Of a stretch of 37,405 nucleotides of DNA, positions 1 through 37,405 are shown piece after piece. A program made the translations under genes and the position numbers. How positions within the stretch are numbered: position 1 is the stretch's first letter; each line of letters opens with the position of its first letter. This stretch comes from an uncultured Succiniclasticum sp. Lineage in GTDB: Bacteria > Bacillota > Negativicutes > Acidaminococcales > Acidaminococcaceae. The notes beneath the pieces were generated by a model. That model saw only the letters and a list, made by a program, of their open reading frames with translations, was not told where the DNA came from and made no database searches. Where the stretch lies: assembly GCA_905233365.1 (NCBI GenBank), contig CAJODT010000003.1:1-37405 (forward strand). The letters are read 5' to 3'.

Positions 1-55
1 GCGACCCCTAACGATTTAGCAAACCGTCCTCTTCAGCCAGCTTGAGTACCACTCC
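1..55 (-). tRNA. tRNA-Ser(GCU), 3' part cut off by the window edge
   Basis: On the minus strand the 5' acceptor strand GGAGTGG starts at 55. It is followed by a D arm and a five-pair anticodon stem (ACGGT with ATCGT) closing a seven-base loop. The loop carries GCT at 20-18, so the tRNA reads AGC/AGU serine codons. The long variable arm, T arm and acceptor 3' strand lie outside the window. Confidence 0.85.
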
Positions 56-304
56 GTTAATTTGCCGCAAGGGCAACTTACTTGGCTATTATAGCTTATA
101 ATTATTAAATTGACAAGCTTTTCTTCAATATTTATTAAAATTATGTCCGAGCCGGCTCCGGAATAATCCGGAACACCGCCCTTACCGGCAGGGAACAAAA
201 AATCATAAATACTGAGTGGACAGACCCGGGTGACCGGGCCTGTCCATTTTAAATTAAATTACTGTACAACTAACTGCTATGTAACTAACAAATCTTCCCA
301 GAAA
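56..304. other. intergenic region, tRNA-Ser to SLC13 symporter
   Basis: This roughly 250-base AT-rich gap holds a hairpin (217-246, listed separately). I see no coding sequence with a ribosome binding site in it. The promoter of the minus-strand tRNA-Ser should lie just above 55, but I could not identify a clear -35/-10 pair. Confidence 0.5.
217..246 (-). terminator. hairpin after the SLC13 symporter gene
   Basis: A GC-rich inverted repeat (TGGACAG...CTGTCCA with an inner ACCCGG/CCGGGC stem) begins about 60 bases past the symporter stop. The T-tract on the minus strand is weak, so it may act as a 3' stabilising hairpin or an imperfect intrinsic terminator. Confidence 0.5.
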
Positions 305-1579
305 TTATTTACCGGGGAAGAATGGCCAGAACATCGGGATCAAAATCAGGCACAGAACGAAGCAGACGATTACCAGACCGGTACCTGCTTTTACATAGTC
401 CATGAATTTGAAACCGCCAGGACCTAATACCAGGGTGTTAGGGGGCGTGCCTACCGGGGTAGCAAATGCGCAGGATGCTGCAACGGCGATAGCCATCAGA
501 ACTGCGGACGGGTCAGCGCCCAGCTGTTTGGAGATAGCGATACCGATCGGGCACAGCAATGCTGCGGAAGCGGTGTTGGACATGAACTGGGTCAGGCCGC
601 AGGACAGGATGAACAATACTGCGGTAACAACCAGCGGGGACGGAGAACCGCCCATCAGGCCAACTGCCCATTCAGCGATAACCTTGCCTGCGCCGGTCTT
701 GCTCATAGCACTGGATACAGGCATCATACCAGCGAACAGGAAAATGGTTACCCAGTCGATGGAAGCATACGCCTGTTTTTCAGTTAAGCAGCCGGTCAGT
801 ACGGAAACGATAGCGCCAGTAATAGCCGCCATTTCCAGGGTAACGCCTTTGATACCCAGAGCCATGGTCAGAACTACGGCTAACAGGATAACACCGGAAA
901 CGACCATCTTCGTAGAAGAAGTTTCGTTGGCTTCGATTTCCTGTTCAACTTCCGTATCTTCGGAAATCTCGCGTTTCGGGAGCAGGTGTTTGCCGATGAA
1001 CATCATGTAAACCAGACCAGCCAGGGTCAGGGGGATACCGATCTTCGCGAATTCAAAGAATCCGAAAGCACGGTAACCAGCCTGTTCCAGAGCGCCGGAC
1101 GCGATGATGTTAGGAGGCGTACCTACTAACGTGATGATACCGCCGAGGCCGCAGGCGAATGCCAGAGGCATTAACTCGGTGGAAGCAGGGATCTTTGCTG
1201 CTGCGCACACGCCCAATACTACAGGCAGTAAGCAGGCAGCCGTACCGGTGTTGGACAGAACGGAGGATAACCCCGCGCCAACCAGCATAACGCCGATCAT
1301 CAGGCTGTTTTCACCGGTACCGGTGAGTCTTACGACGGTTTCACCGATTTTCTGGGCCAGGCCGGTGTAGAACATTGCTGCGCCTACAACGAACATGCCT
1401 GCGAACAGAACAACGGTGGAGTTGGACAGGCCGCTAAATACCTGTTTTGCCGGGATAAATCCCAGCAGGCCGCAGGCGATAGAGCCAGCCATAGCGGTAA
1501 CTGCCAGAGGAATGATTTCGGTAACGAAGAATAAGGCAATTACGGCTAACAAAATGAGACACTTTGTGGACTGAGCCAT
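305..1579 (-). CDS. SLC13/DASS-family sodium:dicarboxylate symporter
   Basis: A 424-residue integral membrane protein with about a dozen hydrophobic segments. It has the repeated DASS signature: SNT at 109-111 and GTPPN at 153-157, then a second SNT near 335 and GTPPN near 376. In characterised DASS transporters these two repeats form the Na+ and carboxylate sites. The start ATG at 1579 is preceded by AGGAGG at normal spacing. It lies just downstream of the methylmalonyl-CoA decarboxylase genes but behind its own promoter and a leader hairpin. Context strongly suggests succinate uptake driven by the Na+ gradient the decarboxylase builds; that substrate is inferred, and fumarate, malate or another dicarboxylate cannot be excluded. 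The polar stretch around 205-222 between the two halves is rich in Glu and is probably a cytoplasmic linker. Confidence 0.9.
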   Translation of the reverse strand: MAQSTKCLILLAVIALFFVTEIIPLAVTAMAGSIACGLLGFIPAKQVFSGLSNSTVVLFAGMFVVGAAMFYTGLAQKIGETVVRLTGTGENSLMIGVMLVGAGLSSVLSNTGTAACLLPVVLGVCAAAKIPASTELMPLAFACGLGGIITLVGTPPNIIASGALEQAGYRAFGFFEFAKIGIPLTLAGLVYMMFIGKHLLPKREISEDTEVEQEIEANETSSTKMVVSGVILLAVVLTMALGIKGVTLEMAAITGAIVSVLTGCLTEKQAYASIDWVTIFLFAGMMPVSSAMSKTGAGKVIAEWAVGLMGGSPSPLVVTAVLFILSCGLTQFMSNTASAALLCPIGIAISKQLGADPSAVLMAIAVAASCAFATPVGTPPNTLVLGPGGFKFMDYVKAGTGLVIVCFVLCLILIPMFWPFFPGK

Positions 1580-1612
1580 TATATAACTCCTCCTCTTTTA
1601 AAATTTATATCG

Positions 1613-1653
1613 AGCGTACGGCCTAATTCGCAGCGGGCAGTGTTCCGTACGCT
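1613..1653 (-). promoter_or_regulatory. leader inverted repeat upstream of the SLC13 symporter
   Basis: A perfect 9-base inverted repeat (AGCGTACGG and CCGTACGCT) with a 23-base loop sits between the inferred transcription start and the ribosome binding site. It could be an mRNA hairpin or a regulator site. No downstream T-tract is seen. Confidence 0.5.
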
Positions 1654-1690
1654 TAATATACAATATATGATTCTCAAGGTTCATGGCATT

Positions 1691-1719
1691 ATTATAGCAC
1701 TACTTTTAAAATTTTTAAA
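1691..1719 (-). promoter_or_regulatory. promoter of the SLC13 symporter gene
   Basis: TTTAAA (1719-1714), a 17-base spacer and a perfect TATAAT (1696-1691) on the minus strand. The -35 is weak. The position gives a leader of about 105 bases. Confidence 0.6.
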
Positions 1720-1895
1720 GTATGTAAGACACATTTATGCCACATTTTTTGAAAACCAATTTTCATTGAATGGGACAACTGTCTTTTTCACACAAACTTT
1801 ACAATTTGTCAATACCCGTCCCTGGCGGATATCCAGAACCGCCGGTATTAACCTGAAGTCCTGCGGATTCAGGAACCGATGTTTCCGTTTTCTTT

Positions 1896-1943
1896 AAAAA
1901 AGCCTGTTCCGAATGAACGATATGAACATTCAGAAACAGGCTT
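1896..1943 (-). terminator. intrinsic terminator of the mutase/decarboxylase operon
   Basis: The stem AAGCCTGTT/AACAGGCTT with additional pairing toward the loop is followed on the minus strand by CTTTTTT. It lies about 30 bases past the mmdB stop codon and separates that operon from the SLC13 promoter. Confidence 0.9.
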
Positions 1944-1972
1944 ATGGTACTAAAGGCTACTTGCCGCAAATA

Positions 1973-3082
1973 TTATTTGCCGGCAGGACCGATCATAGCC
2001 AGCATGGTACCCGCTGCAACAGCGGTACCGATAACGCCTGCTACGTTGGGGCCCATAGCATGCATCAGCAGGAAGTTGGAAGGATTAAACCTGAGATACA
2101 CGGGCAGCCATCGGAACTGCGGATACGCCCGCGGAACCGATCAGCGGATTCACCTTGCCGCCAGACGCGATCTTCATCAGCTGGCCGAACAGACAACCCA
2201 GTGCAGTACCGGCTGCGAATGCAACCAGGCCCAGGCAGATAATCAGGATGGTCTGATAACGCAGGAACTTGTCTGCTTCCATGGTCAGGCCGGTACCGAC
2301 GGACAGGAAAATCGTTACGATGTTCATCAATGCGTTCTGGGCGGTGTCGCTCAGACGGTCCAGACAGCCAGCTTCCCGGTACAGGTTACCTAACATCAGC
2401 ATGCCGATCAGGGCGCAGACGGGCGGTAACAGCAGGGAAATGAAAATGGTGGACGCAATCGGGAAAATGATGCGTTCAAAACGGGTTACGGTGCGCAGCT
2501 GATCCATCTTAATGGAACGGTCGGCTTTGCTGGTGCACTAGGCGGCTGGATCAGCGGAACCAGAGACATGTAAGAGTAAGCTGCAACCGCGATAGCGCCC
2601 AGCAGATGGGGAGCCATCTTAACAGTCAGGTAAATGGCGGTCGGACCGTCGGCGCCGCCGATAATACCGATCGAGGCCGCTTCACGCAGGTCGAAGCCTA
2701 ACAGCATGGCGCCGATTAAGCATACGAACACGCCGCCCTGGGCAGCGGCGCCCAGCAGCAGGGTCTTCGGGTTAGCCAGCAGCGGACCGAAGTCGGTCAT
2801 GGCGCCAACGCCCATGAAGATCAGCGGCGGGAATACTTCGTGGTTGATACCGTAGAGGATAACCTGCATAACACCGGGTTCATCAAAGAAGCCGGTCTTA
2901 GGAATATTGCCCAACAGGCAGCCGAAGGCGATGTTGGACAGCAGCAGCGGCTCGAAGCCTTTGCCGATAGCCAGGTAGAGCAGAATCAGGCCTACCAGGA
3001 GCATGATTACGTTACCGCTGGTCAACCCCTCGAAACCGGAGTCGTTCCAAACGGACTGGAGAGATACAATTAGAGCTTCCAT
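1973..3082 (-). pseudogene. mmdB: methylmalonyl-CoA decarboxylase beta subunit, broken by two small lesions
   Basis: The beta subunit is the membrane part of the Na+-pumping decarboxylase: it decarboxylates carboxybiotin and exports Na+. The start is ATG 3082, because GGAGG lies five bases upstream; the GTG at 3094 is inside or above that site. The first frame runs through GGADGPT to LIQPP. It breaks near 2530-2541, where about 10 bases seem missing relative to the family pattern. The second frame (about 2535-2090) carries [24 protein letters not shown]-like sequence, split here as [10 protein letters not shown] and [14 protein letters not shown], and breaks near 2085-2091, where roughly 14 bases seem missing. 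The last frame ([12 protein letters not shown] onward) ends at TAA 1973 and is in the same frame as the first. Translated literally, the product stops at 2486 after about 198 residues. The sizes of the gaps are inferred from remembered homologues. Genuine decay and assembly error are both possible. Confidence 0.85.
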
Positions 3083-3118
3083 ATAGTCCTCCACTTAGTT
3101 AAATTTTAAATGTTCAAC

Positions 3119-3182
3119 AAAGGATAACGAGACAATTATCCTTTATTATCAGTCCCGGGTGGTTCCCCTGCGGGAACCACCC
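3119..3182 (-). promoter_or_regulatory. two tandem intercistronic hairpins between mmdC and mmdB
   Basis: On the minus strand a 10-base GC-rich stem (GGGTGGTTCC/GGAACCACCC, 3182-3157) is followed by a 9-base AT-richer stem (AAAGGATAA/TTATCCTTT, 3144-3119). Neither has a proper T-tract, so they look like mRNA processing or stability elements rather than full terminators. Confidence 0.55.
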
Positions 3183-3223
3183 TCTGAACTGAAAAGATAC
3201 AACTTACATTACATCAAATCAAA

Positions 3224-3610
3224 TTACATAACGATCATTACGTCGCCGGTGTTAACGGTAGAGCCTGCGGAAACGCGAACGTCAGCAATGGTGCCGTCAG
3301 CCGGAGCCATGATTTCGTTCTGCATTTTCATAGCTTCCAGAATCAGCAGAACCTGGCCGGATTTAACAGCGTCGCCAGCTTTAACTTTAACTTCCAGAAC
3401 TTTACCGGGCATCGGAGCGGTAACGGTAGCAGCACCAGCAGCAACCGGTTTGGCAGCCGGAGCCGGAGCCGGAGCAGCCTTCGGAGCGGGAGCAGCAGCA
3501 GCTCTCGGAGCCGGAGCAGCAGCGCGCGGAGCAGCAGCAACAGCGCCGCCCTTTTCTTCAACTTCTACTTCATAAGCAGTACCGTTAACGGTGATAGTAT
3601 AAGCTTTCAT
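3224..3610 (-). CDS. mmdC: methylmalonyl-CoA decarboxylase gamma subunit (biotin carrier)
   Basis: 128 residues. Residues 1-20 form a short beta-rich head, 25-60 are an Ala/Pro-rich flexible linker, and 62-128 are a biotinyl domain with EAMKM, where K95 is the expected biotin attachment site. The carrier shuttles the carboxyl group from the alpha subunit to the membrane beta subunit. ATG 3610 follows GGGAGG at ten bases. It lies between the delta and beta genes, the order known for Veillonella-type methylmalonyl-CoA decarboxylase. The same fold is used in oxaloacetate and glutaconyl-CoA decarboxylases; the mutase and epimerase genes next door decide the substrate. Confidence 0.93.
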   Translation of the reverse strand: MKAYTITVNGTAYEVEVEEKGGAVAAAPRAAAPAPRAAAAPAPKAAPAPAPAAKPVAAGAATVTAPMPGKVLEVKVKAGDAVKSGQVLLILEAMKMQNEIMAPADGTIADVRVSAGSTVNTGDVMIVM

Positions 3611-3662
3611 GGATATAAATCCTCCCTTGAAATTTTAAATTAGGTTTTTTACCTTTAATTAA

Positions 3663-4010
3663 TTACATAAACGGTTTTACCGTCTGCGCTTCAGCGCGGG
3701 CGCCTACAGCCCAGGAAGCAGCCGGAGCCAGAATGCGGACAGCCGTTACGTTTTCGGAGCCGCCGCAGGCAGCAACTGCAGCAGCAATAACCGCTGCAAT
3801 TTCTTCGCTCTTGTCTTCAACAACCGGGGCAGCAGCAACTGCAGCCGGAGCAGCAGCGACAGGAGCGGCAGCCTTGGGAGCTGCTTTCTTCTTTGTGGGA
3901 TCAACCATTTCGATCAAATGCATCAGGACGCCGAGTACGATCAGAACGCCGAACACGACAACCATGTTGATGATTGCGATCAGAAACGGGTTATTAGTTA
4001 CAGGACCCAT
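3663..4010 (-). CDS. mmdD: methylmalonyl-CoA decarboxylase delta subunit
   Basis: 115 residues of the OadG/MmdD type: one N-terminal transmembrane helix (about residues 9-32), a short basic stretch (DPTKKKAAPK), an Ala/Pro linker (about 42-66) and a small C-terminal domain with the AAVIAAAVAAC pattern. The family anchors the complex and is needed for its assembly; it has no catalytic residues of its own. ATG 4010 follows GAGGTG. It lies 55 bases downstream of the alpha gene and 52 upstream of the gamma gene, so it is clearly cotranscribed. Confidence 0.9.
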   Translation of the reverse strand: MGPVTNNPFLIAIINMVVVFGVLIVLGVLMHLIEMVDPTKKKAAPKAAAPVAAAPAAVAAAPVVEDKSEEIAAVIAAAVAACGGSENVTAVRILAPAASWAVGARAEAQTVKPFM

Positions 4011-4065
4011 TCATTTCACCTCGTTTATATGTTTAAAGTTAAGCGTCGAGAATCTGCCCGTTTAA

Positions 4066-5598
4066 TTATACCGGGAAGTTGCCATGGCGTTTTGCCGGAC
4101 GGCTCTCGCGTTTGGTCTCCAACATATGCAGAGCGCTGATAATTGCCGGACGGCTGTTCTTCGGCTCGATGATGATATCTACCATGCCGCGTTCAGCTGC
4201 AATGTACGGAGTCGCAAATTTATCAACATATTCTTCGGTGCTCTTCTTCTGAGTTTCCGGATCCTGTTTCTTGAAGATGATGTTGGCAGCGCCAGCAGGT
4301 CCCATAACAGCGATTTCAGCGGTCGGCCAGGCAATAACCTGATCTGCGCCCAGTTCCTGGGAGCACATTGCCAGATAAGAGCCGCCGTAAGCTTTACGGG
4401 TAACCATGGTGATCTTCGGAACAGTTGCTTCGGAATAAGCATACAGCATTTTAGCGCCGTGACGGATGATTCCGCCATATTCCTGAACGGTGCCGGGCAG
4501 GAAGCCGGGAACGTCAACCAGGTTCAGCAGAGGAATGTTGAAAGCGTCGCAGAAGCGAATGAAACGAGAGGATTTATCGGAAGCATTGATGTCCAGGCAG
4601 CCGGCCATAACTTTCGGCTGGTTGGCAATGATACCGATGGTTTCGCCGTCCATACGTGCGAAGCAGGTGATGATGTTCTGAGCCCAGTATTTCTGGTTCT
4701 CATAGTATTCACCATTATCAACGATAGCTTTGATTACGTCGTACATGTCGTAAGAAGCGTTGCTGTTGTCCGGGCAGATGCTGTTCAGCTCTACTGCAGT
4801 ACGGTTCGGATCGTCGCCAGTGTCAACGATCGGAGCAGTTTCCATGTTGTTGGAAGGCAGGAAGCTTAACAGATAACGGATCTGCTGGATGCAGTCAGCG
4901 TCATCTTCCGCTGCGAAGTTCGCAACACCGGAACGGGAGTTGTGGGTCATAGCGCCACCCAGCTGTTCCTGGGTTACTTCTTCACCGGTAACGGATTTAA
5001 CAACCAGCGGACCAGTGATGAACATCTTGGAGGTTTCTTTTACCATGTAGATGAAGTCGGTCAGAGCCGGGCTGTAAACAGCGCCGCCTGCGGACGGTCC
5101 CATGATAGCAGAAATCTGGGGGATAACACCGGAAGAAATGGTGTTGTTGAAGAACAGTTTGCCATAGCCGCCCAGAGCGTCGATAGCTTCCTGAATACGA
5201 GCTCCGCCGGAGTCGTTCAGACCAACGCAGGGAGCGCCCATCTTCAGGGCCAGATTCTGAACTTTGGCAATCTTGTTGGCATGCATTTCACCCAGGGAGC
5301 CGCCTTCAACGGTGAAGTCCTGCGCGAATACATAAACCAGACGACCATCAACAGTGCCGTAACCAGTGGTTACGCCTTCACCAGGCAGTTCTTTCTTGTC
5401 CTGGCCGAAGTTGGTGCAACGATGACGAACGAAGCGATCCAATTCAACAAAGGAACCTTCATCCATCAACAGTGCAATTCTTTCCCGAGCGGTCAGTTTG
5501 CCTCTTTCGTGCTGTTTTTCAACAGCCTTCGGACCGCCGGCGCCCAAAATCACTTCGGATTTTTTGAGCATTTTCTCAATTCTTTCCTGAGTAGTCAA
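4066..5598 (-). CDS. mmdA: methylmalonyl-CoA decarboxylase alpha subunit (carboxyltransferase)
   Basis: 510 residues, the usual length for the biotin-dependent acyl-CoA carboxyltransferase family. It transfers the carboxyl group of methylmalonyl-CoA to biotin on MmdC, giving propionyl-CoA. Visible signatures are GGSLGEMHA (99-107) and SGGARIQE (130-137) in the N-terminal crotonase-like half, and the DVPGFLPG and MGPAGAANI regions in the C-terminal half. The start is TTG 5598, with GGAGG nine bases upstream; the family N-terminus (MTTQERIEKM) agrees. A propionyl-CoA carboxylase beta chain would look similar, but no biotin carboxylase gene is present and the mmdD/C/B genes follow. Confidence 0.95.
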   Translation of the reverse strand: MTTQERIEKMLKKSEVILGAGGPKAVEKQHERGKLTARERIALLMDEGSFVELDRFVRHRCTNFGQDKKELPGEGVTTGYGTVDGRLVYVFAQDFTVEGGSLGEMHANKIAKVQNLALKMGAPCVGLNDSGGARIQEAIDALGGYGKLFFNNTISSGVIPQISAIMGPSAGGAVYSPALTDFIYMVKETSKMFITGPLVVKSVTGEEVTQEQLGGAMTHNSRSGVANFAAEDDADCIQQIRYLLSFLPSNNMETAPIVDTGDDPNRTAVELNSICPDNSNASYDMYDVIKAIVDNGEYYENQKYWAQNIITCFARMDGETIGIIANQPKVMAGCLDINASDKSSRFIRFCDAFNIPLLNLVDVPGFLPGTVQEYGGIIRHGAKMLYAYSEATVPKITMVTRKAYGGSYLAMCSQELGADQVIAWPTAEIAVMGPAGAANIIFKKQDPETQKKSTEEYVDKFATPYIAAERGMVDIIIEPKNSRPAIISALHMLETKRESRPAKRHGNFPV

Positions 5599-5643
5599 GT
5601 TTTGACACCTCCATAAATTATTGGGAGAACTTAATTTTTATAT

Positions 5644-5684
5644 ATTACATTCCGCCCGTATTTTCGACGGGCGGAAAATGTAAT
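5644..5684 (-). promoter_or_regulatory. intercistronic hairpin between mce and mmdA
   Basis: A 16-pair stem (ATTACATT plus CCGCCCGT against ACGGGCGG plus AATGTAAT, with a two-base bulge) and a seven-base loop. There is no strong T-tract, so it may stabilise or define the 5' end of the decarboxylase mRNA. Confidence 0.55.
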
Positions 5685-5713
5685 CACAGCAAAATACAAA
5701 CCGATAAGTTAAA

Positions 5714-6133
5714 TTAAGCTTTGTGCGGAGTGCAGAGTTCTAACAGGATGCCAACAGATTTCGGATGTACGAAAGCGATGTCCATTCCGCCAGCGCCGCC
5801 GCGGGGAGCTTTGTCGATCATTACGCCGCCTTTTGCCTGTACGTCGGCAATAGCTGCTACCAGATCGTCTACCAACAGAGCTACATGCTGGATACCCTGG
5901 CCGTTCTTGGCAATGTATTTGCCGATCGGGCCATCATTGTTTTCGGTGATGTCAACCAGCAGCTCGATTAAGTTCGGACCGCATTTAATAAATACGGTTT
6001 TTACGCCCTGAGACGGAACTGCTTCTTCACCGGTGCATTCCAAACCCAGAATATCAGTGTAGAATTTCTTGGAAATTTCCAGGTCTTTGCATGCAACACC
6101 AATGTGATCAATCTTCGATACTGTAAATGCCAT
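5714..6133 (-). CDS. mce: methylmalonyl-CoA epimerase
   Basis: 139 residues, two glyoxalase/VOC-type beta-alpha-beta-beta-beta modules. The first opens KIDHIGVAC and supplies a His ligand. The second carries QHVALLVDDL and the final ILLELCTP strand with the Glu ligand typical of the family. The enzyme interconverts the (R) form made by the mutase and the (S) form used by the decarboxylase. ATG 6133 is chosen because AGGAGG ends nine bases upstream; an in-frame ATG at 6142 abuts the ribosome site and leaves no spacing. It lies between meaB and mmdA in one transcription unit. Confidence 0.95.
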   Translation of the reverse strand: MAFTVSKIDHIGVACKDLEISKKFYTDILGLECTGEEAVPSQGVKTVFIKCGPNLIELLVDITENNDGPIGKYIAKNGQGIQHVALLVDDLVAAIADVQAKGGVMIDKAPRGGAGGMDIAFVHPKSVGILLELCTPHKA

Positions 6134-6180
6134 AAGAATCATCCTCCTAGTAAATAAAATTATTTATTTTAAGGCACTTC

Positions 6181-7122
6181 TTATTTGAGTACCTTAGAAA
6201 CAATATTATCAACCACAGAATACGGCTCAGTTTCTCTGCGCTGAAGTTTTTCAATAATCTCATCAAATTCAGCAGTACGAACCACATTTTTATCTATGTA
6301 ACGGTTAACACGAACATTGACCATATCCGTAACTTCGGATTTAATTCTTGCTTTACGGATATCGTCCAGCTTGCCGGTCTTTGTCAGGAACTCACGATGA
6401 GCCAAAATCGAATCTACAACAGCTTCGGTGCCCTGATCCTTGCTGGCAATCGTACGGTTGATGGGCGGACGCCAGCCGGCATTCTTTTCGTTGTTTAACT
6501 CCAGCATCATTTCCATTTCAATATTCAGCTTATCGGCGCCTTCCCGATCTGCCTTATTGATAGTGAGCAAGTCGCCGATTTCAAGAATACCTGCTTTGAT
6601 AGCCTGGATATCGTCACCCATTCCCGGAATGACAACTACCATCGTCGTATCTGCCGTCTTTACGATATCCACTTCAGACTGGCCAACGCCAACGGTTTCA
6701 ACCAAAATAATATCCATGCCGAACGCGTCCATCAGCTTAACCGCATCGCCGGCCTTCTGGGACAATCCGCCCAGACTGCCACGGGTGGCCATGGAACGAA
6801 TAAAGATTCCGGTATCCATCATCAGATCCATCATGCGGATACGGTCGCCCAAAATAGCGCCGCCGGAATAGGGGCTCGTGGGATCAATCGCAACAATACC
6901 TACAGTCTTACCGCGCTTACGGAATTCTTTTGCAATCTTATCAGTCAGGGTTGATTTACCTGCGCCGGGAGGCCCTGTTATACCAATAACATAAGCATGT
7001 CCGGTGTGTGTGTAAATCTTGGTCATTATATCAACTGCATTGTCATATTCATTTTCAACGGCTGTTATGCCTTTGGAAAGCGCAAGACGATTATGCTTTA
7101 AAATTTCCTCTACAATGTCCAT
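6181..7122 (-). CDS. meaB: MeaB/ArgK-type GTPase, mutase chaperone
   Basis: 313 residues of the G3E GTPase family. The P-loop GPPGAGKS lies at 50-57, with the conserved DPTSPYSGGAILGDR block after it and NKAD as the guanine-specificity motif. MeaB proteins gate delivery of adenosylcobalamin to methylmalonyl-CoA mutase and eject damaged cofactor. The residues between P-loop and NKAD match the family well, and length is normal. The ribosome binding site (AAAGAG) is weak compared with its neighbours, and a strong hairpin precedes the gene, both suggesting lower expression than the mutase subunits. Confidence 0.93.
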   Translation of the reverse strand: MDIVEEILKHNRLALSKGITAVENEYDNAVDIMTKIYTHTGHAYVIGITGPPGAGKSTLTDKIAKEFRKRGKTVGIVAIDPTSPYSGGAILGDRIRMMDLMMDTGIFIRSMATRGSLGGLSQKAGDAVKLMDAFGMDIILVETVGVGQSEVDIVKTADTTMVVVIPGMGDDIQAIKAGILEIGDLLTINKADREGADKLNIEMEMMLELNNEKNAGWRPPINRTIASKDQGTEAVVDSILAHREFLTKTGKLDDIRKARIKSEVTDMVNVRVNRYIDKNVVRTAEFDEIIEKLQRRETEPYSVVDNIVSKVLK

Positions 7123-7160
7123 AGCTCTTTATCACACCGCCTTGTTGATAATAGTTATGA

Positions 7161-7198
7161 AAGATGCAAGACCGGGAAAAATTCCCGGCTTGCATCTT
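7161..7198 (-). terminator. attenuator-like hairpin between mutase B12 subunit and meaB
   Basis: A 17-pair stem with one bulged A and a three-base loop, followed on the minus strand by TCTTTCAT. The T-tract is short, so partial termination or 3'-end protection of the mutase mRNA is more likely than a full stop. Confidence 0.6.
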
Positions 7199-7215
7199 TA
7201 AGTTTTAAGAAGGAA

Positions 7216-7605
7216 TTACTTTACGTTAGCGTTGATGAAATCAACAACTTTGCTGGTCGGGGTGCCGGGAGTGAATACTTCGGCAATACCGGCAGCTTTC
7301 AGGCCAGGGATGTCAGCGTCAGGAATAACGCCGCCACCGATAACCAGAACGTCGGTCATTCCTTTTTCCTTCAGCAGTTCAACTACCTTCGGGAACAGGG
7401 TGTTGTGAGCGCCGGACAGCAGGCTCAGAGCTACTACGTTAACGTCGTCCTGCAGAGCAGCTTCAGCGATCTGCTCGGGGGTCAGGCGAATGCCAGTGTA
7501 AATTACTTCAAAACCAGCGTCGCGCAGAGCACGAGCAACAACTTTTGCACCACGGTCATGTCCGTCCAGACCCGGTTTTGCAACTAATACTTTAATGTTA
7601 GCCAT
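7216..7605 (-). CDS. methylmalonyl-CoA mutase, cobalamin-binding subunit
   Basis: 129 residues forming a stand-alone B12-binding domain. The signature DGHDRG (14-19) supplies His16 as the lower axial cobalt ligand; SLLSG and GGGVIPD complete the nucleotide-tail pocket. It pairs with the 548-residue catalytic chain encoded 38 bases upstream to make the split-type mutase, as in several anaerobes and archaea, instead of a single fused chain. ATG 7605 follows GGAGG at nine bases. Confidence 0.95.
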
Positions 7606-7643
7606 TTATCATTACCTCCGTTAATTTTTGCTTAAATTTCAAA

Positions 7644-9290
7644 TTATAATGCGGTATGAGCTTTGAATTCGCCAAATACCTGACGCATTACGCCGCAGAT
7701 TTCGCCTTCGGTTGCATAAGCTTCAACAGCTTCCAGAATCAGCGGAACCAGGTTAACGCTTTCGTCAGCGCAAGCAGCCTTCAGAGCAGCCAGTTTAGCT
7801 TCAACAGCGGCATTGTCGCGTTTCGCTTTAACTTTGGCAATCTTGTCAGCCTGCAGTTTGCCTACGGAGCCGTCTACGCGCAGCAGGTTTTTCGGAGGTT
7901 CTTCTTCCTGGGTGAATTTGTTAACGCCAACGATGATGCGACGGCCAGCTTCGATATCCATCTGCCATTTGTAAGCGGAATCCTGGATTTCTTTCTGGAT
8001 GTAGCCCTTAGCAATAGCTTCGGGAGCGCCACCGAGTTCGTCAATCTTTTCAATGTAATCCCAAGCTTCTTTTTCGATCTTGTTGGTCAGAGCTTCTACA
8101 TAGTAGGAACCGCCCAACGGGTCGATGGTGTCAGCCAGGCCAGATTCGTAAGCAACGATCTGCTGAGTACGCAGAGCGATGGTAACGGATTCAGTGGTCG
8201 GCAGAGCCAGAGCTTCGTCCTTGGAGTTGGTGTGCAGGGACTGGGTGCCACCCATAACAGCTGCTGCAGTCTGTAAAGCAACACGAACGATGTTGTTGTT
8301 GGGCTGCTGAGCGGTCAGCATGGAACCAGCGGTCTGAGTGTGTACACGCAGCATCATGGATTTAGCTTTCTTAGCGCCAAAGCGTTCTTTCATAACTTTG
8401 GCCCATACGCGGCGGGAAGCACGGAATTTAGCAACTTCTTCCAATACGTTGTTGTGAGCATTCCAGAAGAAGGACAGACGGCCTGCGAAAGCGTCAACGT
8501 CCATACCGGCTTTGATAGCAGCTTCTACATAAGCGATGCCGTCGGCGATGGTGAATGCGATTTCCTGGGAAGCGGTGGAACCAGCTTCACGGATGTGGTA
8601 ACCGGAAATGGAGATGGTGTTCCATTTCGGAACGTATTTGGAGCAATACTCAAAAATGTTGGTGATCAGACGCATGGACGGTTTCGGCGGGAAAATGTAG
8701 GTGCCGCGAGCAGCATATTCTTTCAGAATATCGTTCTGAATGGTGCCGCGCAGTGCGTCGGAAGGAACACCCTGTTTCTTGGCAACGGCGATGTACATGC
8801 AGAGCAGTACGGAAGCCGGAGCATTGATGGTCATAGAAGTGGAAACTTTGTCCAGAGCGATCTGGTCAAACAGGATTTCCATATCAGCCAGGGAGTCGAT
8901 AGCTACGCCTACTTTACCAACTTCGCCTTCAGCCATCGGATCGGTGGAATCATAACCGATCTGGGTCGGCAGGTCGAATGCGCAGGACAGGCCGCTGCCA
9001 CCGTTTGCTAACAGGTAGCGATACCGTTTGTTGGATTCTTCAGCAGTGGAGAAACCAGCATACATACGCATGGTCCAGAATTTGCCGCGATACATGGTCG
9101 GCTGTACGCCACGGGTAAAGGGATATTCTCCGGGATAGCCGAGGTCTTTTTCATAATCAAAGCCTTCAACATCCAGAGGGGTGTACAGACGATTCGGTTC
9201 CAGGTTTGCACGTTCCGGGAATTTAGCCGCGCCAGCATCAGCTTTAGCCATGTACGCATCAAATCCCGCTTTCAGAGTTTCATTTGCCAT
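7644..9290 (-). CDS. methylmalonyl-CoA mutase, large (catalytic) subunit
   Basis: 548 residues, a TIM-barrel mutase without the B12 domain, which is the separate downstream gene. The substrate-site stretch [11 protein letters not shown] begins at Tyr77 and SGYHIREAG carries His232; both match catalytic positions in the family. The enzyme converts succinyl-CoA to (R)-methylmalonyl-CoA with adenosylcobalamin. The start is ATG 9290, with AAGGAGG eight bases upstream. The open frame extends 23 codons further, but those residues ([13 protein letters not shown]) fit no family N-terminus. It opens the operon behind a roughly 200-base structured leader. Confidence 0.95.
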
Positions 9291-9487
9291 TCTCAAATCC
9301 TCCTTAAAATATAAATATAAATTTGGTTTCGCAACGCGGGTTGGACAGTTCCGCATCACGGTGAGAGTGTTCCGTCAGAGACGGCTTTGTATGGCAAGAT
9401 CCTTTGGGATCCAGTCAACAGTTTTAAAATCATAATTGGACGGTTATGATTTCAGGAGTGGGGCTGAGGACATCAGCCCCACGTGAC
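9291..9487 (-). promoter_or_regulatory. long structured 5' leader of the mutase operon
   Basis: From the inferred start near 9487 to the mutase gene there are about 197 untranslated bases. They contain a 10-pair hairpin (9482-9458), an 8-to-9-pair hairpin (9452-9427), then small stems GATCC/GGATC and CCGTC/GACGG. I looked for the B12-box pattern of cobalamin riboswitches and did not find it. The first two hairpins could also act as a terminator region for the upstream CoA-transferase. Confidence 0.5.
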
Positions 9488-9493
9488 TTATAC

Positions 9494-9522
9494 ATTGTAA
9501 ACTATTTTACACAATAATTCAA
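9494..9522 (-). promoter_or_regulatory. promoter of the mutase/decarboxylase operon
   Basis: TTGAAT (9522-9517), 17-base spacer, TACAAT (9499-9494) on the minus strand, just past the CoA-transferase stop codon. The match to the sigma-A consensus is good at both hexamers. Confidence 0.7.
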
Positions 9523-9540
9523 GCTTTTGCAAAAATATTT

Positions 9541-11079
9541 TTATTCAGCCGGTTTTTCCATGGAGCCGGTTTCTTCGAACCATTTGTACATATCAAATGC
9601 TTCGGACAGAATGTGCGGGGTCTGGCTGTTGCCGCATTTTACGCAAGCTCTTTCAAAGTAATCCTTCAGGTACGGCTGATATTTCGGATTAGCAATCTGA
9701 TCGATGATGATCGGAGCTTTTTCTTTCGGGGTCAGGCCGCGCAGGTCAGCAACGCCGCGTTCGGAAACGATAACGTCAACGTCCAGGGTTGCATGGTCGA
9801 TATGGCTGCAGAACGGAACTACGGAGCTGATCTTGCCGCCCTTTGCCAGGGAGTTGGTGAAGAATACGGTCAGGTAGCCGTTACGGGCGAAGTCGCCGGA
9901 ACCGCCAACACCGTTCATCAACTTGGTGCCGCAAACATGGGTGGAGTTAACGTTGCCATAGATATCAACTTCGATAGCGGTGTTCATAGCGATAACGCCG
10001 ATACGACGGGCAACTTCCGGGCTGTTGGAAATTTCCTGCGGACGGAGCAGCAGATATTTTTTGTAGAAGTCTACGTTTTCATAGAACTTCTTCTGGCATT
10101 CCGGAGACGGAGTCAGAGCGGTACCGGAAGCAACGCGCAGTTTGCCGGCGTCGATCAGGTCGAACATGCCGTCCTGGATTACTTCGGTGTAAACGGTCAG
10201 ATCTTTGAAGTCGGAGTTAACCAGACCGTTGATAACCGCGTTGGCAACGGAACCTACGCCGGACTGTAACGGCAGCAGGTTAGCCGGCAGACGGCCTTCC
10301 TTAACTTCGTTCTTCAGGAAGTTAACCAGGTTCTGGCCCATATGTTTTGCGTCTTCGTCGATTTCGCCCAGCGGACGAACTTTATCGGTGATGTCGCAGG
10401 GAACTACAGCTACGATCTTATCCAGTTCGCAGGGGATGTACGGAGTACCGATACGGTCTTCCGGTCTTTCAACAGGAATCGGTTTACGGTTCGGAGGATC
10501 CAGAGGAACATAGGAGTCATGCATGCCTTCCAGGCCTACCGGCTGGGTGGTGTTAACTTCTACGATTACTTTCGGAGCAGTAGCTACATAGGAGGAGCTG
10601 TTGCCCATGGAAGTGGTCGGGATCAGGCCAACTTTGCCGTCGCCCAGGTCGTTGATCTTGCAGACTTCAACGATAGCGAAATCAATTTTCTTGCGGTCAG
10701 CCATGAAGCCGTAACGGGCCATCTGTGCAAAATGGGACAGATGAATGTCGGCATAACGAACTTTGCCGGCGTTGATAGCTTTACGCAAGGTTGCATTGGT
10801 CTGATAAGGCAGGCGGCGGTCCATGCAGCCAGCTTCAACCATGGCAGCATCAATTTCCGGACCTACGGACGCGCCGGTCCAAACATTAACTTTGAAAGGA
10901 GTCTTTTTTGCTTTTTCTGCCAGAGCCAGAGGCACAGCCTTCGGATAGCCGGACGGAGTAAAGCCGCTGACGCCGAGGCAGTCGCCGTCTTTAATCATTT
11001 CAGCAGCTTCTTCAGCAGTTTTAAATTTGCTAACTACTGATGCACAAACACGATCTTTGATGTCTTCAAAACCTACCAT
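9541..11079 (-). CDS. acetyl-CoA hydrolase/CoA-transferase family, probably propionyl-CoA:succinate CoA-transferase
   Basis: 512 residues, class I CoA-transferase fold of the AarC/Cat1/Ach1 group. The glycine loop GVGSVANAV (274-282) and TEVIQDG with the likely catalytic Glu299 are present, as is GSGDF further on. These enzymes form a glutamyl-CoA intermediate. Next to the mutase and decarboxylase the obvious job is moving CoA from propionyl-CoA to succinate, which closes the cycle without ATP. That substrate pair is inferred; acetate or butyrate could also serve. ATG 11079 is preceded by AAGGAGG at twelve bases and GGAAGG nearer. The upstream open frame lacks a ribosome site. Confidence 0.88.
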   Translation of the reverse strand: MVGFEDIKDRVCASVVSKFKTAEEAAEMIKDGDCLGVSGFTPSGYPKAVPLALAEKAKKTPFKVNVWTGASVGPEIDAAMVEAGCMDRRLPYQTNATLRKAINAGKVRYADIHLSHFAQMARYGFMADRKKIDFAIVEVCKINDLGDGKVGLIPTTSMGNSSSYVATAPKVIVEVNTTQPVGLEGMHDSYVPLDPPNRKPIPVERPEDRIGTPYIPCELDKIVAVVPCDITDKVRPLGEIDEDAKHMGQNLVNFLKNEVKEGRLPANLLPLQSGVGSVANAVINGLVNSDFKDLTVYTEVIQDGMFDLIDAGKLRVASGTALTPSPECQKKFYENVDFYKKYLLLRPQEISNSPEVARRIGVIAMNTAIEVDIYGNVNSTHVCGTKLMNGVGGSGDFARNGYLTVFFTNSLAKGGKISSVVPFCSHIDHATLDVDVIVSERGVADLRGLTPKEKAPIIIDQIANPKYQPYLKDYFERACVKCGNSQTPHILSEAFDMYKWFEETGSMEKPAE

Positions 11080-11445
11080 AATAATTACCTTCCTCCTTAA
11101 AATATTATGAGAAATTTTCCGCGGCTCGCCGCGAGTAAAACAAGCTTGGTTCCGCAAACCCCGTATCTAAATTTACGGAAACAAGGATTGCTTTGAATCC
11201 AAAATTATTATAACACAAAAAAAACAAAAAAGCGAATGGAATTAAATAAAAAATGGAACAAATCTAAAATTTTCGGAAAAACCCTGCATTTCCCGATTTG
11301 TCCAACACAAAAAACTCAACTTATTCCAAAACAACTTCATGTGTTGGAATGATTTTACCAATTCTCACAACTTTTCGCAAGGCAGGTTACACATTTTGTT
11401 TTTTTTTTACAGGAATTCTCCCCTTCTGCTTCGTAACACGCATTG
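11080..11445. other. intergenic region upstream of the CoA-transferase
   Basis: 366 bases without a supportable gene. It holds the CoA-transferase leader with two small stems (CCGTA/TACGG at 11161-11178 and CGCGG/CCGCG at about 11120-11133), the promoter near 11210, a poly-A/T tract, and an 8-base inverted repeat TCCAACAC/GTGTTGGA at 11301-11348. No clear terminator for the upstream O-antigen-ligase-like gene is visible. Confidence 0.5.
11207..11215 (-). promoter_or_regulatory. extended -10 promoter of the CoA-transferase gene
   Basis: A perfect TATAAT (11212-11207) preceded by TGT, an extended -10. The -35 region is T-rich without a recognisable TTGACA. The leader would be about 120 bases. 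Confidence 0.55.
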
Positions 11446-12765
11446 TTATTCGGAGGCAAACCTATTAAGGTTCCAGATTAAGACTAAAATGGTATTCAGA
11501 AGCCAAAAAAGAACCCCCAAACGCACATTGAAGAGAACATGGTCTCCGATGCCTCCGACGATTATTCCCAGACACATCAGCAGATACCCTGCAGAAAACG
11601 CTTTCACCCACAAAAACCTTGCTTTTTTTACTAATTTTACAGCCATATATAACAGGCACGCCCACGCGCACAGAAACAGGAGCAGCCCCTGAATCCCAAG
11701 TTCCGCCGCAATATTAAGGAACAAATTGTGGCTGTGATACATAATGACTTCCGGATTTTTGAAATAGAAATCGTATTCCGGAAAGACGTAACGGTAATTA
11801 TACCAGCCTATGCCCAACGGATGATCCGCAACAATCGCCTGGGCAATTTCCAGATAGGCCAGCCTCATGGCAGCCGAAGAATCTTCCGTAAAATGTCTGA
11901 GGGTATCTAGGCGCTGCCAAACGACAGGTCCTGCCAGTGCAGCTCCTGTCAGCGCTACGCCCAGAAGATACAAAATTCCTTTTCGGTAGAAGAAGAGGAC
12001 AAAGACCAGTACCTCCGCCGCCATGGCAATCCAGAAGCCCCGGGAAAAGGTAAACACTTCACAAAGGATGACCAGCAGCAGGAAACCAAACAAGCCCCAG
12101 CGTTTCCGTGCGTTTTTTTCTACGCTGATATAACCCATGACATAGGCTGCCACGATACATAAGTAACCGGCAAAAATATTGGGATTTTCCCAGGTTGAAA
12201 AGACCCTGTTCCGCAGCAGCGGGTTCGCTTCCTGATCCACCCATACCGAATCGGTAGCGCCGCCAAAATAATGCTGCCCGATACCAATCAGGACCGTTAT
12301 CACGGCGACCCAGCCCAAAAGCCGCAACATACGCAGGGGAAAAGGCTGACGTATAAAGATTTCCCAAAAGGAAAGTCCTTCTTCATAAGGGGCAGGTTTT
12401 TCAAAAAGCTTTTTTCCCGCAAAACAGTTACCAAAACGTGTCACAAGCCAGACTAAGGCCACATACTGTCCCACAACATAAAAGAAATTAAATGTGCAGT
12501 CAAACGAATTGGTAACCAGAGGATTGTGCAACGAAACGTAGCCTGCAGCCAGAAGCAGGAGCAGCAGCCATTTCAAGTGACGGGGCCAGATACGCAGTCC
12601 GGGAACATCACGTTCCTGCCAGGCGATCAGAAGACCTGCCGCCAGTACCACCATAATTACTATGCTTAACAGGGTCTGGTCAATGGCAATGCATCCCGCA
12701 ACCAGCAAAAGAAGCTTTTGCATCCTGCTATATTCTTTTGCCGATACGTTTGTCCCTTCAACCAT
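11446..12765 (-). CDS. O-antigen ligase/polymerase-like membrane protein
   Basis: 439 residues with ten or more hydrophobic segments. Typical Wzy_C/RfaL features are ENPNIFAGYL in the middle and a large loop followed by HSHNLFLNIAAELGIQG. Family members polymerise or ligate surface glycans at the outer face of the inner membrane, so a diderm envelope is implied. The start is uncertain: ATG 12765 has GGAG directly abutting it, and ATG 12723 (MQKLLLLV) is an alternative just before the first membrane segment. It lies 30 bases downstream of folC and is probably read through from valS. Whether it is a ligase, a polymerase or a glycosylation oligosaccharyltransferase cannot be told from sequence. 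Confidence 0.8.
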   Translation of the reverse strand: MVEGTNVSAKEYSRMQKLLLLVAGCIAIDQTLLSIVIMVVLAAGLLIAWQERDVPGLRIWPRHLKWLLLLLLAAGYVSLHNPLVTNSFDCTFNFFYVVGQYVALVWLVTRFGNCFAGKKLFEKPAPYEEGLSFWEIFIRQPFPLRMLRLLGWVAVITVLIGIGQHYFGGATDSVWVDQEANPLLRNRVFSTWENPNIFAGYLCIVAAYVMGYISVEKNARKRWGLFGFLLLVILCEVFTFSRGFWIAMAAEVLVFVLFFYRKGILYLLGVALTGAALAGPVVWQRLDTLRHFTEDSSAAMRLAYLEIAQAIVADHPLGIGWYNYRYVFPEYDFYFKNPEVIMYHSHNLFLNIAAELGIQGLLLFLCAWACLLYMAVKLVKKARFLWVKAFSAGYLLMCLGIIVGGIGDHVLFNVRLGVLFWLLNTILVLIWNLNRFASE

Positions 12766-12795
12766 CTCCGCACCTTACAATAATAATGAATAAAT

Positions 12796-14088
12796 TTAAT
12801 CCTCATTCATTTTTACATTCGCCTTAAATGTTCCTACCAGATACAGCGACCCGCAGACACAGACGAGCCCATCCCTGCCTGCTGCTTCACAGGCCAGCCC
12901 GTATGCCCGGTTGATGTCATCCACCGGCGTGGCATTGCTGCCGACACGTCCCGCCAGGTTCACCGCTTCGGCAGCCCGGGGGCCGTCGTCAGCCCGCACG
13001 GTAAACACCCTGTCGGAAGGTCGGAACAAAATCCGGATCACTTCATCCACACTTTTATCGCCCATCATACCGAACACGAAAGCACGTTTCCTGTCCGGAT
13101 AGAACTTGTCCAGTGTGCTCCGCAGCGCTTCCGCCCCGTTGGGATTATGGGCCCCGTCCAGGATCACATCCGGCAACCTGCCGATTTTTTCCAGCCTCCC
13201 CGGCCATTTTGTATGAGCAGCGCCCAGATGCAGATGCTCTTCTGTAATACGGGGATCCTGCTTGGATACGATTTTTGCCGCTACAATCGCCAGAGAAGCA
13301 TTGGCGATCTGATGGGCGCCGGGCAGTTGTATTTCATACTCCGAAGCATAATTGGTGCCGGCCATCAGCATAAACTTCTGCCCGTCAATAGAGCTGCTGA
13401 TCTCCTTCCCCCGGAAAGACCGGCCATACTCATACAACGGTGCCTGTTTCACCGCGCTCATCACCCGGATCGGACCCAGGGCATCGCCCTCCGCTCCTGT
13501 GACCACCGGTACCATTTCCTTGATGATGCCGGCTTTCTGCAGGGCAATTTCTTCTATAGTATTTCCTAACACTTTGGTATGGTCCAGGGCGATGTTGGTG
13601 ATGACAGAGACTAATGGCTTAATTAAATTGGTAGAATCCCATAAGCCGCCCAGCCCCACCTCTATCACCGCATAATCCACCTGCTGCAGGGCAAAGTGAT
13701 GAAAGGCCGCCGCCGTCAGGATTTCAAACTGGGTAGGCTGCTCGCAGGCGCCCTTTTTCACCAGATCGTCCGCAAACTCGCGAACCGTTGTCAAAACGTT
13801 CGCAAAGTCTTCGTCTGCAATATCCTGTTCATTGATCTGGATACGCTCGTTATAACGGACAAGGTGCGGGGAAGTATATTTTCCCACCCGCAGCCCTGCC
13901 TCCGCCAAAATGGCAGCAATCATGGTGGTAACGCTGCCTTTGCCGTTGGTTCCGGCCACGTGAATCGTTTTTACCTGGTTTTCGGGATGGCCCAGCACAA
14001 ACAGAAGCTGCTGGATCCGCTCCATTCCCAGCCGGATGCCGAACTGCCCCAGACTTTCCAGCCAGGCAATACTTTCATCATAATTCAT
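12796..14088 (-). CDS. folC: dihydrofolate synthase/folylpolyglutamate synthase
   Basis: 430 residues, Mur-ligase-type fold. The ATP loop TNGKGS is at 47-52, followed by the family signature YTSPHL and RIQINEQDI. The C-terminal domain carries DGAHNPNGAEAL. The enzyme adds glutamate to dihydropteroate and to folates in the cytoplasm. ATG 14088 follows GGAG at eleven bases. It sits between valS and the O-antigen-ligase-like gene; valS-folC adjacency is common in Firmicutes. Confidence 0.95.
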   Translation of the reverse strand: MNYDESIAWLESLGQFGIRLGMERIQQLLFVLGHPENQVKTIHVAGTNGKGSVTTMIAAILAEAGLRVGKYTSPHLVRYNERIQINEQDIADEDFANVLTTVREFADDLVKKGACEQPTQFEILTAAAFHHFALQQVDYAVIEVGLGGLWDSTNLIKPLVSVITNIALDHTKVLGNTIEEIALQKAGIIKEMVPVVTGAEGDALGPIRVMSAVKQAPLYEYGRSFRGKEISSSIDGQKFMLMAGTNYASEYEIQLPGAHQIANASLAIVAAKIVSKQDPRITEEHLHLGAAHTKWPGRLEKIGRLPDVILDGAHNPNGAEALRSTLDKFYPDRKRAFVFGMMGDKSVDEVIRILFRPSDRVFTVRADDGPRAAEAVNLAGRVGSNATPVDDINRAYGLACEAAGRDGLVCVCGSLYLVGTFKANVKMNED

Positions 14089-14124
14089 GGTAAAACAATC
14101 TCCGGATTTTCATATTTCTACCAG

Positions 14125-14171
14125 TGGTACAGTACATGCATTATAATGCCGGCACGCATTACAATGTACCA
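14125..14171 (-). promoter_or_regulatory. intercistronic hairpin between valS and folC
   Basis: TGGTACA pairs with TGTACCA across 33 bases, and an inner TAATGC/GCATTA pair can form a nested stem. A TATAAT lies inside it on the minus strand but no matching -35 is found, so I do not call a promoter. Confidence 0.4.
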
Positions 14172-14187
14172 GCTTCAGAATAGTACC

Positions 14188-14220
14188 TTAAGAGACACTG
14201 ATTCATCAGCGTCTCCTTAA
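14188..14220. repeat. 33-base palindromic copy of the TTAAGGA repeat, overlapping the valS stop codon
   Basis: The sequence starts TTAAGAGACACTG and ends CAGCGTCTCCTTAA. Its ends match the termini of the larger copies at 16921-17086, 17476-17536 and 17788-17848. The valS TAA (14219-14217) lies inside it, so the element supplies the stop codon and a hairpin directly after the gene. Confidence 0.75.
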
Positions 14221-16868
14221 ATCGTTTTCAGGTACGCCAGCCGTTCTTCAATGGTTTTGATCTTGGCCGCGAACTCTTCCGCTTTTGCCTGTTCTTTTTC
14301 CACAACCTCTTTCGGCGCTTTGGCCAGGAAGCTCTGGTTCTGCAGCTTGCCGCTCACCCGCTGCATCTCTTTCTGCAGTCCGGCCAGTTCCTTATTCAGA
14401 CGGGCGGTTTCCACCTCCACGTCAATCAGCGCTTTCAGCGGCAGATACACTTCCACGCCCGCATTCACGGAGGCCATGGCATTTTCCGGTTTGGCGGCCG
14501 TCAGCGGCAGCAGTTCCATGTCGTCCACATTGGCCAGTAGATGGATATAGGCGGCATTCTCCCGGAACACTTCTGTCAGTTCGTCCGATACCAGCAGGAT
14601 TGCGGGAACTTTTTTGCCCGGGTTCACGTTCACTTGGGACCGCATTTCACGGATGGACCGGATGGCGTTCATGATGGCTTCCATTCCCTTTTCCGCCGCC
14701 TTATCCTGCAAGGCGGGATCCGCTTCCGGCCAGGCGCTGATCATGATGCTTTCGGTGTCATGGGGCAGTGCCTGATAGATTTCTTCCGTAATAAACGGCA
14801 TGTAGGGATGCAACAGTTTCATGGCGCCGGTCAGCACGGTCACCAGTACCTGCTGGGCCGTTGCCCGGGCTTTCTCCCCGGCTTTGCCGTACAGTCTCGG
14901 TTTGATCATTTCAATGTACCAGTCGCAGATCTCGCCCCAGATGAAATCATACACGGTACGGCCTGCTTCGCCCAGCTCAAACTTATCCAGCAGCGCGGTC
15001 ACATCCGCGGCCACATCCTGCATGCGGGAAAGGATCCACTTATCCGCCAGTTCGTAAGGCGCCCGTTTCGCGTTGACCTGATAGCCTTCCAGATTCATCA
15101 GCGCGAAGCGGGAAGCGTTCCAGATTTTATTGGCAAAGTTCCGTGTGGCTTCCAGACGGCTCCAGTAGAAACGCATGTCGTTGCCGGGCGTATTGCCGGT
15201 GATCAGCATGAAGCGCAAGGTGTCGCAGCCATACTGTTCGATCACCTGCAGCGGATCGATACCGTTGCCCAGGGATTTACTCATCTTCCGGCCCTGCTCG
15301 TCCCGCACCAGACCATGTATGAACACCCGGTCAAAGGGAATGTCCTTCATGAATTCCATGCCCATGATCAGCATGCGGGCCACCCAGAAGAAGATGATAT
15401 CGTAACCGGTCACCAGTACGCTGGTGGGATAGAACTGTTTCAGGATATCCGTTTTTTCCGGCCAGCCCATGATGGAGAACGGCCACAGGGCAGAACTGAA
15501 CCAGGTATCCAGGGCATCTTCATCCTGATGCACGTGACCGCCGCACTTCGGGCATTTGTCCAGGTCAGTACGGGACGCGATTTCCGCGCCGCAGTCATCA
15601 CAGTACCAGACAGGGATGCGGTGTCCCCACCAGATCTGGCGGCTGATGCACCAGTCGTGCATGTTTTCCATCCAGCCCAGATAATTCTTGGTAAAACGTT
15701 CCGGCACGAACTGGGTACGCCCATCCTTTACGCAATCGGTGGCAGCTTTCAGCAGCGGCTCCATCTTTACGAACCACTGGGTGGAAATCAGGGCTTCAAT
15801 GGGTTCACCGCAGCGCTGGCAATGTCCCACGGAGTGCGGGCAGTCTTCAATCTTCACCAGCAGTCCCAGCTCGTCCAGGTCTTTTACGATATTCTTACGG
15901 CATTCATAGCGCTCCTGTCCTTCATAGGGTCCGGACTCTTTGGTCATGATGCCGTCTTTATCGATGACAACGATGGCTTCCAGGTTCTGCCGCAGACTCA
16001 TCTCATAGTCGTTGGGGTCATGGGCCGGGGTAATCTTAACGGCGCCGGTACCGAATTCCGTATCAACATAGTCATCGGCAATAATGGGGATCTCCCGGTT
16101 CATAATCGGCAGCAGGATCTTTTTCCCTACCAGCTTGCCATACCGCTCGTCCTTCGGATTTACGGCTACCGCCGTATCGCCGGGGATGGTTTCCGGACGG
16201 GTAGTGGCAATGGTCAGGTATTCCCCTTCATGACCGATGATCGGGTACCTGATATACCACAGATGGCCCGCGTCATCTTTGTGTTCTACTTCAATGTCGC
16301 TTAAGGCCGTATTGCAGTTAACACACCAGTTGGTGATGCGGGTGCCCCGGTAAATCAGTCCCCTTTCATATAAGGAAACAAACACTTCGCGCACCGCGCG
16401 GGAGCATCCTTCGTCCAGGGTAAAGCGGATGCGGTCCCAGTCGCAGGAAATGCCCAGGCATTTCAGCTGGTCGATGATCCGGTTACTGTACTGTTCTTTC
16501 CAGGCCCAGACCCGTTTCACGAACTTTTCCCGTCCCAGGTCATAGCGGGTCAGTCCTTCATTCTTTTTAATTTCTTCTTCCACTTTAATCTGGGTTGCCA
16601 GTCCGGCATGGTCGTAGCCGGGGAACCAGATTGTGTTATCTCCCATCATACGGTGCCAGCGGATCAGGATATCCTGCAGCGTGTTGTCCAGGGCATGCCC
16701 CATGTGCAGCTGTCCCGTAATATTGGGAGGCGGAATGACAATGGTAAACGGTTTTCTGTCCGGGTCCGGTTCCGCGTGGAAATATTTATTCTTTTCCCAG
16801 AACTGATACCATTTCTTCTCTACCGATGCGGGATCATACGTTTTAGGGATGTTGTGCTCTTCTGCCAT
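14217..16868 (-). CDS. valS: valyl-tRNA synthetase
   Basis: 883 residues, normal for a bacterial ValRS. It charges tRNA-Val. HIGH-type signature HMGH is at 55-58 and KMSKS at 528-532; the CP1 editing domain lies between, with two Cys-pair knuckles (CVNCN near 182; CDDC with CPKC near 423-442). Residues from about 815 form the C-terminal coiled coil. ATG 16868 follows AGGAGG at seven bases. It is preceded by a T-box leader, and its stop codon falls within a repeat copy. Downstream come folC and the O-antigen-ligase-like gene. Confidence 0.98.
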   Translation of the reverse strand: MAEEHNIPKTYDPASVEKKWYQFWEKNKYFHAEPDPDRKPFTIVIPPPNITGQLHMGHALDNTLQDILIRWHRMMGDNTIWFPGYDHAGLATQIKVEEEIKKNEGLTRYDLGREKFVKRVWAWKEQYSNRIIDQLKCLGISCDWDRIRFTLDEGCSRAVREVFVSLYERGLIYRGTRITNWCVNCNTALSDIEVEHKDDAGHLWYIRYPIIGHEGEYLTIATTRPETIPGDTAVAVNPKDERYGKLVGKKILLPIMNREIPIIADDYVDTEFGTGAVKITPAHDPNDYEMSLRQNLEAIVVIDKDGIMTKESGPYEGQERYECRKNIVKDLDELGLLVKIEDCPHSVGHCQRCGEPIEALISTQWFVKMEPLLKAATDCVKDGRTQFVPERFTKNYLGWMENMHDWCISRQIWWGHRIPVWYCDDCGAEIASRTDLDKCPKCGGHVHQDEDALDTWFSSALWPFSIMGWPEKTDILKQFYPTSVLVTGYDIIFFWVARMLIMGMEFMKDIPFDRVFIHGLVRDEQGRKMSKSLGNGIDPLQVIEQYGCDTLRFMLITGNTPGNDMRFYWSRLEATRNFANKIWNASRFALMNLEGYQVNAKRAPYELADKWILSRMQDVAADVTALLDKFELGEAGRTVYDFIWGEICDWYIEMIKPRLYGKAGEKARATAQQVLVTVLTGAMKLLHPYMPFITEEIYQALPHDTESIMISAWPEADPALQDKAAEKGMEAIMNAIRSIREMRSQVNVNPGKKVPAILLVSDELTEVFRENAAYIHLLANVDDMELLPLTAAKPENAMASVNAGVEVYLPLKALIDVEVETARLNKELAGLQKEMQRVSGKLQNQSFLAKAPKEVVEKEQAKAEEFAAKIKTIEERLAYLKTI

Positions 16869-16920
16869 GTTCTTTCCTCCTGTGAGCCTATAAAAATTTA
16901 ATTATTACCAAAATCGATAC

Positions 16921-17086
16921 TTAAGGAAATACTGGTTAATTCGTATGCACGCTGACCGGTGCTTTTTGTGACTGACTGCGTCAATGTCCCTCGACGCAGC
17001 TACGGCTGCGCCTTCGGGCCATTTCCTTGTCAGTCGCAAAAAGCCCTCGGACATCGTACAAACTCATTTAATCAGCGTCTCCTTAA
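16921..17086. repeat. 166-base MITE-like element between the T-box terminator and valS
   Basis: The ends are TTAAGGAAATACTGGTTAAT and, reading the other strand, TTAAGGAGACGCTGATTAAA. Inverted similarity continues inward (CTTTTTGTGACTGAC against CTTTTTGCGACTGAC), so the whole element can fold into one long imperfect hairpin with a small inner stem around GACGCAGC/GCTGCG. It has no coding capacity. It looks like a non-autonomous mobile repeat; no transposase gene is in the window. Confidence 0.8.
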
Positions 17087-17093
17087 CCAAAAT

Positions 17094-17123
17094 AAAAAAT
17101 CCTGTTACAACATTGCAACAGGA
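17094..17123 (-). terminator. T-box-controlled terminator of valS
   Basis: TCCTGTT/AACAGGA stem with a ten-base loop, followed on the minus strand by ATTTTTTATTTTG. It lies seven bases past the conserved T-box sequence, so it is the alternative to the antiterminator. Confidence 0.9.
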
Positions 17124-17470
17124 CGAATTTCCGCGGTACCACCTGAATTCTTTGCTTATAATCCGGAAAAGACTGCCTGAGTCTGTATGCGCAACCTGAT
17201 CGCGCCACTCTTTCGCTGACTCAATTATTCACTCACTTCCCGCCCGATCACAAACAAAGCTCTTATTTATTACGTAACGTGTAACACGGGAACACTTACC
17301 CATATGACAGTATAAGGAAACCGAAATATTTTTTCTTCCATATTAAAATACTGCTGCCATACTTCAGCGCTCCGGCTCCCGGGCTACCTTCCGGCATTCC
17401 GACCGGACGATTTTCACCAGCCTCGTCCTCTCTTCAGATCTTTCTGCCGTACTCCTCCCGATCCCAGCTT
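17124..17470 (-). promoter_or_regulatory. T-box riboswitch leader of valS
   Basis: The conserved T-box AGGTGGTACCGCGG is at 17144-17131, followed by the terminator. Upstream, the Stem I-like part carries GAAGAGAGGAC and GGTGAAAATC, as usual in these leaders. A candidate specifier codon GTA (Val), preceded by GAA, lies at 17362-17360. T-box leaders bind uncharged cognate tRNA and then favour antitermination, so this should raise valS (and folC) when valine-tRNA is uncharged. The T-box and terminator are certain; the specifier is a reading of pattern only. Confidence 0.9.
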
Positions 17471-17475
17471 TTGGC

Positions 17476-17536
17476 TTAAGGAAACACTGTTTAATACATC
17501 TGCACGCTGACCGGTGCCATCAGTATCTCCTTATAA
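17476..17536. repeat. 61-base copy of the TTAAGGA repeat in the valS leader
   Basis: Starts TTAAGGAAACACTGTTTAAT and ends CAGTATCTCCTTATAA. It shares TGCACGCTGACCGGTGC with the 166-base copy, so it looks like an internally deleted relative. It occupies the first bases of the valS transcript, between promoter and Stem I. Confidence 0.8.
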
Positions 17537-17551
17537 AAATTGTACTTAATC

Positions 17552-17580
17552 AGTTTATCAATCGAATTCAGTACTGTCAA
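17552..17580 (-). promoter_or_regulatory. promoter of the valS T-box transcript
   Basis: TTGACA (17580-17575), 17-base spacer, TAAACT (17557-17552) on the minus strand. Perfect -35, moderate -10. Confidence 0.65.
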
Positions 17581-17702
17581 GCAATATTTGTACAGAATTC
17601 CAAAAAAAGTTTCAAAAATTTTTCATTCCCGCTAATGTATGCACCATGCGCCGAAGCCGATGCTAACTGGCGTTAGCCCATGTTAACACACAAAAATTCC
17701 TG

Positions 17703-17731
17703 TTGACAAATCCTAAACATGGCCTTATTAT
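17703..17731 (+). promoter_or_regulatory. promoter of the cation exporter gene
   Basis: TTGACA (17703-17708), 17-base spacer, TATTAT (17726-17731). The leader would be about 190 bases and includes a repeat copy. Confidence 0.75.
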
Positions 17732-17787
17732 TGTCGTTAATATCCGGAAAGGCAATTTCTGTTCCACTGCCCAATGTTGCATCTGCC

Positions 17788-17848
17788 TTATAAGGATACG
17801 CTGATTAAATGAGTTTGTGTGCAGACGAACGAAACAGTGTTTTCTTAA
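17788..17848. repeat. 61-base copy of the TTAAGGA repeat in the exporter leader
   Basis: Read on the minus strand it starts TTAAGAAAACACTGTTT and ends CAGCGTATCCTTATAA. It shares TCTGCAC with the copy at 17476 and ACAAACTCATTTAATCAGCG with the 166-base copy. Length equals that of the 17476 copy. Confidence 0.8.
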
Positions 17849-17926
17849 TTTCTACAGCAAAGGGCAGCGTCCGGCGTACGCAGCATCATAAAACGCCCCA
17901 CTATAAATGATTAAAGGAGTGTTTTT

Positions 17927-18856
17927 ATGGAATCACTGCATGTTACATCCAACCGTGAAAAGATCGCCATGCGAATCTCCTGGTACAGCATCGCGGTCAA
18001 TGTGTTTTTATCCCTGGGCAAATTTATCGCAGGCATATTCGGCCATTCTGCAGCAATGGTCTCCGATGCCATCCATTCTGCTTCTGATGTCTTTGCCACC
18101 TTTATTGTCATGGCCGGCATTAAAATCTCCGGACGCGCTTCCGACGATGACCACCAGTACGGCCATGAGCGCCTGGAATGCGTAGCCTCCATACTGTTGT
18201 CAGTGATTCTGGCCCTGACCGGACTGGCTATCGGCTACGCCGGCATCGAAAAAATCATGAACCAGGATACGGAAGCGATTGCCATTCCTACGTTCCTCCC
18301 GCTGGCCGCCGCCATCGTTTCTATCGTGGTGAAAGAAGCCATGTACTGGTACACACGCCATTACGCCCTGATGCTGGAATCCGATGCGTTAATGGCAGAC
18401 GCCTGGCATCACCGCAGCGATTCCCTGTCTTCTGTCGGCAGCTTCGTCGGCATTTTGGGTGCCCGCATGGGTTATCCCATTCTGGATCCCATCGCCAGCG
18501 TAGTGATCTGCCTGATGATCCTGCAGGCAGGCTATGAAATTTTTATGGGCGCCATTGACAAAATGGTAGACAAAGCCTGTTCCAAAGAAGAAGAGGATGC
18601 CATGCGGTCCAAGGTTTCCGCTATCCCCGGCGTCAATCACATCGACCTGCTGCGCACCCGCCAGTTCGGCAGCCGCATCTTTGTAGATGTAGAAGTCAGC
18701 GCCGACGACAACCTGACCCTGCTGCAGTCCCATCAGATTGCGGAAAGCATCCATGAATCTATTGAAAAGGATTTCCCTAACGTAAAACACTGCATGGTAC
18801 ACATCAACCCCTTAAGCGAAGTGTCCCATGAATGTTACGGGGAGCATCGTCATTAA
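17927..18856 (+). CDS. cation diffusion facilitator (CDF) metal exporter
   Basis: 309 residues with about six membrane segments, a His-rich DDDHQYGHE loop (73-81) and a cytoplasmic C-terminal domain (about 215-300). The transport site is the paired HxxxD: His50/Asp54 in SDAIHSASD and His161/Asp165 in DAWHHRSD. The H/D pairing resembles Zn-type members, where FieF/YiiP has D/D in the first pair; Zn, Co, Fe or Mn cannot be told apart for certain. CDF proteins export divalent metal ions in exchange for protons from the cytoplasm. ATG 17927 follows AAAGGAG. It is the only plus-strand gene in its neighbourhood and ends tail-to-tail with an orphan riboswitch transcript. Confidence 0.93.
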   Translation: MESLHVTSNREKIAMRISWYSIAVNVFLSLGKFIAGIFGHSAAMVSDAIHSASDVFATFIVMAGIKISGRASDDDHQYGHERLECVASILLSVILALTGLAIGYAGIEKIMNQDTEAIAIPTFLPLAAAIVSIVVKEAMYWYTRHYALMLESDALMADAWHHRSDSLSSVGSFVGILGARMGYPILDPIASVVICLMILQAGYEIFMGAIDKMVDKACSKEEEDAMRSKVSAIPGVNHIDLLRTRQFGSRIFVDVEVSADDNLTLLQSHQIAESIHESIEKDFPNVKHCMVHINPLSEVSHECYGEHRH

Positions 18857-18933
18857 AAAGATTATTCTATCAACAAATTAATGATATTCTTTCATTCAAT
18901 AATACATGCTGTTCACGCTTGAAACTTTTTCAG

Positions 18934-18978
18934 GCAAATAAAAAACCCGCATGGTCCAGATGCGGGTTTTTTATTTGC
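18934..18978. terminator. bidirectional intrinsic terminator after the CDF gene
   Basis: A perfect 19-pair stem with a seven-base loop, containing AAAAAACCCGCAT and ATGCGGGTTTTTT. It can end the exporter transcript on the plus strand and any read-through from the riboswitch on the minus strand. Confidence 0.95.
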
Positions 18979-19077
18979 AGCTGTGTCAAAAGGAGAAGGA
19001 GAAGGATGGGAATTTGCTAAATGACTTGTGAATAGCAAATGACTTTATCAAAATATTTCGCCCTGCAAGTAAAGAAT

Positions 19078-19109
19078 AAGACCGTTTCTGCTTGCGCAGG
19101 AACGGTCTT
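19078..19109 (-). terminator. intrinsic terminator behind the cobalamin-riboswitch-like RNA
   Basis: A 14-pair stem (AAGACCGTT/AACGGTCTT plus an inner CTGC/GCAG) with a four-base loop, followed on the minus strand by ATTCTTTAC. It lies about 40 bases after the riboswitch core, where an expression platform is expected. Confidence 0.7.
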
Positions 19110-19139
19110 GATATCATTCACTGGCGCCTCCCCACTCTC

Positions 19140-19289
19140 ACCTAGAAAGGCACTTCATGTCAAACATCACTATCCTGTCGCTCGCAGGTTAAGCACGGAT
19201 GCTTATACAGTTTACGTTCCGGTTATACGGTGACGGGATCACATCGGAATTACACCGATTTAATAAACTGCACGAAATATTTATTTGAT
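19140..19289 (-). ncRNA. cobalamin-riboswitch-like RNA with no gene behind it
   Basis: The block at 19257-19226 on the minus strand reads CGGTGTAATTCCGATG then TGATCCCGTCACCGTA. It matches, position for position, the RF00174-type core GGTGnAAnTCC...GYGRTCCCGYCACYGT. Next comes CCGGAACGTAAACTG and a GCATCCGTGC stem where that family has its GcCACUG segment, and a 3' TGACATGAAGTGCC in place of TCAGGAGACCTGCC (only about half matching). A consensus promoter precedes and a terminator follows, giving an RNA of about 215 bases. On the minus strand there is no open frame between the terminator and the CDF gene, which is antisense. The identification is from memory of the consensus; a weak 3' part leaves some doubt. 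Confidence 0.65.
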
Positions 19290-19295
19290 GTTTTA

Positions 19296-19324
19296 ATTAT
19301 AACGATTCCTATTAAGTCTGTCAA
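19296..19324 (-). promoter_or_regulatory. consensus promoter of the riboswitch RNA
   Basis: TTGACA (19324-19319), exactly 17 bases, TATAAT (19301-19296) on the minus strand: a perfect sigma-A match. A 12-base direct repeat ATCAAATAAATA flanks it, at 19338-19327 and 19289-19278. Confidence 0.9.
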
Positions 19325-19367
19325 GCTATTTATTTGATTTTCTTCAGAATTTCAGTCTTTCGCTGCT

Positions 19368-20024
19368 TTATTTTTCCAGATTCACTTCAGAATCTGCTGT
19401 CAATGCTGCCATGATACGGTTGATAAAGTCCAGCCGCATGGTAGGCTGCAGGACAGAATAGGCCGTAATCTGTTCATCCGTAAGTCCCAGCGCTTTTTTA
19501 AAAGCCGCACGTTGGGACATCGCCGCATTCCTGCCGAGCTTATCCGCTTTGGTCAGAACTACATGAACGTTGAGCCCGCAATCCAGCATCCATTTATATG
19601 CCTCAATATCGCTGTCCATCAGCTTATGGCGTATATCCATCAATTGGCAGACCAGCGCAAGGTTCGGCGCCTCTTCCAGATACTTGCGGATAAAGCCGGA
19701 CCATTGTTCCTTGTTTTTATGATTTGTCTTTGCGAACCCGTAACCGGGAAGATCCACCAGATAAAACTGTGTCCTGTCTTCCGCCTGTTCTGTTACCCGC
19801 TTCGCATCCAGCCGGTAAAAATTCAGTGTCTGCGTCTTACCGGGAGAAGAGCTGACCCTTGCCAGCCCGTTCCGGCGGCAGACCGAATTGATCAGAGAAG
19901 ACTTCCCTACATTGGAACGCCCTATAAACGCTACTTCAGGTAAATAAGGCTTAGGATACTGTTCCGCCCGGACTGCAGAAGTCACAAAGTCCGCACGGAT
20001 AACATCCCAGTGTTCTTTTGTCAT
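19368..20024 (-). CDS. engB: ribosome biogenesis GTPase EngB/YsxC (YihA)
   Basis: 218 residues of the TRAFAC EngB family. P-loop GRSNVGKS is at 35-42, the SSSPGKTQTLNFY switch I follows, then DLPGYGFAKT as G3 and TKAD as G4. The protein takes part in late 50S subunit assembly. Start is ATG 20024, five bases after GAGGAGG; GTG 20030 overlaps that site. It closes the tig-clpP-clpX-lon-FAD operon, 18 bases after the flavoprotein; lon-engB linkage is common in bacteria. No terminator is visible between its stop and the riboswitch promoter. Confidence 0.95.
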   Translation of the reverse strand: MTKEHWDVIRADFVTSAVRAEQYPKPYLPEVAFIGRSNVGKSSLINSVCRRNGLARVSSSPGKTQTLNFYRLDAKRVTEQAEDRTQFYLVDLPGYGFAKTNHKNKEQWSGFIRKYLEEAPNLALVCQLMDIRHKLMDSDIEAYKWMLDCGLNVHVVLTKADKLGRNAAMSQRAAFKKALGLTDEQITAYSVLQPTMRLDFINRIMAALTADSEVNLEK

Positions 20025-20042
20025 GCGCACCTCCTCATCTTA

Positions 20043-21428
20043 TTATGATAATTCCTGTGCCCGTTTTCCTATCTCTCTCGCAATATATACTCCGCTGGCA
20101 CTTGCCTGGGACAAGCCTCTGGTAATACCGGCTCCGTCCCCGGCTGCAAATAAGTTGGGAATCTTTGTTTCCAGATGTTCATCCAGATCCAGACGCGAGC
20201 TGTAGAACTTGACCTCCACGCCATACAGGAGCGTATCCGCGTTGGCCATGCCGGGGGCAATCTTGTCCAGGGCATAGATCATTTCGATAATATCATCCAG
20301 CTGACGTTTCGGCAGCACCAGGCTCAAATCACCCGGCGTCGCGTTCAGGGTAGGACGCGTAAAGCTTTTTGCCAGCCGTTTCTCATTGGTGCGGCGCCCT
20401 TTGACCAGATCCCCGAACCGCTGCAACAGGACCCCTCCGCCTAACAGGTTGGAAAAGGACGCAATCCGTTTGCCGTATTGGTGAGGTTCCTTAAATGGTT
20501 CCGTAAATTTATTACTCACCAGCAGGGCAAAATTCGTATTCTCACTCTGTCGCGCCGGATCTGCATAGCTGTGCCCGTTTACTGTAATGATACCATCGGT
20601 ATTTTCCGCCACCACATAGCCGTTGGGGTTCATGCAAAAAGTCCGCACCAGATCGTTGTACCGGCTGGTCCGGTACACCAGCTTCGCTTCATACACTTCA
20701 TCGGTAATATGCTTGAAGACCGCAGCCGGAACTTCCACCCGGACGCCAACATCCACTGCGTTATTGGTAAAGGCAAGCCCCAGCTTCCGGCCCTGCTCCG
20801 TAAACCATTCCGCGCCGGCCCGGCCGGGAGCCGCGATCAGATAGGTGCTGCGCAGCTCACCCCGGGTCGTATCCAGAACAAATTCATCCTCTTTTTTGCA
20901 GAAGCTGTTCACTTTTGTATTACAGAAAATATCAATCTTTTTGTTCAGATCTTCATAAATATTTTCCATGATCTGCAGATTGTTTTCTGTTCCCAGGTGG
21001 CGTACCTTGCCATTTAACAGGTGAAGGTCATAGCCCAGGGCTTTACGGCCAATGGTAGAATTCTTGGTCGTAAAGGTTTCGCCAGGCGCCCCGTATCTGC
21101 AGTTGATGGAATCCACATAATCGATCAGGTCCATCACCGTCTGCTTGGGCAGATACTCAGGCAGCCAGCCTCCAAATTCGGTAGTAAAGTTATATTTCCC
21201 GTCAGAAAAAGCGCCGGCGCCGCCAAATCCCCGCATGATCGCGCAGGGAACACAGCGCAGGCAGTGGTCGGTTTTACCTGCGGCCAGCGGGCAATGACGC
21301 TGCGCCACCGTATGGCCTTCTTCCAGCATAACTACCGAAAGCCCGGGAAACTTCTCACTGAATTCCCAGCAGGCAAAAATCGCGGCAGGCCCTCCGCCGA
21401 TCACAGCAACATCATACTTCTTCTTCAT
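20043..21428 (-). CDS. COG2509-type FAD-dependent dehydrogenase, function unknown
   Basis: 461 residues. The N-terminus carries the FAD/NAD(P) dinucleotide fold (VIGGGPAAIFA). A Cys-rich stretch HCPLAAGK...HCLRCVPC is followed by GFGGAGAFSDGKYN, the family hallmark. The C-terminus has GDGAGITRGLSQASASG, which closes the FAD site. The family is widespread in anaerobes and has no assigned substrate known to me. Start is ATG 21428, with GAGGGG seven bases upstream; ATG 21443 lies above that site. It sits 23 bases after lon and before engB, so it is cotranscribed with housekeeping genes. Confidence 0.88.
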   Translation of the reverse strand: MKKKYDVAVIGGGPAAIFACWEFSEKFPGLSVVMLEEGHTVAQRHCPLAAGKTDHCLRCVPCAIMRGFGGAGAFSDGKYNFTTEFGGWLPEYLPKQTVMDLIDYVDSINCRYGAPGETFTTKNSTIGRKALGYDLHLLNGKVRHLGTENNLQIMENIYEDLNKKIDIFCNTKVNSFCKKEDEFVLDTTRGELRSTYLIAAPGRAGAEWFTEQGRKLGLAFTNNAVDVGVRVEVPAAVFKHITDEVYEAKLVYRTSRYNDLVRTFCMNPNGYVVAENTDGIITVNGHSYADPARQSENTNFALLVSNKFTEPFKEPHQYGKRIASFSNLLGGGVLLQRFGDLVKGRRTNEKRLAKSFTRPTLNATPGDLSLVLPKRQLDDIIEMIYALDKIAPGMANADTLLYGVEVKFYSSRLDLDEHLETKIPNLFAAGDGAGITRGLSQASASGVYIAREIGKRAQELS

Positions 21429-21451
21429 ACTACCGCCCCTCATTCTATCTT

Positions 21452-23773
21452 TTATGGCTTTAACGCCAGCTTCAACACTTCATCCATATGACTCACCGGA
21501 ACAAAGTGGATGTCCTCCCGCACTTTCTGCGGCAGCTCGGTCAGGTCCTGCATATTCCGTTCCGGCAACAGGACGGTCTTCACGCCATAGCGATGCGCCG
21601 CCAGCATTTTTTCCTTGATTCCGCCTACCGGGAGCACCTTACCGGAAAGGGTAATCTCGCCGGTCATGGCCAGGCCCGCCTTAACAGACCGCCCCGTCAG
21701 AGCGGAAACCATCGCTGTCACCATGGTAATACCGGCCGAAGGCCCGTCCTTGGGTATAGCGCCTTCCGGCAGATGGATATGGATATCCGTTTTATCATAA
21801 AAATCTTCTTTTAATCCCAGTTCTTTATAGCGGGAACGGATATAGGTGTATCCGGCCCGGGCTGATTCTTTCATCACGTCGCCCAGCTGTCCGGTCAGGG
21901 TCATGCCGCCCTTCCCTTCAGCCGCCAGCACTTCCACCTTCAGCAGCTCGCCGCCCACGCTGGTCCAGGCCAGCCCGGTCACAATACCAACTTCTTCTTT
22001 GGCACGCAAATCCGATTCCAGATAGATGCAGGGGCCAAGATAATCCGCCAGGTTCTTAACGGTAACCTTCGCATCCGTTTCCTTTGCGGTGACAATACGA
22101 AATGCTACCTTGCGGCACAATTTCGCAAGCTGCCGTTCCAGACGACGCACTCCGGCTTCCCTGGTATAATCCCGGATGATCTTGCGGATCGCGCCGGAGG
22201 TAATGGAAAAAGTTTCTTTGGTCAGGCCGTTGGCTTCCATCTCCTTCGGAAGCAGATGAAGCCTTGCAATATTTAATTTCTCATCCTCCGTATAACTAGA
22301 TAACTCGATAACCTCTAAACGGTCCAAAAGTGCAGGAGGAATAGTCTCCGCTGTATTGGCCGTTACGATCCAGAACACGGAAGAAAGGTCAAAGGAATAT
22401 TCAATAAAATGATCGCTGAAGGCATGGTTCTGCTCCGGGTCCAGCGCCTCCAGCAGCGCCGAGGCCGGATCGCCCCGGAAATCGCTGGCCATCTTGTCTA
22501 CCTCATCCAGCAGGAAAAGCGGATTCAGACAACCCACCTTCTGCATCCCGTGGATCAGACGTCCCGGCATGGCCCCGATGTAGGTACGGCGGTGTCCGCG
22601 GATTTCCGCTTCATCCCGCACGCCACCCAACGAAACACGGGTAAACTTACGATTTATGGCTTCCGCAATCGACACTGCCATGGAAGTCTTGCCAACCCCG
22701 GGAGGACCTACCAGGCATAAGATCGGCGCCTTGTTGGTCTTTGCCAGCTTTTGTACTGCCAGATGCTCCAAGATACGTTCCTTGACCTTTTTCAGTCCGT
22801 AATGATGCTTGTCCAAAATCCGGGCAGCTTTTTCAATATCAAAACCGTTTTTGTCGTATTTTCCCCAGGGCAGGTCCAGCACCGTATCCAGATAATTCCG
22901 GATTACCGCGCTTTCTGCCATCATGGGAGGCATCTTGAACAGACGGTCAACTTCTTTGTTGAGTCCTTTAACAACCTCTTCCGGTAAGGGCAGCGCCTTA
23001 ATTTTTTCCCGGTACTCTTCCGCTTCCGCGTGAACATCTTCCGCGTCGCCCAGTTCCTGGCTGATGACCTTGATCTGCTCACGCAGATAATATTCTTTCT
23101 GGTTCTGTTCAATATTCTGATGCACCTTCTGGGCAATACTTTTTTCCAGCTCGGAAATCGTCATTTCCTTATGCAGGATCTCATACAGCTTTTCCAGCCT
23201 GGATTTAACAGATACTGTTTCCAGGAGCTGCTGTTTCGTTTTCAGATTCACATCCAGATAACCGGCAATGGTATCCGCCACAATGCCTGCGTCGGGGTTA
23301 TCTTTGAACGAAAGCAGTATCTCCGGGCTGATCTTTTTGCCCAGCAGCACCCACTTTTCAAACTCGGAAATCACCATGCGACGCAACGTTTCCAGTTCCA
23401 GCCCCTCTTCAGGCAAAGTCCGGGCCGGCAGTTCCGTAATGGCGGCAGCCCAGCAGCCTTCCGCATCCTCCGACACCTTGTCAGCCGAAGCGCGGTACAG
23501 GCCTTCCACCAGAATTCGCACTGCGCCTCCCGGCAGCTTCAGCATCTGCCGGATTTCGGCCACCACACCCACTCTGTAAAGATTAGTCAGTTCCGCTTCT
23601 TCTGTTTCTGATTTTATCTGGGAAACGATCAGTATTTTTTTGCCATGTCGCATAGCCACGTTCACAGCATTTAACGACCTCGCCCTGGCGATGTCAAGAT
23701 TCATCACCATACCGGGAAAGATTACCATACCGCGTAAGGGCAGCAGGGGCAAAATTCGGGAAAAGGTATCCAA
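21452..23773 (-). CDS. lon: ATP-dependent protease Lon
   Basis: 773 residues, typical LonA. The N-terminal substrate-binding domain (1-200) opens with [15 protein letters not shown]; Walker A GPPGVGKT is at 356-363; the protease domain holds the Ser679/Lys720 dyad in DGPSAG and GGIKEK. It degrades misfolded and regulatory proteins in the cytoplasm. Start is TTG 23773, seven bases after GGAGG; the upstream TTG at 23797 would place the ribosome site inside the gene. The ribosome site overlaps the clpX stop, so lon and clpX are tightly coupled. Confidence 0.97.
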
Positions 23774-23786
23774 CTTATATCCTCCG

Positions 23787-25043
23787 TCAGGCAACAATCA
23801 GTTCCGGCTCCACATGTCTCCGCACCGTATCTTCGGTCACCACACATTTTACCACATCGGAACGGGACGGCACTTCGTACATCACATCACGCATGATGCC
23901 TTCAATAATAGCGCGCAGGCCGCGGGCCCCGGTCTCCCGGCGCAGGGCTTCTTCCGCTATAGCGGTAAGAGCTCCGTCTTCAAACACAAGCTCCACGTTA
24001 TCCATGCTCAGGAAATGCTGGTACTGTTTAATCAGCGCATTTTTCGGTTCCTTTAAAATGCGCACCAGCGCCTCCTTGTCCAGTTCATCCAAAGTTACCA
24101 TAACCGGCAGGCGTCCTGCAAATTCGGGAATCAGGCCGAACTTCATCAAATCTTCCGGCATCACCTGTTTCAGCAGGGAATCTTCCGCCTTCAGTTCTGT
24201 TTTCTTTTTGATATCCGCGCCAAAACCCATGGCCTTGGTATCGATACGTTCTTTGATGATGCTTTCCAGTCCCGCGAAAGCACCGCCGCAGATAAACAGG
24301 ATATTGGTGGTATCGATCTGCAGGAACTCCTGATGGGGATGCTTGCGCCCGCCCTGAGGCGGCACGTTGGCCGTCGTACCTTCCAGAATCTTCAGCAGGG
24401 CCTGCTGTACGCCTTCACCGGAAACATCCCGGGTAATGGAAACGTTTTCCGACTTTCTGGCGATCTTATCAATTTCATCAATATAGATTATGCCCCGCTG
24501 GGCTTTTTCAATATCGTAATCCGCATTCTGGATCAGGCGCAGCAAGATGTTTTCCACATCTTCACCCACATAGCCTGCTTCTGTCAGCGTGGTTGCGTCC
24601 GCAATGGCAAAGGGAACCTGAAGGATCCTTGCCAGCGTCTGGGCCAGCAGGGTCTTCCCGCTGCCAGTAGGTCCTAGCATCAGGATATTGGATTTCTGCA
24701 GCTCTACATCTTTATCCTCCGGCCGCCCGGTTCCGTAATTGATCCTCTTGTAATGATTGTACACCGCCACAGCCAGCGTTTTTTTCGGTTCTTCCTGTCC
24801 GATCACATACTCGTCCAGGATCGCCTTGATCTCTTTCGGCGTCGGAAGGTTCTGCAGCGCTTTCGGCGAAGCGATGTTATTATCCTGTTCATATTCTTCC
24901 TTCAGCACTTCCGAACACAATTCGATACATTCATCGCAAATGTACCCGTTGCGCCCGGCCAGCATCCGCTTCACCTGGTCGCTTCTCTTTCCGCAGAAGG
25001 AACACACCACATTTTTATTTTTGTTATTATCGGAAAAACTCAT
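23787..25043 (-). CDS. clpX: ClpX, ATPase subunit of ClpXP protease
   Basis: 418 residues. The N-terminal zinc finger uses Cys14, Cys17, Cys36 and Cys39; Walker A GPTGSGKT is at 124-131; Walker [12 protein letters not shown] follows. The pore loop GYVGEDVE and the RKHPHQEF loop region are in place. ClpX unfolds substrates and feeds them to ClpP, whose gene lies 86 bases upstream. The stop TGA at 23787 lies fourteen bases before the lon start. ATG 25043 is preceded by a modest GAGTTAC-type site. Confidence 0.97.
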
Positions 25044-25129
25044 CTGTAACTCCTCGTACCTGTTTTGTTTATTGTTGAAATATATTTTTGATCAGGCAGC
25101 ACGCCCAAATCCAAACAGCCTGCAGCCGT

Positions 25130-25720
25130 TTATTCTTCCGGCATACGGTCTACGACCTGATCGATGATGCCGTAAGCCAGCGCTTCTTTCGCCGTCAGGA
25201 AGTTATCCCGGTCTGTATCTGTCGCTACAGCCTCTTTTGTCTTACCTGTATGCTTCACGATTACATCGTACATTTCTTCCCGGATCCTCAGGATATTTTT
25301 GGCATGAATCGCAATATCGGAAGCCTGCCCTTCGTATCCGCCCAGAGGCTGATGGATCATCACCTCGGAATGAGGCAGGGCATAACGCTTGCCTTTTTTG
25401 CCCGCCATCAGCAGGATGGAAGCCATGCTGGCTGCCAGCCCTACGCAGATGGTAGATACATCGGGCTTGATATACTGAATCGTATCGTAAATCGCCATGC
25501 CCGCGGTCACGCTGCCGCCCGGGCTGTTAATATATAAATGAATATCCTTGTCCGGGTTTTCCGATTCCAGGAACAGCAGCTGCGCAATGACGACGTTCGC
25601 CACCTCATCCGTAATAGGCCCCGTCAGAAAAACGATTCGGTCCTTCAGCAGGCGGGAATAAATATCATAGGAGCGCTCGCCCCGGTTATTCTGCTCAACT
25701 ACAATAGGAACATAATTCAT
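25130..25720 (-). CDS. clpP: ClpP, proteolytic subunit of ClpXP
   Basis: 196 residues, a usual length. The catalytic Ser98 lies in GLAASMAS and His123 in MIHQPLGG; the acidic member is expected in the QVTGKT-like region further on (here [17 protein letters not shown]). ATG 25720 follows AAGGAG at eight bases; the longer open frame (25 more residues) has no support. It is between tig and clpX, the conserved Firmicutes order. Confidence 0.97.
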
Positions 25721-25776
25721 ACAGTTCACTCCTTCCAGTCTTATTCTCTGAGGTTCTGCACTTTCAGGACAAAAGG

Positions 25777-25802
25777 GCTGTCTGTACATCCGCACAGACA
25801 GC
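25777..25802 (-). terminator. partial terminator between tig and clpP
   Basis: GCTGTCTGT/ACAGACAGC stem with an eight-base loop, then CCTTTTGTCC on the minus strand. The interrupted T-tract suggests partial termination that sets the tig:clpP ratio. Confidence 0.55.
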
Positions 25803-25832
25803 TCCTCATGCTTAACCTTAACCGCTTATTTT

Positions 25833-27131
25833 TTATTTTGCGTTGTCCAAAATTACATGGGCTGCCTTATGACGCAGGATATTGGCCAGAAGCAGGCCCA
25901 TATTGTTGTTCTTGCGGATGATGGTCTTCACATCTTCCACACGGGCGCCGTTCTGGTCCGCGATGGACTGGAGCTGGGCGTCTACATCGGCCATGTCCAC
26001 CTGGATGTTTTCAGCCCTGGCGATCGCGTCCAGCACCAGGTCGGTACGGACATTCTTTTCCGCTCCTTCACGCTGCGCTTCACGCAATTTTGCCATATCC
26101 ATGCCGGTGTACTGCATGTACTGTTCCAGCGTCATCTTACGGCTTTCCAGATTCAGTTTGATTTCTTCCACCATTTGGGTAATGCGGTCTTCCACCATAA
26201 CCGGGGGAATTTCCACTTTTGCGTTATTTACGGCTGTATCAATCAGAGCATTTTCGTATTCTGTTTTCGCATCCCGTTCCGCAGCTTCCTGCATGCGTTT
26301 CTTATAATCTTCCTTTGCTTCGGCAACGGTCTTGTACTTAGTATATTTGGCAATATATTCATCGTTCAGTTCCGGCAGTTCCTTATGCTTTACAGCCTGG
26401 ATATGCACCTTGAAGATCGCCTGCTTGCCGGCCAGTTCGGGAACGAAATAGCTTTCCGGGAAGGTTACGTCAACGTCGGTGTCATCGTCTTTCTTCAAAC
26501 CGATCAGCTGGTCTTCAAAACCGGGGATGAAGGAGCCGGAACCAACTTCCAGCGGATAGCCCTTGCCCTCGCCGCCGCTGAAGGCTTCACCGTCAACAGT
26601 ACCGGCAAAGTCGATGATGGCGAAGTCGCCCTTTTCGATTACGGTCTCGTCATCGGTATCCACCATCTTCGCGCCGCGGTTGCGCAGATCGTCCAGCGCC
26701 TTGTCTACGTCTTCGTCAGAAACCTTGGCTTCCTTTTTCTCCACATGGATGCCTTTGTATTCGCCTAATTCCGGTTCCGGTTTCAGCACTACCTTAACGT
26801 CCGTTTCAAAAGACTTGCCTTCCGCAAAATCTTCAAACGCCTTCTTCTCATCCGCTACTTGCGGATCGGAAACCGGCATCAGCTTTTCCGCTTCCACCGC
26901 TTCCTGGTAAGCGCGGTTGACACAAAGATTGAATGCTTCTTCCTTTACGGCAGCCTTGCCATAATGCATTTCGATAATATTACGAGGCGCTTTGCCCGGA
27001 CGGAAACCGGGGATCCTGACCTGGTTCGCAATTCTGGCAACAGCCTGTTTAAAGCTTTTGTCAACTTCAGCAGCAGAAACAGAAATCTTTAATGTTGCGT
27101 CGTTTCCTTCTCTGGTAACACTCACATTCAT
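25833..27131 (-). CDS. tig: trigger factor
   Basis: 432 residues in the usual three domains: ribosome-binding N-terminus with GFRPGKAPRNIIEMHYG (about 43-59), the FKBP-type prolyl isomerase middle (about 155-240) and the helical C-terminal chaperone arms. It catches nascent chains at the ribosome exit. ATG 27131 follows GGGAGG at ten bases. It is the first gene of the quality-control operon and has its own promoter. Confidence 0.97.
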   Translation of the reverse strand: MNVSVTREGNDATLKISVSAAEVDKSFKQAVARIANQVRIPGFRPGKAPRNIIEMHYGKAAVKEEAFNLCVNRAYQEAVEAEKLMPVSDPQVADEKKAFEDFAEGKSFETDVKVVLKPEPELGEYKGIHVEKKEAKVSDEDVDKALDDLRNRGAKMVDTDDETVIEKGDFAIIDFAGTVDGEAFSGGEGKGYPLEVGSGSFIPGFEDQLIGLKKDDDTDVDVTFPESYFVPELAGKQAIFKVHIQAVKHKELPELNDEYIAKYTKYKTVAEAKEDYKKRMQEAAERDAKTEYENALIDTAVNNAKVEIPPVMVEDRITQMVEEIKLNLESRKMTLEQYMQYTGMDMAKLREAQREGAEKNVRTDLVLDAIARAENIQVDMADVDAQLQSIADQNGARVEDVKTIIRKNNNMGLLLANILRHKAAHVILDNAK

Positions 27132-27224
27132 TTGAAAAAATCCTCCCTTGGTATATGTTACTATTTGTAATAACCATGTAAATTTTGGGGCACAAATATT
27201 TCCCCATTTTCACAATGCTACAAT

Positions 27225-27253
27225 ATAATATCACAACGTTTTCTATTTGACAA
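27225..27253 (-). promoter_or_regulatory. promoter of the tig-clpP-clpX-lon operon
   Basis: TTGTCA (27253-27248), 17-base spacer, TATTAT (27230-27225), with TG in the extended -10 position. The leader of about 85 bases contains a GGGG/CCCC stem. No CIRCE or CtsR-type operator was recognised. Confidence 0.75.
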
Positions 27254-27367
27254 GCAAGCACGGCAAAAAAGCCTGTTTTAAAAGCAAAATTTCTGTGAAA
27301 CCTGCAGAGCGCGCCGGTAAAATTTCAAGTGTCCAGACAATTTTAAGGAACACTTCCCGTAACAATG

Positions 27368-27393
27368 AAAAATCCCGGCCGTTTGACCGGGAT
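27368..27393 (-). terminator. terminator of tRNA-Gly
   Basis: ATCCCGG/CCGGGAT stem with an eight-base loop, followed by a T-run on the minus strand, ten bases after the tRNA 3' end. Confidence 0.85.
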
Positions 27394-27402
27394 GGATTTA
27401 CA

Positions 27403-27478
27403 TGGAGCGGAAAACGAGACTCGAACTCGCGACCCCAACCTTGGCAAGGTTGTGCTCTACCAACTGAGCTATTTCCGC
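27403..27478 (-). tRNA. tRNA-Gly(GCC) with encoded CCA
   Basis: A full cloverleaf on the minus strand: acceptor GCGGAAA, D arm with AGTTGGTAGA, anticodon loop CTTGCCAAG with GCC at 27445-27443, T arm GAGTTCGAGTC and TCCA end. It is a single-gene unit with its own consensus promoter and terminator. Confidence 0.97.
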
Positions 27479-27497
27479 ATCGGTAACAACATGGTTG

Positions 27498-27526
27498 ATT
27501 ATAAAGTATGATTCCGGTTTTGTCAA
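27498..27526 (-). promoter_or_regulatory. consensus promoter of tRNA-Gly
   Basis: TTGACA (27526-27521), 17-base spacer, TATAAT (27503-27498): a perfect match, starting transcription about fifteen bases before the tRNA. Confidence 0.9.
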
Positions 27527-27608
27527 CAATTTTTTGAAACCCTTGATGATTTTTCAGCAGAAACGCCAATGCATTGCCGCCGACAGGCAGTCATCCGCAG
27601 GAGTCCCG

Positions 27609-29216
27609 TCAGAAAATCCCCAGCACCATCTGGCTGATGTTCTTTGCGTGGTCGCTGGTTCTCTTCATATTAATTAATATCTCCAGGAAGACTAGGCCGG
27701 AGTCCGGATGACAGATACCCTGGTTCAGTCGCACAATGTGGTTCTTGCGCATCTCCTTTTGGGCGGACTTCACCTGCCGGCAAACACTCCAGGCTTCCTC
27801 CGCCAGTTTCGGATCATTCTTTGCAAAGCTTTCCAGGCTGATTGCCAGCGACCGCTCCATCAGGCTTCCTATTTCCGCAATTTCCTTTTGTCCTTCCGGG
27901 GAGATCGGGATATTTTCCTCGAAAATTTTACGGCTGCGTTTTACCAGCGTCTGGGCATGGTCGCCGATCCGTTCCAGGTCGATGCAGGCATGCATCAGCG
28001 CCATATGCTTGGCAGAAAGAGCGCCGCCTAAACCCTTTTCGGAAATCCGGGTCAGGTACCGCGTAATCTCTTCGTTTAATTTATCAACGATCGGTTCGTG
28101 TTCCAGCACATACTGAACCTTTTCCGGATCATAGGCACACAGGCATTCTACCGCCACGTGCATATTTTTCTGCGCAACCTTCCCCATGCGGATCACTTCT
28201 TTTTCCGCCAGCACAATGGCGATGGAGGGCGTTTCCAGCATCGCGTCATTCAGGTACAGCGGTTTCACGGAAATCTTCTCGCCCTTATCCGGCATCAGCT
28301 TCTCGATCAGATGGGTAAAGGGAGTGATCAGCGGCAGAAAGATCATCGTGTTCAGCACGTTAAAAGCGCTGTGGGAGTTGGCGATCTGTCTGGCAATATC
28401 CCCCGCCGGGGAAATGGCCAGCACCACCTTGATGAACAGAGGCATAAAAATAATGAAGATCACGCATCCGAAGGAATTGAACAGCACATGGGACAAGGCC
28501 ACCTGTTTGGCCGAAGTGTTGGCCCGGGACGCCGCCACGATGGCCGTCAGGCAGGTACCGATATTATCGCCCAGCAACACCGGGATAGCCCCTTCCAGGG
28601 GAATCAGACCCTGGCTGGCCATAGCTATCAGAATACCTATCGTAGCCGCGCTGGACTGGACCATAATGGTAAAGATGATCCCCACGATTACCGCCAGCGC
28701 AGGATTATCCGCAAAACGGGAAACGAACTCTACGAACACCGGACTGTCGCGCAGGGGGGCTGCCGCACCGCTCAGCACCTTCATGCCCAGCATCAGAAGG
28801 CCGAAGCCCAGCAAGATCTGCCCGATGAACTGGCCGTTTTTGCGTTTGGCAAAGACACGGATCATGACCCCGATAAAGATCATAACCGTAAAATAATCCG
28901 TCAGTTTAAACGCGATCAGCTGCGCCGTAAGGGTCGTCCCGATATTGGCCCCCATGACCACGCTGAAAGCCTGCTTCAGGGTCATGACCCCTGCATTGAC
29001 CAGACCTACCGACATCACGGTAGTTGCCGCGGATGACTGCAGCGTCGCCGCCACCAGCGCGCCTAACAGCACGCCCATTACCGGCACGCCCGTCAGGGAC
29101 TGGAGCACCTTTTGCATCCGGGCTCCGGCAGCCTGCTGCAGACCGCCGCCCAACAGTTCCATACCGTATAAGAAAAGTCCGACGCCGCCTAAAAAAGCAA
29201 AAAGATATAGTATCAT
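27609..29216 (-). CDS. Na/Pi cotransporter with C-terminal PhoU-like domain
   Basis: 535 residues of the PNaS (NptA/YjbB-like) family. Residues 1-320 hold two inverted repeats with QSSAATT (60-66) and a second QSSAAT near 187, plus GANIGTT and GDNIGTC. Residues from about 330 form an all-helical PhoU-type domain (HMALMHACIDLERIGDHA). Members carry phosphate with Na+, sometimes outward. The ribosome site before ATG 29216 is poor, yet the first membrane segment begins at once, so no later start is convincing. It lies alone between tRNA-Gly and the oxidoreductase terminator. Confidence 0.9.
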   Translation of the reverse strand: MILYLFAFLGGVGLFLYGMELLGGGLQQAAGARMQKVLQSLTGVPVMGVLLGALVAATLQSSAATTVMSVGLVNAGVMTLKQAFSVVMGANIGTTLTAQLIAFKLTDYFTVMIFIGVMIRVFAKRKNGQFIGQILLGFGLLMLGMKVLSGAAAPLRDSPVFVEFVSRFADNPALAVIVGIIFTIMVQSSAATIGILIAMASQGLIPLEGAIPVLLGDNIGTCLTAIVAASRANTSAKQVALSHVLFNSFGCVIFIIFMPLFIKVVLAISPAGDIARQIANSHSAFNVLNTMIFLPLITPFTHLIEKLMPDKGEKISVKPLYLNDAMLETPSIAIVLAEKEVIRMGKVAQKNMHVAVECLCAYDPEKVQYVLEHEPIVDKLNEEITRYLTRISEKGLGGALSAKHMALMHACIDLERIGDHAQTLVKRSRKIFEENIPISPEGQKEIAEIGSLMERSLAISLESFAKNDPKLAEEAWSVCRQVKSAQKEMRKNHIVRLNQGICHPDSGLVFLEILINMKRTSDHAKNISQMVLGIF

Positions 29217-29231
29217 AAATTAATCACTGTC

Positions 29232-29333
29232 TTATTCATAAACGATTTCGTTCAGATTTTGTAAAAAAGATTGCATGTAATTCGTCTGCGCGCTTGCCGG
29301 ATTCTTTTGAATGAATTCATCAATATCTTCCAC
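29232..29333 (-). CDS. possible 33-residue small protein or gene fragment
   Basis: On the minus strand an open frame ends at TAA 29232 and encodes EDIDEFIQKNPASAQTNYMQ, then a short tail to NEIVYE. Its polar, helix-like composition looks protein-like. A GTG at 29333 is the only start-type codon found; the frame runs further up to a TGA in the oxidoreductase terminator but has no ATG and no ribosome site. It may be a fragment of a lost gene. I recognise no family. Confidence 0.25.
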   Translation of the reverse strand: MEDIDEFIQKNPASAQTNYMQSFLQNLNEIVYE

Positions 29334-29366
29334 TTTCGCACAAACTAATTCAGCCAGCCTTCCCCG

Positions 29367-29398
29367 AAAAAATCAGCCGGAAATGACTCCGGCTGATT
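29367..29398 (-). terminator. intrinsic terminator of pyruvate:ferredoxin oxidoreductase
   Basis: AATCAGCCGGA/TCCGGCTGATT stem with a six-base loop and TTTTTT following on the minus strand, 45 bases after the stop codon. Confidence 0.95.
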
Positions 29399-29442
29399 TC
29401 ACTTCAAGGAAACGCCTTCACGCGGTGTTACCCTTTATTTCT

Positions 29443-32400
29443 TTATTCTTTTCCTGCCATCTTTTTGTAGTTAGCAATCCGTTCCATGGCATCCGCTTCG
29501 GTCTTCTGATATAATTCTTCAGCCAGCTGCGGACGTACTTTCTGCAGGGAAGCAAAACGCACTTCGCCCAGCAGGTAATCCCGGAAGCTTTCCGTAGGTT
29601 CTTTGGAATCCAGGATGAACGGGTTCTTGCCCTGCTCCTTCAGCTGCGGGTTGTAACGGTAGGTAGCCCAGTAACCGCAGGCAACCGCACGCTTTTCTTC
29701 CAGCTGGCTGCAGCCCATGCCGGCTTTCAGACCGTGGTTGATGCAGGGGCAGTACGCAATAATCAGGGACGGACCGTCATAGGCTTCCGCTTCCGTCAAT
29801 GCTTTGACCAGCTGGTTCTTGTCGGCGCCCATGGAAACCTGTGCAACATACACGTAACCGTAGCTGATGGCCATCATGCCCAGGTCTTTCTTCTTGGTGC
29901 GCTTGCCGCTGGCAGCGAACTGTGCGATAGCCGCCGTCGGGGTCGCCTTGGAAGACTGGCCGCCGGTATTGGAATACACTTCCGTATCCAGAACCAGAAC
30001 ATTTACATTCTTGCCGCTGGCCAGCACGTGATCCAGTCCGCCGTAGCCGATATCATAAGACCAGCCGTCGCCGCCGAAGATCCAGTGGCTGCGTTTGATA
30101 AAGAACTGCTTCAGGTCAAGGATGGCCTGCAAGGCTGCGTCTGCGCCTGCTTCTTTCGCCAGCAGTGCAGCCAGCTTGTCAGCCCGTTCCCGGGTACCGT
30201 CGCTTACATTCTTATTCTCTTTCCACTCTTTCATGGCAGCCTGCAGATCGGCAGAACCTTTGCCTGCTGCCAGGGCCGCGTCGATCAGTTCTTCCACATG
30301 ATCCCGGGACTGTTCTACGCCCAGGAACATGCCCAGGCCGTATTCCGCGTTATCTTCAAACAGGGAGTTGGCCCAGGATGGACCGTGACCCTTCTTGTTA
30401 ACCGTATAAGGCATGGACGGGGAAGAAGCGCCCCAGATGGAGGAGCAGCCCGTTGCGTTGGCTACCATCATGCGGTCGCCGAAGAGCTGGGTAACCAGTT
30501 TCACATACGGCGTTTCACCGCAGCCGGAGCAGGCACCGGAGAACTGCAGCAGCGGCTGTTCGAACTGGGACCCCTTCACCGTGTGCTTATTCATCGGATT
30601 GGCTTTTTCCGTTACTTCATTCACTGCATAATCCCAGGCCGGGGCTTTATCAAGCTGGCTGTCCAGCGGTTTCATGAACAGGGCCTTGCCCGGAGCCGGG
30701 CAGATCTGCGCGCAGTTGCCGCAGCCCTGGCAGTCGTACGGGGAAACCACGATGGCAAACTTGCTGCCGTCCTTGGCGCCCATAGCCGGTTTGGAGGGAT
30801 AGCCGATCTTTTCCGCTTCCGCGTCGTTCAGCAGCACCGGACGGATGGCAGCGTGCGGGCAGACGAAAGAGCACTGGTTGCACTGGATGCATTTCGCCAC
30901 ATCCCATTCCGGAACGTTGATGGCGATGCCGCGTTTTTCGAAAGCAGAAGTACCAACCGGGAAGGTGCCGTCGGCGTGACGGGCCATAATGCTGACCGGC
31001 AGCTTGTCGCCTTCCTGACGGTTAACCGGAACCAGAATGTCATCGATGAACGCGTTGCCGGTCTTCTTGGTTTCCACTTTATCCTTCGCATCAGCCCAGG
31101 CTGCCGGCACATCGATCTTCACAATGGCTTCGATGCCTTTGTCGATGGCCGCGTTGTTCATGTCAACCACGTTCTGGCCTTTCATGCCGTAGGATGCTTC
31201 CACAGCGTCTTTCAAATATTTCACCGCGTCTGCCAGCGGAATAATATCAGCCAGCTTGAAGAACGCGGACTGCATAATCATGTTGATGCGCCCGCCCAGG
31301 CCGATGGACTGGGCAATCTTCACCGCGTCAATGATATAGAAGTTAACCTTCTTTTTCGCAATGTACTGTTTCACGGCGGCCGGCAGTTTTTCATCCAGCT
31401 CTTCCGGTGTCCAGTTGCAGTTCAGCAGGAAGTTGCCGCCTTCCTTCAGACCGGACATGATATCATATTTGTAAACGTAGGACTGGTTGTGAACCGCCAC
31501 ATAGTCCGCGTCTTTAATCAGATAGGGTTCCATGATGGGTTCTTTGCCGAAACGCAGATGGGATACGGTAATGCCGCCGGACTTCTTGGAGTCATAGGCG
31601 AAGTAACCCTGGGCGTACATATCGGTATGGTCGCCGATGATCTTAATGGCGCTCTTGTTGGCGCCAACGGTACCGTCGGAACCCAGGCCCCAGAACTTGC
31701 AGCCCTTGGTTCCCTTCGGGGTGGCGTTGAGGATCTTGGTGCAGGGCAGGGATGTATTGTTCACGTCATCGTTAATACCAACGGTGAACCCGTTCTTCGG
31801 TCTAGCCTGGCGCAGGTTATCAATAACCGCATACATTTCGGTAGGAGTAAATTCCTTGGAACCCAGACCAAAACGGCCGCCTACGATGATCGGTTGCATA
31901 TCGCTCTGATAGAACGCGCTGCACACATCCTGATACAGCGGTTCGCCCAGGCTGCCCGGCTCTTTGGTGCGATCCAGCACGGCAACTTTTTTCACGGTCT
32001 TCGGTACCGCTGCCAGGAAATGTTTCACAGAGAACGGACGGTACAGATGTACAGCCAGCACGCCGACCTTGGTCCCTTCGGCGGCGTTCACCAGTTCCGC
32101 AGTCTTCAGCGCGGTCTCCTGGCCGGAACCCATGACCACAATCAGCATATCCGCGTCTTTCGGGCCATAGTAATTGAACAGATGGTATTCGCGGCCGGTG
32201 ATCTTGCTGACCTTTGCCATATATTCTTCCACGATTTCCGGAACCGCCTCATAATATTTGTTAACTGCTTCGCGGCTCTGGAAGTAGGTGTCCGGATTCT
32301 GCGCGGTGCCACGCATTACCGGAGCGTCCGGATTCAGGCCCCGCTGACGGAACGCTTTTACAGCTTCCCAGTCCAGCATGTCTTCATAATTTTTGTAATC

Positions 32401-32955
32401 AAACACTTCGATCTTCTGAATTTCATGGGAGGTGCGGAAGCCGTCAAAGAAATTCAGGAACGGAACGCGGCCCTTGATGGCAGCCAGATGGGCCACGCCG
32501 GTGAGGTCCATGACTTCCTGCACGCTGCCTTCCGCCAGCATGGCGAAACCGGTCTGACGGCAGGCCATTACATCCTGATGGTCGCCAAAGATACTCAGGG
32601 TGCTGGTAGCCAGCGCACGGGCCGATACGTTGAACACCGCCGGCAGCAATTCGCCGGAAATCTTATACATGTTAGGAATCATCAGCAACAGACCCTGGGA
32701 AGCCGTGTAAGTAGCAGTCAGGGCGCCTGCCTGCAGCGAACCGTGTACCGCGCCTGCAGCGCCGGCTTCGGACTGCATCTCCAGCAGTTTTACCGTCTGT
32801 CCGAACAGGTTCTTCTTGCCTGCGGAAGCCCATTCATCCACATGTTCCGCCATAGGCGAAGACGGTGTGATGGGATAAATGCAGGCTGCGTCAATAAAAG
32901 CATAGGATGCGTAAGCGGCGGCCTCGTTGCCGTCCATTGTTTTCATTTTTGCCAT
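29443..32955 (-). CDS. pyruvate:ferredoxin (flavodoxin) oxidoreductase
   Basis: 1170 residues, single-chain PFOR of usual length. In order: domain I with YPITPSSPMAEHVDEWA, the CoA-binding and gamma-type domains, a two-cluster ferredoxin domain (CIQCNQCSFVCP near 688 and CQGCGNCAQICP near 740), a third cluster ligand set around ACSGCGET near 808, and the thiamine-diphosphate domain with GDGWSYDIG near 959. It oxidises pyruvate to acetyl-CoA and CO2, reducing ferredoxin. ATG 32955 follows AAGGGGA; 33 extra in-frame residues upstream lack a ribosome site and fit no homologue. It is monocistronic, with promoter and terminator visible. Confidence 0.97.
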   Translation of the reverse strand: MAKMKTMDGNEAAAYASYAFIDAACIYPITPSSPMAEHVDEWASAGKKNLFGQTVKLLEMQSEAGAAGAVHGSLQAGALTATYTASQGLLLMIPNMYKISGELLPAVFNVSARALATSTLSIFGDHQDVMACRQTGFAMLAEGSVQEVMDLTGVAHLAAIKGRVPFLNFFDGFRTSHEIQKIEVFDYKNYEDMLDWEAVKAFRQRGLNPDAPVMRGTAQNPDTYFQSREAVNKYYEAVPEIVEEYMAKVSKITGREYHLFNYYGPKDADMLIVVMGSGQETALKTAELVNAAEGTKVGVLAVHLYRPFSVKHFLAAVPKTVKKVAVLDRTKEPGSLGEPLYQDVCSAFYQSDMQPIIVGGRFGLGSKEFTPTEMYAVIDNLRQARPKNGFTVGINDDVNNTSLPCTKILNATPKGTKGCKFWGLGSDGTVGANKSAIKIIGDHTDMYAQGYFAYDSKKSGGITVSHLRFGKEPIMEPYLIKDADYVAVHNQSYVYKYDIMSGLKEGGNFLLNCNWTPEELDEKLPAAVKQYIAKKKVNFYIIDAVKIAQSIGLGGRINMIMQSAFFKLADIIPLADAVKYLKDAVEASYGMKGQNVVDMNNAAIDKGIEAIVKIDVPAAWADAKDKVETKKTGNAFIDDILVPVNRQEGDKLPVSIMARHADGTFPVGTSAFEKRGIAINVPEWDVAKCIQCNQCSFVCPHAAIRPVLLNDAEAEKIGYPSKPAMGAKDGSKFAIVVSPYDCQGCGNCAQICPAPGKALFMKPLDSQLDKAPAWDYAVNEVTEKANPMNKHTVKGSQFEQPLLQFSGACSGCGETPYVKLVTQLFGDRMMVANATGCSSIWGASSPSMPYTVNKKGHGPSWANSLFEDNAEYGLGMFLGVEQSRDHVEELIDAALAAGKGSADLQAAMKEWKENKNVSDGTRERADKLAALLAKEAGADAALQAILDLKQFFIKRSHWIFGGDGWSYDIGYGGLDHVLASGKNVNVLVLDTEVYSNTGGQSSKATPTAAIAQFAASGKRTKKKDLGMMAISYGYVYVAQVSMGADKNQLVKALTEAEAYDGPSLIIAYCPCINHGLKAGMGCSQLEEKRAVACGYWATYRYNPQLKEQGKNPFILDSKEPTESFRDYLLGEVRFASLQKVRPQLAEELYQKTEADAMERIANYKKMAGKE

Positions 32956-33057
32956 AGATCGATTCCCCTTTTCATTAAACTTAAAATACATTTCCTCTAA
33001 TCTGTTCTGCAATTCGTACCTAATATCATAATGCTCCATTACAATATTATTCACTTT

Positions 33058-33086
33058 ATTATATCGTATGAACTGTTCTTCCGCAA
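33058..33086 (-). promoter_or_regulatory. promoter of pyruvate:ferredoxin oxidoreductase
   Basis: TTGCGG (33086-33081), 17-base spacer, TATAAT (33063-33058) on the minus strand, with a leader of about 95 bases. Confidence 0.75.
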
Positions 33087-33093
33087 CGTTTAT

Positions 33094-33127
33094 TTAAGGA
33101 AACACGGATTGTATTTTGTATTCTTAA
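33094..33127. repeat. 34-base remnant of the TTAAGGA repeat
   Basis: TTAAGGAAACACGGATT at the left and ATTCTTAA at the right; only the termini match the family. It lies between the two divergent promoters of PFOR and the unknown gene. Confidence 0.5.
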
Positions 33128-33140
33128 CCGCAGATAATTA

Positions 33141-33149
33141 TGATATAAT
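33141..33149 (+). promoter_or_regulatory. extended -10 promoter of the unknown divergent gene
   Basis: TGATATAAT, a perfect extended -10, 19 bases before the start codon; the -35 position falls on the right end of the repeat remnant and is weak. Confidence 0.5.
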
Positions 33150-33167
33150 ATTAATGAGGTGATATTG

Positions 33168-33659
33168 ATGAATCTTGTACTGCTATTGATAAAAGAAAAA
33201 CTGGAAAACCTTCTTCACACGGAAGCGGAAACCATAACAAAGAATTCGGAAACGTTGCTCGTTTACAAAAACCCTTACGGCGGAAAACCCCTGCAAGTAC
33301 TGTTCAACCCGGCGGAAGACATTAAGGTTACCCTGAACAAAACGCCGCGCTATTACCAGCAGGATTCCACAGAACGTCTGCTGGCCGATGTGAAAAATTA
33401 CGCGGAAGGCAAAACCGTTTCCCTGGATTTTACAGACAATCACGGAACCGAAAGCAAAATTGACCGCATTGCCAAAGCTGACCATGTAGAAGACCTGACT
33501 CTCAGCTCCCTCATCGAACTGTGCATCCGCATCAACCTGCTGAACAGCGTCGACCTGGAATACCTGTTAGTAAACGGCGGCACGGTGAACGTACATTTCT
33601 GGAACGCTGCGAAGGATTTCCGTTACCGGCAGATCGGGCACACGCTGCAAAAAATCTGA
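33168..33659 (+). CDS. hypothetical protein, 163 residues
   Basis: I do not recognise the family. The N-terminus (MNLVLLLIKEKLENLL) is amphipathic, not a clear signal peptide. Residues 25-60 look beta-rich, 66-105 mixed with charged residues, and 110-140 helical and Leu/Ile-rich (LSSLIELCIRINLLNSVDLEYLL, shown in parts as LSSLIELCIRI and NLLNSVDLEYLL). There are no membrane segments, so it is probably cytoplasmic. ATG 33168 follows GAGGTG at six bases; GTG 33159 lies in that site. It is transcribed divergently from PFOR and ends at a large shared terminator. Confidence 0.75.
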   Translation: MNLVLLLIKEKLENLLHTEAETITKNSETLLVYKNPYGGKPLQVLFNPAEDIKVTLNKTPRYYQQDSTERLLADVKNYAEGKTVSLDFTDNHGTESKIDRIAKADHVEDLTLSSLIELCIRINLLNSVDLEYLLVNGGTVNVHFWNAAKDFRYRQIGHTLQKI

Positions 33660-33672
33660 ACCGCTTTTTTGC

Positions 33673-33733
33673 AATAAAAAACACGCGCCTTGCAGGCAGA
33701 AATTAATCTGCCGGCAACGACGCGTTTTTTATT
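33673..33733. terminator. large bidirectional terminator between convergent genes
   Basis: Outer arms AATAAAAAACACGCG and CGCGTTTTTTATT enclose an inner stem (TTGC-GGCAGA/TCTGCC-GCAA). T-runs appear on both strands, so it serves the unknown gene and the symporter-like gene. Confidence 0.85.
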
Positions 33734-33757
33734 TCCATCTTCATTTTTTACGAACCA

Positions 33758-34921
33758 TTATTTCATCCAGCCCAGCTTGTCCGCCAGATACGCCCCCGTA
33801 CCCGCGGCAGCGGAATTCAGCGCCGAACGGCAACCGTCCAGCAGCCACTCAAACACCAGCAACGGCACGGCAGTCCGCAACGGCAGCCCCAACAGGAACA
33901 AAAGTACCAGCACGCAATACAGGCCGCTGCCCCGGTACCTCAGCACGGCCAGGGAAAGAAACAGGATCCAGACAAAGATGCCTGCTTCCGTAACGAACGG
34001 AACCTTCATGCCAACATAACGTACCATCATCATGCAGGCAATTCCCAGATACAGCACCGTACCCGTTTTGCCCAGCAGTTTTCCGCAGCGCCAGGCAGCA
34101 AAGCCCGTTTCTTCCGCAATTCCCATGCGCTGCAGACTGTGCAGGGCCTCCCCTTCACCCGAACCGGAAGAGCAGACGGCAAAGGCCTGCAGCAGAACCG
34201 GTTTAAAGTTGCGCAGAAAATGACCCGGACAGTCTTTTCCGCAATGGCGCAGCTGGTATCCGTAAACCAAAACCCCATAGGCGGCGCAGCAAAAAACGGT
34301 TACCAGAACCAGTTTCACGCTGGGCCACAGAACAGACAGACCCCGGGATGCAATCATCGGGCACAGGAGGAAAAACAGACCGACAGGCAAAAAACGCAGC
34401 AACAACGTCCCCGCAAAGGCAAACACATCGGCCAGGGAACGGAACAGCCTGCGGGCTTCCTCTCCCTCCGGACCGATCTTGCCGGCAGCAGCGCCTGCCA
34501 GCGCCGACACCAGAAGGACCCACGGTACAAACGGCCGGAACCAGCGCAGATCAAAATCAATATAACCAATAGGCACGGCAGGGATCTGCGAAGACCCCGT
34601 AATACTTCCCGCCAGCATGCCAAGGACCGCGGCGCCAATCACCGCAATGCAGTGGAAGACCCGCAGCCTGACGGAACCCCGGCCGCCGGACTGCAGCTGT
34701 AACATAACACCTGCCATCAGATTGAGGCAGACAAGAGGAACCGCCAGCAGGAACAACAGCTTCAGATAAGCCATGCCCACCGTAAAAAGCATCACGCTGA
34801 CCCCGCGACTGGCCCCCGCAAAGTTAAGGATGAGGCCGACCAGGACGCTTATTATAAAGGAAGCAATCATCAAAACCGTATTATTCCATTTAATATTGAC
34901 CGGTATTCCGTGAATCAGCAT
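33758..34921 (-). CDS. degenerate dicarboxylate/amino-acid:cation symporter-like protein (DAACS)
   Basis: 387 residues with eight or more hydrophobic segments in GltP/GltPh order. The key motifs are changed. The serine-rich hairpin SSSAATLP has become SSGSGEGEA (about 248-256). The unwound NMDGT stretch is missing: the sequence runs GKTGTVLYLG (near 282) where homologues have GATINMDGTALY. The last helix keeps D, R and N in LLDGCRSALN (about 360-369) but has Glu (EWLLD) where GltPh has Asp390. Loss of NMDGT removes a Na+ and substrate element, so ordinary glutamate or dicarboxylate symport is doubtful. Start is ATG 34921 after GAAGGG; the longer frame lacks support. Confidence 0.7.
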   Translation of the reverse strand: MLIHGIPVNIKWNNTVLMIASFIISVLVGLILNFAGASRGVSVMLFTVGMAYLKLLFLLAVPLVCLNLMAGVMLQLQSGGRGSVRLRVFHCIAVIGAAVLGMLAGSITGSSQIPAVPIGYIDFDLRWFRPFVPWVLLVSALAGAAAGKIGPEGEEARRLFRSLADVFAFAGTLLLRFLPVGLFFLLCPMIASRGLSVLWPSVKLVLVTVFCCAAYGVLVYGYQLRHCGKDCPGHFLRNFKPVLLQAFAVCSSGSGEGEALHSLQRMGIAEETGFAAWRCGKLLGKTGTVLYLGIACMMMVRYVGMKVPFVTEAGIFVWILFLSLAVLRYRGSGLYCVLVLLFLLGLPLRTAVPLLVFEWLLDGCRSALNSAAAGTGAYLADKLGWMK

Positions 34922-34970
34922 CGTTCGCCCTTCCTGCCAGACGCGCTGTGATAAAAACACTGAATATTAT

Positions 34971-35054
34971 TGGTGCGGGCGACAGGACTTGAACCTGCAT
35001 GGATTAACCGCCAGATCCTAAGTCTGGTGCGTCTGCCAATTCCGCCACGCCCGC
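34971..35054 (-). tRNA. tRNA-Leu(UAG) with encoded CCA
   Basis: On the minus strand, acceptor GCGGGCG, a D arm with GGCAGACGC, anticodon loop with TAG at 35020-35018, a long variable arm typical of tRNA-Leu, T arm GGTTCAAGTCC, and ACCA end. It reads CUN codons. Confidence 0.97.
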
Positions 35055-35412
35055 AAAATGGTTTAAACTACTACGTCGAATACATGCACTATTGCGATAA
35101 ATTTTACTGTATTCAAGCTAAGACCACCTAAACATTTCATAGATTTTTACAAACACATAAGACTACGTGTTATATGTGTAGTTTACCACTGTTAGCGAGC
35201 TATAACAAGAAGAAAAAGAAAAATCTCAAAAAATATTTCAAAAAAAATTAGAGTTCATCAATCTGAACTCTAATATGATTCTGTTGCTAACCTCTTTTCA
35301 CATTTTTAATCCCACACACTAAAGACCCATCATTACGGACACACATGTCGTAGAAAAAGGAACACTAACTATATGAGATATTAGCCTGTGATGCTTTTTT
35401 ATCTGCTTTTCC
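35055..35412. other. AT-rich intergenic region, tRNA-Leu to ATPase
   Basis: 358 bases with no supportable gene. Apart from the terminator at 35240-35274 I see only A/T runs. A TTGAAT near 35110 on the minus strand could be the -35 of tRNA-Leu, but no convincing -10 is at the right distance. Confidence 0.5.
35240..35274 (-). terminator. intrinsic terminator downstream of the ATPase gene
   Basis: A perfect 11-pair stem ATTAGAGTTCA/TGAACTCTAAT with a six-base loop, followed by TTTTTTT on the minus strand, about 140 bases past the stop codon. Confidence 0.9.
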
Positions 35413-36687
35413 TTAGAAAATGTCCACCCGTTCAAGCAGAAAATCTGTCAGGTTGCAGTGATAGATTCCGTTCTCATCATAATAATTGTGAGGAATATCC
35501 ATCCGGATCACTATTTTTTTAAAAAAGTCTTTCGCAAGTAACAGAGACGAAATTTCACCTGTTGCCTTCTGTTCTGTTTCCATTTGAAAAGCAGATTGAA
35601 TATATATCTTTTTATCAACCGCATTCACTACAAAATCAATTTCCTTTTGAACGTTCTGCCCTTCGCTCCGGTCAGTCACTACACCTACGTCAACGGAATA
35701 TCCCCTGCGGATAAGTTCATTATAAATTATATTTTCCATAATATGACCCGGATCATATTGCCTGTAGTTCAGTCTTGCGTTACGCAATCCCATATCCGCA
35801 TAATAGTATTTGTTTGGATATTTAAAATAGGTTTTACCTTTCACATCATAGCGCTTCGCCATGCCGATAAGATACGAATCAATCATATAACGCACATAGC
35901 TGGCAACCGTTGCCGGATTAACTTTTTCTTTTTTCATACTGGTAAGCGCATTGGCAATGTTTGTCGGGTTGGTCAGTGAACCCACCTGAGATGCAAGAAA
36001 ATCCAAAATATCATTCAGGATATCTTCCCGTTCCACTTTGTTCCGCTCTACAATGTCCTTCATGTACAGTTCGTCATAAAGAGCTGAAAGGTAGGCCTTT
36101 TTGCCATCGTTATCCTGCATGGTAAGAATGCGCGGCATCCCTCCGTACAGCATAAAATTATCCAGTGCCTTCCGCTTATCGCCACCCACGAATATATAAT
36201 ATTCTTTAAAGCTAAGGGGATACACATGAATCTGCGTGGCGCGCCCTCTGAATTCCGTTGCAATGTCACTGGAAAGGCCTTTGGAATTGCTGCCGGTAAC
36301 ATACACATCCAGATTTTTATAAGCTTTCAGTTCGTTCAGCATATCATAAATCGTAATTTCTATATTTCCGTTTTCTGTATCGGCTACCGTTTGAGTCATC
36401 TGCACTTCATCCACAAACAGATAGAACTGCTTTTCTTTGTCCGCTTGCACCAATTTTTCCACGTATTCACATAAAGCGATGGGGTTTCTATATTTATAAA
36501 ACCGTCTTTGATCCAGCGCAATACGGATAATCTGTTCCTCCGTCACACCCCGCCCCAACAGATAGTTATAAAACAAATCAAACAGCAACACGGATTTACC
36601 GCAGCGACGGATGCCAGTGATAACTTTTACTTCTCCATTCCACATGGCGCGAATTATTTTTTCTAAATAGAAATCGCGTTGAATCAA
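35413..36687 (-). CDS. AAA_14/DUF4143-type ATPase of unknown function
   Basis: 424 residues. Walker A GIRRCGKS is at 25-32 and Walker B FYLFVDEVQ at 88-96; TGSNSKGLSS and FRGR (sensor/arginine region) follow. The C-terminal DUF4143 domain has the KEIDFVV core of a PD-(D/E)xK-like nuclease fold near 347. The family is common and often in accessory loci; its role is not established. Start is TTG 36687, eight bases after GAGG; GTG 36696 overlaps that site. It is preceded by its own promoter and palindrome. The AT-rich surroundings and the neighbouring peptide gene suggest horizontal gain. Confidence 0.85.
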   Translation of the reverse strand: MIQRDFYLEKIIRAMWNGEVKVITGIRRCGKSVLLFDLFYNYLLGRGVTEEQIIRIALDQRRFYKYRNPIALCEYVEKLVQADKEKQFYLFVDEVQMTQTVADTENGNIEITIYDMLNELKAYKNLDVYVTGSNSKGLSSDIATEFRGRATQIHVYPLSFKEYYIFVGGDKRKALDNFMLYGGMPRILTMQDNDGKKAYLSALYDELYMKDIVERNKVEREDILNDILDFLASQVGSLTNPTNIANALTSMKKEKVNPATVASYVRYMIDSYLIGMAKRYDVKGKTYFKYPNKYYYADMGLRNARLNYRQYDPGHIMENIIYNELIRRGYSVDVGVVTDRSEGQNVQKEIDFVVNAVDKKIYIQSAFQMETEQKATGEISSLLLAKDFFKKIVIRMDIPHNYYDENGIYHCNLTDFLLERVDIF

Positions 36688-36706
36688 AATTCTCACCTCT
36701 TACTTG

Positions 36707-36720
36707 CGACGTATACGTCG
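36707..36720. promoter_or_regulatory. perfect 14-base palindrome in the ATPase leader
   Basis: CGACGTATACGTCG, about ten bases after the inferred transcription start of the ATPase gene. It is a good candidate operator. TTTAAAAGTT-type sequence beside it recurs in the large inverted repeat just upstream. Confidence 0.5.
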
Positions 36721-36734
36721 TAACTTTTAAATCA

Positions 36735-36763
36735 ATTGTATCGTTTTTTACTGTAAAAGGCAA
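36735..36763 (-). promoter_or_regulatory. promoter of the ATPase gene
   Basis: TTGCCT (36763-36758), 17-base spacer, TACAAT (36740-36735) on the minus strand. The -35 overlaps the left arm of the large inverted repeat. Confidence 0.6.
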
Positions 36764-36818
36764 GTGCATATTTAAAAGTTGCGACGTTTGCGTTGCAGCT
36801 TTTAAATATGCACTTGCC
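36759..36818 (-). terminator. 60-base near-perfect inverted repeat, terminator of the peptide gene
   Basis: Two 28-base arms differ at two positions (both allow G-U pairing) and enclose the loop TTTG. On the minus strand CTTGCC is followed by TTTTAC. It lies 23 bases after the peptide stop codon. Confidence 0.75.
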
Positions 36819-36841
36819 TGTGCCCGTTATCAAATTAACTA

Positions 36842-37096
36842 TTATATATATGGTGGGGTGTAATTCGAGCAAAAACTAGGACATTCGCAATCATTTCCGC
36901 ACATACCGCCAGCAACACGTTTGAGCTCTCCGTTTTTCAGCTCAAACTCCGACAGCTCGGCAAGGTACGCCTCGGCTTCTTCCTTAGTGATGTCAACACC
37001 TTCCGATTTGGCATATGCCATCAGTTCATCGGCTGACTTGCACTGCATTGCTTTTTCAAGCATTTCTTTTGTGATTTCCTTTTTGTTGATCGGCAT
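36842..37096 (-). CDS. Nif11-type RiPP precursor peptide with four-cysteine core
   Basis: 84 residues. The leader EITKEMLEKAMQCKSADEL is followed by a second helix and ends ELKRVAGG; the Gly-Gly at 63-64 is the expected cleavage point for a C39-type peptidase. The 20-residue core has Cys66, Cys70, Cys72 and Cys76, with Ser and Thr and a Pro-Pro end. Precursors with this Nif11-like leader are modified by lanthionine synthetases, radical-SAM or other enzymes, then exported. No such enzyme, peptidase or transporter is in the window; upstream, only a GGDEF gene is visible. ATG 37096 follows AGGAGG at eight bases; the longer frame has no ribosome site. The core modification cannot be predicted with confidence. 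Confidence 0.85.
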   Translation of the reverse strand: MPINKKEITKEMLEKAMQCKSADELMAYAKSEGVDITKEEAEAYLAELSEFELKNGELKRVAGGMCGNDCECPSFCSNYTPPYI

Positions 37097-37148
37097 AATG
37101 TTCCCCTCCTTTAAATTATGACAAACTGGGATTTGCACAGTTCCCCTT

Positions 37149-37405
37149 TTAAAAAATCACACAGCCGCAGCGGCCTCCTTCTTTCATGCGGTAGAGGGCC
37201 GTGTCTGCGTCCTTAAAGATATCCCCGTCCGGGTTTTCCCTGTCCCCAAAGGCAACGCCAACGCTCAGGGATGTGGGCGGCAGGTCGTCGTTGGGATTTT
37301 GCAGCATCACGTTTGCCTGGTCAATCCTGGTTTTTACCTGCCCGCGCATGGAATTGCTGACGTTGGTCATGATCACGACGAATTCATCGCCGCCCAGACG
37401 GAACA
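37149..37405 (-). CDS. GGDEF (diguanylate cyclase) domain protein, C-terminal part only
   Basis: The frame is open at the window edge. It starts FRLGGDEFVVIMT, so the active-site GGDEF motif is intact, and runs to SLSVGVAFGD and ADTALYRMKEGGRCGCVIF, the usual end of the domain. Such domains make cyclic di-GMP from two GTP. What sensor domains precede it is outside the window. It reads in the same direction as the peptide gene, 52 bases away, and could be cotranscribed, though no functional link is evident. Confidence 0.9.
   Translation of the reverse strand, partial: FRLGGDEFVVIMTNVSNSMRGQVKTRIDQANVMLQNPNDDLPPTSLSVGVAFGDRENPDGDIFKDADTALYRMKEGGRCGCVIF

Follow-up and report, generated by a model that had tools for sequence, protein, structure and literature searches.

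Only a handful of riboswitches are known to control a regulatory RNA rather than a gene, most of them in Listeria and Enterococcus. In Rli55 of Listeria and EutX of Enterococcus, a B12 aptamer and a terminator precede a non-coding 3' domain, and the long RNA carries ANTAR sites that sequester EutV, with the eut genes adjacent. ANTAR sites are paired hairpins with hexaloops. Two small RNAs of another kind, FsrA of B. subtilis and IsrR of Staphylococcus, are not known to carry a B12 aptamer. Both are Fur-controlled and iron-sparing and possess an unpaired C/U-rich stretch complementary to Shine-Dalgarno sequences (PMC9410917). In AspocR (Rli39) of Listeria, a B12 riboswitch terminates a 1,400-nt antisense RNA to pocR early when B12 is present, and in SreA, also of Listeria, a SAM riboswitch that serves an operon in cis acts in trans through its short terminated form (both described in PMC8079631).

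Here we describe an RNA element in a window of 37,405 nucleotides (the whole stretch of DNA analysed, from an uncultured Succiniclasticum sp.; GenBank assembly GCA_905233365.1, contig CAJODT010000003.1) that, judged from its sequence and conservation, is real, looks functional and appears to belong with the riboswitches that control regulatory RNA. It reads as a unit of one promoter, an aptamer, an attenuator (T1), a conserved 3' domain with a CU tract in most copies and a final terminator (T2), with no constant gene in cis (Table 1). We consider it likely that a cobalamin riboswitch here gates the elongation of a dedicated small-RNA gene; a riboswitch and terminator ahead of a non-coding output, with no cis gene, is an arrangement that it shares with riboswitch-controlled regulatory RNAs of the Rli55, EutX and AspocR kind. 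As in Rli55 and EutX, the long RNA is predicted at low B12, but no ANTAR pair was recognised in the element, the neighbours examined include no eut gene, and a CU-rich tract is there instead. It would share with AspocR the B12-dependent premature termination of a non-coding RNA, yet is predicted to stop before any neighbouring gene, and with SreA the (here proposed) use of a riboswitch RNA as a trans regulator. The unpaired C/U-rich region typical of the FsrA and IsrR kind is found in its predicted long form. A sequence-only reading of this DNA had already invoked the Listeria and Enterococcus precedents for a B12-controlled small RNA. The precedents are apt, although the output appears to be of another sort, with a CU-rich tract in place of any obvious antisense RNA or RNA that sequesters a protein. 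Conservation, covariation, the variety of gene neighbourhoods and a second terminator now give the B12-controlled small RNA good support.

Table 1 Coordinates of the RNA element, of other features in the window and of related loci (window positions unless a locus is named)
Feature	Position	Strand	Remarks
RNA element overall	19290-18935	-	promoter + aptamer + T1 + 3' domain ending at T2
Promoter TTGACA-17-TATAAT	19296-19324	-	spacer contains TTAATAGGAATCG, a motif common to two other sRNA-like promoters of the same genome
5' leader, strand 1 of long-range helix H1	19273-19286	-	partner 19047-19060
Divergent cobalamin (AdoCbl-type) riboswitch aptamer	19162-19290	-	RF01482 39.3 bits, E 6.9e-6; R1 171.8 bits
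Hairpin with loop GGTGTAATTCC	19243-19259	-	L5-like core motif
Hairpin Y (AAGC/GCTT)	19190-19205	-	pairs nearly invariant
P13, CCTG-CGAGCGA-CAGG	19174-19188	-	alternative partners: 19062-19066 (X) for the 5' arm, T1 5' arm for loop and 3' arm (antiterminator)
Hairpin L	19124-19153	-	covarying stem; loop GTGAGAGTGG; GTGAGAG in 35/36 R1 copies
T1 attenuator terminator	19071-19109	-	hairpin 19078-19109, U-rich tail 19071-19077; two-sided changes in 10/13 pairs
Post-T1 segment GCAGG-N-CGAAATATTTTGAT	19047-19066	-	closes predicted four-way junction with P13 5' arm (X) and leader (H1)
CU-rich, anti-Shine-Dalgarno-like single-stranded tract CCCATCCTTCTCCTTCTCCTTTT	18988-19010	-	98% unpaired in predicted long form; related to CU tracts of two siblings
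T2 final intrinsic terminator	18935-18977	-	loop CTGGACC
EngB/YsxC GTPase, upstream neighbour of RNA	19368-20030	-	TIGR03598
CDF cation exporter	17927-18856	+	PF01545, TIGR01297; tail-to-tail with RNA, no overlap
Succinate CoA-transferase	9541-11157		propionate-pathway cluster
Methylmalonyl-CoA mutase	7644-9359		propionate-pathway cluster
B12-binding subunit	7216-7605		propionate-pathway cluster
MeaB	6181-7122		propionate-pathway cluster
Glyoxalase-fold protein, probably epimerase	5714-6142		propionate-pathway cluster
Carboxyl transferase	4066-5598		propionate-pathway cluster
Sibling sRNA-like units	G000:C9:44202 and C9:54457 (L136, L137)		shared spacer motif, CU tract, terminator type
Aptamer-less RNA of G027	L023, promoter at 1508	reverse complement	between divergent TonB-receptor-like and nicotinamidase-like genes (names by reading)
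NiCo riboswitches near RNA, Phascolarctobacterium loci	L111 266-356, L059 4765-4855, L045 3240-3334, L050 3516-3611, L041 6350-6438		
Cobalamin riboswitches before mutA-mutB	L114 8323-8504, L118 5590-5770, L111 8494-8669, L117 2819-2992, L112 9331-9504, L116 5308-5476		

Aptamer, promoter and distribution of the RNA

At its cut-off, the cobalamin family RF00174 identified two other riboswitches in the same genome (on contigs C9 and C42) and missed the RNA of the window. With Rfam in E-value mode on 401 bases, the AdoCbl family RF01482 matched 19162-19290 on the minus strand at 39.3 bits (E 6.9e-6), which does not reach the gathering score of 50; the alignment spans model positions 1-149 of 149 and contains the GGTGTAATTCC and TCCCGTCAC core. 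Most homologues given to Rfam were under the cut-off as well (8 of 12 and 12 of 18 RNA-bearing loci, in two sets that overlap, several loci being the same genomes). Those that passed were L020 (51.7 bits, RF01482), L021, L017 and L019 (38.6, 31.7 and 31.6 bits, RF00174) in the first set, and L058 and L042 (56.5 and 51.7 bits, RF01482) together with L059, L033, L037 and L041 (38.6, 34.1, 31.6 and, for a partial match, 31.9 bits, RF00174) in the second. Thus the cobalamin-riboswitch core noted in the sequence-only reading, which had named RF00174 for a covariance search, is upheld by a full-length RF01482 match and by homologues above the cut-offs, but the window itself stays under them.

We built a covariance model, R1, solely from 27 aligned RNAs that include that of the window, and it also retrieves the genome's two ordinary cobalamin riboswitches, with 56.1 bits on C42 and 44.7 bits on C9. 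Since the window is under the cut-off, yet some homologues pass and R1 finds ordinary cobalamin riboswitches, we place the aptamer, from its sequence, as a divergent homologue within the cobalamin riboswitch clan (RF00174 and RF01482) rather than as a cut-off member. It has the core motifs, among them the hairpin loop at 19243-19259 that we take to be the L5-like motif, a hairpin at 19174-19188 that is presumably the P13 of cobalamin riboswitches, and a terminator-type platform. It differs from the riboswitches of both families in its score, an extra hairpin (L), a four-way-junction strand behind T1, an sRNA-like tail and the lack of a constant cis gene. Folding of 19060-19289 is 5.2 sd better than that of shuffles. 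The ligand would be AdoCbl or another corrinoid; Negativicutes riboswitches are described as predominantly promiscuous (PMC9600662).

The promoter matches the consensus at 12 of 12 positions, with the -35 TTGACA at 19319-19324, a 17-base gap and the -10 TATAAT at 19296-19301, and TTGACA-17-TAYAAT is kept in all 27 aligned homologues (TATAAT in 19, TACAAT in 8). The perfect promoter sequence noted in the sequence-only reading is confirmed. Weaker promoter matches in the scan numbered 7 against 4.3 expected in shuffles, which is not significant alone.

Of 59 Acidaminococcaceae genomes searched with R1, 36 hold one such RNA each (141.2-173.1 bits), including all 14 from the genus of the window. 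The lowest of these scores is well separated from the next family match (93.6 bits). R1 also had matches in 223 of 250 genomes sampled from the class, family members included, and scored at most 74.6 bits outside Acidaminococcaceae. In the genus with the 93.6-bit match, each of three cis riboswitches of that score range that were examined (L093-L095) is followed by a ribosome site and a gene. A pattern scan of genome contigs from 84,980 species returned 31 stretches, 26 titled as Acidaminococcaceae, Succiniclasticum or Phascolarctobacterium and 5 as 'uncultured Selenomonadales'. Judged from listings, no description of such an RNA was found in the open-licence literature on Succiniclasticum, Phascolarctobacterium, Acidaminococcaceae or Negativicutes.

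For the alignment, 27 copies were taken from loci L001-L062 by the P13 pattern and the GTGAGAG motif and thinned to distinct cores. Their sameness at these two places is therefore partly by choice, and for this reason we also inspected the 36 R1-found copies (34 located by script and two by hand), R1 itself being derived from the 27. The promoter hexamers are present in all 36, the strict P13 pattern in 34 (exceptions G072 and G074, with CGGG for CAGG) and GTGAGAG in 35 (exception G021, with GTGAGAA).

The RNA thus extends through much of a family of gut and rumen bacteria, including ones that live on the conversion of succinate to propionate. With a B12 sensor placed inside what seems to be a small regulatory RNA and not ahead of a gene, such bacteria may tune other genes to B12 supply through RNA. 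The B12-dependent methylmalonyl-CoA mutase (PF01642) is encoded by 34 of the 36 RNA-bearing genomes and by 12 of the 23 others, a comparison uncorrected for kinship. Unlike most of the family, genus g13 (nine genomes: G025, G036 and G061-G067) has neither the PF01642 mutase nor any R1 match.

Conserved structure and predicted switch

The RNAalifold consensus of the 27 copies spans the element and comprises helices H1, P1, hairpin Y and X, arranged as a four-way junction in which they abut with at most one free base, together with hairpin L and T1. Over 54 pairs, 95.7% of cells are paired, compared with 86.3% in shuffles and 40-48% when slid; 28 pairs show two-sided change, and on each measure none of 500 shuffles equals the whole structure. 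For H1 and X alone the difference is smaller (96.8% of cells paired against 93.5% in shuffles), with nine two-sided cells in three pairs, all of them among the ten pairs of H1; 20 of 500 shuffles reach three two-sided pairs and none reaches nine cells. Helix X (P13 5' arm CCTGC with post-T1 GCAGG) changes on one side only and so has no covariation of its own. On these counts P1, hairpin L and T1 are firmly supported and H1 moderately, and X rests mainly on conservation and wobble changes. The segment behind T1 that supplies the second strands of H1 and X is present in all 27 aligned and all 36 R1 copies. The loop of hairpin L (19124-19153) keeps GUGAGAG in all but one of the 36 copies atop a covarying stem.

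The intrinsic terminator of the sequence-only reading corresponds to T1, a terminator-like hairpin at 19078-19109 in which 10 of 13 pairs have two-sided changes, although by reading the U-tract behind it is weak in the genus of the window. Predicted pairing probabilities differ between the two forms. In the short form T1 reaches a probability of up to 0.96 and P13 of 0.48, and in the long form X reaches 0.87-0.91 and H1 up to 0.98, with P13 below 0.3. In transcripts cut before the T1 3' arm, the T1 5' arm pairs with the P13 loop and 3' arm at a mean probability of about 0.35. P13 excludes this antiterminator and X alike, while antiterminator and X are compatible with each other. Of 135 antiterminator cells, 129 remain paired (slid controls, 7-97), and each of the 27 copies retains at least four of the five pairs; this invariance is partly forced, because the same bases also serve P13 and T1. 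The T1 pairs 246-271 and 247-270 are invariant, and their C's could also pair with the GG of P13. In two genomes of g16 outside the 27 (G072 and G074), the P13 3' arm reads CGGG instead of CAGG and the T1 5' arm CCCGTT instead of CCGTT; through these matching changes the antiterminator is still paired, with one pair more. The loop of hairpin L was also considered as an antiterminator strand and dropped, by eye, as that pairing is not maintained across the family.

These competing pairings, P13 against antiterminator and X, may decide between a short and a long RNA. When a corrinoid is present, P13 would form and be held by the aptamer, leaving the T1 5' arm free, so that T1 terminates and an RNA of about 220 nt is released. 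In its absence, the P13 loop and 3' arm would pair with the T1 5' arm and polymerase would pass T1; the resulting RNA of about 355 nt would refold into the four-way junction of H1, P1, Y and X, which is incompatible with P13. That ligand binding favours P13 and termination is suggested by the usual direction of such switches and by AspocR (PMC8079631).

The 3' domain and relatives without an aptamer

Beyond T1, the predicted long form leaves CATCCTTCTCCTTCTCC single-stranded, with a mean unpaired probability of 0.98. Pyrimidine excess in the CU region is significant (p<=0.05 against base shuffles) in 17 of the 27 copies, eight of which are near-identical, and is weak in L022, L024, L027 and L028. 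A T2-like terminator follows in all 27 aligned copies and in 34 of 34 scored R1 copies, compared with 2.8% of 680 dinucleotide-shuffled tails. What had been taken for a bidirectional terminator at 18934-18978 is better read as T2, the 3' end of a longer RNA. The RNA accordingly reaches beyond the 19078-19324 first assigned to it, as 19047-19066 and 18988-19010 also belong to it. A loop C[CT]GGAC[AC] on a stem of at least four pairs occurs in 19 of the 27 copies; it moves between stems, lying in T2 in the genus of the window and in a hairpin of its own in Phascolarctobacterium. The 27 aligned copies have no reading frame in common. A leader peptide at the conserved GATGTT was rejected: it has 8-10 codons in many copies but is longer, open or otherwise framed in others.

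The promoter and the tail also exist apart from the riboswitch, as seen in two siblings and in an RNA of another genus, all without an aptamer. The complement of the CU tract (19 bases, at most three mismatches) occurs at five places in the window's own genome and at none for the control: in the window, at two intergenic places on C9 and inside two ORFs. At both C9 places a promoter with the same spacer motif is followed by a CU tract and a CCCGCA-type terminator. The first sibling leads a FecCD/ABC/periplasmic-binding operon, is present at nearly full length in 8 of the genus's 14 genomes, and matches the window's CU tract and T2 by BLAST (18941-19008, 79% identity, E 2.2e-7). The second follows a CbiK-family gene (PF06180; under the NCBIfam CbiK cut-off) and is near full length in G000 and G008 only. 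In G027, which belongs to another genus, the same promoter is followed by an RNA made up of a leader, a hairpin with GGUGAGAG in its loop, CAATCCTCCTTCC and a terminator; this genus has the mutase and no R1 match, and no Hfq was found in its three genomes. Across 20 genomes the CU-tract pattern is found at 84 places against 83 for the control, and none of the seven loci examined (L141, L147, L151, L153, L154, L157 and L158) resembles a sibling RNA. The aptamer-less relatives may reveal how a riboswitch joins, or leaves, an sRNA.

The motif in the promoter spacer, written down from the three sRNA-like promoters, occurs five times in the genome and not at all for the control: at these three promoters and at two weaker places, which precede an MFS gene and a gene of the sodium:sulfate symporter family. 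Judged by eye it may resemble a Fur box, and one of the three RNAs leads the FecCD operon. The motif shared with this transporter operon hints that the RNA's promoter may be under metal control; a Fur site is a guess.

Possible roles, rival explanations and surroundings

If this is a riboswitch-gated small RNA, it may act in trans on other mRNAs through the CU tract, by analogy with known small RNAs. The CU-rich tract of the long RNA would base-pair, probably together with Hfq, to the Shine-Dalgarno regions of target mRNAs and repress these under B12 scarcity. Of the 59 genomes 55 encode Hfq, among them 35 of the 36 that carry the RNA; that no Hfq was found in the genus of the aptamer-less G027 RNA counts against this picture. 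Neither complement searches in the window's own genome nor duplex energies of 81 genes gave a firm candidate for an mRNA target. The complement of the hairpin-L loop occurs at 12 places (window included) against 26 for the reversed control. Among the 81 genes, a non-random set enriched in B12 genes, one in a cob/cbi cluster, which reads as CbiA-like, ranks first and mutB second. The mutB ribosome site is much alike in G033, a genome without the RNA, and no genome-specific match was seen.

It is possible, if doubtful, that the RNA takes two inputs: a metal-responsive promoter would start it, the AdoCbl riboswitch would permit its completion only under B12 shortage, and the long form with its CU-rich tract would silence cobalt- or B12-linked genes that the cell can spare. 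Passage through T1 would commit the RNA irreversibly, because the conserved four-way junction bars the long form from the B12-binding fold. If true, this would amount to a 'cobalamin-sparing response' analogous to iron sparing by FsrA, IsrR and RyhB. The isolates Succiniclasticum ruminis DSM 9236 and Phascolarctobacterium faecium DSM 14760 offer a natural system in which to ask about such a response run by an sRNA.

We regard it as unlikely that the RNA binds a protein instead of mRNAs, with the loops GUGAGAG(U/G)GG of hairpin L and CYGGACM as protein sites and B12 deciding whether the full decoy is made, as in Rli55 and EutX. The near-constancy of GTGAGAG over a covarying stem, the C[CT]GGAC[AC] loops on stems in 19 of the 27 copies and the return of the GGUGAGAG loop in the aptamer-less RNA of G027 would all suit such sites. 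The conserved loops nevertheless do not look like paired ANTAR hexaloops, loop length in hairpin L and the CYGGACM hairpin being other than six in most folds seen. There is also no candidate protein, and the CU tract would be left unexplained. Listeria does provide a precedent for a decoy (PMC8079631).

We think it very unlikely that the riboswitch acts in cis on a downstream gene by read-through of T1 and T2. A co-directional gene does come next in some genomes (by Pfam, an L-PSP/RidA-family gene in L037, RibD_C in G029 and L112, and an HD-domain gene in L054), but T2 intervenes, the downstream gene varies by genus, and it is on the opposite strand in the genus of the window and in P. faecium. 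Opposite-strand AzlC, DHquinase II and chromate-transporter genes lie beside the RNA in L045, L051 and L058 (Pfam), and no constant downstream gene was found among the family loci compared. In the window, scanned down to 17474, no gene soon follows on the minus strand, as the sequence-only reading had stated; mechanical ORFs antisense to CDF excepted, the first feature there is a T-box leader at 17474.

An antisense or 3'-end-interfering RNA against the CDF metal exporter is highly improbable. RNA and CDF are tail-to-tail in the genus of the window (L034; L055 by reading), in L035 and in P. faecium (L059), and in some Phascolarctobacterium loci the CDF gene bears a NiCo riboswitch: in P. faecium one (RF02683, 74.5 bits, L059/L111) lies 67 bases upstream of the CDF gene that neighbours the RNA, and L041, L045 and L050 each have one directly 5' of a CDF gene near the RNA. 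The window's own CDF had no NiCo match upstream up to E 1. Against an anti-CDF role, the predicted RNA ends at T2 (18935), 78 bases before the CDF gene; the CDF gene lies upstream in L041, while L045, L050 and L058 have it 1.4-2.5 kb beyond P13, separated by other genes. The proposed link to the 3' end of the exporter therefore comes down to a neighbourhood effect at most, with other genes in that place in several genomes.

We give next to no credit to the earlier suggestion that the RNA is what remains of a cis riboswitch after loss of its transporter gene. It is homologous to cis riboswitches that have genes behind them, but it is a conserved single copy in 36 of 59 family genomes; its helices covary, its promoter is conserved, and so is a 3' domain that the three cis riboswitches examined did not show.

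The surroundings of the dedicated small-RNA gene that we favour include a propionate-pathway cluster within the window (Table 1). In P. faecium the RNA lies behind a same-strand run of riboswitch, mutA, mutB, meaB and a 97-residue ORF. In six loci the mutA-mutB genes for methylmalonyl-CoA mutase stand behind a cobalamin riboswitch (RF00174, 92.6-110.8 bits); ahead of a B12-dependent mutase, an ON switch would make more sense. The T-box leader of the window (17116-17474; RF00230, 110.6 bits) lies upstream of an ORF at 14217-16868 that resembles valyl-tRNA synthetase and appears ordinary.
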